Below, piece after piece: positions 1-64,000 of a DNA stretch of 64,000 nucleotides (position 1 is the first letter of the stretch; every line of letters starts with the position of its first letter). The notes under the pieces are model-generated. The model was not told where the DNA came from. It searched no databases and saw only the letters and a list, made by a program, of their open reading frames with translations. The stretch covers positions 1-64,000 of the forward strand of contig JAFXVF010000016.1 of NCBI GenBank assembly GCA_017524665.1, written 5' to 3'. Source of the stretch: Clostridia bacterium (GTDB taxonomy: Bacteria > Bacillota > Clostridia > TANB77 > CAG-508). The position numbers and the translations under genes are program-made.

Positions 1-62
1 ATTAAAAATGAATTTTAAAAATTTAAAAAATATTTTTTGATAAAAAAATTAAAGGAGAAAAA

Positions 63-722
63 ATGAAAAAAATTATTATCTATTTTTTAATATTTTTTTT
101 AATATTTTTATTTATTTTTTTAGGAATAAATTTTTTTATAATTTTTTCTACAAATAATAAAATAATAAAAAATAATAATTTTTCAGAATTAAATAATATA
201 GATGCAATTATTATTTTAGGTGCAGGTATATGGGGGGACAAGCCTAGCCCAATGTTAGAAGATAGACTTAATGAAGGAATTAAATTATATAAGGCAGGTG
301 TTGCAAAGAAAATAATAATGAGCGGGGACCATGGAACAGAAGAATATGATGAAGTAAATATTATGAAAAAATATGCAATAGAAGCTGGTGTTCCATCAGA
401 AGATATTTTTATGGACCATGCAGGTTTTTCTACTTATGAAAGTATGTATAGGGCAAAAGAAATATTCGGAACTAAAAAAATTGTAGTTGTTACTCAGGAA
501 TATCATTTATATAGAGCATTATATACTGCAAACGCACTTGGCATTGAAGCATATGGTTCACCATCAGATCCAAGAAAATATTCAGGACAAATATTTAGAG
601 AAATTAGAGAAATTTTAGCAAGAGATAAGGACTTTTTTCAATGTATTTTTAAACCAAAACCAACTCTTTTAGGAGAGTCAATAGAAGTAAGTGGAAATGG
701 AGATATAACAAACGATAAATAA
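63..722 (+). CDS. SanA/ElyC/YdcF (DUF218) family membrane-anchored protein
   Basis: 219 aa. Residues 4-32 form one strongly hydrophobic N-terminal segment, so the protein is probably membrane-anchored with the rest outside. The remainder is a DUF218 domain: it opens with AIIILGAG near residue 49 and holds the conserved MLEDRLNEG and later VTQEYHLYRA motifs. The E. coli relatives SanA and ElyC affect the cell envelope, but the reaction is not settled, so only the family is called. AAAGGAG lies just before the ATG. No partner gene is visible upstream because the window begins here. Confidence 0.8.
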   Translation: MKKIIIYFLIFFLIFLFIFLGINFFIIFSTNNKIIKNNNFSELNNIDAIIILGAGIWGDKPSPMLEDRLNEGIKLYKAGVAKKIIMSGDHGTEEYDEVNIMKKYAIEAGVPSEDIFMDHAGFSTYESMYRAKEIFGTKKIVVVTQEYHLYRALYTANALGIEAYGSPSDPRKYSGQIFREIREILARDKDFFQCIFKPKPTLLGESIEVSGNGDITNDK

Positions 723-796
723 AATATTGCATTTAAATTTTTAGAATGCTATAAATTTTGTAAAAGAACTATATATAATTAGGAAGGAAAAAAGGA

Positions 797-2219
797 ATGA
801 AAAACAAAAGCCAAATTATAAAAAATGAAAAACACTATATTAAGATGAAAGAAAAAAACTTGAAAAGTAAGAGCGGTATTACATTAGTTGCATTAGTAAT
901 AACTGTAATTGTACTTCTTATTTTAGCAGGAACTGCTATAGCGATGGGATTAAATCAAGGAGAGCTTTTTAGTAAAACGAATGATTCGGTAGAGAAATGG
1001 AATGAGGGTGCTAAAAAAGAGCAACAAACTGTACAGGAAACTATACAATATTTAACTCCATCAATGCCTACAGGAATAAAAAAAGTAGCATTTTATGGCA
1101 ATGGCAATAATTCAACTTTAATTGTTCAGGCAACAGGTGGATTTGCATATAAATACAGACTTGCTGGAGAAACACAATGGTCAGAAACGATACCAAACGG
1201 ACAAGATTACGAAATAACAGGATTAGTTGAGAACCAAACATATACAGTAGAAGCAATTTGTGTAGACTTTTTTGGAGAAGAAGGAACAGATATTAAATCA
1301 GAAAATATTAAAGTTGCCTATGAGGGAAGAATAGGAGAATATGTACATTATGAAGTTCCTTTAGGGATCGGGCCAACAACTGGAGAAGATGCATATAGCA
1401 AAGACTGGGGAGTTTTCTATGAAGATGAGATAAATGGATGGACATATTTAATTGCAGCAGATTTTGTACCACATACAATAGGAGAAAGTGAAAATACAAT
1501 ATATGAAACAGCAATTGCAAATGCACACTTACACAGTGAAGAAACATATTTAGTATACCGGAGTAATGACTGAGATTGTTGCGCAAAATGTTATTGCAGA
1601 GATTAGCTCAGAAACGAGAATAAGAAATAGGTTAAGCTGGAATGGTGAAATTACAAAATCAAAACATAAAGTTACTGCATTTTTATTAGACCCAGTGGCA
1701 TGGAGTGGATATGTATTAAAAAATGCACAAGGAACAGCCCCGTATGATAATAGCATTCAAGCAGCTGGAGCACCAACAGTAGATTTATGGGTAGCAAGTT
1801 GGAAACAAATGGGCTATACACCAATATACCTTTCAACAAATGCTGCAGATGAAGCAACTAATAGTGCTATACAACAAGTAGGCTCTGGTTATTTCGCAAG
1901 TATCGAGAATCCACCTGCTTCAAGTCCAGTTTCAGTAGATGTTTCTGCAATGCCAAACACAGGATTGAATAATAAAGTATTCTTTCCACGACAAGAAAGT
2001 GCAGAAGGCAATTGCAGTTCATATTTACTTGCAGCACCATCAGCTTATAGCAGCAATGGCAATATGTTGCGTGTTTCAGTCGGTGGAAAAATATTATCAA
2101 ATACAACTTATGGTACAAAGATTTATGGCTTACGACCAATAGTATCGTTGAATACAAGCCTAATTGGGGAAGATAGTACTTCAGCAATATATTATACAGG
2201 TGTAAATATAAATGAATAA
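797..2219 (+). CDS. Pilin-like surface protein with +1 frameshift at CGG
   Basis: 473 aa if one base is skipped at 1559. Residues about 30-55 (GITLVALVITVIVLLILAG) are the prepilin-type N-terminus common in Clostridia, after a basic leader. A fibronectin-III-like stretch follows (residues about 95-155), then an extracellular C-terminal half ending in RPIVSLNTSL. The zero frame stops at 1573, but the frame starting with GTA after CGGA runs without a break to 2219. The junction reads LVY-G-VMTEI. AGGAAGG precedes the ATG at 797. The role (pseudopilin, adhesin) is inferred. A strong terminator follows at 2226. Confidence 0.8.
1559..1562 (+). other. +1 frameshift site CGGA (pilin-like gene)
   Basis: In-frame CGG after TAC. 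Zero-frame reading ends 4 codons later. Skipping C gives GGA (Gly, residue 255) and joins the two halves. No Shine-Dalgarno-like stimulator is seen upstream. Confidence 0.8.
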
Positions 2220-2225
2220 ATAAAA

Positions 2226-2258
2226 ACAACTGGAATTGATTATTCCAGTTGTTTTTTT
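2226..2258 (+). terminator. Bidirectional intrinsic terminator
   Basis: An 11-bp stem (ACAACTGGAAT with ATTCCAGTTGT), a 5-nt loop and a T run. The A run on the left lets it also serve the convergent gene that ends at 2265. Confidence 0.9.
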
Positions 2259-2264
2259 ATAAAA

Positions 2265-5200
2265 TTATACTTTAGCTGTATCTTTTTTTGTTTCATTTTC
2301 TTTTTTAACTGCTTTTCTTTGACGTGATTGCTGTTTTAAATTATCTTTTGCAACTGTCATAAGAAGCTTAATTCTGTTAGTTTGGTTTGATTCGCTTGCG
2401 CCTGGATCATAGTCTACTGGTGCTATATTTGCTTCTGGGTATTTTTCTCTAATTGCTTTTATTACACCTTTTCCTACAACGTGGTTTGGCAAGCATGCAA
2501 AAGGTTGAACACAAATAATATTAGTAATTCCATGTTCCATATATTCTATCATTTCTGCTGTTAGGAACCATCCTTCACCAGTTTGATTTCCTATTGATAA
2601 AACATCTTTTACTTGTGTTTCTAGATGCCAAATATCACATGGTGGCATATATCCTTTTTCAGATTTTGCTAAAGCAATTTTCATATCTTTTTCTAAAATA
2701 TCAATTAATTTTATTGCCATTTTAAATATATTTGCTTTAGTTTTATCTGTTTTTAAAAGTGTATTAAATGTAATTTTATGTGTTGCCATAAATTTTACAA
2801 ATCCCATAAAATCAGGAAGAATTACTTCTGCGCCTTCTTTTTCTAGAAGATTTGCAACAAAGTTATTTCCAAATGGGTGATATTTAATTAATACCTCACC
2901 AACAATACCAACTTTTGGTTTTACTTTTGATGTGTCTAATTCTATTTTTTCAAAATCTTCAACTATTTGGTAAATGCTTTTTCTAAATTCTCTATTTGTA
3001 GAATCTACTACAAGTTTTTTGCACTTATCCATCCATTCATCAAATAGTTTTTGTGTTTCACCGTGACAAACTTCATAAACTCTATTTTTTGTAAGCATTT
3101 TTTGTAATAAATCTGCATAAACTATAGCTTTTAAAAGTTTTTCTGCAAGTGAAATTGTAAGCTTAAATCCAGGGTTTTTCTCCATTCCAACAACATTAAA
3201 TGATATAACTGGAACTTGGCTAAAACCTGCATCTTTTAAAGCTTTTCTAATAAATCCAATATAGTTTGTTGCTCTACATCCACCACCAGTTTGAGACATT
3301 ATTATTGCAGTTTTATTTGGGTCATATTTTCCAGATTCTAATGCTTCAATAAATTGTCCAGTTGTAAGGATTGATGGATAGCATGCATCATTATTTACGT
3401 ATTTTAATCCAGTTTCTACTGTGTTTGGTGTGCACTCACGAAGTAGTTCAATTTTATATCCTTCAGACCTTACGGCAGATTCAATTAGCTCGAAATGAAT
3501 AGGTGCCATTTGAGGCATTAATATTGTGTATTTTTTCTTCATTTCTTCAGTAAATGGTATCTTTATTTGTGCATAATTTCCACTACCGGTTTGGCTTTCT
3601 TTTAGCCTTTTATTCATGCTTGCAAGCAATGAACGAATACGAATTCTAACTGCTCCTAAGTTGTTTACTTCATCTATTTTTATTAATGTATACATCTTGT
3701 TGTAGCTTGATAAAATTTCTTCAACTTGATCTGTTGTAACCGCATCAACACCACAACCAAATGAGTTTAATTGCACAAGTTCTAGGTTTGGTTTCTTTCC
3801 AACAACTTCTGCTGCAGCATATAATCTTGCGTGGAATACCCATTGGTCAACAACACGAATTGGCCTTTTTGCTTCTCCTAAGTGTGAAATAGAGTCTTCT
3901 GTTAAAACACATAATCCAAGTGAATTAATTAAAGTGTCTATTCCATGGTTTATTTCAGGGTCTACATGATATGGCCTTCCGGCTAAAACTATACCTTTTA
4001 AATTATTTTTTTCAATATATTTTAATGCTTCTTCACCTTTAGTACGGACATCTTGTTTAAATTTACGATATTCTTTTTCTGCTTTTTCTCCAGCAGATAA
4101 AAGCTCTTTTTTGCTAAATTTATATTGTTTAAATTCATCTAATTCAAGAATTCTTGTAGCTAGATTTTTAGAATCTAGTGGTAAGAACGGATTTAAAAAT
4201 GTGATATCACCTTTTTTTAGTTCTTCAACATTGTTCTTTAAAACTTCTGAATATGAGATAACTATTGGGCAGTTATAGTGGTTATCTGCCTTTTCATATT
4301 CTTTTCTTGAATATGGAATACAAGGATAGAAAATTGTTTTTACTCCTTGTTCTAATAGGCTTACTATATGCCCATGAGAAAGTTTTGCTGGGTAGCAAAC
4401 AGACTCTGAAGGCATTGATTCTATACCTTTTTCATATGTTTTACGATTACTTTTTTCTGATAAAACAACTCTAAAACCAAGGTTTGTAAAGAATGTGAAC
4501 CAGAAAGGATAATCTTCATACATATTAAGCACACGTGGAATTCCAATTATACCACGAGGTGCTTTATCTTCTGGTAAAGGCTCATAATTAAATAATCTTT
4601 CAAATTTATATTTATATAAGTTTGGTAAATCTGAATGTGTTACATCAAGCCCGCTACCACGCTCGCAACGGTTACCAGAGATAAATCTTTTCCCATTGCT
4701 AAATTTATTTATTGTAAGAAGACAGTTATTTTCGCATCTTCCACAACGTGCATGTGTTATATCAATTTTTAATTGGTCTAATTCATCAGCTTTTAACATT
4801 GTTGAATAGTATTCCATATCAAAGTTTGCTTCATACTGTTCCTTTGATAAAAGCGCCATTCCGTAAGCTCCCATAAGACCAGCTATATCAGGACGAATTA
4901 CATCTTGACCAACTATTTTTTCAAAACTACGAAGTACAGCATCATTATAAAAAGTACCACCTTGTACTACAATATGCTCTCCAAGTGTTTTTACATCTCT
5001 TACCTTCATAACTTTTTGAATAGCATTTTTAACAACTGAATATGAAAGACCTGCAGAAATATCACCTACTGTATATCCTTCTTTTTGTGCTTGTTTAATT
5101 TTTGAATTCATAAACACAGTACATCTTGAACCTAAGTCAACAGGCCTCTTTGCACTTAATGCTTCTTTTACAAAATCTTCTATTGAAAGGTTTAAACTTT

Positions 5201-6572
5201 TTGCAAATGTTTGAATAAATGAACCGCAACCTGAAGAACATGCTTCATTTAGCATGATATTATCTATAACATGATTCTTCATTTTAATGTATTTCATGTC
5301 TTGACCACCAATATCTACGATACTGGTTACATCAGGCATAAATTCTTTTGCTGCTGTATAATGTGCTATTGTTTCTATTTCATTTAAATCAATGTTTAAA
5401 GCAGTTTGTACAAGTTTTTCACCATATCCAGTGATTCCGCTATAACGTACTTTTGCAGTTGCAGGTAGCTTTGCATATAATTTCTTAAGCATTGAAATAA
5501 CACTTTTTAATGGGTTTCCTTGGTTGCTTCCATAATCTGAATAATATAGTTTTTTCTCTCTATCTATAACAACTAATTTTGTTGTAGTAGAACCCGCATC
5601 TATCCCTACAAAGCAATCTCCAGTTAATGTGCTTAAATCTTTTTTCTCAACAGATGCTTTTGCATGGCGTGCTTTAAATTCATTGTATTCTTTTTCATTT
5701 TTAAATAATGGCTCTAAAGGCAGTGACGTATTGTCAACGGACTCCCTTAATACAGCTATTTTTTCTTCTAATTGTTTGCATGTTATTGGTTCAGTTTCTA
5801 ACGAATCAAGTGCTGCACCTTTTGCAACTAAAAGGTGTGCATCTTCTGGAACTATTATTTCATCTGGTTTTAAATCAAGTGTTTCTATAAAACGTCTACG
5901 TAGTTCTGGTAAATAGCTTAAAGGACCACCCAGAAATGCTACTTTTCCACGAATTGGTCTACCACAAGCAAGACCACTTATTGTTTGATTTACAACAGCT
6001 TGAAAAATTGATGCTGCAATATCTTCTTTACGAGATCCTTCATTTAATAATGGCTGTACGTCAGTTTTTGCAAAAACACCACAGCGTGAAGCTATTGGAT
6101 ATATTGTTGTGTAATTTTTTGCAAGTTCATTTAATCCTGCTGTATCTGTATTTAAAAGTGATGCCATTTGGTCTAAGAATGCACCAGTACCTCCAGCACA
6201 AGTACCGTTCATACGTTGTTCTATAAATTTATCAAAATATATAATTTTAGCGTCTTCTCCGCCAAGCTCTATTACAACATCTGTTTCAGGTATGTAATTT
6301 TCAACTGCTCTTTTGCAAGAAACAACTTCTTGAATAAAAGGCACGTCTAAAAAGCCAGCTGCAGACATTGCACCTGAACCTGTTAGGGCAATAGTAAATT
6401 TGGCATCTGAAAAACGCTTTTTTAAATCTTCTAATACATTACAAACTGTATTTTTTGTATCAGAAAAATGCCTTGTGTAGCTTGTGTAAAGCACATTAAG
6501 ACCTTCATCCATTACAACTATTTTTACAGTTGTAGAACCTACATCTAGTCCTACATGGTAAGTTTTATTCAT
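2265..6572 (-). CDS. Fused 2-hydroxyacyl-CoA dehydratase activase (BadF/BadG/HgdC type)
   Basis: 1435 aa. Start set at 6572 ([10 protein letters not shown]) because AGGAG lies just upstream; the reading frame stays open further back without a site. Two ASKHA-type ATPase domains lie in tandem ([10 protein letters not shown] near residue 7; [10 protein letters not shown] near residue 325), each with cysteines in [10 protein letters not shown] and ACSSGCGS, the type that bridges a [4Fe-4S] cluster in HgdC. The second half is DUF2229 plus a HgdB-like dehydratase region with many cysteines. Activases use ATP to inject an electron into 2-hydroxyacyl-CoA dehydratases. The substrate here is unknown and no separate dehydratase is adjacent. 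It contains no in-frame CGG in over 1400 codons. Confidence 0.85.
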
Positions 6573-6771
6573 GTATCTTTGCTCCTTTAGTATTATTAAA
6601 TTTGCACACCTTATTTTATACTTAAAATACTGTTTTGTCAATGCAAGAAAATGGCAATTCCGTAGGAGAGGGGGGCTTACGTTTTATATAATATTTAATA
6701 AATATAGACAAAAATAAAAAAATGTGATAAAAGAAAAATAACGACATTTTATATAGAAAAGAGTGATACAA

Positions 6772-7365
6772 ATGAAGCAAGAAGAAAAACAAAAAGTAAA
6801 ACTTATTAAATTAGTAGTTCCATTAATAATAATAGTGGTGGCATTACTGTTTGGAATAATAACAAAAGATGATATTTATGCTGCAGTTGAAAAAGGATTT
6901 TCAGAAAAGACAAATAAAACTTCAAGCAAAACAAACGAAACAGCTACTACAGGTAAAATAAGTAAGACTTATTTTGAAGTATTAAAAGTTGTAGATGGGG
7001 ATACTATTCAAATTGATTATAATGGGACAAAAGAAAGAGTAAGACTTATTGGTGTAGATACTCCTGAAAGTGTTCATCCAGATGAAAATAAGAATACCGA
7101 AAATGGTAAAAAAGCTTCTGAATATACTAAAAATTTATTAACAGGTAAAAAGGTTCAGCTAGAATTAGATGTTCAAGAAAGAGACAAATATGGAAGAATT
7201 TTAGCATATGTATATTTAGATGGAAAAATGGTTAATAAAAAATTGCTAGAAGATGGATACGCGCAAGTTGCAACATATCCGCCAAACATAAAATATGTAA
7301 AAGAATTTTTAAAAATACAAGAAAAAGCAAAAGAGCAGAATAAGGGACTCTGGGGAGAAGAATAA
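6772..7365 (+). CDS. Membrane-anchored or secreted thermonuclease-like nuclease (SNase domain)
   Basis: About 197 aa. Hydrophobic segment near residues 14-32, a Lys/Thr/Ser-rich linker, then a staphylococcal-nuclease domain: VVDGDTIQI, RVRLIGVDTPES and RDKYGRILAYV hold the Asp, Arg and Glu positions of the family active site. It should act outside the cell on DNA or RNA. An in-frame GTG lies at 6763, but the ATG at 6772 is preferred by spacing from AGAGTG. Monocistronic by position. Confidence 0.85.
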   Translation: MKQEEKQKVKLIKLVVPLIIIVVALLFGIITKDDIYAAVEKGFSEKTNKTSSKTNETATTGKISKTYFEVLKVVDGDTIQIDYNGTKERVRLIGVDTPESVHPDENKNTENGKKASEYTKNLLTGKKVQLELDVQERDKYGRILAYVYLDGKMVNKKLLEDGYAQVATYPPNIKYVKEFLKIQEKAKEQNKGLWGEE

Positions 7366-7425
7366 AAGTTCTAAAAATTTCTTGCCATTCATATAGTGTA
7401 CAAACTTATATTTAAGGGAGGACAT

Positions 7426-7968
7426 ATGAAGGGCAAGATTTTTTTATGTGTAATAATAATTGCGTTATTAATATTTTCAATTTTTATATTAATGCAAAAT
7501 AATACAGAAGAAGAGATTATAGAATATACACCAGAAGAAGAAATTAGTGAAGAACAGACAAGAAAAACCTTAGTAACTCTGTATTTTCTAAATAAAGAAA
7601 CAAATGACCTTATGCCAGAAGCAAGGCTAGTAGATGCAAAAATTTTAGTTAATAATCCATATGAAAGCCTTGTAAATCTACTATTAGAAGGGCCTAAAAA
7701 TGATAAATTACAATCAGTAATTCCAGCTAAAACAAAGCTTAATAAAGCTTATCTTGAAGGTAACACAGCAGTTGTAGATCTTAGTACAGATTTTATTAAA
7801 GACATCAATTTAGGAGCTGAAGCAGAAAGCAAAATAGTGTATTCCATAGTAAATACACTTGTAGAATTAACCGAAATAGATTCTGTAAAAATATTAATTG
7901 ATGGTAAAGAAGGCTGTGCGTTTTATGATAAAGCAATTAACTTTAAAAGTGCATTTGTAAGGATATAG
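7426..7968 (+). CDS. GerMN-domain protein, membrane-anchored
   Basis: 180 aa. Residues 4-24 are a signal-anchor, followed by an acidic Glu-rich linker and a GerMN (Gmad) domain (about residues 60-175: VTLYFLN at the start, NLLLEGP and LNKAYLEGNTAVVDLS inside). In Bacillus, GerM is a sporulation and germination lipoprotein; other GerMN proteins are exported with unknown roles. No lipobox Cys is visible here. The start is fixed by GGGAGG seven bases before the ATG. Lies just upstream of trmN-rsmI and spmAB. Confidence 0.75.
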   Translation: MKGKIFLCVIIIALLIFSIFILMQNNTEEEIIEYTPEEEISEEQTRKTLVTLYFLNKETNDLMPEARLVDAKILVNNPYESLVNLLLEGPKNDKLQSVIPAKTKLNKAYLEGNTAVVDLSTDFIKDINLGAEAESKIVYSIVNTLVELTEIDSVKILIDGKEGCAFYDKAINFKSAFVRI

Positions 7969-8017
7969 AAAATATGGTATAATACAAGGCATAGAGGAGT
8001 TTAAAAGGTGAAATAAA

Positions 8018-8777
8018 ATGACTGATAAAGTAAAAATAAATGACAATGAAAGAGTAGATGACCTACAACTTAATGGTTTAAAAATTATTCAAAATGAAGA
8101 TGCATTTTGCTATGGAATAGATAGTGTTCTATTATCAGACTTTGCAAAAGAAATAAAAGACAATAGCAATGTTTTAGACCTAGGAACTGGAAATGGGATA
8201 ATTGGTCTACTTCTTTTGCGGGAAAGTAAATTTAAAAAATGTAACAGGAATTGAAGTTCAAGCTGATGTTTGTGAAATGGCAAAAAGAAGCATAATGCTA
8301 AATAATCTTAAAAATAAATTTCAAATTGTTAACGGAGATATTAAAAATATAAAAGAACTTGTAGAGCCTGAAAGCTTTGATGCCGTAGTAACAAATCCAC
8401 CATATAAAAGAAAAAATAGTGGAGTTACAAACGAAAGCTATACTAAATTAATAGCAAGACATGAAATATTGTGCAATCTTCAAGATGTTATAAAAGCCGC
8501 ATTTTTTGCACTAAAAGAAAAAGGCAGCTTTTATATGATACATAGGCCAGAAAGAATTGTAGATATAATGCATGCAATGAGAGAAAATAGAATCGAGCCA
8601 AAAATTATAAGGTTTATTCAACCAAAAGAAGGGAAAAAACCGAACCTTGTTTTAGTAAAAGGTGTTAAATATGGCAACCCATTTTTACAGGTCCCAGAGC
8701 CTTTAATTGTATATAATATAGATGGTTCATATACAGACGAAATAAAAAAGATTTATGGAATAAATAAAGGAGAATAA
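8018..8777 (+). CDS. trmN: tRNA1(Val) A37 N6-methyltransferase-like (TrmN/YabB), +1 frameshift at CGG
   Basis: 252 aa after one skipped base at 8219. Residues 54-60 (DLGTGNG) are the SAM-binding motif and 126-129 (NPPY) the N6-adenine methyltransferase catalytic motif. The zero frame ends at 8254 after 78 aa and loses NPPY; the rest lies in the +1 frame and joins as [16 protein letters not shown], matching family spacing. RsmI follows two bases after the stop, the usual Firmicute pairing of YabB with YabC. RBS is weak (AAAAGGTG). Both halves are needed for activity, so the shift must be passed if the gene is functional. Confidence 0.82.
8219..8222 (+). other. +1 frameshift site CGGG (trmN)
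   Basis: In-frame CGG after TTG. Skipping C gives GGG (Gly, residue 68) directly after the SAM-binding motif. This is the only CGGG among the 12 sites. Confidence 0.82.
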
Positions 8778-8779
8778 TA

Positions 8780-9611
8780 ATGAAAGGAACATTATACTTA
8801 GTTGCAACACCAATAGGAAACTTAGATGATATAACTATAAGAGCACTAAACATTTTAAAAGAAGTTGATATTATTGCTGCTGAAGATACAAGACATACAT
8901 TGCGGATTGCTAAATCATTTTGAAATATCAAAACCACTAATTAGCTATTACAAGCAAATAGAAATAGAGAAATCAGATGCTTTATTAGAAAAAATAGAAG
9001 AAGGTAAAAATATTGCTTTAGTTTCTGATGCTGGAACTCCAGGAATATCTGATCCAGGTGAGGTAATTGTAAGAAAGGCAATCGAAAGAGGAATAAATGT
9101 TGTGCCAGTTCCGGGAGCATGTGCTGCAATCAACGCGATTATTGCATCTGGCCTAAGCACGGACGAGTTTTGCTTTATAGGTTTTTTACCTGTAAATGCT
9201 AGTGAAAAAAGAAAAAAATTAGAAGAAAACAAAAACGAAACAAAAACTCTTATATTTTATGAAGCACCACACAAGCTTATTAAAACACTAGAAACAATGC
9301 TTGAAGTATTAGGAGATAGGAAAGCTGTTGTTTGTAAAGAACTAACCAAAATACATGAAAATTTTGAAAGAGATAATCTTTCTAATTTGGTTAAAAATAT
9401 TACTGAGCCAAAAGGAGAATATGTTGTAATTATAGAAGGCGCAGATAAAAGCAAAGAGGATGTTGAAGTAGAAAACAGAAATAAGATGAGCCTAGAAGAA
9501 CATTACAAATATTACGAAGAAAAAGGATGGGAGAAAAAAGACATTATAAAACAAATTGCAAAAGAGAGAAATGTAAATAAAAACGAAATATATAAACATT
9601 TTATACAATAA
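8780..9611 (+). CDS. rsmI: 16S rRNA C1402 2'-O-methyltransferase, +1 frameshift at CGG
   Basis: 276 aa after one skipped base at 8903. The start ATG at 8780 ([17 protein letters not shown]) gives the canonical family N-terminus with GGAG upstream. Residues to 41 end in AAEDTRHTL. The zero frame stops at 8923 after 47 aa; the +1 frame continues as [15 protein letters not shown] and carries [22 protein letters not shown] and FYEAPHKL, all typical of RsmI. It methylates the ribose of C1402 in the ribosomal decoding centre. Overlaps no other gene and is followed by a terminator. The residue at the shift varies in the family (Gly, Lys or Arg occur), so this site says little on Gly against Arg. Confidence 0.85.
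8903..8906 (+). other. +1 frameshift site CGGA (rsmI)
   Basis: In-frame CGG after TTG in the highly conserved EDTRHT region. Skipping C yields GGA (Gly, residue 42) and restores the RsmI frame. Confidence 0.85.
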
Positions 9612-9640
9612 AAAAAGACAGCTTTAGCTGCCTTTTTTAT
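9612..9640. terminator. Intrinsic terminator between rsmI and abrB
   Basis: AGACAGC-TTTA-GCTGCCT hairpin flanked by an A run and a T run, so it can serve both convergent genes. Confidence 0.8.
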
Positions 9641-9642
9641 TA

Positions 9643-9888
9643 TTATTTTAAATTTGAAATTTGTTTTGCACATTTTTCACAAATTAATTTATCTTTATAT
9701 TCTACTAACTTCTTTGTGTTTCCACAAAATACGCAAGCAGATTCGTGTTTCTTTAAAACAATTGAAGTTCCGTCAACGAAAATTTCAATTGGATCTTTTT
9801 CCGCAATTTTCAATGAATTTCTTAATTCGATTGGAATAACAACTCTTCCTAATTCATCTACTCTTCTAACGATACCAGTTGATTTCAT
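9643..9888 (-). CDS. abrB: AbrB/SpoVT-family transition-state regulator
   Basis: 81 aa. The N-terminal 50 residues are a swapped-hairpin AbrB DNA-binding domain (STGIVRRVDELGRVVIPIEL). The C-terminal part holds CVFC and CEKC, a putative zinc knuckle often seen in clostridial AbrB proteins. Family members repress stationary-phase and sporulation genes. The strong RBS GGGGGA lies upstream. It has no in-frame CGG; its arginines use AGA, AGG and CGA-type codons. Confidence 0.9.
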   Translation of the reverse strand: MKSTGIVRRVDELGRVVIPIELRNSLKIAEKDPIEIFVDGTSIVLKKHESACVFCGNTKKLVEYKDKLICEKCAKQISNLK

Positions 9889-10072
9889 AAATATTCCCCC
9901 TAACCATATTTACATTACGGACTAATAATACCACAAAAAAGCCCTAAGGTCAAGATAAAAACCAACTTTTTTACAAATTATTACATTTTATTCAGTAAAA
10001 TATTACCAGTGAAAATGTAATAAATAGAGCACTAATTGAATAGTAATTACAAAAAGTTCTTAGAGGGTAAAA

Positions 10073-10650
10073 ATGTTAAATGTTCTCTGGCCAGTGATTA
10101 TAGGTGTTTCATTTATTTTTGGAATTTTAAATGGAAACACTCAAAAGATAAATGAATCAATTTTTAACTCTACAAAAGAAGCGGTTGAACTTTGCATTAA
10201 TTTACTTCGGAACAATTTGTTTATGGAATGGAATAATGAAAATTGCTTCAGAGACGAGCATAATTGTAAAAATAAAAAAACTAATAAGACCAATTATGAG
10301 ATTTCTATTTCCAGACATAAAAGAAAACGAAAAAGCACATGAAGAAATGTCAATGAATATTGTTGCAAATATGATGGGATTAGGAAATGCTGCAACTCCG
10401 CTTGGACTTAAAGCGATGGCTTCACTACAAAAAAATAATGCTAAAAAAGACACATTATCAGATGCTATGATGATGTTTATTGTGCTAAATACGGCATCAA
10501 TTCAAATAATTCCAACTACAGTAATAGCAATTAGAACATCTATGCGGTAGCAAAAGCCCAACTAGCATAATGATACCTGTGTGGGCTGCAACATTGTGTG
10601 CTTTTATTTCAGCAATATTTATGACTAAGATTTTAATAAAAAGGAAATAG
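10073..10650 (+). CDS. spmA: Spore maturation protein A, two +1 frameshifts at CGG
   Basis: 191 aa, close to the family length, only if two bases are skipped (10208 and 10545). Segment 1 (MLNVLWPVIIGVSFIFGILN) is in the first frame, segment 2 (GTICLWNGIMKIASETS through IPTTVIAIRTSM) in the second, and segment 3 (GSKSPTSIMIPVWAATLC) in the third. Both junctions fall on glycines that are conserved in clostridial SpmA. A polytopic membrane protein that, with SpmB, works in spore core dehydration. TTAGAGGG precedes the ATG; spmB begins 3 bases after the stop. With normal decoding only 89 aa would be made. Confidence 0.88.
10208..10211 (+). other. +1 frameshift site CGGA (spmA, first)
   Basis: In-frame CGG after CTT. 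Skipping C gives GGA (Gly, residue 46) and the family motif LLGTICLW. Confidence 0.88.
10545..10548 (+). other. +1 frameshift site CGGT (spmA, second)
   Basis: In-frame CGG after ATG and directly before an in-frame TAG. Skipping C gives GGT (Gly, residue 158) and the conserved GS-x-x-PT motif. Confidence 0.88.
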
Positions 10651-10653
10651 AAA

Positions 10654-11182
10654 ATGGGACTTTTCGAATTTATATCAAATGCTGCAATACCAGGTTTTAT
10701 ACTATTAATAATAGTATATGGGCTAATTGAAAAATGCAAAATCTTTGATGTTTTTTTAGATGGCGCAAAAGAGGGAATAGAAATAGTATTAAAAATTTTT
10801 CCTAGTTTAATAGGTCTTTTCGTTGCTGTGGGAGCATTAAGATGTTCTGGAATACTTGATTTAATAATCAAATTAATAACACCAATTATTAGTTCTTTTT
10901 CAATTCCTGCAGAAATTATGCCACTTGCTTTTTTAAGACCCATTTCTGGAAGCGCATCAATCGCAGTTGCTACGGACATAATGAATACAAGTGGCGTGGA
11001 CTCGACTATTGGGAAGATTGCGTCAACGATTATGGGCTCAACTGAAACAACTTTATATACAATTGCGATATATACTGGAGCATTAAAGATTAAAAAAACA
11101 AGAGGAATTTTACTTGCTGCTTTAGTAGGAGATGTCGTGCGGAATGCTTGTGTCTGTATGGATATGTCGAATTATGTCGTGA
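10654..11182 (+). CDS. spmB: Spore maturation protein B, +1 frameshift at CGG
   Basis: 175 aa, close to the usual SpmB size. Gate-type membrane protein: GFILLIIVYGLIEK near residue 11, AIPGF at the start, then RPISGSASIAVATDIM and GSTETTLYTIAIYTGA. With plain decoding it would run to 11235 with a hydrophilic, family-unlike tail; skipping one base at 11140 gives GDVVGMLVSVWICR and a stop at 11182, which is the normal SpmB C-terminus. Starts 3 bases after spmA, so the two are one operon. This site shows that the shift is also needed where zero-frame reading would not be truncated. Confidence 0.88.
11140..11143 (+). other. +1 frameshift site CGGA (spmB)
   Basis: In-frame CGG after GTG. Skipping C gives GGA (Gly, residue 163), the conserved Gly of the GDVVG motif, and then the normal C-terminus. 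Confidence 0.87.
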
Positions 11183-11275
11183 AGTTTTTATTGACATTTT
11201 TAGGAAATGAATGTAGAATAATTTTAGATTTATAGAATTCTTTAATAATTTTTTTCAAATATTTTAGGAGTCAAA

Positions 11276-11380
11276 ATGATATTTAAAATCTTATTATTTT
11301 TTGCCATTTATTTTTCTGTCAGGCAAATCATAGTAAAAATTTTAGCCAGAAAAATCTTAAAAAAATTATCCGGTAGTTAA
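11276..11380 (+). CDS. Possible 34-aa small membrane peptide
   Basis: ATG after TTTTAGGAG at good spacing. The product starts MIFKILLFFAIYFSV and ends in a basic stretch before TAA. A hydrophobic N-half and basic C-half suggest a membrane peptide. No homology is recognised and an open frame this short in AT-rich DNA may be chance. Confidence 0.3.
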   Translation: MIFKILLFFAIYFSVRQIIVKILARKILKKLSGS

Positions 11381-11404
11381 TCAATTTAATTAGTTTTTAA
11401 ACTT

Positions 11405-11520
11405 GTAGAGGGAGAAAGTTCCTGTTAATTTATCCCCTATAAAATTTTCTAGTGTATTTTCATATCCCTCTACACGCCCCCTATATATATTGGGTGTTTA
11501 TTTCATATATGTTTTTTTTC
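11405..11520 (+). ncRNA. Possible structured RNA or spmB terminator region
   Basis: A long-range 9-bp perfect stem encloses about 50 bases. A second hairpin (ACACGCCC with GGGTGT) follows and then a run of eight T. Could be a small RNA with its own terminator or just a complex 3' end of spmAB. Pattern only; no family match. Confidence 0.3.
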
Positions 11521-11611
11521 TATTATTTATTTTAAAAAGTGCCGGAGTAATACTTCGACACTAATCTAATTTGAGTAAATAAAAAGGATAGCAGATGAAG
11601 GCTACCCATAT

Positions 11612-12407
11612 TTATGATATTTTTATAAATTCACTAGGACCGTTGCGACCGAGCAACGGATAAATTAATACTTGTATCAGAAAAATTATTTTTTACAATT
11701 TGCTCCATAACTGTTTTGTACGCAAGTTCTGGGAAGTTGTTTTCTTTACTTAAATGCCCAAGAAGCACATTATTTAATCCAGTTGGAATTAATCGAGAGA
11801 TTGTGTTTCCTGCATCTATGTTTGAAAGATGCCCGTTAGGCCCATCAATTCTCTTTTTTAATATGTATGGATATCTACTAAATTTAAGCACTTCTGGTTC
11901 ATAATTAGACTCTAAAAGTATACAAGAACTGTTTTCTAAATTCTTTATAATTCCTTCAGTTACATGTCCTAAATCAGTTGCTATGCTTATTTTAGAAGTA
12001 CCATTATATATATTAAAACCGCATGGATCTGCTGCATCATGTGGAATAGAAAATGGAAATATCTCTAAATCACCAATGCTAAATTTTTCATCTACCGTAA
12101 AACTTACATGATTTTCAGGAGATATTTTTTCTTTTTGCTCTTGAGAAAGTGCATTCCATGTGCCATCACTTATGTATATAGGAATATTATACTTACTAGA
12201 AATATTTCCTATTGATTGAATATGGTCTGAGTGTTCATGAGTAACTAAAATAGCTGAAATGCTTTCTGGTGAAACTTTGATTGAAGATAAAGCATTTTCT
12301 ATTTTTCTTGTGCTAACTCCAGCATCTATTAATATATTTGTTTTGCTACTCTGTGCAAATGAACAATTGCCAGAGCTACCACTATATAAACTACAAAAAT
12401 TAAGCAT
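11612..12407 (-). CDS. walJ: MBL-fold hydrolase, WalJ/YycJ family, +1 frameshift at CGG
   Basis: 264 aa. Metallo-beta-lactamase fold: SLYSGSSGNCS at residue 5, THEHSDH (zinc ligands) near residue 57, then IPHDAADPCG and ATDLGH. YycJ is a putative 5'-3' exonuclease linked to the WalRK cell-wall system in Bacillus. The zero frame reads two CGG codons and stops at 11634 with the odd tail RSQRS; skipping a base at the first CGG (complement of 11651-11649) gives SVAGRNGPSEFIKIS, a plausible family C-terminus with a stop at 11612. Eighteen bases downstream of murA, thus in the same operon. Confidence 0.75.
11648..11651 (-). other. +1 frameshift site CGGT (walJ)
   Basis: In-frame CGG after GCT. Skipping C gives GGT (Gly, residue 253). 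A second zero-frame CGG (complement of 11642-11640) moves out of frame once the shift has taken place, so it is not a separate site. Evidence is weaker than at the other sites because only the last 12 residues change. Confidence 0.68.
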
Positions 12408-12424
12408 TGTATAATCCTCTGTTT

Positions 12425-13684
12425 CTATTCTTCTACTCTTTCTATATTAGCTCCGATTTTTCTAAACTTTCCTTCAATGTCTTCGTATCCACGGTCTATG
12501 TGTTCTATATTGTATATTTCAGTTGTACCTTTTGCTGAAACACCTGCAATAATTAAAGCAGCTCCAGCACGTAAATCTGTTACATTTACAGGTGCGCCAT
12601 ATAATTCAGGAACACCTTGGAATAAAGCAGATTTTCCTTGGTCTGTGATATTTGCACCCATCTTATTTAGCTCAGCTGTATATTGAAATCTAGATTCCCA
12701 AATGCTCTCATTTATTATACTTGTTCCATCTGCTGTTGCTAAAACAACACCCATTTGAGGTTGCAAATCTGTTGGAAAACCAGGGTATGGAAGTGTTTTA
12801 ATATTAGCCTTAGATGGTCTTTTATCACACCAAACATGAAGTTCGTCGCCACTTTCTTCTACGTGTGCGCCGATTTCAACTACTTTTGCTGTAAGTGGTT
12901 CTAAGTGTTCTGGAATACAATTTTTAATAACTAAATCACCGCGAGATGCGACAGCCGCAAGCATAAATGTTCCTGCTTCAATTTGATCTGGAACAACAGA
13001 ATATGTAGCTCCACCACGTAGCTCTTTTACACCATGAACTTTTATTGTATCTGTTCCTGCTCCACGAATGTCTGCTCCCATTGTATTTAAAAAGTTTGCA
13101 ACGTCAACAATGTGTGGCTCTTTTGCAGCATTATCTATAACAGTAGTTCCTTCTGCTAAAACGCTTGCTAGCATAATATTTATTGTTGCACCTACAGAAG
13201 CGATATCTAGATAAATTGAAGTTCCTACTAATTTATCTGCAGTTGCATATATGTTACCTTGTGTAGTATTAGTAGTTGCACCAAGTGCTTCAAAACCTTT
13301 AATATGTAAGTCGATAGGCCTTGCACCTAGTTTGCATCCACCAGGAATGCCAACTGTTGCAGACCCGCATCTACCCAATAGTGAGCCTATTAAATAGTAA
13401 GATGCTCTAAACTTTCTTGTTATTTCTATAATATCAGCATTACAATCAATATGTCTTGTATCAATTGTAATATCATTGTTAGTATGCCATGTAATTTTTG
13501 CACCAAGGTGCTCTAATATTTCACAATATAATTTTACATCACTAATGTTAGGCAAGTTTTCAATTCTACATATACCATTTATAAGCAAAGTTGCAGGAAG
13601 AATTGCAACAGCAGCGTTTTTAGCACCACTAATAATAACCTCGCCCTTTAAAGGAGTTGGACCTTTTACAACTAATTTTTCCAA
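12425..13684 (-). CDS. murA: UDP-N-acetylglucosamine 1-carboxyvinyltransferase
   Basis: 419 aa, full family length. Starts MEKLVVKGPTPLKGEVIISGAKNA, the EPSP-synthase-fold N-terminus. The catalytic loop reads LLGRCGSATVGIPGGCKLG, with the Cys that reacts with PEP. GGGFPTDLQPQ-type motif is present as YPGFPTDLQPQMG. Catalyses the first committed step of peptidoglycan synthesis in the cytosol. GGGGG lies upstream of the ATG. First gene of a murA-walJ operon. No in-frame CGG. Confidence 0.95.
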   Translation of the reverse strand: MEKLVVKGPTPLKGEVIISGAKNAAVAILPATLLINGICRIENLPNISDVKLYCEILEHLGAKITWHTNNDITIDTRHIDCNADIIEITRKFRASYYLIGSLLGRCGSATVGIPGGCKLGARPIDLHIKGFEALGATTNTTQGNIYATADKLVGTSIYLDIASVGATINIMLASVLAEGTTVIDNAAKEPHIVDVANFLNTMGADIRGAGTDTIKVHGVKELRGGATYSVVPDQIEAGTFMLAAVASRGDLVIKNCIPEHLEPLTAKVVEIGAHVEESGDELHVWCDKRPSKANIKTLPYPGFPTDLQPQMGVVLATADGTSIINESIWESRFQYTAELNKMGANITDQGKSALFQGVPELYGAPVNVTDLRAGAALIIAGVSAKGTTEIYNIEHIDRGYEDIEGKFRKIGANIERVEE

Positions 13685-13789
13685 ATTAATCCCCCCATTA
13701 ATTTAATTTCCAGCTAAGTTATATCATATTTATTAGTGATTTACAATACCCGTTTTTATATGATAAGACTACGCTTTAAATTAGACATT

Positions 13790-14446
13790 TTACCTCTTAG
13801 AAGTATAAATACTTGCTACATTGCTAAACAGTTCTAAAAGCTTAAATTTAAGCTTTATATCAGATGATTTACCAGAAACAATGTAGAATTCTTCTTCAGA
13901 AAGTTCATTTTGAAGTAGTTCTTTAGAATCATCTGGAACGATACCAGTTGTTACATCAACAAAACAAAGAGGGGGAAACATTACACACCACCAGTTCTGA
14001 CCACTAGCTTCACCAATGTTTATTTCTAATGCATCATAAAATCCAGCCGGAAGAGATACATCCCCATATTGTTTTGTAGGAAATTCAAAGTTTCCAATTG
14101 ATACTGAAACTTCATAATTGTATCCATTTTCTTTAACTACATCTTTGGCAATTTGCTCAAAATCTGATAAGTGTTGATTTGCCAAAGCAATTATTTCTTC
14201 TTTGGAGCTACAATTTGCAGATATTGATTTCATATATTCAATAATTTTATCTCTTACCATATATTTTAAGTCTTGATCATAAGAAGTGTTACTATTTGCA
14301 ATTATGTGCAATCTAAAAACACTATCCTGAATATGCGCAGACACAGTACTTACATATGATATAGCACATATACTTGTAAAAATAAATAATAAAAAAATAA
14401 GTATAATTATCTTTTTTAAAACAGAAAATAAATGATGATTTTTCAT
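13790..14446 (-). CDS. spoIIR: Stage II sporulation protein R
   Basis: 218 aa. An N-terminal hydrophobic signal (residues 9-32) is followed by the SpoIIR core: FRLHIIANSNTSYDQDLK, VRDKIIEYM, and GNWWCVMFPPLCFVD-type motif here as QNWWCVMFPPLC. SpoIIR is made in the forespore, exported, and triggers SpoIIGA to process pro-sigma-E in the mother cell. Its presence with spmAB shows a sporulating organism. Separate from murA by about 100 bases on the same strand. Confidence 0.93.
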   Translation of the reverse strand: MKNHHLFSVLKKIIILIFLLFIFTSICAISYVSTVSAHIQDSVFRLHIIANSNTSYDQDLKYMVRDKIIEYMKSISANCSSKEEIIALANQHLSDFEQIAKDVVKENGYNYEVSVSIGNFEFPTKQYGDVSLPAGFYDALEINIGEASGQNWWCVMFPPLCFVDVTTGIVPDDSKELLQNELSEEEFYIVSGKSSDIKLKFKLLELFSNVASIYTSKR

Positions 14447-14568
14447 TTTTTACCTCACTTTTTTTAAAAAAACATTTTTGTTAATTTATAAACTTTAAAG
14501 AAAGTATTTACTAAAATAAAAAAATTATGCAATGTCGAATTTCCGTACACGATTATGAAATTTTTTTA

Positions 14569-14597
14569 TTGACTAAAATGGAAATAAATGGTAATAT
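14569..14597 (+). promoter_or_regulatory. Sigma-A-type promoter
   Basis: TTGACT (14569-14574), 17-base spacer, TAATAT (14592-14597), upstream of the gene at 14636. Confidence 0.65.
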
Positions 14598-14635
14598 AAT
14601 TTTGCGATTGAAAAACAAAAAGGGGGCAATTTACA

Positions 14636-15139
14636 GTGAGTTTAAATGAAAATACAAAAAAGCTTTGTGGCTTTTGTGTTAGTGATTGGCACTTCATTAC
14701 AATGATTACACCATACATAAATGAAAAAATAAATAATGGTGAAGATGTAAGAATATACACTGAAAAAGACATGACAAATTTAATAAAAACATTTTTATCA
14801 AAACTCACAATAAAGGAAGAAACCAGACAAAATCTTATTAGTTTAGATTGGAATAAAAAAGCAATAGATGAAGAAATAGAAGAAACTAAAGGAAAATATA
14901 TAACCATAATTGTAAATGGAACAAACCAGTATATATCTGAACTAAATAAAAGAATAAATGAGCGATTTGAAAAAGAAAATGATATTAATATTACTATAAT
15001 AAATATTTTTGATGTATCTCAGTTTAAACAAAACGTATATGAAATACTAAGCAAACATGACAAAGTACTTAATACATCAGGTGAAAAAGAAATAGCAGAG
15101 GTATTTGAAAACTATGCAGATAAAAGGAATGCTCTGTAA
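14636..15139 (+). CDS. Hypothetical protein, 167 aa
   Basis: GTG start after GGGGGC at fair spacing; no in-frame ATG is better placed. No membrane segment or signal peptide. The sequence is mixed alpha/beta with CGFCVSDWHFITMITPYI near residue 12 and an ITIIVNGTNQYI strand near residue 88, so a Rossmann-like fold is possible. Not recognised. It lies upstream of the UDP-sugar pyrophosphorylase gene on the same strand but with its own promoter, and a link to nucleotide-sugar metabolism is only suggested by position. Confidence 0.6.
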   Translation: MSLNENTKKLCGFCVSDWHFITMITPYINEKINNGEDVRIYTEKDMTNLIKTFLSKLTIKEETRQNLISLDWNKKAIDEEIEETKGKYITIIVNGTNQYISELNKRINERFEKENDINITIINIFDVSQFKQNVYEILSKHDKVLNTSGEKEIAEVFENYADKRNAL

Positions 15140-15199
15140 AGTAATAGGCATATTTGACGAAATAATAAATATGGTATATATTTATCAAAAAAAGGGGGA

Positions 15200-16447
15200 A
15201 TGAAAATGTTAGAAAAGGAACGTGCCGTAAGAGAAAAGCTTGCAAAATATGGACAAGAACATTTGCTTTTAAAGTATGACTCTATGAGTGAAAAAGAAAA
15301 AGAAACCTTATTAGAACAAATTTTAGAAATTGATTTTAATCAAATATTAGAATTATATGAAAATACAAAGAAAAAAATACAACTAGGCGAAGATAAAATA
15401 GAGCCAATTGAGTACATAGATAAAAATAAATTAAGTGAATCTGAAAAAGAAAGATACACTAAACTAGGAGAAGAAATCATTAAATCAGGTAAACTTGGAT
15501 TTATAACAATGGCAGGAGGACAAGGAACAAGACTAGGCCATAACGGACCAAAGGGTACATTTAAGCTTATTGGAGAAAAAACATTATTTGAATTAATTTG
15601 TGATACTTTAAAAGAAGGAAAAGAAAAATATGGAATAGACATTCCATGGTACATCATGACAAGTAAAGAAAACAATAATGACACAGTAGCATTTTTTGAA
15701 AAACAAAACTATTTTGGATATCCAAAAGATTGCGTAGTGTTCTTTAAACAAGGCGAATTACCAATGATTAGCAGTAGCGGTAAAATATTATTGGATAAAG
15801 AAGGCTATGTAAAAGAAGCTTCAGACGGACATGGAGGAATCTTTGAAGCTATTGTAAAAAATAATTTATTAGAAGATATGAAAAAAAGAGGGCTAGAATG
15901 GCTATTTATAGGTGGAGTTGACAACTGCTTAGTTAAAATGTGTGACCCACTATTTGTAGGACTTACTGTAGATAAAAAATACATGGTAGCAGGAAAATCA
16001 TTAGTAAAAGCTAATCCAGCAGAAAGAGTTGGAGTGTTCTGCAAGAGAAACGGACGCCCAAGTGTTATTGAATATACAGAAATCTCAAAAGAAATGGCTG
16101 AAGCAAGAGATGCAAACGGAGAATTACTATATGGCGAAGCACATGTTTTAATGAATATGTTTAATATAAAAGCATTAGAAGCATTAAAAGAGGACAAACT
16201 TCCATACCATAGTGCATTTAAAAAAGCTGAATATTATGATGAAAATGGTAATTGGGTTGTACCTACTGAGCCAAATGCATACAAATTTGAAAGCTTTATA
16301 TTTGATGCATTTTCATATCTAGATAATATGCTAATTATGAGAGTAAAAAGAGAAGAAGAATTTGCACCAGTAAAAAATGCTGAAGGGTCAGATAGCCCTG
16401 AAACAGCAAGAAAATTATATAATGATTTTATTGCAACAAGAAAATAA
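15200..16447 (+). CDS. UTP-hexose-1-phosphate uridylyltransferase (UDPGP/UAP1 family)
   Basis: 415 aa. The nucleotide-binding signature GFITMAGGQGTRLG lies near residue 98, followed by NGPKGTF, the form found in eukaryote-like UDP-GlcNAc/UDP-Glc pyrophosphorylases rather than GalU. Motifs DGHGGIFEAI and FIGGVDNCLVKMCDP also fit UAP1. It makes UDP-glucose, UDP-GlcNAc or both from UTP. GGGGGA precedes the ATG. The next gene, a phosphoglucomutase, supplies the hexose-1-phosphate substrate. Confidence 0.88.
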   Translation: MKMLEKERAVREKLAKYGQEHLLLKYDSMSEKEKETLLEQILEIDFNQILELYENTKKKIQLGEDKIEPIEYIDKNKLSESEKERYTKLGEEIIKSGKLGFITMAGGQGTRLGHNGPKGTFKLIGEKTLFELICDTLKEGKEKYGIDIPWYIMTSKENNNDTVAFFEKQNYFGYPKDCVVFFKQGELPMISSSGKILLDKEGYVKEASDGHGGIFEAIVKNNLLEDMKKRGLEWLFIGGVDNCLVKMCDPLFVGLTVDKKYMVAGKSLVKANPAERVGVFCKRNGRPSVIEYTEISKEMAEARDANGELLYGEAHVLMNMFNIKALEALKEDKLPYHSAFKKAEYYDENGNWVVPTEPNAYKFESFIFDAFSYLDNMLIMRVKREEEFAPVKNAEGSDSPETARKLYNDFIATRK

Positions 16448-16452
16448 TAAAA

Positions 16453-16486
16453 TAAAAGGGTAGGCTAGACAATGTCTACCCTTAAA
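16453..16486 (+). other. Hairpin in the UDPGP-pgm intergenic space
   Basis: AAGGGTAG pairs with CTACCCTT around a short loop, with no T run after it. Might stabilise or process the mRNA between the two genes. Confidence 0.45.
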
Positions 16487-16504
16487 ACAATTAGGAGGTA
16501 AAGT

Positions 16505-18223
16505 ATGGAAGAAGAAAGATACCAAGAATGGCTTAACAATCCACTATTTGATGAAGAAACAAAGAAAGAATTAGAAGGAATTAAAGGGAATGCCGAGGAA
16601 ATTAAAGACAGATTTTACAAGGACTTGGAATTTGGAACAGCAGGTCTAAGAGGAGTTATGGGCGCTGGTACAAACCGTATGAACAAATATACAGTTACAA
16701 AAGCAACACAAGGTTTGGCTAATTTTATTAAAAAAGAAGGAGGAGAAGAAAGAGGAGTTGTTATTGCTTATGATTCAAGAAACAACTCAAAGGAATTTAC
16801 TGATTATGCAGCATTAACACTTAATGCAAATGGAATAAAAACATATGTATTTGATAGCCTAAGACCAACTCCAGAACTTTCTTATGCAGTAAGAAAGTTA
16901 CATACAATAGCAGGAATTGTAATAACTGCAAGTCACAATCCATCAAAATATAATGGATATAAAGTATATTGGGAAGATGGCGCTCAAATTACTGCTCCAA
17001 AAGATAAATTAATAATTGAAGAAGTTAATAATGTAAAAAGCTATGCAGATGTTTTAACAATGGGAAAAGAAGATGCTAAAAATAAAGGACTATATAATGT
17101 AATTGGCAAAGAAGTTGATGATACATATATTGAAGAATTAAAGAAACTTGTGCTAAACCCTGATGCAATTAAGAGAGTTGCAAGAGATATAAAAATTGTA
17201 TACACACCACTTCATGGAACAGGAACAGTTTTAGTAAAAAGAATACTTGCAGAACTTGGATTTGAAAATGTATATGTTGTACCAGAGCAAGAAGCGCCAA
17301 ATGGAAACTTCCCAACAGTAGCATATCCTAATCCAGAAGATGCAAAGGCATTTGAATTGGCTCTTAAATTAGCAAAAGAAAAAGACGCTGATTTGGTTTT
17401 AGCAACAGATCCAGATGCAGATAGACTTGGTGTTTATGCAAAAGATAGTAAAACAGGTGAATATAAATCATTTACAGGAAATATGTCCGGACTATTAATT
17501 GCTGAATATGAATTATCACAAAGAAAAGAAAAAGGAAAGCTACCAGCTAATAGTGTTCTTGTTAAATCTATTGTTTCATCAAATATGGCAAAACCAATTT
17601 GTGCAAATTATGGCGTAGAAATGATGGAAGTATTAACAGGATTTAAATACATTGGAGAAAAAATAAAAGAATTTGAGCAAACAAAATCTCATGAATATGT
17701 ATTTGGTTATGAAGAAAGCTATGGATGTTTAATAGGAACACATGCAAGAGATAAAGACGCAATAGTTGCAGTTATGGCTTTGTGCGAAGCTGCAGCATAT
17801 TATAGAACAGAAGGATTAACTCTTTGGGATCAAATGATAAACATATACGAAAAATATGGATATTATAAAGAAGGAATCGTTTCTGTAACTATGGAAGGTG
17901 CAGATGGTGCTGAAAAAATAAAAACAATTATGAGAACTTTAAGAGAACATGCACCAAGTGTTTTAGGCGGTTACAAAGTATTAAAAGTTCGTGATTATGA
18001 TACAAATAAAATACATGACATGATTACAGGAGTTGAAACAGAAACAGGATTACCAAAATCAAATGTATTATATGATGAATTAGAAAATGACAGCTGGTGT
18101 TGTGTAAGACCTTCTGGAACAGAACCTAAAATTAAATTCTACATGGGTGTAAAAGGAACAAGCATTGAAGATGCAGAAAACAAAGAGAAAGCACTAGAAG
18201 AAGCGGTAAAAAAGATGATTTAA
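16505..18223 (+). CDS. pgcA: Alpha-phosphoglucomutase / phosphomannomutase
   Basis: 572 aa, matching the long PgcA-type enzymes. FGTAGLRGVMGAGTNRMN near residue 42, the phosphoserine loop TASHNPSKYNGYK near residue 145, the metal loop ATDPDADRLG near residue 300 and the C-terminal RPSGTEPKIKFY are all present. Interconverts glucose 6-phosphate and glucose 1-phosphate. AGGAGG precedes the ATG. With the upstream pyrophosphorylase it forms a UDP-sugar supply unit. Confidence 0.93.
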   Translation: MEEERYQEWLNNPLFDEETKKELEGIKGNAEEIKDRFYKDLEFGTAGLRGVMGAGTNRMNKYTVTKATQGLANFIKKEGGEERGVVIAYDSRNNSKEFTDYAALTLNANGIKTYVFDSLRPTPELSYAVRKLHTIAGIVITASHNPSKYNGYKVYWEDGAQITAPKDKLIIEEVNNVKSYADVLTMGKEDAKNKGLYNVIGKEVDDTYIEELKKLVLNPDAIKRVARDIKIVYTPLHGTGTVLVKRILAELGFENVYVVPEQEAPNGNFPTVAYPNPEDAKAFELALKLAKEKDADLVLATDPDADRLGVYAKDSKTGEYKSFTGNMSGLLIAEYELSQRKEKGKLPANSVLVKSIVSSNMAKPICANYGVEMMEVLTGFKYIGEKIKEFEQTKSHEYVFGYEESYGCLIGTHARDKDAIVAVMALCEAAAYYRTEGLTLWDQMINIYEKYGYYKEGIVSVTMEGADGAEKIKTIMRTLREHAPSVLGGYKVLKVRDYDTNKIHDMITGVETETGLPKSNVLYDELENDSWCCVRPSGTEPKIKFYMGVKGTSIEDAENKEKALEEAVKKMI

Positions 18224-18277
18224 TGTGAGGAAAGTACTTATTCTACTTAAAAAATGAAAAAAATTTTCAAAATATGA

Positions 18278-18306
18278 TTGACATAAGCAAAAAAATGTTG
18301 TAATAT
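18278..18306 (+). promoter_or_regulatory. Promoter of the tRNA cluster
   Basis: TTGACA (18278-18283), 17 bases, TAATAT (18301-18306). A TAGCAACC/GGTTGCTA hairpin lies between promoter and first tRNA. Confidence 0.8.
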
Positions 18307-18375
18307 ATATTAGCAACCGCAATTTTGGGGTTGCTAATAATTTTCTTAAAAATATTAAGGGAAATTATTAGAGAT

Positions 18376-18451
18376 GGGCCATTAGCTCAGGTGGTAGAGC
18401 ACTTGACTTTTAATCAAGTTGTCCGCAGTTCGAGTCTGCGATGGCTCACCA
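18376..18451 (+). tRNA. tRNA-Lys (TTT)
   Basis: 76 nt cloverleaf. GGGCCAT pairs with ATGGCTC, anticodon loop CTTTTAA, TTCGAGT T-loop, encoded CCA. Confidence 0.97.
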
Positions 18452-18455
18452 AACT

Positions 18456-18530
18456 GGCCCCGTGGTCAAGCGGTTAAGACATCGCCCTTTCACGGCGGAG
18501 ACATGGGTTCGATTCCCGTCGGGGTCACCA
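18456..18530 (+). tRNA. tRNA-Glu (TTC)
   Basis: 75 nt cloverleaf. GGCCCCG pairs with CGGGGTC, anticodon loop CTTTCAC, TTCGATT T-loop, encoded CCA. Confidence 0.97.
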
Positions 18531-18539
18531 ATTTAATAT

Positions 18540-18844
18540 GCCACTTTAGCTCAGTTGGTAGAGCAACTGACTTGTGGGATAGATAAACTTTTAAGTTTAT
18601 TTTGAACTATCTTGCACCTTTAAGAAGAAATTCTTAAAGTGGACACCGCTAATTCGGGGAAGCCTTTCAAATGGTAATCCCGAGCTAGGAAGAAGTAAAA
18701 TTCTTTCGAGTGTAGAGACTTTATACGGTGTACCTAAAGAGTAATCCATGGTAAAGAGAAAGTCCAGACTACAAACAATCGGTAGTGAAAACTATAGTAG
18801 TATGAATCAGTAGGTCGTCCGTTCAAGTCGGACAAGTGGCTCCA
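18540..18844 (+). tRNA. tRNA-Thr (TGT) interrupted by a group I intron
   Basis: Exon 1 is 18540-18575 and exon 2 is 18805-18844; joined they give a 76-nt tRNA. GCCACTT pairs with AAGTGGC, ACTGA with TCAGT, loop CTTGTAA, GTCCG with CGGAC, encoded CCA. The anticodon TGT is complete in exon 1, and the intron sits between positions 36 and 37. Confidence 0.88.
18576..18804 (+). other. Group I self-splicing intron, 229 nt, no internal ORF
   Basis: Exon 1 ends in T and the intron ends in G, as group I splicing needs. Core elements can be read: P/Q-like AATTCGGGG with AATCCCGAGC, R-like GTGTAGAGACT, and S-like AGAAAGTCCAGACT, plus a closing P9-like helix region. An HNH endonuclease gene begins about 100 bases after the tRNA end. 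Subtype not assigned. Confidence 0.8.
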
Positions 18845-18847
18845 AAT

Positions 18848-18890
18848 AAAGATGTAGATTTTAGTCGAACCAAAATCTACATCTTTTATT
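18848..18890 (+). terminator. Terminator of the tRNA cluster
   Basis: 15-bp perfect stem (AAAGATGTAGATTTT and its complement), 9-nt loop, then TTTTATTTTATT. Confidence 0.92.
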
Positions 18891-18911
18891 TTATTTAAAG
18901 GAATTTAAAAG

Positions 18912-19301
18912 ATGAAAAAATGTATTAATTGTAATACGAAAATTTCAAACCGCAATAAGTTTTGTTCCATTAAATGTCAAAAAGAATATGAATACAATCA
19001 ATATATTCATAAGTGGAAAAATGGCCAAACAGATGGTTTAAGAGGTAAGTATCAACTTTCAATGCATATAAGAACATATATGATAAAAAAATATAATAAT
19101 AGATGTGCTAAATGCGGATGGTCAGAAATTAATCCGTATACGAATAATGTGCCATTAGAAATAGAACACATTGACGGGAATTATTTAAACAATACGGAAG
19201 AAAATTTAATAGTGCTATGCCCGAATTGCCATTCGTTAACAAGTACATATAAAGGGGCAAACCTAAATCATGGTAGAAAAGAAAGAAGTAAATACAAATA
19301 A
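18912..19301 (+). CDS. HNH endonuclease
   Basis: 129 aa. An N-terminal CINC...CSIKC zinc pair (residues 4-19), a middle basic segment, and a C-terminal HNH module: CAKCGW, LEIEHIDGNYLNN (the catalytic His and Asn) and LCPNCHSLT. AAAGGA precedes the ATG. It lies directly downstream of the intron-bearing tRNA-Thr, which suggests a free-standing homing endonuclease able to cut intronless tRNA-Thr alleles. This is inference; HNH proteins also occur as restriction or phage enzymes. A hairpin terminator follows at 19302. Confidence 0.85.
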   Translation: MKKCINCNTKISNRNKFCSIKCQKEYEYNQYIHKWKNGQTDGLRGKYQLSMHIRTYMIKKYNNRCAKCGWSEINPYTNNVPLEIEHIDGNYLNNTEENLIVLCPNCHSLTSTYKGANLNHGRKERSKYK

Positions 19302-19302
19302 A

Positions 19303-19332
19303 AAACCAACTCTTATGAGTTGGTTTTTATTA
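19303..19332. terminator. Bidirectional terminator
   Basis: AAAAACCAACTC-TTAT-GAGTTGGTTTTTA lies between two convergent genes. Confidence 0.9.
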
Positions 19333-19334
19333 TA

Positions 19335-19802
19335 TTATTCTTCGTTTTTAATTTTTCTTTTATAGTTACCAGATATAATTCTTGGTAAATAAGTAATTAT
19401 TTTGTAAATTGCAAGTCTAATTTTTTTGCTCCACATATATGATTTTCTAAGTTTTCTTGGAGGAGCAACAATTAGTGCTAATTCTGGGTTTGCAACTTCT
19501 GCTTCGTATTTTTCAATTGGGAAAATGTAGTTTCCATTTTCGTTATTGTCCCATTCGCCAGTTTCATTTTTAAAACAGAAATTTAAAGTATCTGCTGAAG
19601 CTAAAGTGATTTCTGCTTGGAAACCTAAATCTGTTCTTTCCATTTTAACTTCGCCAAGGTTTTCCCATAATAAACCGAAGCCATAATGAAGATATACATC
19701 AGCTGATCCATCTTGAAAAAATTTACCTGTATAAGATATCTTTACGACTTGATTTTCTACTAATTTATCGGTATTAAAGAATATATTTTTACTTAATTCC
19801 AT
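19335..19802 (-). CDS. Carbohydrate-binding domain protein (CBM25/53-like)
   Basis: 155 aa. The pattern VKISYTGKF, DVYLHYGFG-LLWENL, GFQAEITLASADTLNFCFK and GEWDNNENGNYIF is that of starch-binding-type beta-sandwich domains that occur alone in many Clostridia. No signal peptide is visible, so it may act in the cytosol, perhaps on glycogen-like storage. The C-terminus (residues 115-155) is basic and lies outside the domain. Monocistronic, with a weak RBS AAAGGAG. Confidence 0.65.
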   Translation of the reverse strand: MELSKNIFFNTDKLVENQVVKISYTGKFFQDGSADVYLHYGFGLLWENLGEVKMERTDLGFQAEITLASADTLNFCFKNETGEWDNNENGNYIFPIEKYEAEVANPELALIVAPPRKLRKSYMWSKKIRLAIYKIITYLPRIISGNYKRKIKNEE

Positions 19803-19899
19803 ATTGAAATACTCCTTTTATCTTTTGCTTTTTACATTATAGTATTAAATATTTTATTATTCAATAGTTTTTTACAAAATTTTTTAAAAATTTAAAAAA

Positions 19900-20466
19900 T
19901 TATACACAAACTTTGCCAATAATATAGAAAGAATCATCGTCGGAAACCGCGATATCATCGTACTTTTTGTTATCGGCTCTTAAAAATATTTTTCCTTTTT
20001 TAGTTACAAATCTTCTAACAATAATTTTTTCATTATAAGAAAAAACACCGATATTTTTATTTTCCAAAGGTGAATTGAATTCAACAAAAACGTATGCACC
20101 TTTTGCAAAACTTGGTTGCATTGCGTCATCTTGAAGTTTAATTGCTATAGATGAGCTTGGAATGCTTGAAGGGCAATCAATAAAACCACCAATATTATCA
20201 ACTGCTAATACCTTGTTATATGCTATATGGTCAATTACATTGTATCCTTCTTGCTCTTCATTGATAGATTTATCATATGTATACATTAATTGTTGATAAG
20301 GAATATCTAGTGCACGGCAGATGTTTTTTAACGCCTTATGACTAGGATTTCTTTCTCCTTTTTCTATGTGTGTAAGATGCCCAATATTGATTTCAGTAAG
20401 TCTTGCAAGTTCTGTTTTCGACATCCCTTTTTCTTTTCTAACTTTTGCAATCATATCACCAATCAT
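19900..20466 (-). CDS. XRE-HTH plus S24-like repressor with altered catalytic residues
   Basis: 188 aa. Residues 5-60 are an XRE helix-turn-helix (KGMSKTELARLTEINIGHL). Residues about 105-185 resemble a LexA/CI-type S24 domain. The catalytic Ser region reads QDDAMQPSFAKGAYVFV, with Ala where the family has Ser, and the Lys region reads IIVRRFV with Arg for Lys. If this alignment is right the protein cannot cleave itself and is a stable repressor. GGAG precedes the ATG. It is transcribed away from the small HTH gene at 20652. Confidence 0.82.
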   Translation of the reverse strand: MIGDMIAKVRKEKGMSKTELARLTEINIGHLTHIEKGERNPSHKALKNICRALDIPYQQLMYTYDKSINEEQEGYNVIDHIAYNKVLAVDNIGGFIDCPSSIPSSSIAIKLQDDAMQPSFAKGAYVFVEFNSPLENKNIGVFSYNEKIIVRRFVTKKGKIFLRADNKKYDDIAVSDDDSFYIIGKVCV

Positions 20467-20588
20467 ATATAATTTCTCCTTTTTGTTTTTTTAAAATTAT
20501 ATATAATAATCTTAAATTTGTCTACTAGTAAATAAGAAAAAAATCAAAAAATGGCATAAAAATTCTTTAATTAAATATCATTACACCC

Positions 20589-20618
20589 TTGACTTGTCAA
20601 TTTGGTTTATGATATTAT
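20589..20618 (+). promoter_or_regulatory. Promoter of the small HTH gene
   Basis: TTGACT (20589-20594), 18 bases, TATTAT (20613-20618). Confidence 0.7.
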
Positions 20619-20635
20619 ATTGTCACAACGACAAT
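20619..20635. promoter_or_regulatory. Palindromic operator-like site
   Basis: ATTGTC-ACAAC-GACAAT is a perfect 6+6 inverted repeat directly after the -10 element. A likely autoregulatory site for one of the neighbouring HTH proteins. Confidence 0.55.
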
Positions 20636-20651
20636 AAAGGGAGGAAATGCC

Positions 20652-20846
20652 ATGTACAATAATAAGATGAGAGAATTTAGAAAAGCTAAAAATATCACTC
20701 TTAAAGAACTATCTGAGGAAACACAAATATCTCTTGGATATCTGTGCCACTTAGAAAAAGGCACAAGAACTAATCCTTCTAAACATGTTATGGAGAAAAT
20801 TGCAAAAGGGCTTGGTGAAGATATAAAGGATATATTTTTTAAGTAA
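20652..20846 (+). CDS. Small XRE-family HTH regulator, 64 aa
   Basis: A single helix-turn-helix domain: MREFRKAKNITLKELSEET then QISLGYLCHLEKG. GGGAGG precedes the ATG. It has no other domain, so it is a stand-alone repressor. The palindrome overlapping its promoter region suggests autoregulation. Targets unknown. Confidence 0.85.
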   Translation: MYNNKMREFRKAKNITLKELSEETQISLGYLCHLEKGTRTNPSKHVMEKIAKGLGEDIKDIFFK

Positions 20847-20968
20847 TAATAAAATAGAAATGAAATACAATTATAATAAGAAATTTTGCTAGAATGTTGT
20901 AAAAAAATGCTTTTTATGGTATTATGTCGTTATATGAATTCTAAGGAATTATTAAGTGAGGGATAAAG

Positions 20969-22999
20969 ATGGATTTAGAAGAAGAGAAACAACGAGAAGA
21001 AATTGTTTCTGAAGAACAACCAGTGGAAACGACTCCAGTACAAGAAGAAAAAACTGAAGAGCAACAACCAGAGGAAGCATTAAAAGAAAATGAATCAGTG
21101 GAAGAAACAACAGAAGAAGAAAAAGAAGAAACAAAAGAAGTAGAGACTGTAGAGCCTGAAAAAGCAGAAGAACCAGTGACAGAAGGACAAGAAAAAGAAC
21201 AGGTTGAAAATAATCAAGAAGAAAATCAAAATGACAGCAAATATAAAGTTGTTGGTAAAACCAAAACAAAGAAAAATGCAATTATAATTACTATTATTGC
21301 ACTTGTTTTAATTGTGGGATTATTATCAACTGTATTTGCTTTAGTTAATGTGGGAAATACAAACATTATAGATGGAGTAAAAGTTAAGGGGATAGAGATT
21401 GTAGGATTAAGCAAAGAAGATGCTAAACTAGAAATCGAAGAAACTATAAAAAGTGAACTTGAAAAAAATGTTATATTAAAATACGAAGAATATGAAACAA
21501 CTATAAGTCCAGAACAAATCGAAGCAACATATAATATAGATAAAGCCGTAGAAGATGCATATAATATAGGCAGAAGCGGAAATATATTGCAAAACAATTA
21601 TGAAATATTATCTGCAATGCTATTTGGAAAAGAAATTGAATTAGAATTTGCATATAATGATAAAGCTTTGACAGATATTTTAAATGATATATCTAAGAAA
21701 ATGCCAGGTGGAATGAAAGACAATAGCTATTATATTGAAGGAGACAAGCTAATTATAACATCTGGAAAACCTGGAATTGCGGTAAATGATGAAATAATGA
21801 AAAAAGCGATAATAGATCAAATTAAAAATCCAGTTAAAAATTTCTTGGAAATATCAATAGTAAATGTAGTACCAGGAGAAGTAAATATTGATAAAATATA
21901 TCAAGAAGTAAAAAGAGATCCAAAAGATGCTTACTATACTGAAAACCCATTTACTATTCATCCTTCAGAAGATGGAATAGATTTTGCAATTTCACTTGAA
22001 GAAGCAAGAAATATTACTGCTGAAAAGAAAGAAGAATATGAAATACCATTAAAATTTATTGCTCCGGCTGTAACAACATCACAAATTGGAACTGAAGCAT
22101 TTCCAAATTTAATTACGAAATTTTCTACAAGATATGATGCTGGGCTAGTAAATCGTTCAACAAATTTAAAACTTGCATCAGACAAGATTAATGGAACAGT
22201 ATTAATGCCAGGTGAGGAATTTTCATATAATAAAGTTGTAGGGGAAAGAACTATAGCTGCAGGATATAAAGATGCTCCTATTTATTCTGGAGGAAAAGTT
22301 GTAGATGGATTAGGTGGAGGAATTTGCCAAATATCTTCTACATTATATGATGCAGTTGTTCAAGCAAATCTTGAAATAGTTGAGAGAAGCAATCACCAAT
22401 TTGTAACATCATATATTGATGCGGGAAAAGACGCAACAGTAGTATATGGTTATATAGACTTTAAATTTAAGAATACAAGAAATTATCCAATTAAAATAGA
22501 AAGCTCTGTAGGCGGAGGAATTGCCGAAATGAAAATTTATGGTGTTCTAGAAGAAACAGAGTATGATATTAAATTAGAGACAGAGAAAGTAAGCAGCATA
22601 CCATTTTCAGTGCAATATATTGATGACAATACATTAGAGGCAGGCCAAGAAATTGTAGAGCAAAATGGCCATGCAGGACAAAAGACAGTTACATACAAAG
22701 TTTGTAGGCTTAATGGAGAAGTGGTTTCTAAAACAGTGTTGTCAAATGATACATATAGTGCAATGACAAAGATTATAAGAAGAGGTACAAAAAACGTACA
22801 ACCAGTTAAAACAACATCACCAGAACAAACACAAAAAGAGATAACAACACCAAGTACACCAACTACGGTTCCAGAAAAGACAACCACAGAAACAACTCCA
22901 AAACAAACGGAAACAACAACCAAAACAAATAGTAGTACAACAAGTAAAACGACAAGTGAAACTAAAAAAACAAATACAACATCAAACAAAGCTAATTAA
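20969..22999 (+). CDS. VanW-family cell-envelope protein with G5-like domain
   Basis: 676 aa. Residues 1-95 are an unusual Glu-rich acidic cytosolic part, and residues about 102-127 a transmembrane helix. Two YoaR-like domains follow, then a VanW core (GTVLMPGEEFSYN near 408, GGGICQISSTLYDAV near 450), a G5-like domain (about 535-610, YDDNTLEAGQEIVEQNG region) and a Thr/Lys-rich tail of about 60 residues that may span the wall. VanW proteins are envelope proteins of unsettled function found beside vancomycin resistance genes; no van genes are here. A terminator follows. Confidence 0.88.
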   Translation: MDLEEEKQREEIVSEEQPVETTPVQEEKTEEQQPEEALKENESVEETTEEEKEETKEVETVEPEKAEEPVTEGQEKEQVENNQEENQNDSKYKVVGKTKTKKNAIIITIIALVLIVGLLSTVFALVNVGNTNIIDGVKVKGIEIVGLSKEDAKLEIEETIKSELEKNVILKYEEYETTISPEQIEATYNIDKAVEDAYNIGRSGNILQNNYEILSAMLFGKEIELEFAYNDKALTDILNDISKKMPGGMKDNSYYIEGDKLIITSGKPGIAVNDEIMKKAIIDQIKNPVKNFLEISIVNVVPGEVNIDKIYQEVKRDPKDAYYTENPFTIHPSEDGIDFAISLEEARNITAEKKEEYEIPLKFIAPAVTTSQIGTEAFPNLITKFSTRYDAGLVNRSTNLKLASDKINGTVLMPGEEFSYNKVVGERTIAAGYKDAPIYSGGKVVDGLGGGICQISSTLYDAVVQANLEIVERSNHQFVTSYIDAGKDATVVYGYIDFKFKNTRNYPIKIESSVGGGIAEMKIYGVLEETEYDIKLETEKVSSIPFSVQYIDDNTLEAGQEIVEQNGHAGQKTVTYKVCRLNGEVVSKTVLSNDTYSAMTKIIRRGTKNVQPVKTTSPEQTQKEITTPSTPTTVPEKTTTETTPKQTETTTKTNSSTTSKTTSETKKTNTTSNKAN

Positions 23000-23006
23000 A
23001 ATATTA

Positions 23007-23041
23007 ATAGGCGTTTGGACATGTTCCAAACGCCTATTTTC
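23007..23041 (+). terminator. Intrinsic terminator
   Basis: TAGGCGTTTGGA-CATG-TTCCAAACGCCTA then TTTT. Confidence 0.9.
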
Positions 23042-23163
23042 AGGCTTAGCTTAAAAAAATAAAAATAAATTTAAAAATCTCTTTACTTTAAAAAAATATA
23101 ATATATAATAAAGCCAACATTACAAGATTTGACAAAAATTTTTTAATGGAGAGTGAAAAAATC

Positions 23164-24099
23164 ATGAAAAACATCAAATTATTTGCATGTCCAACAGCGG
23201 AAGAATTTACTCAAGAAATCTGCGATTACTTAAAATTGCCAATGGGCAAAACAAGTTACCAAAAATTTTCAAATGACAACAATTTTGTACAAATCCTAGA
23301 ACCCGTAAGAGGCCAAGATGTATACGTTGTACAAACAACACAGCCACCAGTTAACGAAAGAATAATGGAGCTATTAATTACAATTGATGCACTAAAAAGA
23401 GCATCAGCAGACCACATTAGTGTAGTACTTCCATATTTTATGTATTGTAGGTCAGATAAAAAAGATCAACCGCGTATTCCAGTAACAGCAAAACTTATGG
23501 CACAATTAATAGAAGCTGCTGGAGCAAACAGAGTTATAACTTGTGATTTACACAATGATGCAATTCAATCATATTTTGATATTTACTGTGATAAACTTTC
23601 AGCACAAAGGTTATTGCAAAAATATTTTAAAGAAAAGAACTTAGACAACATGGTAGTTGTTGCAACAGATGCAGGAAGTGCAAAAAAAGCATACAAATAT
23701 TCAAAATATTTTGATTGCCCAATAGCATTAATTGATAAAAGAAGAGATGGCAATGATGACAGAGCAATTGCTACAAACGTTATAGGGCAAGTAAAAGGAA
23801 AAAATGCAATTATATTTGATGATGAAATAGATACTGCTGGTTCAATGATGGAAACAGCACACATATTAGAAAGAGAAGGAGCAAAGAGCATTTATGTTGG
23901 ATGCACACATGGAGTTTTATCTGGCCCTGCAATAGAAAGATTAAAGAATGCTCCAATAAAAGAATGTGTAATGACAAATACTGTACCACTTCCAAAAGAA
24001 AAAAGAATAGATAAAATTAAAGTTTTATCTATAGCACCAACTTTTGCAGAGGCAATTTTGAGGATTCATGAAGATAGGTCAATAAGTGATATCTGTTAA
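23164..24099 (+). CDS. prs: Ribose-phosphate pyrophosphokinase
   Basis: 311 aa from ATG 23164, chosen because GGAGAG lies upstream; an in-frame ATG at 23146 would overlap that RBS. PRPP synthetase signatures: PYFMYCRSDKKDQPR (normally YARQDRK), CDLHNDAIQ, VVVATDAGSAKKA and the PRPP loop IFDDEIDTAGSM. Makes PRPP from ribose 5-phosphate and ATP for nucleotide synthesis. The replacement of two usual motif residues suggests a divergent clade (class with CRSDKK). Monocistronic with its own terminator. Confidence 0.88.
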   Translation: MKNIKLFACPTAEEFTQEICDYLKLPMGKTSYQKFSNDNNFVQILEPVRGQDVYVVQTTQPPVNERIMELLITIDALKRASADHISVVLPYFMYCRSDKKDQPRIPVTAKLMAQLIEAAGANRVITCDLHNDAIQSYFDIYCDKLSAQRLLQKYFKEKNLDNMVVVATDAGSAKKAYKYSKYFDCPIALIDKRRDGNDDRAIATNVIGQVKGKNAIIFDDEIDTAGSMMETAHILEREGAKSIYVGCTHGVLSGPAIERLKNAPIKECVMTNTVPLPKEKRIDKIKVLSIAPTFAEAILRIHEDRSISDIC

Positions 24100-24119
24100 A
24101 ATTTATAATGTTAAAATAT

Positions 24120-24160
24120 AGATAACGAGTTTAATCATTGATTAAACTCGTTATTTTTAA
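24120..24160 (+). terminator. Intrinsic terminator of prs
   Basis: AACGAGTTTAAT-CATTG-ATTAAACTCGTT followed by ATTTTT. Confidence 0.9.
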
Positions 24161-24179
24161 CAAAGTATTTTTTAAAACC

Positions 24180-24208
24180 TTGACAAATGCGGGAAAAGTG
24201 AGTATAAT
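24180..24208 (+). promoter_or_regulatory. Promoter of tRNA-Lys (CTT)
   Basis: TTGACA (24180-24185), 17 bases, TATAAT (24203-24208): full consensus. Confidence 0.9.
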
Positions 24209-24225
24209 TAAACGGTAGCAAAAAT

Positions 24226-24301
24226 GGGTGACTAGCTCAGTTGGTAGAGCAGCTGACTCTTAATCAGAAGGTCCAGGGTTCGATCCCCTGGTTGCCCACC
24301 A
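24226..24301 (+). tRNA. tRNA-Lys (CTT)
   Basis: 76 nt. GGGTGAC pairs with GTTGCCC (one G-T), loop CTCTTAA, T-arm CCAGGGTTCGATCCCCTGG, encoded CCA. Confidence 0.97.
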
Positions 24302-24321
24302 AGAAAAACTTTAATTAACAA

Positions 24322-24356
24322 AAAATGCTTGTACTTTTGTACAAGCATTTTTTTAT
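24322..24356 (+). terminator. Terminator of tRNA-Lys
   Basis: AATGCTTGTAC, a short loop, its complement, then seven T. Confidence 0.88.
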
Positions 24357-24572
24357 TAATATATTGTAACGTGATTGTAACGTGAAAACTGTATTCAACA
24401 GATGCCATTGTTATTTCTATAGTTAATTCATATAAAATTCCAGCATAATCATAAATATTTAATTTTTTATAATTTAAAAAAACTTGGATGAACTGAAAGG
24501 AAAGTTATACATGTATATGGTATAATATATTTAAAGAACAAAAAGAAGATATACAAAAGATGGAGGTAAAAT

Positions 24573-25418
24573 GTGCTTTATATTGAAATAGTAAAATTTC
24601 TATTATTTTCTGGTTTGATAGTATTAATATCTAAATATATTTTAGTAAGAGCCTTACGAAATTTAGCGGAATGTTTAAATTTAAATGCTAAAGCAGTAGG
24701 AGATATTGCAGGATTTGCAACGTCGGTGCCAGAGCTTCTTACAATTACAACGGCCAGCATTAGAGGATTATCAGGAGCTAGTATTTATAATATATTAAGT
24801 TCAAACATCATTAATTTAATTCAATATCTTGCTGCTATAGCTATGAATAATAATGGTACTAAATTAAAAAACAAGGCTATAAAGACAAACTTGGTTTTGG
24901 TTGCAATAACGATATTAATTCCTATAGCACTTTTACAATTAAATATAGAATTAAGTATAGTAATGGTGCCAATATTCATTACTTTATATATTTTCTTTAG
25001 ATTTATAAATAACAATGCTCATAAGTTATATCTAAAAAAAGAAGACAAAGAGATAGAAGAAGAGATAGAAGCTGAAAAAAGAAAGCAAAAGAGAAACGAT
25101 AGAGAAGCAGTTAAACAAGTTTTTATCTTAATTTTAGCAACTGTTGCGTTATACATTATAGGAGATAAATTAGGGGATACATTAGAAACTTTGTGTGTGT
25201 TATTTAATGTTCCGCAATTTATTATAGGTATTTTACTAGGAGTGATGACAAGTATTCCAGAATTAATAACATTTTTTGAATCACAAAAGCATGGAAAAAG
25301 AAGCAATGATGAAGTGATTGGAGTAATAGAAGCAACAAATAATCTTTTAACTTCAAACATGTTCAATTTATTCATTATTCAAGCAATAGGAATTCTACTA
25401 ATTAATATATTTAGGTAA
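24573..25418 (+). CDS. CaCA-superfamily (Na+/Ca2+ exchanger-like) membrane protein
   Basis: 281 aa. Start GTG 24573 after GGAGG; the overlapping ATG is in another frame. Two copies of the alpha-repeat signature are seen: GFATSVPELLTI near residue 48 and LGVMTSIPELITFF near residue 228. About eight membrane segments flank a charged cytosolic loop (KEDKEIEEEIEAEKRKQKR, residues 152-172). Members exchange Na+ or H+ for Ca2+ or other cations. Ion not predictable. Twelve bases before ylmH, so probably co-transcribed. Confidence 0.78.
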   Translation: MLYIEIVKFLLFSGLIVLISKYILVRALRNLAECLNLNAKAVGDIAGFATSVPELLTITTASIRGLSGASIYNILSSNIINLIQYLAAIAMNNNGTKLKNKAIKTNLVLVAITILIPIALLQLNIELSIVMVPIFITLYIFFRFINNNAHKLYLKKEDKEIEEEIEAEKRKQKRNDREAVKQVFILILATVALYIIGDKLGDTLETLCVLFNVPQFIIGILLGVMTSIPELITFFESQKHGKRSNDEVIGVIEATNNLLTSNMFNLFIIQAIGILLINIFR

Positions 25419-25429
25419 AGGATGAAGAA

Positions 25430-26231
25430 ATGCAAAAACAAGAACTATTAAAAAAATATCCAGACAAAGAAGATAAACTACTTGTATCAAAATTACTGGA
25501 TGGACTAAGTAAAAGAGATACTACAAATAAAGTTACAACTACTGACTTTTTAAATATGCATGAAAAAAGCATATGCCAAGAGATATTACAAATAGAAAAA
25601 GCGGAAAATTATTTTTTTACGGGTGGATTTGAAGATGCAGAGCGAACTATATTGATTGCTTTTCCAGATAAACTTGAAGAAGAATATGTAAAATCCCAGC
25701 TTGCAAATTGGATTTCAGTAATATCAATTGAACTTCCTAAGTATTGTGATTCATATACTCATAGAGAATACTTAAGTGGCATTATGAAATTAGGTGTAAA
25801 AAGGGAAAAAATTGGCGACATTTTGGTAAGAGAAAATCGGTGCAGATATAATAGTAATGCAGGATATAGTTAAATTTTTAGCTGATGAAATAGGCAACCT
25901 TACAAGATTTTCAAAATCAAAAATAGAAATAAAAAATATATTAGATATTAAAAAAACGGAATCAAAAAAAGAAGAAAATATAATAATTGTGCCATCATTT
26001 AGAGTAGATGCAATAGTTGCTGAAGCGGTGCATTTAAGCAGAAGTAAAGTAAGCGAAATTATAGAGGAAGAACGAGTTTTTATAAATGGAACGACATGTA
26101 AAAATGGTGCAAAGCAGGTAAATATAGGAGATAAGATTACAGTAAGAGGAAAAGGCAGATTTGAAATAATTGAAGAACTGGGAAACACTAGAAAAGAAAA
26201 CATTAGAATTAAAATAATAAAATATATTTAA
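25430..26231 (+). CDS. ylmH: S4-domain RNA-binding protein YlmH, +1 frameshift at CGG
   Basis: 266 aa after one skipped base at 25838. The first frame holds the N-terminal part (FFTGGFEDAERTILIAFP, HREYLSGIMKLGVKREKIGDILV); the second continues ADIIVMQDIVKFLADEI and ends with an S4 domain (FRVDAIVAEAVHLSRSKVSEII). The join reads REN-G-ADIIV, the family consensus. YlmH binds RNA on ribosomes and has been linked to rescue of stalled nascent chains and to the division gene cluster in other Firmicutes. Truncated reading (147 aa) would lose the RNA-binding domain. Confidence 0.87.
25838..25841 (+). other. +1 frameshift site CGGT (ylmH)
   Basis: In-frame CGG after AAT. Skipping C gives GGT (Gly, residue 137) in the conserved ENGADIIV motif. 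Confidence 0.87.
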
Positions 26232-26264
26232 AATAGGTGCTTAGGTTAGCACCTATTTTTTGTA
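26232..26264 (+). terminator. Intrinsic terminator of ylmH
   Basis: AATAGGTGC-TTAGGTTA-GCACCTATT then TTTTT. Confidence 0.9.
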
Positions 26265-26338
26265 AAAATGAATAAAAAATAAAAATGTTAATAAAATAAT
26301 ACTAGTGAAAAATATCAATCTAAAAGTGGAGGTATACT

Positions 26339-26530
26339 ATGAAAATTGTAGATAAAATTGCGTTGGTGCTTGTAATTATCGGAGCAATAAACTGGGGACT
26401 AATTGGATTATTTCGTTTTGACTTAGTAGCTGCAATATTTGGGGAGATGTCAGTCATTTCAAGAATAGTATATAGTCTAGTAGGAGTTTCTGGACTATGG
26501 ACAATAAAAGGTCTTTTCGACCGCGAGTAA
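26339..26530 (+). CDS. DUF378 small membrane protein
   Basis: 63 aa. Two membrane helices with the DUF378 signature: KIALVLVIIGAINWGLIGLF, then a short loop and IVYSLVGVSGLW. Function of the family is unknown. GGAGG lies 8 bases before the ATG. Monocistronic, followed by a large palindrome. Confidence 0.88.
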   Translation: MKIVDKIALVLVIIGAINWGLIGLFRFDLVAAIFGEMSVISRIVYSLVGVSGLWTIKGLFDRE

Positions 26531-26535
26531 ATTTT

Positions 26536-26619
26536 AGACATAGGGACGGGGCTTTTGTCTTGCAGGTTTCAGGATTTTTCCATTGAAACCCGCAAGACAA
26601 AAGCCCCGTCCTTATGTCT
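26536..26619. repeat. Long near-perfect palindrome with GGGACGGGG core
   Basis: Arms 26536-26571 and 26584-26619 are 36 bases each and match at 34 positions (one of the two exceptions is a G-T pair), with a 12-base loop. No T run follows. Resembles REP-like intergenic palindromes; a second element sharing AGGGACG lies at 30509. Confidence 0.75.
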
Positions 26620-26697
26620 ATTTCTTTCTCTTTTCTTGTCTAAAAGCTAAATGTATGTTATAATACTTTCCGTAAATTTAATTTTTGGAGGATTTAA

Positions 26698-28278
26698 ATG
26701 ATTGAGGCAAGTAATGTAACACTTCGATTTGGGAAAAGAGTGTTATTTGAAGATGTTAATATAAAGTTTACCAAGGGAAACTGTTATGGATTAATAGGAG
26801 CAAATGGCGCTGGTAAGTCTACTTTTCTAAAAGTTCTTTCTGGAGAAATTGAGCCATCAAAAGGTGAAGTACATATGGACAAAGGAGAAAGACTTTCTGT
26901 TTTAAAACAAGACCACTTTGCATTTGAAGAGTATACTGTTATAGATACTGTAATAATGGGAAATGGTGAGCTATATAGAATTATGAAGGAAAAAGATGAA
27001 ATCTATGCAAAGCCAGATTTCTCAGAAGCAGATGGAATGAGAGCTGCAAAACTAGAAGAACGTTTTTCAGAGCTTGATGGATGGAATGCAGAATCTGATG
27101 CTGCTGTTTTATTAAATAACCTAGGAATTGGAACAGAAAACCACTATAAATATATGCGTGAATTGGAAGCTAAAGAAAAGGTTAAAGTTCTTTTAGCACA
27201 AGCACTTTTTGGAAATCCAGATGTTTTATTATTAGACGAGCCTACAAACGACCTAGACTTAAAAGCAATTCAATGGTTACAAGACTTCTTAATTGATTTT
27301 GAAAATACAGTTATAGTTGTATCTCACGATAGATATTTTTTAAACAAAGTATGTACAAATATTGCAGATGTTGACTTTGGAAAGATTAAATTATATCCAG
27401 GAAACTATGATTTCTGGCATGAATCAAGCCAACTTGCATTAAAGCAGATGAAAGAAGCAAACAAGAAGAAAGAAGAAAAAATAAAAGAATTACAAGAATT
27501 CATTGCAAGATTTAGTGCAAATGCTTCAAAATCAAAACAGGCTACATCAAGGAAAAAATCACTTGAAAAAATTGAGCTAGATGAAATAAAACCATCAAAT
27601 AGAAAGTATCCATATATTGATTTTAAACCAGATAGAGAACCAGGAAAAGAAGTTTTAATGGTAAATCATATTTCTAAAACAGTAGATGGTCAAAAAATAT
27701 TAAATGATGTTTCTTTTGTAGTAAATAGAGAAGATAAAATTGCATTTTTAGCAGAAAATGAATTAGCAAAAACAGTTTTATTCCAAATTATTTCAGGAGA
27801 AATAGAACCAGATGAGGGTGAAATTGTATGGGGAACAACAATTACATCATCATATTTCCCAAAAGATAATAATTATTTATTTAATGTAGACTTAAATTTA
27901 GTAGATTGGTTAAGACAATACTCTAAAGAACAAGACGAAACATATATACGTGGCTTCTTAGGAAGAATGCTGTTCTCAGGCGAAGAAGCATTGAAAAAAG
28001 TAAATGTATTATCTGGTGGCGAAAAAGTTAGATGTGTTTTATCAAAATTAATGCTATCAGGCGCTAATTTATTGATTTTTGATGAACCAACTAACCACCT
28101 AGATATGGAAAGTATTACTTCATTAAATGAAGGAATGAGCAAATTTAAGGGTGTTATATTATTTACATCACATGACCACCAATTAACTCAAACAGTTGCA
28201 AATAAAATAGTAGATTTAAGAGATGACAAAACAATTGTAAAACAAGGAACGTATGATGAATATTTAGAACTTAACTAA
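26698..28278 (+). CDS. ABC-F family ATPase (YkpA/YbiT-like)
   Basis: 526 aa, two ABC domains in one soluble chain without membrane segments. Domain 1 has GANGAGKST (residue 40) and LLLDEPTNDLD; its signature is degenerate (RELEAKEKVK in place of LSGGE). Domain 2 has a degenerate P-loop (LAENELAKTVL) but an intact LSGGEKVR and FDEPTNHLD. This mirror-image pattern fits the YkpA branch. ABC-F proteins bind the ribosomal E site and relieve stalled translation. GGAGG precedes the ATG. A translation-rescue factor is of note beside ylmH and tex. Confidence 0.88.
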   Translation: MIEASNVTLRFGKRVLFEDVNIKFTKGNCYGLIGANGAGKSTFLKVLSGEIEPSKGEVHMDKGERLSVLKQDHFAFEEYTVIDTVIMGNGELYRIMKEKDEIYAKPDFSEADGMRAAKLEERFSELDGWNAESDAAVLLNNLGIGTENHYKYMRELEAKEKVKVLLAQALFGNPDVLLLDEPTNDLDLKAIQWLQDFLIDFENTVIVVSHDRYFLNKVCTNIADVDFGKIKLYPGNYDFWHESSQLALKQMKEANKKKEEKIKELQEFIARFSANASKSKQATSRKKSLEKIELDEIKPSNRKYPYIDFKPDREPGKEVLMVNHISKTVDGQKILNDVSFVVNREDKIAFLAENELAKTVLFQIISGEIEPDEGEIVWGTTITSSYFPKDNNYLFNVDLNLVDWLRQYSKEQDETYIRGFLGRMLFSGEEALKKVNVLSGGEKVRCVLSKLMLSGANLLIFDEPTNHLDMESITSLNEGMSKFKGVILFTSHDHQLTQTVANKIVDLRDDKTIVKQGTYDEYLELN

Positions 28279-28342
28279 AACATAAGTAGGGATTTGACAT
28301 TTATGATAGAATAATCCAAAAAAAGCAAAGGAGAAATTCAAA

Positions 28343-30491
28343 TTGGATATTACAAAAATTATAGCAAATGAATTAAATGTACAAGAAAAGCAAGTAGATA
28401 GTGCAATTTCATTAATTGATCAAGGTAACACTATACCATTTATTGCAAGATATAGAAAAGAAGCTACAGGCGGACTAAGCGACGAAATCTTGAGAAATTT
28501 AGGGGAAAGATTAAATTATTTAAGAAACTTAAATACAAGAAAAGATGAAATAATAAGGTTAATTGACGAGCAAGGAAAGCTTACGGAAGAGCTAAGTAAG
28601 AGCATCGAAGAAGCTGTAACTCTTGCTGAATTAGAAGATTTATATAGACCATATAAGCAAAAGAAAAAAACAAGAGCAACAATAGCTAAAGCAAAAGGAT
28701 TAGAGCCTTTAGCAATGATTATTTGGGAACAAGAAGAGAAAAAAGACATTTATGAAATTGCTAAAGAATATGTAAATGAAGAAAAAGAGGTTAAAACTGT
28801 AGAAGATGCTATAAGCGGTGCTCAAGATATCATTGCAGAAATGATTTCAGATGATGCAAGCTATAGAAAGAAAATAAAGTCATTCTGTTTTAGAGAAGCA
28901 ACTTTATCTAGCAAAGCTGCAAAAGAGGAAAAATCACCTTATGAAATGTATTATGACTATAGCGAGCCAATACTGCATATTCCAAGTCACAGAGTACTTG
29001 CAATGAACAGAGGAGAGGCAGAAGAGTTTTTAAAGGTTAAATTAGAAAAACCTGAGGAAAAGATATTATCTTTCTTAAAATACAAAATTATAAAGCCTAA
29101 AACTCAGTTTGAACCTTTATTAGAAGCAACTATAGAAGATAGTTATAAAAGACTTATTGAGCCTTCAATAGAAAGAGAAATAAGAACAGACCTTACAGAA
29201 AAAGCAGAAGAAAAGGCAATAAAAGTATTTGGACAGAATGCAAAACAGTTGCTACTTCAACCGCCAATTAAAGGTATGACAGTTATAGGATTTGACCCTG
29301 CATATCGTACAGGATGTAAAATTGCAGTAATTGATGATACAGGAAAACTACTAGACTATACAACAATTTATCCAACAGAACCTCAAAATGATGTTGAAGG
29401 ATCAAAGAAAAAATTAAAAGAACTAATAAATAAATATGATGTAAATATGTTTGCGATTGGAAATGGAACAGCATCACGTGAATCAGAGCAATTTATATCA
29501 GATTTAATTAAAGAAATACCAGACAAAACCATATATTATGCAATAGTTAGTGAAGCTGGTGCGTCTGTATATTCTGCATCAAAGCTTGCAACAGAGGAAT
29601 ACCCAGATATAAATGTTTCAATTCGTGGAGCTATTTCAATAGCAAGAAGATTACAAGACCCACTAGCAGAGCTTGTAAAAATTGATCCAAAATCAATAGG
29701 TGTTGGTCAATATCAACATGACGTTGACCAAAAGAAATTAGCAGAAAGCTTAACTGGTGTAGTAGAAGATGCAGTTAACTCAGTAGGTGTAGATGTAAAC
29801 ACAGCAACTCCATCATTGCTTTCTTATGTATCAGGAATTAATAATACTATTGCTAAAAACATAGTTAAATACCGTGATGAAAACGGAGCATTAAAACAAA
29901 GAAAAGAATTGTTAAAAGTGCCAAAACTCGGTAAAGCTGCATTTGAACAATGTGCAGGATTTTTAAGAATATTGCGGAGGAGACAATCCTCTTGAGATTA
30001 CGGCAGTGCACCCAGAGAGCTATTCAGCTGCTGAAAATTTATTAAAGAAAATTGGTTATACAACTGAAGATTTATTAGATAAAGAAAAATTAAAAGAAAT
30101 TAAGGAAAAAGTTAAAAGTATTAATGTTGCTGAAACTGCAAAAGATTTAAACGTTGGAGAGCCAACACTAGCAGATATAATGACTGAAATTTCAAAACCA
30201 GGAAGAGACCCAAGAGAAGAAATGCCAAAACCAATTTTAAGAGCTGATGTACTTAAATTTGAAGATTTACAAGAAGGAATGAGCTTAACAGGAACAGTTA
30301 GAAACGTTGTAGATTTTGGTGCATTTATTGACATAGGAGTAAAACACGACGGACTTGTACATATATCACAAATGTCAGATAGCTACATTAAACACCCATC
30401 ACAGGTTGTATCCGTAGGAGATATTGTAAAAGTAAAAGTAATTGGAATAGATAAAGATAAACAAAAAGTAAGCTTAAGCATGAAAAATTAA
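28343..30491 (+). CDS. tex: Tex family RNA-binding protein, +1 frameshift at CGG
   Basis: 715 aa after one skipped base at 29975. TTG start after AAAGGAG gives MDITKIIANELN. Order: Tex N-terminal helices, YqgF-like domain (GFDPAYRTGCKIAVID near residue 318), HhH region (ASPSLLSYVSGI-type motif, here TPSLLSYVSGIN), then an S1 domain (residues about 635-710, VDFGAFIDIGVKHDGLVHIS). The zero frame stops at 29995 just after AGFLRIL; the +1 frame continues GDNPLEITAVHPESY, the strictly conserved Tex motif. Tex acts in transcription and RNA binding. The zero-frame product would lack the S1 domain. Confidence 0.9.
29975..29978 (+). other. +1 frameshift site CGGA (tex)
   Basis: In-frame CGG after TTG. 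Skipping C gives GGA (Gly, residue 545) and the GGDNPL motif. Confidence 0.88.
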
Positions 30492-30508
30492 GAAAAACAT
30501 TTTGGCCG

Positions 30509-30558
30509 ATGATAATTTTAGGGACGTATCTATATAGACACGTCCCTAAAATTATCAT
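30509..30558. repeat. Palindrome with AGGGACGT core
   Basis: 19-bp perfect arms (30509-30527 and 30540-30558) and a 12-base loop, between two convergent genes. It shares AGGGACG with the palindrome at 26536. Could act as terminator-like or REP-like element. Confidence 0.75.
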
Positions 30559-30567
30559 TGACCTTAT

Positions 30568-31623
30568 TTAAGCACTGTATTTTTCTTGTATCTCTTTTAT
30601 TTTATCAAATTCATTTTCTAGAATATCTAAGAATACCTTAGCAATTTGTGGGTCGAATTGTGTACCAGCACATCTTTGGAATTCGCTCTTAACAACATCC
30701 ATTGGAAGTGCAGTACGATATGGTCTTACTGAAGTCATTGCATCAAATGTATCCGCAACAGCAGCAATTCTTGCTAAGAAAGGAATTTCTTCTCCTTTTA
30801 ACTTTGAAGGATATCCTGTTCCATCATATTTTTCATGATGATGTTTTACAATAGGAATAATATCTGCAAATATTGTTGCATTAGATAATATATGAGCACC
30901 TATTGATGGATGGTTTTTGATTTGTGAGTATTCATCGTCAGAAAGTTTAGAATCCTTTAGCAATATGCTATCTGGTACTCCAATTTTACCAATATCGTGG
31001 AACAAACCACCAATTCTTAAAATTCTAAGATCTTCTTCAGAAAGTCCTAATTTTTCTCCTATTAAAACAGAGAAAGCAGAAACACGATCTGAATGTCCTC
31101 TTGTATACACGTCTTTTGCTTCAACCGTTTGACGAAGAGTTTCTATACTCTCCATATAAGCTTTTTCTAGTTTTTCATATGTATCACTTAATTCTTCATT
31201 AATTCTTTTAATGGTATTCATTTGTTCAATAGACTTAATGCCAGACTCTATTAATAGAAGTAGCTGATCCTGTTTATCACTTTTTTCACAATAACCTTGA
31301 ATATCAAGTCTACGAATTGTTTCTAAAGGAGGTGCTAAGTCTTTATGACCTGTAAGTAAAAGAATATATAGGTCTTTATTAAATTTTCTAACTTCTTCTA
31401 CAACTGCATCTCCATGAACTGGTGTCATAATAAAGTCAAGTATAAGCAAATCAAAATGTTCTGATTTTATTCTTTCAACTGCTTCAACTGGATTTGTAAG
31501 TCCAGTTAAGTTGTACCCAGAACGTCTTAAAAAAACGGAAAGAGTATCAATAACACCTGGATCGTCATCTACAGCTATAATTTTGTATTGAGAGTTTTCG
31601 TTTTGTACTGCTCCTTTTCTCAT
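30568..31623 (-). CDS. Response regulator with HD-GYP domain
   Basis: 351 aa. Receiver domain at residues 10-130 (AVDDDPG acidic pocket, LLILDFIM with the phospho-Asp, LLTGHKD). A coiled linker follows, then an HD-GYP domain (about 155-345): GLFHDIGKIGVPD with the HD pair and HHEKYDGTGYP with the GYP triad. Such proteins degrade cyclic di-GMP when phosphorylated. No kinase is adjacent; the nearest is the 7TM kinase at 39912. Confidence 0.92.
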   Translation of the reverse strand: MRKGAVQNENSQYKIIAVDDDPGVIDTLSVFLRRSGYNLTGLTNPVEAVERIKSEHFDLLILDFIMTPVHGDAVVEEVRKFNKDLYILLLTGHKDLAPPLETIRRLDIQGYCEKSDKQDQLLLLIESGIKSIEQMNTIKRINEELSDTYEKLEKAYMESIETLRQTVEAKDVYTRGHSDRVSAFSVLIGEKLGLSEEDLRILRIGGLFHDIGKIGVPDSILLKDSKLSDDEYSQIKNHPSIGAHILSNATIFADIIPIVKHHHEKYDGTGYPSKLKGEEIPFLARIAAVADTFDAMTSVRPYRTALPMDVVKSEFQRCAGTQFDPQIAKVFLDILENEFDKIKEIQEKYSA

Positions 31624-31732
31624 AAAACATACCTTTATGCTTGAAACACAAGCTCCTTTCTTTATTATCCTTATGAATTATATTAATAAATTTAAAAAAA
31701 ATCAATTATTTACTACAAATTTCCGAAAAAAG

Positions 31733-31761
31733 TTGACAAATTTAGTTAACATGAATATAAT
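31733..31761 (+). promoter_or_regulatory. Promoter of the cysS leader
   Basis: TTGACA (31733-31738), 17 bases, TATAAT (31756-31761): full consensus. Confidence 0.9.
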
Positions 31762-31794
31762 AATTGTATCTAAAACAAAGAGAGGGACATATAA

Positions 31795-31836
31795 ATGAAT
31801 CTTAAGAATATAATTATTAATTGCTGTTGTAGATAA
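31795..31836 (+). CDS. Cysteine leader peptide (13 aa, three Cys codons)
   Basis: ATG after AGAGGG, encoding MNLKNIIINCCCR then TAA TAA. Three Cys codons in a row (TGC TGT TGT) at the end of a tiny ORF directly upstream of cysteinyl-tRNA synthetase are the mark of a translation-coupled attenuator. Ribosomes should stall there when charged tRNA-Cys is low. Confidence 0.8.
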   Translation: MNLKNIIINCCCR

Positions 31837-31949
31837 TAATACTCTATCTATTGTAGATATGAGTATTAATTTGCATACCTACAATAGTGATTATATTTTA
31901 TTTAAGATAGATTATAAGAGCTATGTGGGATTTTACACATAGCTTTTTT
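31827..31949 (+). promoter_or_regulatory. Transcription attenuator of cysS
   Basis: Competing stems can be drawn: CTATTGTAG (31848-31856) with CTACAATAG (31879-31887), 9 bp; AATACTC (31838-31844) with GAGTATT (31861-31867), 7 bp; and TTGTAG inside the Cys codons with CTACAA. They precede a terminator, a 9-bp stem AGCTATGTG/CACATAGCT (31919-31944) and TTTTTT. Ribosome position on the Cys codons would choose between them. Confidence 0.72.
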
Positions 31950-31976
31950 GTTTAAAAAAATAAGGAGGAACCGTTT

Positions 31977-33440
31977 ATGAAAATTTACAATTCAATGACT
32001 GGTAGAAAAGAAGAATTTATTCCTATTGATGGAAAGAATGTGAAGATGTATGCGTGCGGAATTACAGTAAACGATTTAAGCCATATTGGTCACGCAAGGC
32101 AAGCAATTGTATATTCAATGTTTGCTGATTACCTAAGATACAGAGGATACAATGTAAAATATGTTAGAAACTATACAGACGTAGATGATAAAATTATAGA
32201 TAAAGCCAATCAATTAGGTAAAAACGCTATCGAATTTTCAAAAGAGCAGATAGTGGAAGCTGAAAAAGATATGCATGAATTACATATTACAGAAGCAGAT
32301 GTAAAAACAAAAGCTTCTGAATATATCGAAAAAATTATCAATTTTGTTGAAAAATTAATTGAAAAAGACATGGCATATGCTACTGAAAAAGGTGATGTTT
32401 ATTACAGAGTAAGAAACTTCAGAAGCTACGGAAAGTTGTCACACAGGAAAGTTGATGAGCTTTTAAATGGAGTTAGAATTGATTTAGAAGAAGGAAAAGA
32501 AGACCCAATTGATTTTGCACTTTGGAAATCAGCTAAACCGGGTGAAGTTTCATGGGATTCTCCATGGGGAAAAGGAAGACCAGGTTGGCATATTGAGTGC
32601 TCTGTAATGGCTACTGATACACTTGGCGAAACAATAGACATTCATGGAGGCGGAAGAGACTTAATATTCCCACACCACGAAAACGAAATTGCACAAAGTG
32701 AAGCATTAACAGGAAAAGACTTTGCACATTATTGGTCACACTGCGGACTTATAAAAATAAATGGTGAAAAGATGAGTAAATCACTTGGAAATTCAATAAC
32801 AATAAGAGATGCAGTTAAAATGTATGACTATGAAGTTATCAAATATTTAATGCTTTCAAAACATTATTCTTCTGATATAGATATTCATGATGAAGACTAT
32901 GTACTTGCAGAAAAGCAATTGTATTATTTCTATAATACTATTTCTGCAGCAGAAAAGTATGCTAAAATATATAATGGTGATGCAAATGGAGAAAGGGTTG
33001 AAGACGATAGCCTTAATACAATTAAAGAACAATTTATAGTTGCTATGGATGATGACTTTAACACTCCAGTTGCTATTGCAAACTTGCATGTAGCACTTAA
33101 AAACCTAAATAATCTAATAAAAACATCAAATAAAGCGAATAGGCAAGTTGTTGCTAATACAGTTGTAAAGAGTGTAAATGATGTAAAAGAAGTATATGGA
33201 GTTTTAGGATTGCTTAAACAAAATCCAGAAGAATTTGCAAATAAAATGAAAGAAAAGTATTTAAGCAAAATGAACCTAGATGAAAAATATATTAATGATG
33301 AAATTGAAAAAAGGGCTGAAGCTAAGAAAAATAAGGATTACGAGCAAGCAGATAAAATAAGAGCAGAACTAGATAGTAAGGGCATAATATTAAATGACAC
33401 AGTGGATGGAACTAAATGGGACATAAAGGAATTATACTAA
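31977..33440 (+). CDS. cysS: Cysteinyl-tRNA synthetase
   Basis: 487 aa. Class I signature as HIGHARQ (residue 37), zinc-binding Cys and His (MYACGIT, GWHIECS, HHENE), and KMSKS (IKINGEKMSKSLGN). Charges tRNA-Cys in the cytosol. GGAGG lies upstream of the ATG and the cysteine leader and attenuator lie just before. No T-box motif (GGTGG core) is seen, in contrast to many Firmicute cysS genes. Confidence 0.95.
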   Translation: MKIYNSMTGRKEEFIPIDGKNVKMYACGITVNDLSHIGHARQAIVYSMFADYLRYRGYNVKYVRNYTDVDDKIIDKANQLGKNAIEFSKEQIVEAEKDMHELHITEADVKTKASEYIEKIINFVEKLIEKDMAYATEKGDVYYRVRNFRSYGKLSHRKVDELLNGVRIDLEEGKEDPIDFALWKSAKPGEVSWDSPWGKGRPGWHIECSVMATDTLGETIDIHGGGRDLIFPHHENEIAQSEALTGKDFAHYWSHCGLIKINGEKMSKSLGNSITIRDAVKMYDYEVIKYLMLSKHYSSDIDIHDEDYVLAEKQLYYFYNTISAAEKYAKIYNGDANGERVEDDSLNTIKEQFIVAMDDDFNTPVAIANLHVALKNLNNLIKTSNKANRQVVANTVVKSVNDVKEVYGVLGLLKQNPEEFANKMKEKYLSKMNLDEKYINDEIEKRAEAKKNKDYEQADKIRAELDSKGIILNDTVDGTKWDIKELY

Positions 33441-33501
33441 AATTGAAATTGATAATGTTTTATGATATTATTAAAACAACTAATAACGTATGGGGGATAA
33501 A

Positions 33502-35217
33502 ATGAAAAAAGTACTATTAATAGGTTTAATTTTAATAGTAATAATTGTAGGGCTTGAGGGAAAATCATATGCTGAATCATATGGAAGAATTGTTTCTTTT
33601 GATAATAACAAAATAATGACATACCAGCAATTAGACTATATGCGAATTGTTTCATCCAAAGGTCATATTCTTTCAGAACTGCAAACAAATACATATATAG
33701 GCACAGAGGAGACAATAACAAGAATGGGGAAGAATTTAGATATCTGTCTTATAGTAGACTTATCAGGTTCAATGGATGAAGCAACAAATGCAGACGAATA
33801 CAAAAAGTATTATGACGCATATAAAGAAGTAAAAAAGCAATTTGAAAAAGATATTCGTGATGGTATAATTAAAATTTATGATGATGATGGAAGCGTAATT
33901 GCCCCGTCAGATATATTAAAAATCAGAAACAGTAAAGACTATAAAAATAAACTAACAGAAAAAAAGGATGAAACTCGAAGAGAAAATCCGTATGTAACAA
34001 AACTTGAGGTTCTAAAAAATGGAACGATTGAGCTAATAAGAAAAATAAAAGAAAAATATGATGGTAGCGAGTATACTGTAAGAATCGGTATTGTAACATA
34101 TGAGTCTAAAATTAAATTAGCGTTCAATTTGACGGAGTGCACGGATGAAAAATTTGAATTAATGAAAGAAAAAATTCAAAGTTTTGAAGCTGATGGAACC
34201 ACAAAAACTTATGCTGCAATGCAATTTGCCAAAGAAAGAGTTTGGCAAAAAGATAATGCAGATACTCTAAAATACACTATTTTAATTACAGATGGGCTTG
34301 CAACAAACCGCGAAACTATTGGAAGTGAAAAGTTCGGACTTGAAATAAATGACATAAAAAAAATAACAGATAAATTTTTCACTATATTTATAGCAAGTGG
34401 TCAAAAAGTAGATGAATACAAAAAAGCAGCTGAAGACTATAAAAATTCAGATGAATCATTATTTATTGACTCTAAAGAGTTTTATAATATTATGACTGAA
34501 GAATTGTTCGATTATGTTGTAACATCGCATGTGAATGCGCTGTCGCTGATTACAGAAGTAATACAAGCACGTAATGCAAAAATTGGAGATACAAATAGCT
34601 TCTTTGCAGAAATAGATAGTGAGCTTTTAAATGGGGCTATTATGGAGATGGAATACAGTTTTAATATTGTTACCACAGAAGAAATAGAAAGTATAAAAAT
34701 AAAAGATTATTTAGGGGATTTAGGGTTCGATGAAAATGCAAAACTGATAACAAGCGGAGAAACAAATACTTCATTTGGGTGGAAAAAAACAAACAATGGA
34801 ATTTTGTACACAACCATAACCCCAACAATGGAAGTAGATGAAAATGGTAAATATAAACCTATATCTATTAAGCTTTTATTAACAAAAGTAATATCTATAG
34901 GATCTGATATAACTGAGCAAGACAACAAAGCAGATATTGAAATAAAAACTAAAAGTGGACAGATTTATAAAACTGCAGATGCATTAGACGATGGAACTAT
35001 CATTGAAAGTCTTGAGGACTTTGAACTAATTGAAGAAGATCCGCAAGGAAAGATAATAAGAATAGCAGGAAAAATTTTACCTCCAACTATAACAGTAACA
35101 GATCCAATGGGAAATAAAGAAAAAGATTTTGCGATAGTTATTGCTATTGTAATAAGCACGGCGGTGATATGTTTATTTGCATATTGTACAAGAATAATAA
35201 AGAAAAAGAAAACATAA
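33502..35217 (+). CDS. vWA-domain surface protein, first of tandem pair
   Basis: 571 aa from ATG 33502, chosen because GGGGG lies between it and the earlier ATG 33490. Signal peptide at residues 1-22 (ending SYAES). The vWA domain carries an intact MIDAS: IVDLSGSMD near residue 85 and the TKTYAAM and LITDGLAT motifs, with a large insertion after the first. The C-terminus has a membrane helix (AIVIAIVISTAVICLFAYC) and a basic tail, so it is anchored in the membrane. Probable adhesion or scaffold role. A paralogue follows. Confidence 0.85.
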   Translation: MKKVLLIGLILIVIIVGLEGKSYAESYGRIVSFDNNKIMTYQQLDYMRIVSSKGHILSELQTNTYIGTEETITRMGKNLDICLIVDLSGSMDEATNADEYKKYYDAYKEVKKQFEKDIRDGIIKIYDDDGSVIAPSDILKIRNSKDYKNKLTEKKDETRRENPYVTKLEVLKNGTIELIRKIKEKYDGSEYTVRIGIVTYESKIKLAFNLTECTDEKFELMKEKIQSFEADGTTKTYAAMQFAKERVWQKDNADTLKYTILITDGLATNRETIGSEKFGLEINDIKKITDKFFTIFIASGQKVDEYKKAAEDYKNSDESLFIDSKEFYNIMTEELFDYVVTSHVNALSLITEVIQARNAKIGDTNSFFAEIDSELLNGAIMEMEYSFNIVTTEEIESIKIKDYLGDLGFDENAKLITSGETNTSFGWKKTNNGILYTTITPTMEVDENGKYKPISIKLLLTKVISIGSDITEQDNKADIEIKTKSGQIYKTADALDDGTIIESLEDFELIEEDPQGKIIRIAGKILPPTITVTDPMGNKEKDFAIVIAIVISTAVICLFAYCTRIIKKKKT

Positions 35218-35264
35218 AACTAAAAAAGGAGCAAAATATATATTTTGTTCCTTTTTTTAGTTTG
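35218..35264 (+). terminator. Intrinsic terminator
   Basis: ACTAAAAAAGGAGCAAAAT/ATTTTGTTCCTTTTTTAGT stem (one G-T pair) between the two vWA genes. Confidence 0.85.
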
Positions 35265-35385
35265 CAAAGACAAAAATTGAAAAAAATGTAATATTATGGT
35301 ATAATTTATATAAGTAGGTAAACTACGGAAACACACTATTGAAGCCAAATAACCAAAATAAACACAGAGGAAAAGGAGAAAATAA

Positions 35386-36816
35386 ATGAAAAAAATTGTA
35401 TGTGTATTTCGTTTATTATTTATAACAATTCTGGTGTTATTGACAAGTGGTACTGTATATGCAGAAGAAGGCAGAATTGTTTCTTTTGACAATGATAAAA
35501 TAGTAGTGTTTCAACAATTAGATTATATGAGAATAACAACATCAAAGGGAAATTTATTATCAGAATTAGAAACGAAAACTGATATAGGAACTGAAAGTGT
35601 AACATATAGTACATCTAGTAATATAGATATTTGCTTTATACTTGATAAATCTGGTTCAATGAAAAATGGAAGATTAGAAATTCTAAAAGAAGCAGTAATA
35701 AAACTTATTGATAATTTGCGTTCAAACTTTGAAGACAAATCTAAATTAAGAATAGCTGCAATGACTTTTTCAACAGGAAACGAGCTTTTATTTAATCTTA
35801 CTGAATGTACAGATGAAAATTTGCCAATGATACGAGGAAAAATAAATAGTATGACATATAATGGAGGTACATTTACTGTATCTGCCATGAAATATGCTCA
35901 AGCTAATATTTGGAACAATCCTATTCCAAATGATACAATTAGATATACAATATTAATTACAGATGGTGAAGCTGATCATACGGAAATTAGTGAGGTTAAC
36001 AATACGATAAATAGTATAAAAAATGATGCTACATCGGGATTATTTACAGTTTTTTGTGCAGAAGATAAAGAAGTACTAAATGGACGCGGAGGACGTTCTA
36101 AATTAAGTGAATTATACGGTGAATCTGATGAAATTGTTTTTTGCAGTGATGAAAACTTTGAAGAAACAATAACAGTTGAAGTATTTAACTTTATAACAGA
36201 AAGATATGTAGATATAAAATCATTAAAAACAGAAACAATACAAGCATATAATGCAAAGGCATTAAACGAGAACTCGGTAGAAGCGGAAATAGATGACGAA
36301 TTATTACAAGGTGCAACTTTAGAAATGGAATATAGCTTTAACATTGTTACAACCGAAGAGATAGAAGAAATAAGTATAGAAGATTTTATAACAAGTTTAG
36401 GATTCGACAAAGATGCTAAGCTTATAACTGCAAATGAAACAAATAATACATATGGATGGAATCCTGTTAATGATACTGTAGTTACAACATTTGCACCTAT
36501 AATGGAAAAAGAAGAAGACGGTAGTTATAAAAGGATTGTTGTAAAATTATTGCTTAACAAGGTAATAGCAATTGATTCAGATATAACAGATGAAACGAAC
36601 AAAGCGAATATTACAATAAAAACAAAAAGCGGTGAAACATATACAACAAAGAATTTATCAACACAAGGGCAAGACACATATGCAATATCTCCATCTATTA
36701 CTATAACGTCACCAAAGGGAAATAATAGTAATTTTAATGACTTATTTGTAATTATCTTTACACTTATACTCCTTGTAGCTATTTTAAACATAAAAAATAA
36801 CAATATTCGTAAGTAA
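35386..36816 (+). CDS. vWA-domain surface protein, second of tandem pair
   Basis: 476 aa. Signal peptide (ends VYAEEG), then RIVSFDNDKI and QQLDYMRI that match the first paralogue almost residue for residue. MIDAS: FILDKSGSMK near residue 85, GGTFTVSAM and LITDGEAD. It lacks the insertion found after DxSGS in the paralogue. The C-terminal helix (LFVIIFTLILLVAIL) anchors it. AAAAGGAG precedes the ATG. A tandem duplication with divergence, each copy with its own promoter and terminator. Confidence 0.85.
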   Translation: MKKIVCVFRLLFITILVLLTSGTVYAEEGRIVSFDNDKIVVFQQLDYMRITTSKGNLLSELETKTDIGTESVTYSTSSNIDICFILDKSGSMKNGRLEILKEAVIKLIDNLRSNFEDKSKLRIAAMTFSTGNELLFNLTECTDENLPMIRGKINSMTYNGGTFTVSAMKYAQANIWNNPIPNDTIRYTILITDGEADHTEISEVNNTINSIKNDATSGLFTVFCAEDKEVLNGRGGRSKLSELYGESDEIVFCSDENFEETITVEVFNFITERYVDIKSLKTETIQAYNAKALNENSVEAEIDDELLQGATLEMEYSFNIVTTEEIEEISIEDFITSLGFDKDAKLITANETNNTYGWNPVNDTVVTTFAPIMEKEEDGSYKRIVVKLLLNKVIAIDSDITDETNKANITIKTKSGETYTTKNLSTQGQDTYAISPSITITSPKGNNSNFNDLFVIIFTLILLVAILNIKNNNIRK

Positions 36817-36821
36817 AAGTC

Positions 36822-36850
36822 TTGAAAAAAACACCAAAATATTGTAAAAT
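36822..36850 (+). promoter_or_regulatory. Promoter of asnS
   Basis: TTGAAA (36822-36827), 17 bases, TAAAAT (36845-36850), about 26 bases before the ATG. Confidence 0.65.
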
Positions 36851-36876
36851 ACAAACAAAAAACGAGGAGGACGAGC

Positions 36877-38268
36877 ATGAAAGTCAAGTCAATTAAGGAA
36901 GTATACGAAGCAGCAGATAAAGGAGAACTTGGTAGTGTATACCTAGGAGGCTGGGTAAGAACATCAAGATTATCTAAAGCAATAGGATTTATAGAACTAT
37001 TTGATGGAACAATTCAAAAAACTATGCAAATAGTTTTTGATGATAAACTAGAAAACTTTGAAGAGATTTCAAAAGTAACAGTTGGAAGCTGCCTAAGAGT
37101 AGAAGGTGAAATTGTATTATCACCAAACGAAAAACAAAAATATGAAATACAAGCTAAAAAAATAGAAATAGAAGGTCTTGCAGATCAAAACTATCCATTA
37201 CAAAAAAAGAGACATTCATATGAATATTTAAGAACATTACCACATTTAAGAGCAAGAACAAATCTTTTTTCTGCAATATTCAGAGTAAGATCTGTTTTAA
37301 ACTATGCTATTCATAAATACTTAAATGAAAATGGATTTGTATACGTTCCAACACCATGTATTACAACATCTGACTGCGAAGGAGCAGGTGAAGTATTCAA
37401 AATTACAACCGTAGATTTTGATAATTTACCATTAAACGAAGAGAAGAAATTTGACTATTCTCAAGATTTCTTTGGAAAACCTGCATATATGACAGTTAGT
37501 GGACAATTAAATGTAGAGCCATTCTGTATGGCATATAGAAAAGTATATACATTTGGCCCATGCTTTAGAGCAGAAAACTCAAATACAACTCGTCACGTAG
37601 CTGAATTCTGGCAAGTTGAACCAGAAATGGCTTTTGCAGATTTAGATGATTTAATTGAAACAATAGAAGGATTAAGCAGATATATTATTAAATATGTATT
37701 AGATAACTGCAAACTAGAACTAGAATTATTTGACCAATTTGTAGAACCAGGATTAATTGCAAAACTTGAAAATGTTGCAAATTCAAACTTTGCAAGAATT
37801 AGCTATAAAGAAGCTATGGAATTACTTAAAAAATCTGGAAAAGAATTCAGTGTTCCAGTAGATGCTGAAGGCGGAATTCAAACAGAGCATGAAAGATATT
37901 TAGCAGACGAATATTTCAAAAAACCTGTATTTGTAACAGATTATCCAAAAGAAATAAAAGCATTCTATATGAAAGTAAATGATGATGGAAAAACTGTTGC
38001 AGCAACAGATTTGCTTTTCCCAGGACTAGGAGAAATAGTAGGAGCAAGTGAGAGAGAAGCAAGATACGATGTTTTGTTGAATAGAATAAAAGAAATGGGA
38101 TTAAACCCAGAAGACTATGCATGGTACTGTGACCTAAGAAGATACGGAACATGCACACACAGCGGTTTTGGAATGGGAATTGAAAGAATGATGAGATTTA
38201 TTACAGGAATGGAAAATATAAGAGACGTTATTCCATACCCAAGAGCACCAAAATATGCAGAATTTTAA
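36877..38268 (+). CDS. asnS: Asparaginyl-tRNA synthetase
   Basis: 463 aa. An OB-fold anticodon-binding domain (GGWVRTSRLSKAIGFIELFDG) then a class II core: motif 2 FRAENSNTTRHVAEFWQVEPE and motif 3 GFGMGIERMM. AsnRS rather than AspRS is indicated by the NTTRHVAEF motif. AGGAGG precedes the ATG. The anticodon domain lacks any added tail. Monocistronic; a short hairpin follows at 38275. Confidence 0.95.
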   Translation: MKVKSIKEVYEAADKGELGSVYLGGWVRTSRLSKAIGFIELFDGTIQKTMQIVFDDKLENFEEISKVTVGSCLRVEGEIVLSPNEKQKYEIQAKKIEIEGLADQNYPLQKKRHSYEYLRTLPHLRARTNLFSAIFRVRSVLNYAIHKYLNENGFVYVPTPCITTSDCEGAGEVFKITTVDFDNLPLNEEKKFDYSQDFFGKPAYMTVSGQLNVEPFCMAYRKVYTFGPCFRAENSNTTRHVAEFWQVEPEMAFADLDDLIETIEGLSRYIIKYVLDNCKLELELFDQFVEPGLIAKLENVANSNFARISYKEAMELLKKSGKEFSVPVDAEGGIQTEHERYLADEYFKKPVFVTDYPKEIKAFYMKVNDDGKTVAATDLLFPGLGEIVGASEREARYDVLLNRIKEMGLNPEDYAWYCDLRRYGTCTHSGFGMGIERMMRFITGMENIRDVIPYPRAPKYAEF

Positions 38269-38331
38269 TAAACAAAGCAAGTAGCTAAAAACTGCTTGCT
38301 TTAATATTATTAATAGAAAGTATGAGAAAAA

Positions 38332-39240
38332 GTGCAAAAATATAATTACAATAAATTAAATGAATATTTAAAAAACAAATATGGCGAAAGAACTCTTAAA
38401 ATATGCATAGATGGTGGATTTACATGCCCAAACAGAGATGGAAAAATATCAACTGGTGGATGCATATTCTGTAGTGGCAGAGGCTCAGGAGAACATATTA
38501 ATGAAAAATTAAGCATTAAAGAACAAGTGGAAAATTATTTTTCTAGTTACAGAGCTAAAAGAGCAAATAAATTTATAGCATATTTTCAAAATTTTACTAA
38601 CACTTATGATTCAATTGAAAACCTTGAAAAGAAATATAATGAAGCACTAATTAATGAGCAAATAGTATGCCTTTCAATTGCAACAAGGCCAGATTGCATT
38701 GACGAAAATATATGCAAATTGTTAGTTAAATTTAAAGAAAAAGTTGATGTATGGGTAGAACTGGGATTACAAACTTCTAATGATATTATAGGCAGATTTA
38801 TTAATAGAGGTTATGATTCAGAGACATTTACCAAAGCCTTAAAACTATTGAACAAATATGGATTAGAAACAATTGTGCATATTATGGTAGGACTTCCTAA
38901 TGAAACATTTGAAGATGTAAAAGATACAGTAAAATTTTTAAATGAGCATAATTATCAGGGTATAAAAATTCATTCTACATATGTTGTAAAAGAAACGGTA
39001 TTGGATAAACTATATGAACAAGGCAAATACGTTCCTATGGAATTAGATTACTACATAGAAACTGCATGCTACGTAATTACACATATTAACCCTAATGTTG
39101 TAATACATAAGATTTCAGGAGATGCACCGAAGAATTTGTTAGTTTCACCAGAGTGGAACTTGCATAAGAAACTAATGTTAAATGGAATTAACAAATATTT
39201 AAGCAAGAATAATTTACATCAAGGAATGTATTTTAAATAG
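38332..39240 (+). CDS. Radical SAM protein, YhcC/TIGR01212 family
   Basis: 302 aa. GTG start with a poor RBS. The cluster cysteines are in CIDGGFTCPNRDG and GGCIFCSGRGSG. WVELGLQT, FINRGYD and VHIMVGLPNET are shared with YhcC. Family members are predicted to act on nucleic acids or tRNA, but the reaction is unknown. Seventeen bases ahead of maf, therefore in one operon with it. Confidence 0.85.
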   Translation: MQKYNYNKLNEYLKNKYGERTLKICIDGGFTCPNRDGKISTGGCIFCSGRGSGEHINEKLSIKEQVENYFSSYRAKRANKFIAYFQNFTNTYDSIENLEKKYNEALINEQIVCLSIATRPDCIDENICKLLVKFKEKVDVWVELGLQTSNDIIGRFINRGYDSETFTKALKLLNKYGLETIVHIMVGLPNETFEDVKDTVKFLNEHNYQGIKIHSTYVVKETVLDKLYEQGKYVPMELDYYIETACYVITHINPNVVIHKISGDAPKNLLVSPEWNLHKKLMLNGINKYLSKNNLHQGMYFK

Positions 39241-39257
39241 GTATAAGGAGTGATAAT

Positions 39258-39845
39258 ATGAGACTAATTTTAGCATCAGGTTCAAGAGTAAGAAGAGAAA
39301 TATTTGACATGATAGGATGGAAGTATGAGATAATTACTAGTAATGAAGAAGAACACAGTAACAGTAAAGACCCAAAGCAATATGTAATGGATCTCGCAAA
39401 ACATAAAGCAAATTCGGTAAAAAACCAGATTACAGGGGAAGCTCTAATAATTGCTGCAGATTCAATTATATATATGGATGGAAAGAAATTTGAAAAACCA
39501 AAAAGCAAATATGAAGCATTTGAAAATATTAAGAAAATGAGTGGCAAATCAACATTTGCATTAACAGGAGTAACAATAATAGATTTATACAAAAACGAAG
39601 AAATATCTTTTGTGGATGAAACAGAAGTGCATTTTAAAGAAGTCTCAGAAACAGATATTACATGGTATGTAGAAAACCAGGAATATATTTTAGAAAGAGC
39701 AGGATACTCTTTAAAAGGTAAAGCATCACTCTTTGTAGATAAGCTAGTAGGAGATTATTACAATGTATTAGGAATGCCAGTAGGAATGCTATACAGTAAA
39801 TTAAACGAGCTAGGCTATTCAATGCGAGACTTTGAGATGAGATAA
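39258..39845 (+). CDS. maf: Maf-like nucleotide pyrophosphatase
   Basis: 195 aa. Starts MRLILASGSRVRREIFDMIG, the Maf signature (ASxSxRR), with AADSIIYMDG and the C-terminal YNVLGMPVG typical of the family. Maf enzymes hydrolyse non-canonical or pyrimidine NTPs and affect septum formation. AAGGAG precedes the ATG. No in-frame CGG: all arginines use AGA-type codons or CGA. Confidence 0.92.
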   Translation: MRLILASGSRVRREIFDMIGWKYEIITSNEEEHSNSKDPKQYVMDLAKHKANSVKNQITGEALIIAADSIIYMDGKKFEKPKSKYEAFENIKKMSGKSTFALTGVTIIDLYKNEEISFVDETEVHFKEVSETDITWYVENQEYILERAGYSLKGKASLFVDKLVGDYYNVLGMPVGMLYSKLNELGYSMRDFEMR

Positions 39846-39856
39846 GAAAAAACTTT

Positions 39857-39904
39857 AGAACGAATAAAAAACGTTTCAGATTAACTGAAACGTTTTTTAT
39901 TCGC
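39857..39904. terminator. Bidirectional terminator between maf and the kinase
   Basis: GAATAAAAAACGTTTCAG-ATTAA-CTGAAACGTTTTTTATTC: an 18-bp stem with A and T runs. Confidence 0.93.
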
Positions 39905-39911
39905 CCTTTAT

Positions 39912-41730
39912 TTATCCGTTTATTGGTAAATGAATAAAGAATGCTGTTCCTTTATTTTCTTCAGATTCAAATGTAATGTTTCCATTAAAATGTGCACGTA
40001 TATTTGAATATGACATAAATAATCCAAGACCTGTTCCGTTTTTTCCTTTTGTTGTAATCATTTCTTTGAACAATTTTTCTTTAACTTCTTTTGGCAAACC
40101 TGGACCATAGTCACGAATCTCAATAATTAACTCTTCATTTTGTTCATATAATTTCATATCAATTTTGTTATCAGGCTTTCCGCCATAACTTTGTATTGCA
40201 TTAGAAATCATATTATTGATAACTTGAACTAAACTATTTATATTTCCATTCATCTCTAAGTTTGGATCCACATTCATTTCTACATTCATTTCAACTAATG
40301 CATTTTTTAATTCGTGTTTCATTAAAATGTTTACACGTTTTACAAGTTCTTCTATGTTAAATGTTACTGCTTGCTCGTCCGATAATGTTACGGCTTGACC
40401 TTTTACGGCTGTTATTACGTCAGACATATAGCTTGTATAATCTTTAACTTTATCAACCCAATTCTGCATATCTTTTGCAATATCATGATGATCTTGAGGT
40501 GTAACTTCAGGATCTTCTATAGAAGAATCATATTCCTTGATTAAATCTGTAAGCCCTTCAGCAGCACCAGAGATTGACATGATAGGTGTTTTTAAATTGT
40601 GTGCAATACCACCAATCATTTGTCCGAGAGATGCCAAACGTTCACGCTCTATAAGCAAATCCTGACTGTTTTGAATTGTTTCAATATCCTGCATATGTTG
40701 TGTAACATCTTTAAATAGTATTAAAAAACCGTATAGTACTGTTATTGGATGAAATGCTACTTATCTCAATATTAAAAAATTTATTAAGTTTTTCAGAATT
40801 TTTCTCTAATACGACAGTTTGTGCTAAATTATTTTTTACAGTATTTAATGCATTTTCTAATTCATCTTTTTTAAGTTTTAAATCACTAGAATCAACTAAT
40901 AGTACAAAAATATCCATGTTTCTTAAAGCATTTGCATTTACTTTGGTAGTTTTAACAAAAGGTTCATTAAAATCAATTATTTTGTATTCATCGTCAATAA
41001 CTAAGTATGAATCTGACATTCTATCTACAACCCTTTGTAGAGCTATAGGGGCAATCTTCAAAAAATCAAATTTGAAAATAGCAAAAGCAAAGCAAAGCAT
41101 ACTTATTGTAAACGAAATAGGTGTAACATATATTGACATATTAACTAATCCAAGAGTTCCCATAATATTTGTAGCAACAGGAACTAAGGTTCCAATTAAA
41201 ACAGGAACTGACTGCTTTGAAAAGAAACCTGAGTTTTTAATAGAATATTTGAGTAAGTAAAAAAGTCCAATAAATAAACAAGCATACGAATATACAGAGT
41301 GTACATAAAAATATGGGCCAAAAACAGTTTCTTTAATAATAGTAGAGTATTTAACATAAAACAAATGATGATAATCATTAAAAAACATCAAAATTGTTGA
41401 AATGAGAGGAATAACAAAAAGCAACAAATGAATTTTTTTAAAAGTTATTCTTGTTTTTGAAAATACAATACCAAGAAACATAAATTCTACTGGAATAAAG
41501 CATGCACCAAAAGATGCCATTCCCTCAAAAAACACAGGATTTATGCTACTTTTTTGAAAAGTTATTTGTAAAATTAAACTAAAGGTCCAAATCATCATAA
41601 ATAATAGACAGTATACAAATATCCTGTTTATTTGATTGTGGCTTTTGGACTTTTTAGAAACAACAATAGTAGTAATAGCCAATACAAACAAAGATATTAC
41701 TAAAATAGCTAAATATGAAATGTTTTCCAT
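39912..41730 (-). CDS. 7TM-sensor histidine kinase, +1 frameshift at CGG
   Basis: 605 aa after one skipped base. Residues 1-235 are seven membrane helices (HisKA_7TM type); a PAS domain follows (SDSYLVIDDEYKIIDFN near residue 240), then a kinase core: H-box GGIAHNLKTPIMSIS, N-box NMISNAIQSYGG, G-box NGTGLGLFMS. The zero frame ends after the PAS domain (339 aa) and the kinase core is in the +1 frame; the join STI-G-FLILFKDVTQHMQDIE is the normal PAS C-terminal strand. Starts 12 bases after the NRPS stop with AGGAGG overlapping it, so NRPS and kinase are co-transcribed. No response regulator is adjacent. Confidence 0.9.
40728..40731 (-). other. +1 frameshift site CGGT (histidine kinase)
   Basis: In-frame CGG after ATA. 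Skipping C gives GGT (Gly, residue 334) in the PAS strand GFLILFKDVT and brings the kinase core into frame. Confidence 0.9.
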
Positions 41731-41742
41731 ATGATATTCCTC

Positions 41743-44700
41743 CTAGAAATTTAGAAAATTAATTTTTTTCATATAGTCTATATATTTTTTCATATATATA
41801 TCATTAATTTTTGGCCACCTAAACTTGCATTTAGATAAATAATTAACAGACATGTTTGATTTGATATGAATATTACTTTTGTACGAAATAGTTTTATTTT
41901 TTTCAATGTCATTGATTATATTGCTAATACTTTTTTGCGATGCTTTATCAGATAGAATGTTTTCAATATATGCTGAAAAATCGTCGTTTTTCATTATTTT
42001 TATAGTTACACCATATTTGTGAAGCAATTTAATAATCTTTTTAGCTTTGATGTGTTTTTTATTGTAAATGTGTAGAACAGAAATATTCTTAGGTTTATAT
42101 TGCATACATGTGATAATAGCATTGCTACATAAATCAACAGGTGTAAATTCGATTTCTTGAGATAAAAGAGACCTAGGAATAGCCTTAATATTTAAAAAGG
42201 TTTGTAATCTGTTTGCAAAGGCATTATCAGATGGATTATATTGGAAATGGCCATCTGAATATCTGCTTGTTATATTACCTAGTCTTAAAATTTGTGCGTC
42301 AAGTCCATTAGGAATTTCGCTTAAAATTATTTTTTCGGCCTCATATTTACTTCTAATATACACATTATCTATAACTTGGTTAATAAATAAATTCTTTTCT
42401 GAGAAATAAGTTATTGATTTATTTTGATTATTAGAAACAGATCCATCCATTAACATATTTCCAGAAACACTCAAAGTTGATAGGTGTATAAACCTTTTAG
42501 AATGTGCTTTACAGTATTTTACAGCATTTACGATTGTTCCAATATTTATATCTTTAAACTTTTCAAAATTACCGAAATGCTTAACGTTTGCAGCAGAGTT
42601 AATAATTGTAGAAACATTATCAGTAATTAGTTGTATGTCCCTACTATTAAGCCCAAAGTCTGGCTTTGTTACGTCACCCTCAATTACTTTTATCCTATTT
42701 TCTACATATGTATCAAGTTCGTTACCAAAGTAAAAGTGCAAAACTTTTAGAAATCTTGATAAAACATCTTCTTCATTTTTAAATCTCATAAGACAGTAAA
42801 TTGTACCGGTATCATGCTTAATAAAACTATTTATTATGTGCATTCCTACATAGCCATTGCTTCCAAGTAACAATACATTGTTGTGATTAGAATAATCAAT
42901 ATTATAATTGAATTTAAATTTATTTTGTTCTAAAACATTGTCAATGTTAGTATAGTCATAGCTATCTATAGGAGCGCTATAGCTATTATCAGAAATTGAA
43001 TCTGCTATTTTTCTAATTGTTTTATATTTAAATATATCCGCATATGGAATGTCAATTCCAATATTTAAAGCTTGTACTTTAAAGTTGATTGCTAGTAAAG
43101 AATCAGCTCCAAGATCAAACAAATCATTATCTATGCCTACTTTTGTTTCAAGTATCTGAGACCATATGCTACAAATCTCCTTTTGCAAATCAGTCTCAGG
43201 TGGAGTATATAACAAATTGGAATCACATTCCGATTCTTTAAAATTATTTAAATATTTTGTATCAATCTTTCCATTATTAGTTAATGGAATGTGATCAATC
43301 TGAAATATATACTTTGGAATCATGTAATTTGGCAACTTTTCACCGAGTTTTCTTTTTATTTCAGGAACATTTATTGGAGTTTCTGAAACAACGAAAGCTT
43401 TTAAATATTTTTGGGATTTATCAGGAATTACAGCACATGATTTTATTCCATCAAATGTTGCAAGATGAGATACAATACCAGAAGGTTCAATTCTTAACCC
43501 ATTTATTTTTACTTGCAAATCATTTCTTCCAATATATTCAAGTTCACCGTTTGTATTGTATAAAGCTAAATCGCCAGTCTTATACAATAATTCATTGTTG
43601 AATTTTGAGTTAACAAATGAAGCACTAGTTTTTTTGGCATCATTAATATAACCAGCAGAAACAGCAACGCCTGATACGCATATTTCTCCAGGGATTCCAA
43701 TAGGACAAAGATTTAAATCATTATCCAAAATATATATAGAAGTATTTGGATTTGGTTTACCTATACTGATAGCATCTGCATTTATGAACTCGTTAGAACA
43801 ACATGCACTTGCTTCAGTAGGGCCGTATCCGTTATATATTTTTGCTGATGTAAATTTTCTTAACTTGTTGAGCAAAGAATTTGTAAAGACTTCTCCACCC
43901 AACTGAAAAGCTTTAAGATGCTTTAAACACAAAGCAATTTCATCTGTTGAAGTTAATAGATTCATTTTTGAAGGTGTTGTTATTAAAAATTCAATTTCAT
44001 TTTCAATAATTTTTTTACTAATCAATACAGGATTCTTCATTTCTTCTTCATTTAGCAAATAGAGGGTTCTGCCTAAAAGTATTGAAGAAAATACTTCAAC
44101 GGCAAACATATCAAAAGAAACTGCAGAAAGTCCTAAATGATTTTTGTATTTATCAATTTCCATCAGGTCACAAAAAGAGTATACCAGATTTATAAATCCG
44201 TCATTTTTAAGCATAACACCTTTTGGCGTACCCGTTGAACCAGAAGTATATATGATTGAAAATACATTATTATCTGATTTTTCTGAAACTAATTGTTGTG
44301 GAGCTTCGTTAGAATAATCAACATTATTTGTAAAAATGAAGTTTTTAAATAATATATCATACTCCTTATCAATTATTAAACCATTTGCATTACTACTATT
44401 TAAAACAAATTGTATATGATCTTTTGGAAGCGTAGGGTCGATTAATATATATGTTGCTCCAAGTTTAAGAACAGATAAAATGTATGCTATTATATCTGCA
44501 TTACGTTCACACATTATAGCTACAATATCGTTTTTCTTAATATTATGTTCTAACAAATATAATGCAAAGATACTTGCTTTTTTATTTAACTGCATATAAG
44601 ACAATTTAGTGTTTTCAAATACAATAGCTGTTTTATTTGGAGTCAGTAAAACTTGGTCTTCAAAAAGCTGTATAATAGATTTGTTTAAAGGATAAGATGG

Positions 44701-47700
44701 TTTTGAAACTCCCTGAGATAAAGCCAATATTTCATCTTTTTCTGTGTCAGATATCATTACTATGTTTGCAATTGTTAAATCGACATTGTTCAATACTTCT
44801 TTTAATATATTAATATAATGGTTTAATAGACCTTGTACGTAATCTTTTGTAAATAATTCTATGTTATATTCAAAAAGAATATTAAATTTGTCAGGCTGAG
44901 GAGTTACTTCAATAGTAAAATCAAATTTAGATACATTTGACCTAGGAATGTAGTAATCTGATTTTATATTACCAAAAGAAATAGATGGATATATTTCATT
45001 CTGGAAGACGAACATTGTATCAAACACAGAACTATTTTTACCATTAGTAGATTGATTAATTTTCTTCATAATATTGTCAATTGGATAATATTGGTATGTA
45101 AAACTTTCCAAAGAAATGGTCCTTATATTATTTAGAAAATCTTTAAATGCCAAAGAACTATCTATATTAGTCCTCAATGGAAGAGAATTTACAAACATTC
45201 CTATAATATCATGCAATTCTGGAAAATTTCTGTTAATTATTGGTGTGCCAACGATTATATCGGTTTGAGATGTATATTTGTAGAGTAAAATATAATAAAC
45301 TGAAAGCATTATCATATAAGGAGTAACACGAAATTCCTTTGATAGCTTATTTATTTTATTTACCAATTCACTATCAATTTGTCCAGAAACAACATCTCCT
45401 TTATAAGAACGAGAGTGTTCTAACTTTTTGGAAGGCATGTTAAGAACAGGTAAATCACCACTAAGTAAATCTAGCCAGTAATTTTCCGCATCATTAAAAG
45501 AATTATTATTTATAGAAGAACATTCCCAAATTGCGTAATCTTTGTAATCGATTTGTGGTTCACATATTGATTCTCCGTTGTATGTTTTGCATACAGAATT
45601 AATGAGTATAGACAAAGATGTTCCATCAGAGATAATATGATGAGTGTCAACAGCAAGTAAAACTTTACCATCATTTAACTTAAAAAGTTTAGCTCTCAAT
45701 AACGGAGCCATAGATAAATCAAATGGCTTAATGAAGTTCTTAAATACTTGATCCAAGTGTAAACTATCCAAATCAACTTCATCAACATCTATAGAAAATT
45801 GAACTTGATCTTGGATTTTTTGTACGACGTCATTTTCTGTAGTTACAAAATAAGTACGTAATGAAGCTTGTTTAGAAATCACTTCATTGAATGATTCTTC
45901 AAGCTTTGCAACATTTGGAATACTGTCTAAAAGCAATCCACCTGAAACATTGTAAAGTGTGTTTCTTTCTCCATACATCATAGAAGCATAATAAATTCTC
46001 TTTTGAGCTGAAGACAGTGGATATGATTCTTGTGTTGCTGCTTTTTCTATTTTATATGTATTAGAAGGACTCCTTTCTAATATTAAGTCTGAGAGTTCTC
46101 TAATTAGAGGGTGGTTATAAATGTCTTTGACAAATATTTCTACATGAAATTCATTGTAAATTCTTGAGCATAGGTTAATAGCAGTTAAAGAATCACCACC
46201 CAAATCAAAGAAAGATGCGTTAATGTTGACATTAGAGATGCCTACATAATCACTAATTATATTTATCAATTTTAAATCTGTGTCATTTCTTGGCGGGATA
46301 ATATCATAACTATTATCACTAATATCTGGTTTAGGTAATTTGTTTTTGTCAATTTTTCCGTTTGGTGTATATGGTAAACTATCAAGCAAAATGTAGTATT
46401 GTGGTATCATATAATCAGGAAGTGAAGACCTGAGGCTTTGACGGATACTATCACCGGTTATTGTATTATTTGCAGTATAATATGCACACAAAAATTCGTG
46501 AGAATCTTCAAGGACACTTTTAACAACGATACAATTGGTTATACCATCAATTTGAACAATTTTTTCTTTGATCTCATCTAATTCAATACGTAATCCTCTA
46601 ATTTTTATTTGACTGTCTTTTCTTCCAAGGCAAATTATTTCACCATTAGGTTGATAATAACCCCAGTCACCAGTTTTGTACATAAATGAGTTATTATTAA
46701 ACAAATTAGGCAAAAAGCTTTTTCTTGTTAGTTCTGTATTATTAAGATAACCAAGGCCAACACCATCTCCTGCTATATATAATTCACCAGGAGTGTTAAT
46801 CGGACTTAAAGATTTATTTTGGCCCAGAATATATATTTGAGTGTTATATAAAGGTTTACCTATTGTAATGGTGGTTTGATTTGTTACATCAGTAAGTGTA
46901 GAGAATATAGTTGTTTCACTAGGACCGTAACCATTGTAAATAGTTGGGTTGCAGATTTCTTTTAGCGATTTGACTAAGGATTCAGGGAGCTGCTCACCTG
47001 CTAGAGTTATGTACTTTAATTTTGATAAATTTGGAATATCTGATAAGTTATTTACAAGTAGTTGCATTCTCGACGGAGTTGTTTGAATTATTTCAACACC
47101 ATTTTTTTCAATTAGCTCGTTCAATAATCGAGGCAACAACTGCTCGTTTTCATTAGCAATAATTAACTTTAGCCCCTTTTGTAATGAAATAATGGTTTCA
47201 AAAATGAATATGTCAAAGCTTATAGTTGTAACAGAAACAATGGTATGATAAATATCATCATTCAAATACTTTACCGTATCATTGCAATAATGTGTAAGAT
47301 TAGATAATGCTTTATGAGAAAGTGCTACTCCCTTTGGAACACCAGTAGAACCAGAAGTATAAATTACGTATGACATATCTTCAGGTTCATTTATATTATC
47401 AAGTCTTTCATTGCTATTATTGTATAAATCACTTTCAAGCTCAATAAATAGTTTATTAGAGAAAGGTACTTTTTGATTTAGTGACTTAAATGTTAATAGC
47501 AATTTTGCACCGCTATCTTTTAACATATATTCAATTCTGGATTGAGGGTACTCAGGATCAATAGGTATATAGCAGGCACCAGATTTCATAACTGCAAGTA
47601 TAGCGATAATCATTTCAAGTGAACGACTGACCATTATTCCTACAATGCTATTTCTGCTAATCCCCTGACTCCTTAAATAATATGCCAAACTATTTGCTTT

Positions 47701-49167
47701 TGTGTCTAATTCACGATATGTAAGAGCCTTATTACCAAATACAATGGCAACATTATCAGGTGTTTTGTCTACCTGATTTTCGAAAAGTTCGACGATTGTT
47801 TTATCATTTGGGTATTCATATTTTGTATTATTAAAACTATGAATTAGTTTTTCTTTTTCGTTTTGAGTAATAATTTCAAGATCATTTAGCTTAACATTTG
47901 GAGATTGAATAATCTGATCTATCAAATGTAAAATTCTTTGATGAATCATCAATATGTCTGATTCAGTGTATACAGATGTTTTGTAATCATAAGCAATATC
48001 GAGAGATCCGGTGTCATCTGTATCGTAGATGTGGATATTTAAGCTGTCTATTAAACAATTGTTAAAAATCCATTTGGTGTGATATTTTATTTTTGCTGTT
48101 TGTCTGTTACTTCTAATATTTTGGTATGATATAAGAATGTTATAAAGATTAGGAATTGAAGAATCTTTTTTTCTCAAATTACTTAATAGATGAGAGTATG
48201 GGTATTTTTGATGTCTTAACATTCCCATAGAGCTTATTGCAATATTAGAAAGATACTCTACAAAACTTAGATCATTTTTTATATTATAACTAAATGGAAG
48301 GGTACTAACGAACATTCCAGTAGTATTTTTTTCATTAAAATTAATTCTGTTTAATATTGGTGTGCCAACATTAAATTCTTGTAAATCTGATACACGACTT
48401 ATATATATACCATATAAAGCCATAAAAAATGTGAATATAGAGGCTTTATTAGCCTTGCAAAAATTGCCGATTTTATAAACTCTATCTTTAGGGAAATTGA
48501 ATTCCATTCTCTTTGCTTCAAATGAATCTTGTACAATATGCGTAGATCCTGGAATTTCTGCAACTTCAGGAATAGTTTTAAATGTATTTTCCCAATATTC
48601 TTTATCTTTATTGTATTTCTCACTATCAACATATTCTTTCTCTGAGTTTATATAATCAACGTATGAAGGATATTTTTCTGGAACTTCTTCACGCTTTCCA
48701 GTGAAAAATTCATAATGTTCAATAATACCGTTAAGAGTAATACCAACAGTCCAGGCGTCGACTATAAGGTGATGTGCATTCATTATAAAACCACCAGTGC
48801 CATCTGGAAGCTCAAATGCTACAAATTTAAAAAGAAGACTACCAGTTAAAGAAAAAGGGCATGATACAAGCTCTTTTTCGATAGCAGATACATCTTCTTC
48901 TGATTTTATCTTTCTTTTTTCTAAGGTAAATGGCACAAAATCACTTACATACTGCTTGATGGTATTGTCAGTATGCTCTAATATAATACGAAAACTATCA
49001 TTTTTTTGGACAAAAGTATTAATAGATTTTTCCAAAATCGAAAAATCTACTTTTTCGTCAATAAAAACAGTACCACAAATATTACCTATAGGAGTGTTTG
49101 GATACATTTGATTTGTAAGCCATATAGAGTTTTGTGGATTTGTTAAATTAAAAAACTGTTTTTCCAT
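41743..49167 (-). CDS. Dimodular NRPS, C-A-T-C-A-T-R
   Basis: 2474 aa. Approximate domains: C1 (1-440, HHLIVDAW), A1 (460-960, YTSGSTGVPKG), T1 (about 989, LGGDSLTA), C2 (1065-1490, HHIISDGTS), A2 (1500-1990, YTSGSTGTPKG), T2 (about 2019, LGADSLLA), and a thioester reductase (2090-2474, NVLLLGSNGYVGMHI). The T2 core has Ala for the second Gly but keeps the Ser that takes the phosphopantetheine arm. A C-terminal reductase releases an aldehyde, and the initial C domain suggests an N-acylated dipeptide aldehyde or derived pyrazinone, as known for gut clostridial NRPSs. Substrates cannot be named. No CGG occurs in 2474 codons. Confidence 0.93.
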   Translation of the reverse strand: MEKQFFNLTNPQNSIWLTNQMYPNTPIGNICGTVFIDEKVDFSILEKSINTFVQKNDSFRIILEHTDNTIKQYVSDFVPFTLEKRKIKSEEDVSAIEKELVSCPFSLTGSLLFKFVAFELPDGTGGFIMNAHHLIVDAWTVGITLNGIIEHYEFFTGKREEVPEKYPSYVDYINSEKEYVDSEKYNKDKEYWENTFKTIPEVAEIPGSTHIVQDSFEAKRMEFNFPKDRVYKIGNFCKANKASIFTFFMALYGIYISRVSDLQEFNVGTPILNRINFNEKNTTGMFVSTLPFSYNIKNDLSFVEYLSNIAISSMGMLRHQKYPYSHLLSNLRKKDSSIPNLYNILISYQNIRSNRQTAKIKYHTKWIFNNCLIDSLNIHIYDTDDTGSLDIAYDYKTSVYTESDILMIHQRILHLIDQIIQSPNVKLNDLEIITQNEKEKLIHSFNNTKYEYPNDKTIVELFENQVDKTPDNVAIVFGNKALTYRELDTKANSLAYYLRSQGISRNSIVGIMVSRSLEMIIAILAVMKSGACYIPIDPEYPQSRIEYMLKDSGAKLLLTFKSLNQKVPFSNKLFIELESDLYNNSNERLDNINEPEDMSYVIYTSGSTGVPKGVALSHKALSNLTHYCNDTVKYLNDDIYHTIVSVTTISFDIFIFETIISLQKGLKLIIANENEQLLPRLLNELIEKNGVEIIQTTPSRMQLLVNNLSDIPNLSKLKYITLAGEQLPESLVKSLKEICNPTIYNGYGPSETTIFSTLTDVTNQTTITIGKPLYNTQIYILGQNKSLSPINTPGELYIAGDGVGLGYLNNTELTRKSFLPNLFNNNSFMYKTGDWGYYQPNGEIICLGRKDSQIKIRGLRIELDEIKEKIVQIDGITNCIVVKSVLEDSHEFLCAYYTANNTITGDSIRQSLRSSLPDYMIPQYYILLDSLPYTPNGKIDKNKLPKPDISDNSYDIIPPRNDTDLKLINIISDYVGISNVNINASFFDLGGDSLTAINLCSRIYNEFHVEIFVKDIYNHPLIRELSDLILERSPSNTYKIEKAATQESYPLSSAQKRIYYASMMYGERNTLYNVSGGLLLDSIPNVAKLEESFNEVISKQASLRTYFVTTENDVVQKIQDQVQFSIDVDEVDLDSLHLDQVFKNFIKPFDLSMAPLLRAKLFKLNDGKVLLAVDTHHIISDGTSLSILINSVCKTYNGESICEPQIDYKDYAIWECSSINNNSFNDAENYWLDLLSGDLPVLNMPSKKLEHSRSYKGDVVSGQIDSELVNKINKLSKEFRVTPYMIMLSVYYILLYKYTSQTDIIVGTPIINRNFPELHDIIGMFVNSLPLRTNIDSSLAFKDFLNNIRTISLESFTYQYYPIDNIMKKINQSTNGKNSSVFDTMFVFQNEIYPSISFGNIKSDYYIPRSNVSKFDFTIEVTPQPDKFNILFEYNIELFTKDYVQGLLNHYINILKEVLNNVDLTIANIVMISDTEKDEILALSQGVSKPSYPLNKSIIQLFEDQVLLTPNKTAIVFENTKLSYMQLNKKASIFALYLLEHNIKKNDIVAIMCERNADIIAYILSVLKLGATYILIDPTLPKDHIQFVLNSSNANGLIIDKEYDILFKNFIFTNNVDYSNEAPQQLVSEKSDNNVFSIIYTSGSTGTPKGVMLKNDGFINLVYSFCDLMEIDKYKNHLGLSAVSFDMFAVEVFSSILLGRTLYLLNEEEMKNPVLISKKIIENEIEFLITTPSKMNLLTSTDEIALCLKHLKAFQLGGEVFTNSLLNKLRKFTSAKIYNGYGPTEASACCSNEFINADAISIGKPNPNTSIYILDNDLNLCPIGIPGEICVSGVAVSAGYINDAKKTSASFVNSKFNNELLYKTGDLALYNTNGELEYIGRNDLQVKINGLRIEPSGIVSHLATFDGIKSCAVIPDKSQKYLKAFVVSETPINVPEIKRKLGEKLPNYMIPKYIFQIDHIPLTNNGKIDTKYLNNFKESECDSNLLYTPPETDLQKEICSIWSQILETKVGIDNDLFDLGADSLLAINFKVQALNIGIDIPYADIFKYKTIRKIADSISDNSYSAPIDSYDYTNIDNVLEQNKFKFNYNIDYSNHNNVLLLGSNGYVGMHIINSFIKHDTGTIYCLMRFKNEEDVLSRFLKVLHFYFGNELDTYVENRIKVIEGDVTKPDFGLNSRDIQLITDNVSTIINSAANVKHFGNFEKFKDINIGTIVNAVKYCKAHSKRFIHLSTLSVSGNMLMDGSVSNNQNKSITYFSEKNLFINQVIDNVYIRSKYEAEKIILSEIPNGLDAQILRLGNITSRYSDGHFQYNPSDNAFANRLQTFLNIKAIPRSLLSQEIEFTPVDLCSNAIITCMQYKPKNISVLHIYNKKHIKAKKIIKLLHKYGVTIKIMKNDDFSAYIENILSDKASQKSISNIINDIEKNKTISYKSNIHIKSNMSVNYLSKCKFRWPKINDIYMKKYIDYMKKINFLNF

Positions 49168-49206
49168 AAAATCACCCTTTAACGTTTTATGTCAAAATTC
49201 AAGATT

Positions 49207-49235
49207 ATTCTAACATAAGAGCAAATTTGTTGCAA
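49207..49235 (-). promoter_or_regulatory. Promoter of the NRPS operon
   Basis: On the minus strand TTGCAA (49235-49230), 17 bases, TAGAAT (49212-49207), about 40 bases before the ATG. Confidence 0.6.
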
Positions 49236-49268
49236 TAGTTTAGTAAAATATCTTCATATATTAAAAAG

Positions 49269-49300
49269 AGGGGGAGCAGAAAGTGAATTCTGCTCCCCCC
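49269..49300 (-). terminator. Terminator of GC-rich cassette 1
   Basis: 11-bp stem GGGGGAGCAGA/TCTGCTCCCCC; on the minus strand it is followed by CTCTTTTTAA. Confidence 0.85.
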
Positions 49301-49311
49301 AAGGTCACCTG

Positions 49312-49545
49312 TTACCAACGATCCCTCTTCTTCTTGTCCTGCTCCGCCTTGATTTCGCGGGCAATCCTGAGAAGGTCAGAGTACGAGAAGTCACCCTCGT
49401 CCCAGTTGCTCTTGCGGGCGTGAACCTCATCGGACAAATCAGATGCGGAAATGCCAACTTCACGTGCTGCGGCGCTGATCATCTGATTCTTCCGGTGATT
49501 GTTCTCCATCTCGCCAGGGCTGCTCCTGTAGTCGTCTCGTGCCAT
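49312..49545 (-). CDS. GC-rich hypothetical gene, uses CGG as a sense codon
   Basis: 77 aa, hydrophilic, rich in Ser, Asp, Arg and Lys (SAAAREVGISASDLSDEV, then DKKKRDRW at the end). No family recognised. Base composition and codon choice (CGC, CGG, CTG, GTC, AGC) contrast sharply with the AT-rich neighbours, so transfer is likely. An in-frame CGG (complement of 49494-49492, within NNHRKNQ) is read without a shift, since the frame stays open. Strong RBS GGAGGA, its own promoter, 5' hairpin and terminator mark it as an independent unit. Confidence 0.7.
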   Translation of the reverse strand: MARDDYRSSPGEMENNHRKNQMISAAAREVGISASDLSDEVHARKSNWDEGDFSYSDLLRIAREIKAEQDKKKRDRW

Positions 49546-49569
49546 TGTGGTGTCCTCCTTTTTTTATTT

Positions 49570-49582
49570 AAGGCTGTGCCTT
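49570..49582 (-). other. 5' UTR hairpin of GC-rich cassette 1
   Basis: AAGGC-TGT-GCCTT small stem in the leader of the GC-rich gene. Confidence 0.4.
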
Positions 49583-49591
49583 ATGTCCAAT

Positions 49592-49620
49592 AGTATATCA
49601 CAAATGTTTACATAATACAA
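49592..49620 (-). promoter_or_regulatory. Promoter of GC-rich cassette 1
   Basis: Minus strand TTGTAT (49620-49615), 17 bases, TATACT (49597-49592). Confidence 0.7.
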
Positions 49621-49681
49621 TATTTTAGAAGCATATTTTATTATTTTTAAAACCGTGATATAATCCATTCTGGAGGAAGAA

Positions 49682-50308
49682 ATGGACTATATAATTATTA
49701 GAAAAAACATTAAGAATTTTTATATACAAATAAAAGATGGAAAAGTGTATGTTAAAGCCCCAAGAAAAATGCCAGAAAGTGAAATTGCAAAGCTTCTAAA
49801 AAAGAAGGAAGAATGGATAAAAAAGAGTGTTCAGAATCAAGAAACCAAGGCAGAAAACAGCAAACAATATTTAGAACTATTGGGAGAAAAGTATTTTATA
49901 CAATTTGTACCATCAAACAGAGAATGCATTGAAATTGAGGGATCAAAAGCATATTTGTATACCAAAGAAGACACACAAAAAGAAAGAGAAAAGCTAATAA
50001 AAAATTTATACAAAAAATATGCGCTAAAACAATATACCGCGACAACAGAAAAAATGATGCAAGTAACTGGTTTATCACCAGATTCATGGAAAATAAGAGA
50101 TATTAAATCTGCATGGGGAAGCTGTTCAAGTAAAAGAGCTATTACCCTTAGTTTAAATCTTGTACAAAAAAGAGAAGAATTGATTGAATATGTTGTGTTG
50201 CACGAATTGTGCCATCTAAAACACATGAACCATTCAAAAGATTTCTGGAATCTAGTTGGAAAATATATGCCAAACTACAAAGCTTGCAGAAAAGAGTTAA
50301 AAAAATAG
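49682..50308 (+). CDS. YgjP-like metallopeptidase-domain protein (DUF45)
   Basis: 208 aa. Residues 145-206 hold the zinc motif VLHELCHLKHMNHSKDFW (HExxH plus a downstream His), and upstream WKIRDIKSAWGSCSSKRAI is the standard DUF45 motif. These proteins resemble SprT/WLM peptidases, yet some are reported as nucleotide hydrolases. GGAGG precedes the ATG. A hairpin that also touches the htrA RBS follows. Confidence 0.88.
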   Translation: MDYIIIRKNIKNFYIQIKDGKVYVKAPRKMPESEIAKLLKKKEEWIKKSVQNQETKAENSKQYLELLGEKYFIQFVPSNRECIEIEGSKAYLYTKEDTQKEREKLIKNLYKKYALKQYTATTEKMMQVTGLSPDSWKIRDIKSAWGSCSSKRAITLSLNLVQKREELIEYVVLHELCHLKHMNHSKDFWNLVGKYMPNYKACRKELKK

Positions 50309-50317
50309 CATGTTTAA

Positions 50318-50356
50318 AACCCTCATATATGGCAATAATAACCATATATGGGGGTT
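50318..50356 (+). promoter_or_regulatory. Hairpin sequestering the htrA ribosome binding site
   Basis: A 15-bp stem (50318-50332 with 50342-50356, one U-G pair) around a 9-nt loop. The GGGGG Shine-Dalgarno (50350-50354) is wholly inside the stem, five to seven bases before the ATG at 50362. No T run follows, so it is not a normal terminator. Could act as an RNA thermometer for a heat-shock protease. Confidence 0.55.
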
Positions 50357-50361
50357 AATTT

Positions 50362-51505
50362 ATGTATAGATATAAACCAAAAGAAATAAAACATCCTAAA
50401 CTTAGGCGTTTTTTTAGTTTGATTCGGAATTATAATTTGCGTTTCAATTACAAGTATCTTGTTACATAGCATGTATTTGGGGATTGAAATTAAGCCATTG
50501 ATAGAAGAAAGTAGCGAAACAAATGTAACATTAACAAGGAGTTTATCTGAGAGCAAATTAAAGGGACAAGAAATAAGCGAAATGATTGCATCCGTAAGTC
50601 ATAGCATAGTTGGCATTTCAAAAATAAAGAGTACAGGAAACACTGTTTTTTTAAGTGATGCTAATTCGGAATTGGGTTTAGGAACAGGTGTAATAATAAC
50701 TGATAATGGTTATATTTTAACAAATGAGCATGTATCTGGAGGGAAGTATAGTTCTTGTTATATAACTTTAGAAAATGGCTATTCATATAATGGTACTGTG
50801 GTTTGGGCGGATAGCGAGATTGATCTTGCAATAGTAAAAATAAATGCAAAATCATTAGAATATGTTAGACTTGGAGATTCAGATAGCATAAAAATAGCAG
50901 ATATGGTGTATGCAATTGGAAATCCAATAGGGTTTGAATTTCAAAGAACAGTGACAGGAGGAATAATTAGTGCAATTGATAGGACGATAAAATTAAATGA
51001 CAATGGAAAAGAAACTTATATGGAAGACTTAATTCAAACAGATGCAACAATTAATCCAGGGAATAGTGGTGGCCCGTTAATTAACCTAGATGGAGAAGTA
51101 ATTGGAATTAATTCTGTAAAAATAACATCAGCAGAAGGAATAGGATTTGCAATTCCAATTAATATTATAAAACCAATAGTAGATAAAATAGTAAGCAACA
51201 AAAGCATTGAAGAAGCCTACTTAGGTGTATTTGGTTATGACAAGGAAGTAATACCATATTTAGAATCAAAACTGGATTTGGATTCTGGTGTATATGTTGC
51301 AGAAGTCTCGCTAGATGGACCGTCTGCAAAATCTGGAGTAAAAGTTGGAGATATTATTACAAAAATTGATGATACTAAAATTGAGAAAATGAGTGAATTA
51401 AGGAGATACATTTATAGCAAAAATCCAAATGATGAAGTCACTTTAACAATTGTAAGGAATAATAAAATTTATAGCATTAATGTTATTCTTGCAAGAAAAA
51501 ATTGA
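50362..51505 (+). CDS. htrA: HtrA/DegP-type serine protease, +1 frameshift at CGG
   Basis: 380 aa after one skipped base at 50425. The N-terminus MYRYKPKEIKHPKLRRFFSLI is in the first frame; the second continues as GIIICVSITSILLH, so the join builds the signal-anchor helix. Trypsin-like domain: His in TNEHVSGG, Asp in SEIDLAIVKI, Ser in NPGNSGGPL. A PDZ domain (about residues 285-375) follows. Membrane-anchored, acts outside on misfolded proteins. Zero-frame reading gives 35 aa. An internal start at 50459 would lack the anchor, but the upstream RBS and membrane helix favour 50362. Confidence 0.85.
50425..50428 (+). other. +1 frameshift site CGGA (htrA)
   Basis: In-frame CGG after ATT. Skipping C gives GGA (Gly, residue 22) inside the membrane helix, where Arg would be unfavourable. 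Confidence 0.82.
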
Positions 51506-51566
51506 AACCATTGTTTTTTATATAAAAAAATGATACAATTTAAACAAAAAAATGGGAGGAAATATT

Positions 51567-51941
51567 ATGGGAAAATTAGTTATAAAGAGATGCGAAAAAT
51601 GTGGTGCAATGGTTCATGTGTTAGAAGATTGTCATTGTGGTAATTGCGGAATTCAATGTTGCGGAGAACAAATGAAAGAATTAGTACCAAATTCAGTTGA
51701 TGCAGCAGTAGAAAAACATGTACCAACATGCGAAGTAAGAGATGATAAAGTATATGTTACAGTTAATCATGTTATGGAAGAAGAACACTACATTGAATGG
51801 ATTGCATTTGAGTGTGAACACAAAACAACATTTAAATATTTAAGACCAGGAAAAGAAGCAAAGGCACATTGCAAATATAAACCAGGAATGACAGTTTATG
51901 CATATTGCAACAAACATGGATTATGGAAGGCAGAAGTTTAA
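51567..51941 (+). CDS. Superoxide reductase (desulfoferrodoxin family)
   Basis: 124 aa from ATG 51567; GGGAGG lies 7 bases ahead (an in-frame ATG at 51552 precedes it). N-terminal cysteines (CEKCGAM, CHCGNCGIQCCGE) suggest an extra metal site of non-standard spacing. The C-terminal SOR domain has the iron ligands EKHVP, NHVMEEEHYIEW and YCNKHGLW (Cys and His). Reduces superoxide to peroxide without making oxygen, as expected in a strict anaerobe. The next small gene starts right after its stop. Confidence 0.85.
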   Translation: MGKLVIKRCEKCGAMVHVLEDCHCGNCGIQCCGEQMKELVPNSVDAAVEKHVPTCEVRDDKVYVTVNHVMEEEHYIEWIAFECEHKTTFKYLRPGKEAKAHCKYKPGMTVYAYCNKHGLWKAEV

Positions 51942-52142
51942 ATGGCAAGTTTTAGGAGCATAGAAGATTTAAGAGAATATTTAACAAATTATTATGGATC
52001 TGCTATGGGAATAGATTTTGGCATGGCTGTAACTGGTGTTAACGAAGCAGAACAGATGACAGATGAAGAACTTAAAGAAATGGCCAAAAGCATGGGAATT
52101 GACGTTAGCATGATTCCTGATGATATTGAAGAAGAAAGATAA
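51942..52142 (+). CDS. Hypothetical protein, 66 aa
   Basis: The ATG follows the superoxide reductase stop with no gap, so translation is probably coupled. Acidic, with MASFRSIEDLREYLTNYYG at the start and EELKEMAKSMGIDVSMIPDDIEEE at the end; helical by composition. No family recognised. Position suggests a partner in oxidative stress, but this is a guess. Confidence 0.65.
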   Translation: MASFRSIEDLREYLTNYYGSAMGIDFGMAVTGVNEAEQMTDEELKEMAKSMGIDVSMIPDDIEEER

Positions 52143-52180
52143 ACGAAAATACACGGAATTAAGGATTTCGGGAGGACATT

Positions 52181-53923
52181 ATGATTAAAAAACTTATGAA
52201 ATCAATTAGAGAATACAAAAAAGACTCAATTCTAACACCGTTGTTTGTGAGCTTTGAAGTAATTCTCGAGGTTATAATACCACTTGTAATGGCAAGCTTA
52301 ATTGATGATGGAGTATATGGAGGACAAATGGCTGTAGTCTACAAAATAGGCCTACAGCTTATTATTTGCGCCATGTTATCTCTTTTATTTGGCGTGCTTT
52401 CTGGAAGGCATGCTGCAAAAGCTTCAAGTGGTTTTGCAAAAAATTTAAGAAAAGATTTATTTTATAAAGTACAGCAATATTCATTTTCAAACATAGACAA
52501 ATTTTCTACAAGTAGCTTAATAACAAGACTTACAACAGATATTACATATGTGCAATTTGCATTCCAAATGATTATTAGAATGGCTGTTAGAGTGCCACTT
52601 ATGTTTGTTACATCATTAATTTTTGCTATATCAATTAGTCCAAAATTATCACTTGTGTTTTTAGCATTGATACCTATTTTAGGTGGTGGACTATACTTAA
52701 TAGCAACAAGAGTTCACCCTATTATGAAAAGAGTATTTAAAACATATGATAGCTTAAATAACGTAGTTGAAGAAAACGTATCAGGCATAAGAGTTGTAAA
52801 ATCATATGTAATAGAAGAGCAAGAAAAGCAAAAATTTGGTGATGTATCAGAAAGAATTTTTAAAGATTACAGCAAAGGACAAAAAATGCTTGCACTAAAT
52901 ACGCCACTTATGCAGTTTAGCATATATGCGTGCATACTTGCAATTTCGTGGATTGGTGCAAAAATGATTGTAAATTCTGGTATGACAGAGCTTACAACAG
53001 GTCAACTTATGACCATGTTTACATACACTACACAAATATTATTTAGCTTAATGATATTATCTTTTGTTATTGTAATGGTTGTAATATCAAGATCTTCTGC
53101 TGAAAGAATAGTAGAAATTCTTGATGAAATTCCAGATATCGAAAATAAAGAAAATGCATTAAAAGAAGTAAAAGACGGTTCAATAGAATTCAAAAATGTA
53201 AGTTTTAGCTACATAAATGATAAAGAAAAAGAATGCCTAACAAATATAAATGTTAGGATAGAATCTGGAGAAACAGTTGGAATTATAGGTGGAACAGGAA
53301 GCGGTAAATCTACTTTGGCAAACCTAATTCCAAGGCTATATGATGTAACAGAAGGCGAACTTTTAGTAGGAAATGTAAATGTAAAAGACACTGATATTGA
53401 AACCTTAAGAGACAATGTATCATGTGTTTTACAAAAAAATGTGCTATTTTCTGGCACAATAAAAGAAAATATTAGATGGGGAAAAGCAGATGCAACAGAC
53501 GAAGAAATTGTTAGAGTATGTAAACTTGCCCAAGCAGATGAATTTATTGAGAATTTTCCAAACAAATATGACACGTATATTGAAGAAGGTGGAACCAATG
53601 TATCTGGAGGGCAGAAACAAAGACTATGTATTGCAAGAGCATTGATGAAACATCCTAAAATACTTATCCTAGACGATTCAACATCTGCAGTTGATACAAA
53701 AACAGATAGCTTAATTAGAAAAGCATTTAGGGAAGAAATACCTGATACAACAAAAATAATAATTGCACAGAGAATTTCTTCAGTGCAAGACTGTGACAAA
53801 ATAATAGTTATGGATGATGGCAAAATCAATGCAGTTGGAACTCATGAAGAATTATTAAAAACAAATGAAATTTACAAAGAAGTATTCGATTCTCAAATGA
53901 AGGGAAGTGATACAAATGGATAA
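52181..53923 (+). CDS. ABC exporter half with degenerate catalytic site
   Basis: 580 aa. Six-helix transmembrane domain (residues 1-310) then ATPase: GGTGSGKST (Walker A), VSGGQKQR (signature), LILDDSTSAVD (Walker B). The residue after the Walker B Asp is Asp, not the catalytic Glu, as in the degenerate subunit of heterodimeric exporters such as TM287/288. Overlaps the next gene by 8 bases. Probably a multidrug or lipid exporter with its partner. Confidence 0.92.
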   Translation: MIKKLMKSIREYKKDSILTPLFVSFEVILEVIIPLVMASLIDDGVYGGQMAVVYKIGLQLIICAMLSLLFGVLSGRHAAKASSGFAKNLRKDLFYKVQQYSFSNIDKFSTSSLITRLTTDITYVQFAFQMIIRMAVRVPLMFVTSLIFAISISPKLSLVFLALIPILGGGLYLIATRVHPIMKRVFKTYDSLNNVVEENVSGIRVVKSYVIEEQEKQKFGDVSERIFKDYSKGQKMLALNTPLMQFSIYACILAISWIGAKMIVNSGMTELTTGQLMTMFTYTTQILFSLMILSFVIVMVVISRSSAERIVEILDEIPDIENKENALKEVKDGSIEFKNVSFSYINDKEKECLTNINVRIESGETVGIIGGTGSGKSTLANLIPRLYDVTEGELLVGNVNVKDTDIETLRDNVSCVLQKNVLFSGTIKENIRWGKADATDEEIVRVCKLAQADEFIENFPNKYDTYIEEGGTNVSGGQKQRLCIARALMKHPKILILDDSTSAVDTKTDSLIRKAFREEIPDTTKIIIAQRISSVQDCDKIIVMDDGKINAVGTHEELLKTNEIYKEVFDSQMKGSDTNG

Positions 53924-55781
53924 ACCTTCAATAAAAAAGGGAACGATTAAAAGACTAATGGGCTATATAACAAAGAACTTCAAGAAGCAGTTTGTAGTAG
54001 TTATCATTTGTATCATTATAAGTAGTGTCGCAAGTGTAGCAGGATCGCTTTTCTTGCAACAGTTGATAGATAACTATATTACTCCTTTGCTTGAGGTAGA
54101 AAACCCAGTATTTACAGGACTTTTAAAAGCAATAGGAATAATGGTTTGCATTTATATTTGTGGAATTACTTCAACATATTTATATAACAGACTTATGGTA
54201 GTAATTGCGCAAGGAGTATTAAAGAAAATAAGAGACGAAATGTTTTCAAAAATGGAAGCTTTACCTATTAGATACTTTGATACTCATACACATGGAGATG
54301 TAATGAGCAAGTACACAAATGATGCCGATACGCTTACGGAGACAATAGCTCAGAGCCTTCCACAAGCAATTTCATCTATAATAACTGTTGTTTCAATAAT
54401 TTTTGGAATGCTTTATTTAAGCCCAGTATTATCGATTTTTGTATTCATTTTTACAGTGATAACACTAGTTGTTACAAAAAATATTGCTAAGAAAAGTGCA
54501 AAATACTTTATCAGCCAACAGGCTTCAATCGGTAAAGTAAATGGATACATAGAAGAAATGCTTAACGGACAAAAAGTTATAAAAGTATTTACTCATGAAG
54601 AAAAAGCAAAAGAAGAATTTGATAAATTAAATGAACAACTTAATGAAGATATGTACCAAGCAAATAAATTTTCAAATATTATGATGCCGGTTGCAGCTAA
54701 CTTAGGAAATTTGCAATATGTTCTAATTGCTATAATTGGTACGGTATTTGCAATCAATGGTTACATGGCAATGACAGTAGGAACTATAGTTTCATTTTTA
54801 CAACTTACAAGAAACTTCTCACATCCAATAAACCAAATTATGAATCATATGAATACAGTAATAAGATCACTTGCAGGTGCTAGCAGAATATTTGATATGA
54901 TGGATGAAGAAAAAGAAAAAGACGACGGATATGTTACTCTTGTTAATATTAAAAAAGAGAACGGAGAAATCGTTGAAACACAAGAAAAAACAGGAATGTG
55001 GGCATGGAAACATCCACACCATGATGGGACTTTGGACTATGTAGAATTAAAAGGCCATATAGAAATGGAAAATGTTAATTTTGCATATGAAGAAGGAAAA
55101 ACTGTATTACATGATATAACATTATATGCAAAACCAGGACAAAAGATAGCATTTGTAGGAGCAACTGGTGCAGGTAAAACAACAATTACAAACCTATTAA
55201 ATAGGTTTTACGACATAGAAGATGGAAAAATTAGATACGACGGAATTAATATAAACAAAATTAAAAAAGCAGATTTAAGAAAATCTCTTGGAATGGTTTT
55301 ACAAGATACTCAATTATTTACAGGTACAATAAAAGAGAATATTAAATACGGAAAATCTGATGCAACAGATGAAGAAGTAATAGAAGCGGCAAAACTTGCT
55401 AATGCACATAGTTTTATTGAAAGACTACCACAAGGTTATGACACAATGCTTACAAGAAATGGTGCAGAGTTATCACAAGGGCAAAGACAGTTATTAGCTA
55501 TTGCAAGAGTTGCAATAAACAATCCACCTGTAATGATACTTGATGAAGCAACATCAAGCATTGATACAAGAACAGAAAAAATTGTTCAAGACGGTATGGA
55601 CAAGTTAATGGAAGGAAGAACAGTTTTTGTTATAGCACATAGACTATCAACAGTAAGAAATTCAAAAGCGATAATGGTTATGGACCATGGTAGAATAATT
55701 GAAAGAGGAACTCATGAAGACCTAATTAACCAAAAAGGAGAGTATTACCAACTATATACAGGAGCATTTGAATTAGAATAA
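53916..55781 (+). CDS. ABC exporter half, catalytic subunit
   Basis: 621 aa from ATG 53916 (a GTG at 53907 is also in frame). TMD at residues 1-320, then a linker and ATPase: GATGAGKTT (Walker A), LSQGQRQ (signature), MILDEATSSID with intact catalytic Glu, and AHRLSTVR (H-loop). Pairs with the upstream subunit, whose site is degenerate, giving one active and one silent ATP site. Start overlaps the previous stop, so the two are translationally coupled. Confidence 0.93.
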   Translation: MDKPSIKKGTIKRLMGYITKNFKKQFVVVIICIIISSVASVAGSLFLQQLIDNYITPLLEVENPVFTGLLKAIGIMVCIYICGITSTYLYNRLMVVIAQGVLKKIRDEMFSKMEALPIRYFDTHTHGDVMSKYTNDADTLTETIAQSLPQAISSIITVVSIIFGMLYLSPVLSIFVFIFTVITLVVTKNIAKKSAKYFISQQASIGKVNGYIEEMLNGQKVIKVFTHEEKAKEEFDKLNEQLNEDMYQANKFSNIMMPVAANLGNLQYVLIAIIGTVFAINGYMAMTVGTIVSFLQLTRNFSHPINQIMNHMNTVIRSLAGASRIFDMMDEEKEKDDGYVTLVNIKKENGEIVETQEKTGMWAWKHPHHDGTLDYVELKGHIEMENVNFAYEEGKTVLHDITLYAKPGQKIAFVGATGAGKTTITNLLNRFYDIEDGKIRYDGININKIKKADLRKSLGMVLQDTQLFTGTIKENIKYGKSDATDEEVIEAAKLANAHSFIERLPQGYDTMLTRNGAELSQGQRQLLAIARVAINNPPVMILDEATSSIDTRTEKIVQDGMDKLMEGRTVFVIAHRLSTVRNSKAIMVMDHGRIIERGTHEDLINQKGEYYQLYTGAFELE

Positions 55782-55871
55782 AATACAAATATTAGAAACT
55801 GACCACCGGGTATAATGATTTATTATATATTTAAATATATAATATGCATTGTAAAGAGGTGGTCTATTTTT

Positions 55872-57602
55872 ATGAAAGATTTAAGAATTTCAAATCCAAC
55901 AGATTATAACAATGTAAAGGAGCTTATTTATAGTGCAGCAGATCAATATGGAGAAAAAGCAGCATTTGTAATTAAGGAAAAAAAAGATAAGGAAGTAAAC
56001 TATATAAATATCAGTTATAAAAAATTGTTAGAAGATGTTAACAATTATGGAACAGGGTTGTATTGTATGAATTTAAAAGACAAACGAGTTGCTGTAATTG
56101 GAAAAAACAGATACGAATGGGCGCTTGCGCATGTGAGCAATCTTGTAGGTGGAATTGTTTCAGTTCCTCTTGATAAAGATTTGCAATTAGAAGAATTAGA
56201 AAATTCTTTAATTAGAAGCAAAGCTGATGCTATTGTATTTGATACAAAACTTATAGATATGATAAGAGAGATAAAGAAAAACGGGAAAACTCAAATAAGA
56301 GAATATATCTGCATGGACAAAAACGATGAATTTATTTGTGTTGAAGAAATACGACAAAAAGGTGAAGAAGCGCTAAAAAACGGTAACAAGGACTATATCA
56401 ATTGTGAAATTGATAGCAATAAAGTGGGAGTATTATTATTCACATCAGGAACGACTTCACAATCAAAGGCAGTAATGTTATCACAAAGAAACATTACCTC
56501 AAATATATATGCGCTTCAATGCGTAGAGGACATTAGAAGTACAGATACAAACATTGCATTTTTACCATTCCATCATATATTTGGTTCAACCTGTATGGTA
56601 ATGATGCTAAGCTATGGTGTAAGAACAGTTTTTCCAGATGGATTAAAATATATAAAACAGAATATGCAAGAATATAAAGTAAGTGTTTTCGTAGGAGTTC
56701 CATTGCTTACAGAGGCAATGTATAAAGCAATTGTAAAGGAAGTTGCAAGACAAGGTAAAACAGAACTTATTAAAAAAGCAACTAAAGTAAGTAACTTTCT
56801 ATTAAAGCTTCATATAGATATTAGAAGAAAATTATTTAAACAGATTCTAGATGGTTTAGGTGGAGAATTAAGGTTAGTAATTACTGGAGGAGCAGCCGCT
56901 GACCCTGTTTCAATAACAGGTTTTAATGATATAGGAGTAACAACACTTCAAGGATATGGATTAAGTGAAACATCACCGGTTATTGTAGCAGAATGTAAAA
57001 AGGCAAGAAGAATTGGTTCAGTTGGATTTCCAATGATAAATGATACAGTGGAAATTGTAAACAAAGATGAGGATGGAATAGGAGAAATAAGAGTTAAAGG
57101 ACCTAACGTAATGCTTGGATACTATGAAATGCCTGAGCTTACAGCAGAAACGATAAAAGATGGATGGCTTTATACAGGAGACCTTGGTTACCATGATAAA
57201 GACGGATATTTATTTTTGACTGGAAGACGTAAAAATATGATTGTATTAAAAAATGGTAAAAAAGTATTCCCAGAAGAAATAGAGTCATTGATAAACAGGT
57301 TAGATTTAGTAGAAGAAAGTATTGTGTTTGGACTTGAAGATGAGCAAGACAAAAATGATGTTATGCTTACAGCAAAAATAGTTTATGATGAAAATGCAAT
57401 AAAAGAAAAATATGAAGAAAAGTCTGAAGAAGAGTTATATAACATTGTTTGGGAACAAATAAAAGAATTAAATACAACATTTCCAAGGTATAAACATATT
57501 CAAAAATTAATAGTTTCACATGAAGAATTAATAAAAACAACAACTAAAAAAGTAAAAAGACAAGAAGAAATAAAAAGGATTATGAGCACAAACCTAAATT
57601 AA
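55872..57602 (+). CDS. AMP-binding long-chain acyl-CoA synthetase-like protein
   Basis: 576 aa from ATG 55872, selected by GAGGTGG upstream. ANL-superfamily motifs: LLFTSGTTSQSKAVMLS (P-loop), GYGLSETSPV, YTGDLGYHDKDGYLFLTGRRKN and NGKKVFPEEIE near the C-terminus. Activates a carboxylic acid, likely a fatty acid, with ATP. The P-loop has SQSK where most have G-x-PK, a mild change. Followed by a TetR regulator at 57637. Confidence 0.88.
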   Translation: MKDLRISNPTDYNNVKELIYSAADQYGEKAAFVIKEKKDKEVNYINISYKKLLEDVNNYGTGLYCMNLKDKRVAVIGKNRYEWALAHVSNLVGGIVSVPLDKDLQLEELENSLIRSKADAIVFDTKLIDMIREIKKNGKTQIREYICMDKNDEFICVEEIRQKGEEALKNGNKDYINCEIDSNKVGVLLFTSGTTSQSKAVMLSQRNITSNIYALQCVEDIRSTDTNIAFLPFHHIFGSTCMVMMLSYGVRTVFPDGLKYIKQNMQEYKVSVFVGVPLLTEAMYKAIVKEVARQGKTELIKKATKVSNFLLKLHIDIRRKLFKQILDGLGGELRLVITGGAAADPVSITGFNDIGVTTLQGYGLSETSPVIVAECKKARRIGSVGFPMINDTVEIVNKDEDGIGEIRVKGPNVMLGYYEMPELTAETIKDGWLYTGDLGYHDKDGYLFLTGRRKNMIVLKNGKKVFPEEIESLINRLDLVEESIVFGLEDEQDKNDVMLTAKIVYDENAIKEKYEEKSEEELYNIVWEQIKELNTTFPRYKHIQKLIVSHEELIKTTTKKVKRQEEIKRIMSTNLN

Positions 57603-57636
57603 TATGATATAATGTAGGCGAAAGGTTGGATGCTTT

Positions 57637-58224
57637 ATGAATAAAACAAAAAGAAGAATATTTACAACAGCAATAAAACTATTTGCCGAAAAAGGTTTTG
57701 AAAATACCGGAATTGAAGAAATAACTGCAGTTGCAGGTGTAGCAAAAGGCTCGCTTTATTATCATTTTGAAACTAAAGAAGAGCTTTTTGATCTTGCCTT
57801 AGAAGAAGGTGCAAAACTACTAAACAATAGCATTGAAATAAAAAGTAGGCACTGCAAAAATGCTTTAGAGAAACTAAAAGTAATTGTAATGGTTCAAATA
57901 AAATCAATAATACGATATAAAGATTTTGTAACAGTAATTATTAATAATACTTTGGGTGAAAATTCTAGAACAATAAAGTGCAGAAAAGCAGTTAATGAAT
58001 ATGTTTCTAAAATTGCTGATGTTATAAAAGAAGGTGTAGATGAGGGAATATTCTATGATGGAGATATTGAAGGAATTGCACTTGGAATATTCGGAACAAA
58101 TTTTACAAGCTTGCTTTACACGTTAAAAACAGAGGAAAATGTAACTGCTGAACAAATATATAAAAGCTATATTGAAACTATAATTAGAGGAATAACAAAA
58201 AGGAGAGAACTATGCGAGATATAA
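57637..58224 (+). CDS. TetR/AcrR-family regulator
   Basis: 195 aa. N-terminal HTH (residues 5-50: AIKLFAEKGFENTGIEEI then AKGSLYYHFETKEELF), C-terminal all-helical ligand domain of no known specificity. AAAGG precedes the ATG. It lies between the acyl-CoA synthetase and cca and overlaps cca by 13 bases. Could control the upstream exporter and synthetase genes. Confidence 0.9.
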   Translation: MNKTKRRIFTTAIKLFAEKGFENTGIEEITAVAGVAKGSLYYHFETKEELFDLALEEGAKLLNNSIEIKSRHCKNALEKLKVIVMVQIKSIIRYKDFVTVIINNTLGENSRTIKCRKAVNEYVSKIADVIKEGVDEGIFYDGDIEGIALGIFGTNFTSLLYTLKTEENVTAEQIYKSYIETIIRGITKRRELCEI

Positions 58225-59450
58225 AAGATATAGCAAAAATAATAGATGAAAACCATGGTAAACTTTACTTAGTTGGAGGAGCCGTTAGAGACCAGTTTTT
58301 AGGTATTGAAAACCATGATGAGGACTATTGTGTAACAGGAATTAGTGTGAATAAATTTAAAGAGCTTTTCCCCGATGCTATTACTAGGGGAAAAGCTTTT
58401 GCAATATTTGATATAGATAAAAAAGAATTTGCGCTTGCTAGAAAAGAAAGAAAAACAGGATTAGGACACAAAGAATTTGAAATAGAAACTGATGAATCAA
58501 TAACTATAAAAGAAGATTTAGCAAGACGAGACATAACAATAAATGCTATTGCAAAAAATGTATTAACTGGTGAAATTATAGATCCATATGGAGGAGTAAA
58601 AGATCTAAAAAATGGCATTATAAAGGCTGTAACAGAGCACTTTAAAGAAGATCCATTAAGAGCATACAGAGTTGCAAGGTTTGCTTCAAAATTTGAATTT
58701 AAAGTAGATAAAGAAACCATTAAAATGATTAATAGCTTAAAAGATGAGCTAAGTACAATTTCAGTAGAAAGAGTTTATGCAGAATTTAGCAAATCACTTC
58801 TTACAGAAAAGCCATCTGTTTTCTTTGATGTGTTAAGACAAAGCGAAATTTTAGATGTCCATTTTGAAGAAATTCATAAACTTATTGGAGCAGAGCAACC
58901 ACCCCAATATCATCCTGAAGGAGATGCATATAACCACACAATGATAGTACTTGACAAGGTTGCTAAAGATACGAAAAACTATTCAGAGGAGCGAAAACTA
59001 GAAATCCGTTTTGCAGCGCTAGTACATGACATTGGTAAAGGCGAAACTCCAAAAGAAGAATATCCTCATCATTATATGCATGAAGCAAGAGGTAAAGAAA
59101 TTGTTAAAAAAATGGGACACAGATTAAAATTACCAACTAATCTTATAAAATGTGGACAAACAGCATGCCTAGAGCACATGAAGGGTGGAATGTTCTATAA
59201 CATGAAACCAGGGAAGCAAGTAGAATTTATTGAAAGAGTAGATAAATCATTGTTAAAGCTTGATGGACTACAAATTATAGTAAATGCAGATAATAATGAC
59301 GCTAAAGATTTTGCAACTATAGGCAATAAATGCTTAAATGAAATAAATGGAAAATATATTAATAAAAAATCTAATACAATAACAGGACAGAATTTTGGAG
59401 CAAAACTACATCAAGAAAGAGTAGAATGGATAAAACACGAATTGACATAA
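58212..59450 (+). CDS. cca: CCA-adding tRNA nucleotidyltransferase with HD domain
   Basis: 412 aa. Head motif YLVGGAVRDQFLG with DEDYCVTG catalytic acidic pair (DxD), then RRDITINAIA, DPLRAYRVARFASKF (template helix), and an HD domain (LVHDIGKGET near residue 274). Adds or repairs CCA on tRNA 3' ends. RBS AAAGGAG is within the end of tetR; the start overlaps its stop. All tRNAs here already encode CCA, so repair is the likely role. Confidence 0.9.
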   Translation: MRDIKDIAKIIDENHGKLYLVGGAVRDQFLGIENHDEDYCVTGISVNKFKELFPDAITRGKAFAIFDIDKKEFALARKERKTGLGHKEFEIETDESITIKEDLARRDITINAIAKNVLTGEIIDPYGGVKDLKNGIIKAVTEHFKEDPLRAYRVARFASKFEFKVDKETIKMINSLKDELSTISVERVYAEFSKSLLTEKPSVFFDVLRQSEILDVHFEEIHKLIGAEQPPQYHPEGDAYNHTMIVLDKVAKDTKNYSEERKLEIRFAALVHDIGKGETPKEEYPHHYMHEARGKEIVKKMGHRLKLPTNLIKCGQTACLEHMKGGMFYNMKPGKQVEFIERVDKSLLKLDGLQIIVNADNNDAKDFATIGNKCLNEINGKYINKKSNTITGQNFGAKLHQERVEWIKHELT

Positions 59451-59470
59451 TATGGACAAAATGATATAAT
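59442..59470 (+). promoter_or_regulatory. Consensus promoter of GC-rich LRV cassette
   Basis: TTGACA (59442-59447), 17 bases, TATAAT (59465-59470), starting inside the end of cca. Confidence 0.88.
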
Positions 59471-59488
59471 GTATAAATCCTATCCTAT

Positions 59489-59510
59489 GAGCGGGAGTAA
59501 CAATAGCTCA
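59489..59510 (+). promoter_or_regulatory. Conserved 5' UTR element, copy 1
   Basis: GAGCGGGAGTAAC then AATAGCTCA. The same 22-base element with one mismatch lies at 63720. GAGC and GCTC can pair as a small stem. Confidence 0.65.
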
Positions 59511-59550
59511 AACGCAGATCTTTTCTAATGACTATTAGGGAGGAATGAAC

Positions 59551-59937
59551 ATGAAAGTGACAGTGGAGATTCTGCGGTTCAGCACTGAAGTGCAAAGCGA
59601 GATTGCAAGCAAGATGGAAAGTGTGGAAGAACTGAAGAGACTGGCTGCGGTCGCTGATGAGAAGGTCCTGTACGGGATTATCCGCAACGAAAATGCAACT
59701 GCAGACATCTTGGACGTCATTGCCAGGAGAGACTTTGTTATGACGCAGGGTCTCGTCGCTACTGATGAAAGGACATCGGTTGAGACACTGGAGATGCTGG
59801 CCGAAAGCAAGAACCCCAACCTCCGGCTTGTGATGGCGTGTTCCAAGATGACCCCCGAGCACATCCTCAGGAAGTTCCTTGAAGATGAGGATTATGCGGT
59901 TCGTGAGGTCGCACGTATCACTCTGAACGACAGATAA
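59551..59937 (+). CDS. GC-rich leucine-rich-repeat-variant (LRV) protein, uses CGG as Arg
   Basis: 128 aa from ATG 59551 (GGGAGG 7 bases upstream; the ATG at 59545 is too close). Repeats of about 24 residues such as ELKRLAAVADEKVLYGIIRN and TLEMLAESKNPNLRLVMACS fit the LRV / HEAT-like fold: helical repeats for protein binding. Base composition is far above its neighbours. Two in-frame CGG codons (59575, 59824) are read without a shift; a +1 shift at the first would end the frame within about 20 codons. The second gene at 63789 is a paralogue. Confidence 0.75.
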   Translation: MKVTVEILRFSTEVQSEIASKMESVEELKRLAAVADEKVLYGIIRNENATADILDVIARRDFVMTQGLVATDERTSVETLEMLAESKNPNLRLVMACSKMTPEHILRKFLEDEDYAVREVARITLNDR

Positions 59938-59944
59938 CTGCCAC

Positions 59945-59980
59945 GGGTGCTCCAATACAAGCGGAGTGCCCACTTTTTTT
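59945..59980 (+). terminator. Terminator of the LRV cassette
   Basis: GGGTGCTCC/GGAGTGCCC stem (two G-T pairs) then TTTTTTT. Confidence 0.88.
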
Positions 59981-60043
59981 GTCTATTTATATTGAAAATA
60001 TTATTGTTTTATGCTATTATAACCGCGAGAAGGAAGTGGGACT

Positions 60044-60799
60044 ATGAAAGCCTTTGTAACAGGAGCGTCTTCTGGCATGGGAAGAGATATGGCAAGATAT
60101 TTAAGCAGTAAAGGATATGACCTAATACTTGTTGGCAGAAACAACCAGAAGCTTCTAGAATTAAAAAGTGAGTTAAAAACTGATTCAAGAATATTGAATG
60201 CAGATTTAAGCAAAGTTGAAAATGTAATGGAACTATATAAACAGATAGAAGATGAAGATATAGACATTGCAATTAACGATGCTGGATTTGGAGTATTTGG
60301 AGAGTTTTGGGAAACTGATTTAGAAAAAGAACTAAACCTAATTGGAACAAACATTACGGCACTGCACATTTTAACCAAATTATTCTTAGAAAAAATGAGA
60401 AAAAAGAATGCAGGATATATTTTAAATGTATCATCAATGGCATCTTTTACACCTGGACCATTGATGGCAACATATTATGCATCAAAAGCATATGTAACGT
60501 ATCTATCAAGAGCAATTTCAAAGGAACTGGAAAAAGCAGATTCAAAAATTGTTGTATCAACGTTATGCCCAGGGCCTGTGGCTACAAATTTTAATAATGT
60601 TGCAGGAGTGAATTTTAGCATGAAGCCAATGACTAGTGAATATGTAGCTAAATATGCTATAGATAATTTGCTAAAGGGAAAAAGGACGATAATTCCTGGC
60701 AAAAAGAATAAATTCTTGCATTTCTTAAGCAAGCTTGCACCAAGCAATTTAGCAATGAATGCAGTGTACAAAAATCAAACTAAAAAAATTGTAAAATAA
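60044..60799 (+). CDS. Short-chain dehydrogenase/reductase
   Basis: 251 aa. Rossmann motif GASSGMGRDMARYL (residues 7-20), INDAGFG, SSMAS and the catalytic YYASKAYVTYLS. NADP preference is suggested by GRNNQK after beta-2. Resembles the DltE/YqjQ branch. Substrate unknown. GAAGG precedes the ATG. A strong hairpin follows, shared with the convergent M14 gene. Confidence 0.88.
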   Translation: MKAFVTGASSGMGRDMARYLSSKGYDLILVGRNNQKLLELKSELKTDSRILNADLSKVENVMELYKQIEDEDIDIAINDAGFGVFGEFWETDLEKELNLIGTNITALHILTKLFLEKMRKKNAGYILNVSSMASFTPGPLMATYYASKAYVTYLSRAISKELEKADSKIVVSTLCPGPVATNFNNVAGVNFSMKPMTSEYVAKYAIDNLLKGKRTIIPGKKNKFLHFLSKLAPSNLAMNAVYKNQTKKIVK

Positions 60800-60805
60800 A
60801 AATAG

Positions 60806-60842
60806 GCTGAATCAAAATAATGAACTTTTGATTCAGCTTTTG
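60806..60842. terminator. Bidirectional terminator
   Basis: GCTGAATCAAAA/TTTTGATTCAGC 12-bp stem then TTTTGTTTT. It overlaps the last codons of the M14 gene. Confidence 0.88.
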
Positions 60843-61772
60843 TTTTGGGATTCAACTAGACCAAGAACTAAAATTCCAAGGTTATTATTATATATTTCAT
60901 TAAATTGATTTATTGGAAGCGGGTTTTTACCAAAACCTGCTTCTATTGTATATCCGGGACGATTATAATTTAATATAAACCAATCTTTATAGCCAGCAAA
61001 ACTTGCATTAAAAGGAACGTCAGCTACAGAATAACCACTAACATTTGAAAATTTTTTTGCAATTTCTAACCCTCGTGGTGGATTAATATTTTGGTAATTC
61101 CAATATATTTCTTTACCTTGTGTATGATATGCAATTATTAGACTAAAATTATGTTGCAAAGTAAAATTATATAAAGCAAGTGACTCAGGTTCGATAAGAG
61201 GGCTAAAGCCCACAAAATCACGAGGCGCAGGGCCGATAAAGCCTCGACTATATTTTATTTCTTTTGCTTTATTCCAACCGAGCCGGAAATTGTAAATTTA
61301 AATCTACACCATTTATATTTGCTTTCCAACCATCTGGGAAAGAAATGCTAGGATACGATTCAGAAATTTTTTTTGCATTATTAAATATTCTACCACTATT
61401 AATTACTCCAGTTACTAAATCTACACCATCAGGGTTTACCATTGGCGCTAAGTATAATGTTACATTGTCAAATAAATCTTTCGCATTATATTCATATATG
61501 TTTAAATTATTTGCAACTGCAAAACAGTATTCCATAGCGAATTTCATCAAAATTGGACTGGTTATCCATTCATTAGCATGAATTGCAGCATTGTAAAAAA
61601 CTTCTTTTGGACCATTACCAATTTTAATCACTGTCAAATCTTTACCAAGAACACTTTTGCCAATAGACACAACTTTTATAAAAGGATATAGCTCCTGTAT
61701 AGCCTCTATATCCATTTGCATCATATTATATGTATAATTTGGATTAACAAATAATGTTCCCAACAAAATCAC
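60833..61772 (-). CDS. M14-family peptidase (gamma-D-glutamyl-diamino acid type), +1 frameshift at CGG
   Basis: 312 aa after one skipped base. Zinc ligands HANE (first frame) and LIIAYHTQG (second frame); catalytic Glu in YTIEAGFGKNP. The zero frame ends at 61269 after DLNLQFPARLE; the shift gives DLNLQFPAGWNKAKEIKYSRGF, where PAGW is a family-conserved motif, followed by GPAPRDFVGFSPLIEPES. With normal decoding the enzyme loses its third ligand and catalytic Glu. Likely cuts peptidoglycan stem peptides during spore or wall turnover. Start uncertain: GTG 61772 or a TTG a few codons in, both near AGGTG. Confidence 0.88.
61277..61280 (-). other. +1 frameshift site CGGT (M14 peptidase)
   Basis: In-frame CGG after GCT. 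Skipping C gives GGT (Gly, about residue 165) in the conserved PAGW motif. Confidence 0.9.
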
Positions 61773-61852
61773 CTATAATAGTATATGCAAGAAAAATGCA
61801 AATGTCTTTTGCTGCTTTTCCAAAATCACAATAAAATTATTATTAAAACAAT

Positions 61853-61881
61853 TGATTGGCAGATAAAATTGTGATAAAATA
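61853..61881 (+). promoter_or_regulatory. Promoter of the toxin-antitoxin pair
   Basis: TTGATT, 17-base spacer, TAAAAT, about 30 bases before the antitoxin ATG. Confidence 0.55.
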
Positions 61882-61912
61882 TTGATAAAATTTACAAGGA
61901 GTGATGTGAATT

Positions 61913-62200
61913 ATGATTAATATTAGGCCTGTATCAGACTTGAGAAACAAATATCCTGAAATAGAGGATTTAGTTTTAAGGGAAAATGAAGCAGTATATT
62001 TAACAAAAAATGGATATGGTTCGATGGTAGTAATGAGTATAGAAAAATATTCAAAATTGATGAGTGATTTAGAATACGAAGAGTATATTGAAAATGCTCT
62101 AGATGAAGCAGATAAAGAAGCAGAAGATCCAAATACCAGATTTTATTCTCATGAAGAATTTAAACAAATGGCAAGGAGGGCCTTCAATGGCAAAGAATAA
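61913..62200 (+). CDS. Phd/YefM-family antitoxin
   Basis: 95 aa. N-terminal Phd/YefM DNA-binding fold (RPVSDLRNKYPEIEDLV, then GYGSMVVMSIEKY), with a Glu/Asp-rich C-terminal half that should wrap and block the toxin. AAGGAG precedes the ATG. Overlaps the toxin start by 14 bases, as is normal for such operons. Confidence 0.9.
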   Translation: MINIRPVSDLRNKYPEIEDLVLRENEAVYLTKNGYGSMVVMSIEKYSKLMSDLEYEEYIENALDEADKEAEDPNTRFYSHEEFKQMARRAFNGKE

Positions 62201-62498
62201 AACAACAATAAAGTATACAGCTACATTTATTAATCAGTTTAACAACATTATAAAATATTTTATAAATAAACTACAGAATAGAATAGCAGCTGAAAACCTT
62301 TATAATGAAGTAATTAAAGAGATAGAGAAAAGAAGCAAAAATCCTGAAAGCTTTGAAAAATATAAATCTAATAGAAAAAGGAAAAATACATATTATAGAA
62401 TTTATGTGAAAAATTACACGATTTTTTATGTAGTAAAAAACAATACTATGGAAATAAGAAGAATTTTATACTCAAGAAGAAACTTTAGAAACATTTGA
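62187..62498 (+). CDS. RelE/ParE-superfamily toxin
   Basis: 103 aa from ATG 62187, fixed by AAGGAGGG upstream within the antitoxin gene; a longer in-frame opening at 62103 is ignored. Fold pattern: IKYTATFINQFNNIIKYF helix pair, then a basic core (KSNRKRKNTYYRIYVKNYTIFY) and MEIRRILYSRRNF, typical of RelE-like mRNA interferases or gyrase inhibitors. Very basic, as expected of a toxin. Host target not predictable. Confidence 0.88.
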   Translation: MAKNKTTIKYTATFINQFNNIIKYFINKLQNRIAAENLYNEVIKEIEKRSKNPESFEKYKSNRKRKNTYYRIYVKNYTIFYVVKNNTMEIRRILYSRRNFRNI

Positions 62499-62649
62499 TA
62501 CATTGATTTATCGAAAACGTATATTAATGAAAAAATATCTATAACAAAATATAATTTTGAAGTGCAAAAAGATTAGGATAGAATTATAATTTGAAAATGT
62601 ATATACTTTATGCTAAAATAAAAATAGAATTTTATAGGGGGGTATTATT

Positions 62650-62892
62650 ATGGAAAAGAATGAATATGATTCTTGGGAATATTGGGAGGAAGAATTTAGA
62701 GGTATGTCTCCAGAACAAATAGAGGAATATTGGAAAAATGAAATGGAAAGTGCGCAAGATGCCGGAGATGGAATTTTAATGGATATTGCTGATGGTATGA
62801 CACCAGGATTTAGAGCTGGATTGGTAAAAGAAAGATATGAAAAATATAAAAAAGCAAAAGCACAACACGACGATGCAGAAATGGAAAGATAA
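62650..62892 (+). CDS. Hypothetical acidic protein, 80 aa
   Basis: MEKNEYDSWEYWEEEFRGM at the start, rich in Glu, Asp, Trp and Tyr, with a basic C-terminus (KERYEKYKKAKAQ). No membrane segment. AGGGGGG precedes the ATG. Located between the toxin-antitoxin pair and tRNA-Ser, a spot often filled by mobile DNA. Not recognised. Confidence 0.6.
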   Translation: MEKNEYDSWEYWEEEFRGMSPEQIEEYWKNEMESAQDAGDGILMDIADGMTPGFRAGLVKERYEKYKKAKAQHDDAEMER

Positions 62893-62937
62893 TTTTTAAA
62901 TAATTATAGAATCCTGCATTTGCCAGGATTCTTTTAT

Positions 62938-63030
62938 GGAGTGGTATCGAAGTGGTCGTAACGAGCCACATTGGAAATGTGGTTGTCTGCGAAAGTGGGC
63001 ACGTGGGTTCGAATCCCACCCACTCCGCCA
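62938..63030 (+). tRNA. tRNA-Ser (GGA)
   Basis: 93 nt with a long variable arm. GGAGTGG pairs with CCACTCC, loop TTGGAAA, T-loop TTCGAAT, encoded CCA. Confidence 0.96.
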
Positions 63031-63146
63031 TATTAAAAAGCTTGGAAGAAATACCAAGCTTTTTTTAAGTATATATGGTAAAATAAATCTTGATTTATAA
63101 AATGTTTTTTGATAAACTATAACCAGAATTAAAAAAGGAGGATGTT

Positions 63147-63638
63147 ATGAAGAAAAAGTTATTATTTTTAGGAATTATTTCAGTTGCATTAGTTATTTTG
63201 TTAGCAGGATGCGGTGCTGAGGTTGAGAATCCAACAATCAGTGAAAGCGTAACAGCAGATATAGACGCAACAGAAGAGGAAATAGAGCAAAAGGCATATA
63301 GCCAAGTAACACCAACATCAGATGAAGGAAAAGAAGCAATTCAAGATTTAGAATTATATTCTGACAGTACAAAAATTGTTTTTGCTAATGGCCAAACCAA
63401 AATGGTTTTCACATATAATGGAGACGAAATTACAGGGTATATGGTTTATATAGACTATGAAAATGCAACAACAGCAGCATATGCTTTAACATTAATTGAT
63501 GGCGAAGATGATTCAATTGAAAAAGCATATGTTAGTGGAAACTATTTAGTAATAGAATACGCAAAAAGTGAATATGAAAATTTAACTGTTGATGATGTAA
63601 GACGAGCTTACTCATACTTAAAAGAAGCAACAAAATAA
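63147..63638 (+). CDS. Putative lipoprotein, 163 aa
   Basis: Type II signal peptide: MKKKLLFLGIISVALVILLAGCGAE with the lipobox LAGC, Cys at about residue 22. The mature part is acidic (ADIDATEEEIEQ), then a beta-rich segment (KMVFTYNGDEITGYMVYIDYE) without recognised family. AAGGAGG precedes the ATG. Expected on the outer face of the membrane. Confidence 0.85.
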   Translation: MKKKLLFLGIISVALVILLAGCGAEVENPTISESVTADIDATEEEIEQKAYSQVTPTSDEGKEAIQDLELYSDSTKIVFANGQTKMVFTYNGDEITGYMVYIDYENATTAAYALTLIDGEDDSIEKAYVSGNYLVIEYAKSEYENLTVDDVRRAYSYLKEATK

Positions 63639-63672
63639 CTTAGGGAATAAACATAGCAAGCATCTATCCTAT

Positions 63673-63701
63673 TTGACATAAAATGGGATAGATGCTATAA
63701 T
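63673..63701 (+). promoter_or_regulatory. Consensus promoter of second LRV cassette
   Basis: TTGACA (63673-63678), 17 bases, TATAAT (63696-63701). Confidence 0.88.
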
Positions 63702-63719
63702 TTTGTTATTCTATCCCTC

Positions 63720-63741
63720 GAGCGGGAGTAATAATAGCTCA
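63720..63741 (+). promoter_or_regulatory. Conserved 5' UTR element, copy 2
   Basis: GAGCGGGAGTAAT then AATAGCTCA, one mismatch to the copy at 59489, at the same distance from its promoter. Confidence 0.65.
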
Positions 63742-63788
63742 CTCTTGTATGTGAACCCAACGACTGTGACTACAAAGGAGGGAATCGC

Positions 63789-64000
63789 ATGCCTTTATCA
63801 TCTGAGCCATACATTGTGAGAATGATGTATTCTGCTCACTCTAAGGATCCTGATGAGCTTGCGGAGCTTGCTGAAGACACTGATGAATACGTGCGGATTA
63901 ATGTGGCAAACAATCCGTACACTTCACCGGCGACTCTGGCAAAACTCTCTGCCGATACGGCATGGTATGTTCGTGTGACGGTAGCGGTGAACAAAAGGAC
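63789..64000 (+). CDS. GC-rich LRV protein, partial at window end
   Basis: At least 70 aa, cut by the window edge. ATG 63789 after GGAGGG. Repeats ELAELAEDTDEYVRINVANNP and TLAKLSADTAWYVRVTVAVN are clear LRV repeats. Uses an in-frame CGG (63894) as part of YVRIN, where Arg is the repeat consensus. Same promoter, leader element and base composition as the cassette at 59551, thus a paralogue from the same source. Confidence 0.75.
   Translation, partial: MPLSSEPYIVRMMYSAHSKDPDELAELAEDTDEYVRINVANNPYTSPATLAKLSADTAWYVRVTVAVNKR

Follow-up and report, generated by a model that had tools for sequence, protein, structure and literature searches.

Aminoacyl-tRNA synthetase genes of Firmicutes are usually under T-box control. 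In attenuators of the trp/his type, the position of the ribosome on a run of regulatory codons selects either the antiterminator or the terminator. Such leader-peptide attenuators are usually regarded as separate, fast-evolving inventions of individual operons and, to our knowledge, leaders of different operons have not been described as having a common sequence scaffold.

The ribosome-mediated mechanism is summarised in PMC9413887. At cysS, the uORFC-8-2 motif of Rhodobacterales includes an upstream ORF with Cys codons, a stem that includes these codons and a terminator, and ribosome-mediated attenuation has been proposed for it (PMC8632094). That motif is restricted to Alphaproteobacteria, shows two prominent stems, has two Cys codons that mostly occupy positions 14-15, and occurs upstream of cysS only (PMC8632094). 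Among Firmicutes, His leader peptides are reported in PMC2965389 at hisS*/hisZ of bacilli, and in PMC9413887 at the his operons of the Bacillus cereus group, Peptostreptococcaceae and Erysipelotrichales. Leader-peptide attenuation involving cysteine codons is also mentioned for Actinobacteria (PMC1262725; M. tuberculosis, PMC13236596), a phylum other than that of the leaders described here. Taken separately, therefore, Cys leaders at cysS and leader attenuators in Firmicutes are both known.

The locus studied here lies in a 64,000-nt stretch of a Clostridia bacterium genome (contig JAFXVF010000016.1, positions 1 to 64,000), referred to below as the window. The gene that would be controlled is cysS (31977-33440, forward strand), which encodes a cysteinyl-tRNA synthetase of 487 aa (TIGR00435, 515.5 bits, above the cut-off) and is the sole cysS found in its genome. 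In front of it, the first-pass annotation had described a complete trp-type attenuator composed of a perfect promoter, a 13-aa ORF ending NCCCR, mutually exclusive stems and a terminator, and each of these elements was recovered, all on the forward strand. The sigma-70-type promoter (31733-31761) has TTGACA at -35 (31733-31738) and TATAAT at -10 (31756-31761) with a spacer of 17 nt, and matches the consensus at 12/12 positions; promoters of the TTGACA type also precede most homologous leaders. A putative Shine-Dalgarno sequence, GAGAGGGA (31780-31787), includes AGAGGG ~8 nt 5' of the leader ORF, and a purine-rich sequence of this kind was found ahead of almost all homologous leaders. The ORF itself, MNLKNIIINCCCR (31795-31836), has 13 codons (M N L K N I I I N C C C R, then a stop codon), with the Cys codons TGC TGT TGT at 31822-31830. 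The intrinsic terminator (31916-31949), a hairpin with a 12-pair stem followed by a U run, ends 27 nt from the cysS start codon, which is preceded by a putative Shine-Dalgarno sequence, AAGGAGGA (31962-31969). Two terminator-like sites were seen in the region, with 0.2 expected. A role of the terminator as the end of an upstream operon was ruled out, since the upstream neighbour, a divergent gene for a response regulator resembling the NosR family (30568-31623), is on the opposite strand. Further downstream, between cysS and asnS, the window encodes two related secreted or membrane proteins with a von Willebrand A-type look (33490-35217 and 35386-36816), the first of which gave no NCBIfam match.

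The statement that no T-box motif is present at cysS was borne out by Rfam searches, both at the gathering threshold and under permissive settings. The region 31600-32100 gave no match to the T-box model (RF00230) even at E up to 5, T-boxes being detected elsewhere in the genome; none of all 4227 Rfam models reached its gathering score in the window leader, and 20 homologous loci, the majority with other specificities, likewise gave no match at gathering score. The accompanying remark that Firmicute synthetases are usually T-box-controlled is true of this very genome, where T-boxes precede pheS, ileS, valS and, below gathering score, thrS (gene names assigned by eye from the translations). Since T-boxes stand at these four genes and an attenuator at cysS, two predicted charged-tRNA sensing systems coexist in the genome, split by amino acid.

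The window leader has a folding energy of -52.7 kcal/mol, as compared with -31.9 ± 3.5 kcal/mol for shuffled sequences (z = -6.0). Segment a (31807-31819), which lies in the leader coding region, is predicted to pair with c2 (31885-31897) if left uncovered by the ribosome. Segments b (31838-31850), directly 3' of the stop codon, and b' (31854-31867) form the 5' and 3' arms of a small hairpin, and b', with the end of b, may alternatively pair with c; in the window this alternative comprises nine pairs between CTATTGTAG (31848-31856) and 31879-31887. Segment c (31874-31897) consists of CATACCTACAATAG (31874-31887) plus c2, TAGTGATTATATT (31885-31897), and has a, b' or d as its partner. Segment d, CTATGTGGG (31921-31929), is either the 3' arm of the antiterminator, when paired with c, or the 5' arm of the terminator, when paired with e (31936-31943), and pair counts support both pairings. 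The a:c2 helix (31807-31819/31885-31897) excludes the antiterminator (31878-31887/31921-31929), which in turn excludes the terminator.

The window element very probably senses charged tRNA-Cys as a ribosome-mediated transcription attenuator with trp-type logic. Transcription would start near 31768, and a ribosome would translate the 13-codon leader. With ample Cys-tRNA, the ribosome would get past all three Cys codons and reach the stop codon, where its leading edge would cover b and b' would consequently pair with c; once the ribosome is released, a would pair with c. With c occupied by b' or a, the d:e terminator would form and RNA polymerase would halt before cysS. Under a shortage of Cys-tRNA, the ribosome would wait on the Cys codons with a masked and b left free, b:b' would form, followed by the c:d antiterminator, and cysS would be transcribed. 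In related bacteria, the scaffold with His, Leu/Val/Ile or Arg codons stands before genes for the matching amino acid. The parts, their conservation, covariation and spacing, and the match of codons to genes are seen in the sequences themselves, and from these features we infer ribosome stalling, transcription read-through and the cysteine response of the cysS leader.

In a folding test of this scheme, the A site of a ribosome was placed at every codon of the leader, the RNA 3' of that ribosome was folded, and the cost of keeping d from the terminator was calculated on the assumption of a 12-nt ribosome edge and with free energies at 37 °C. In the window, placing the A site at either of the leading two Cys codons gave a modelled antitermination cost of ~2 kcal/mol (1.9), which rose to 8.5 for the stop codon and to 10.9 for ribosome-free RNA. 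Median costs for the sensing codons, the stop codon and no ribosome were 1.9, 8.0 and 9.4 kcal/mol, respectively, in 35 Cys leaders and 5.8, 12.4 and 10.5 kcal/mol in 53 His leaders. In 37 of 39 leaders of several specificities, the cost at the stop codon exceeded the minimum; the stop-codon penalty was absent in the leaders of G198 and G211 and almost absent in that of G330. The minimum lay mostly on or beside the sensing run (HH in HHHRRSL, RR in RRRR and LVGLL in LKLVGLLLI), and the key codons ranked first or second in 25/35 Cys and 45/53 His leaders, all of which are related by common descent. In several Cys leaders, including that of the window, codons just 5' of the Cys run score equally well. 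In the equilibrium fold of the full-length RNA the terminator is often still favoured; hence the switch would have to depend on kinetics, with c:d already in place when e emerges.

Orthologues of cysS resembling that of the window (~54% to 87% identity) have a scattered distribution in the order, alongside a second, ~37%-identical cysS type. A homologous leader was found ahead of such orthologues in 12 other genomes, making 13 loci with the window. All 13 leaders have at least two adjacent Cys codons, with TGC and TGT exchanged synonymously, and b begins 17-23 nt past the first Cys codon and 4-7 nt past the first base of the stop codon.

Covariation of the stems in relatives had been proposed as a check, and the helices do covary in sets of 13, 44 and 104 sequences. 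Pairs in the cysS leaders were counted on a Cys-anchored, structure-free MAFFT alignment of the 13 loci (A2). The terminated fold had 96.8% of cells paired, as compared with at most 54.8% in slid controls, and 33 double-change cells versus 11.5 ± 3.1 in shuffles; the antiterminated fold had 97.5% and the fold with b':c plus the terminator 93.3% of cells paired. Helix a:c2 reads ATTATTA/TAGTGAT in the window, TTTGCTA/TAGCAAA in G112, TTCACTA/TAGTGAA in G141 and TCTTTA/TAGAGA in RGIG8360, and compensatory changes occur in the leader:c, b:b' and terminator helices of the Cys leaders. In the alignment of 44 sequences, a:c2 showed double compensatory changes in 9/9 counted pairs, though a codes for differing peptides; this alignment was fitted to the model structure and is biased towards it, and the structure-free A2 agrees. 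Among 104 rows, double changes were again found in 9/9 counted pairs of a:c2 and, over all helices, in 27/32 pairs (569 cells versus 185), the set including four antisense echoes of the palindromic scaffold. Segments b:b' and d:e covary in the family alignments. The antiterminator c:d, which is outside the covariance model, had 92-95% of cells paired and four pairs with double changes (14 cells versus 3.8 in shuffles); compensated examples are GTCTACA/TGTAGAC and CCTGCA/TGCAGG, as well as a matched insertion ATATAG/CTATAT in G065.

On this comparative evidence, the ORF, codons, spacing and helices of the window are not a product of chance, as they are found again, with compensatory changes, in 12 further genomes. 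A constitutive leader, in which a chance Cys-rich ORF would be followed by an ordinary terminator with no regulation, has next to no probability, given that codons, spacing and mutually exclusive covarying helices are conserved in ~100 loci.

A first covariance model (R1), built from the 13 Cys leaders only, found ~50 sites in 38/385 genomes of the order, many of them ahead of genes other than cysS. With a second model (R2), built from 44 sites of the R1 stage, the scaffold was detected in 88 of the 385 sampled genomes, the newly found sites being mostly His leaders. Leaders with NCCC codons precede cysS, cysK and cysE; those with LHHHRRSL (or HHHCR) precede hisS and hisZ, the LHHHRRSL type being found also before hisG, hisC and a histidine-racemase-like gene; ilvB leaders are of the VGLLL type (e.g. 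KLVGLLLI or VLVGLLR), and the leader of a GNAT-argB gene reads IIRRRRH, with an RRRR run. Conservation of the Cys codons, the other check proposed by the first-pass annotation, was complete in the Cys-type leaders with an assigned gene (35/35; 18 cysS, 12 cysK and 5 cysE), with TGC and TGT interchanging. His-type leaders occur before 33 recognised His genes, as well as 8 ABC transporters, 10 GNATs and a few others; a VGLL-type leader was present at 8/8 ilvB genes, and argB is represented by one leader. No His-type leader before a Cys gene, nor any other Cys/His crossover, was met among the tallied loci, and the association of Cys and His codons with the genes gave p = 4e-20 in Fisher's test, the loci being homologous and not independent. 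One row of the tally, scored as branched-chain before hisZ, is a product of the scoring script; the likeliest mis-scored loci, in G085 and G297, both have HHH leaders. Representative genes were named with NCBIfam as hisS, hisZ, amino-acid ABC binding protein, GNAT-argB, radical SAM protein, cysK and cysE, and as a CntK-like histidine racemase, the last with a score under the curated cut-off; since several of the genes were entered as fragments, the cut-offs were not always reached. In a tree of the short scaffold, 10 changes of specificity label were counted versus a mean of 36.7 and a minimum of 31 in shuffles, i.e. the labels are largely clustered; the support of the tree is too low for rooting the codon swaps.

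The c/d core (CCTACA...TGTAGG) is strongly conserved across the specificities, perhaps beyond the need of a bare attenuator, and this would suit a metabolite- or protein-binding riboswitch (e.g. a cysteine aptamer) with its conserved core in c and d and the ORF incidental or secondary. We regard such a riboswitch as very improbable. The specificity cannot come from a ligand pocket in the core, since the core is constant whereas the codons change along with the amino acid of the gene; furthermore, the sequence of the covarying helix a, which is part of the coding region, changes freely. Conservation of c and d follows from their alternative partners, which are a, b' and d for c, and c and e for d. 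Slightly less credible still is an arrest by the nascent peptide, in which a ligand would cause the peptide to stall the ribosome, as with the tnaC or erm leaders, with no part played by a lack of charged tRNA. The His leaders do have a conserved frame, IFLNQLHHHRRSL, in common, as such an arrest might require, but the codons past the His run also lie near or in the pairing region of b, the peptides of the four classes share nothing in sequence beyond the sensing run, the residues of Cys leaders outside the run vary, and the modelled folding optimum fits stalling at the run itself. The reading of the window element as a trp-type attenuator is supported by the retained Cys codons, the covarying stems and a modelled folding optimum at or next to these codons.

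Relatives that keep the structure and lack the ORF had been named as a finding that would speak against the attenuator. This situation was absent at nearly all of ~100 loci and was met once, in G244 (L180), where the scaffold stands ahead of a GNAT-argB-type gene and the leader start looks lost, apparently replaced by an unrelated hairpin sequence. This locus is probably a decaying copy or a misassembly.

Several loci of the family have further features. In G054, a tandem pair of family attenuators (L229:251-414 and 485-663) stands before hisG, the first of which reads MKNITIVKMHNHKFHTYIA. At the loci of G137 and G138 (L146, L147 and L183), two variant-type cysS copies occur in one genome, with a Cys attenuator at each locus, one of them upstream of a cysE that precedes cysS. 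In five His-leader operons (L164, L191, L194, L197 and L204), an M20-type peptidase accompanies either a histidine-racemase-like gene or a GNAT (families assigned by eye), and the leader codons suggest that the unassigned genes may serve salvage of histidine or of His-peptides or acyl-His. Amino-acid ABC transporters behind HHHRRSL leaders (L205, L208, L213, L214, L223, L230, L235 and L239) have their best NCBIfam match in Lys/Arg/Orn transporters, and are probable histidine transporters. A radical SAM protein is encoded behind RWHRH or KKEHKH leaders in L182 and L159, the sensing residue of which may be His or Trp; in L182, a SAM riboswitch (2892-3001) lies further downstream, before an S-adenosylmethionine-synthetase-like gene.

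In a search of 391 genomes of the class, R1 matched only members of the order, and nothing convincing was found outside the order in the class and phylum samples. Weak R2 matches in these samples (E 8e-5 to 8e-4) resemble ordinary terminators without a leader ORF and were rejected, and leaderless matches of ~40 bits inside the order (at recJ genes of G131 and G340, and in G105 and G228) are probably false. Many genomes of the order have cysS without the attenuator. For the ~37%-identical cysS type, 20 upstream regions contained neither a T-box nor a significant R2 match. In G113 (L031/L184), a leader MKKFEIKNTCWCS and a terminator lie ~340 nt 5' of a 43%-identical cysS with no R2 match, and this leader is possibly an independently evolved Cys attenuator. 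Ahead of some cysS copies (L009, L012 and L013), e.g. between a cysK-like gene and cysS, there are short inverted repeats behind promoter-like sequence, of the form GTCACTAA(A/G)AAATTT(C/T)GAAGTGAT in L009 and L013; these are perhaps another regulatory RNA.

As compared with the described systems, the cysS-leader family resembles the trp/his-type attenuators of Proteobacteria in having a regulatory-codon run in a short leader and an amino-acid gene downstream, and the 1:2, 2:3 and 3:4 pairings of the latter correspond to a:c or b':c, c:d and d:e, respectively. It differs from them in the small hairpin b:b' placed between a and c and in that a single scaffold serves Cys, His, branched-chain and Arg genes. 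The arrangement published for uORFC-8-2 differs from that of the window leader. The His leaders of Firmicutes are similar as His-codon attenuators that replace T-boxes; in the consulted passages of PMC2965389 and PMC9413887, they differ in being presented lineage by lineage, for His only and with no scaffold common with Cys, Ilv or Arg leaders. The T-box (RF00230) is also a single scaffold with swapped codon-like specificity that serves many amino-acid genes, but it binds tRNA directly, whereas the cysS-leader family would sense via a ribosome that translates the leader ORF. Open-licence papers yielded no account of a common scaffold with exchangeable codons, nor of Cys, Ilv or Arg leaders in Clostridia, and the scaffold is apparently an undescribed RNA family of this kind. 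It is likely that the leaders did not evolve separately and that one scaffold of common descent was duplicated and re-coded for Cys, His, Leu/Val/Ile, Arg and perhaps other amino acids within one order of small-genome Clostridia, as a ribosome-reading counterpart of the T-box.

With the structure kept while the codons track the gene, the evolution of ribosome-based sensing would become directly traceable, as would the exchange between such sensing and T-boxes across the synthetases of one genome. For annotation, the sensing codons may hint at the substrate of unknown genes: His codons, for example, stand ahead of ABC transporter genes, of a GNAT paired with an M20-type peptidase, and of genes for a racemase and a radical SAM protein. 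Codon-programmable reporters of charged tRNA could also take the scaffold as a natural base.
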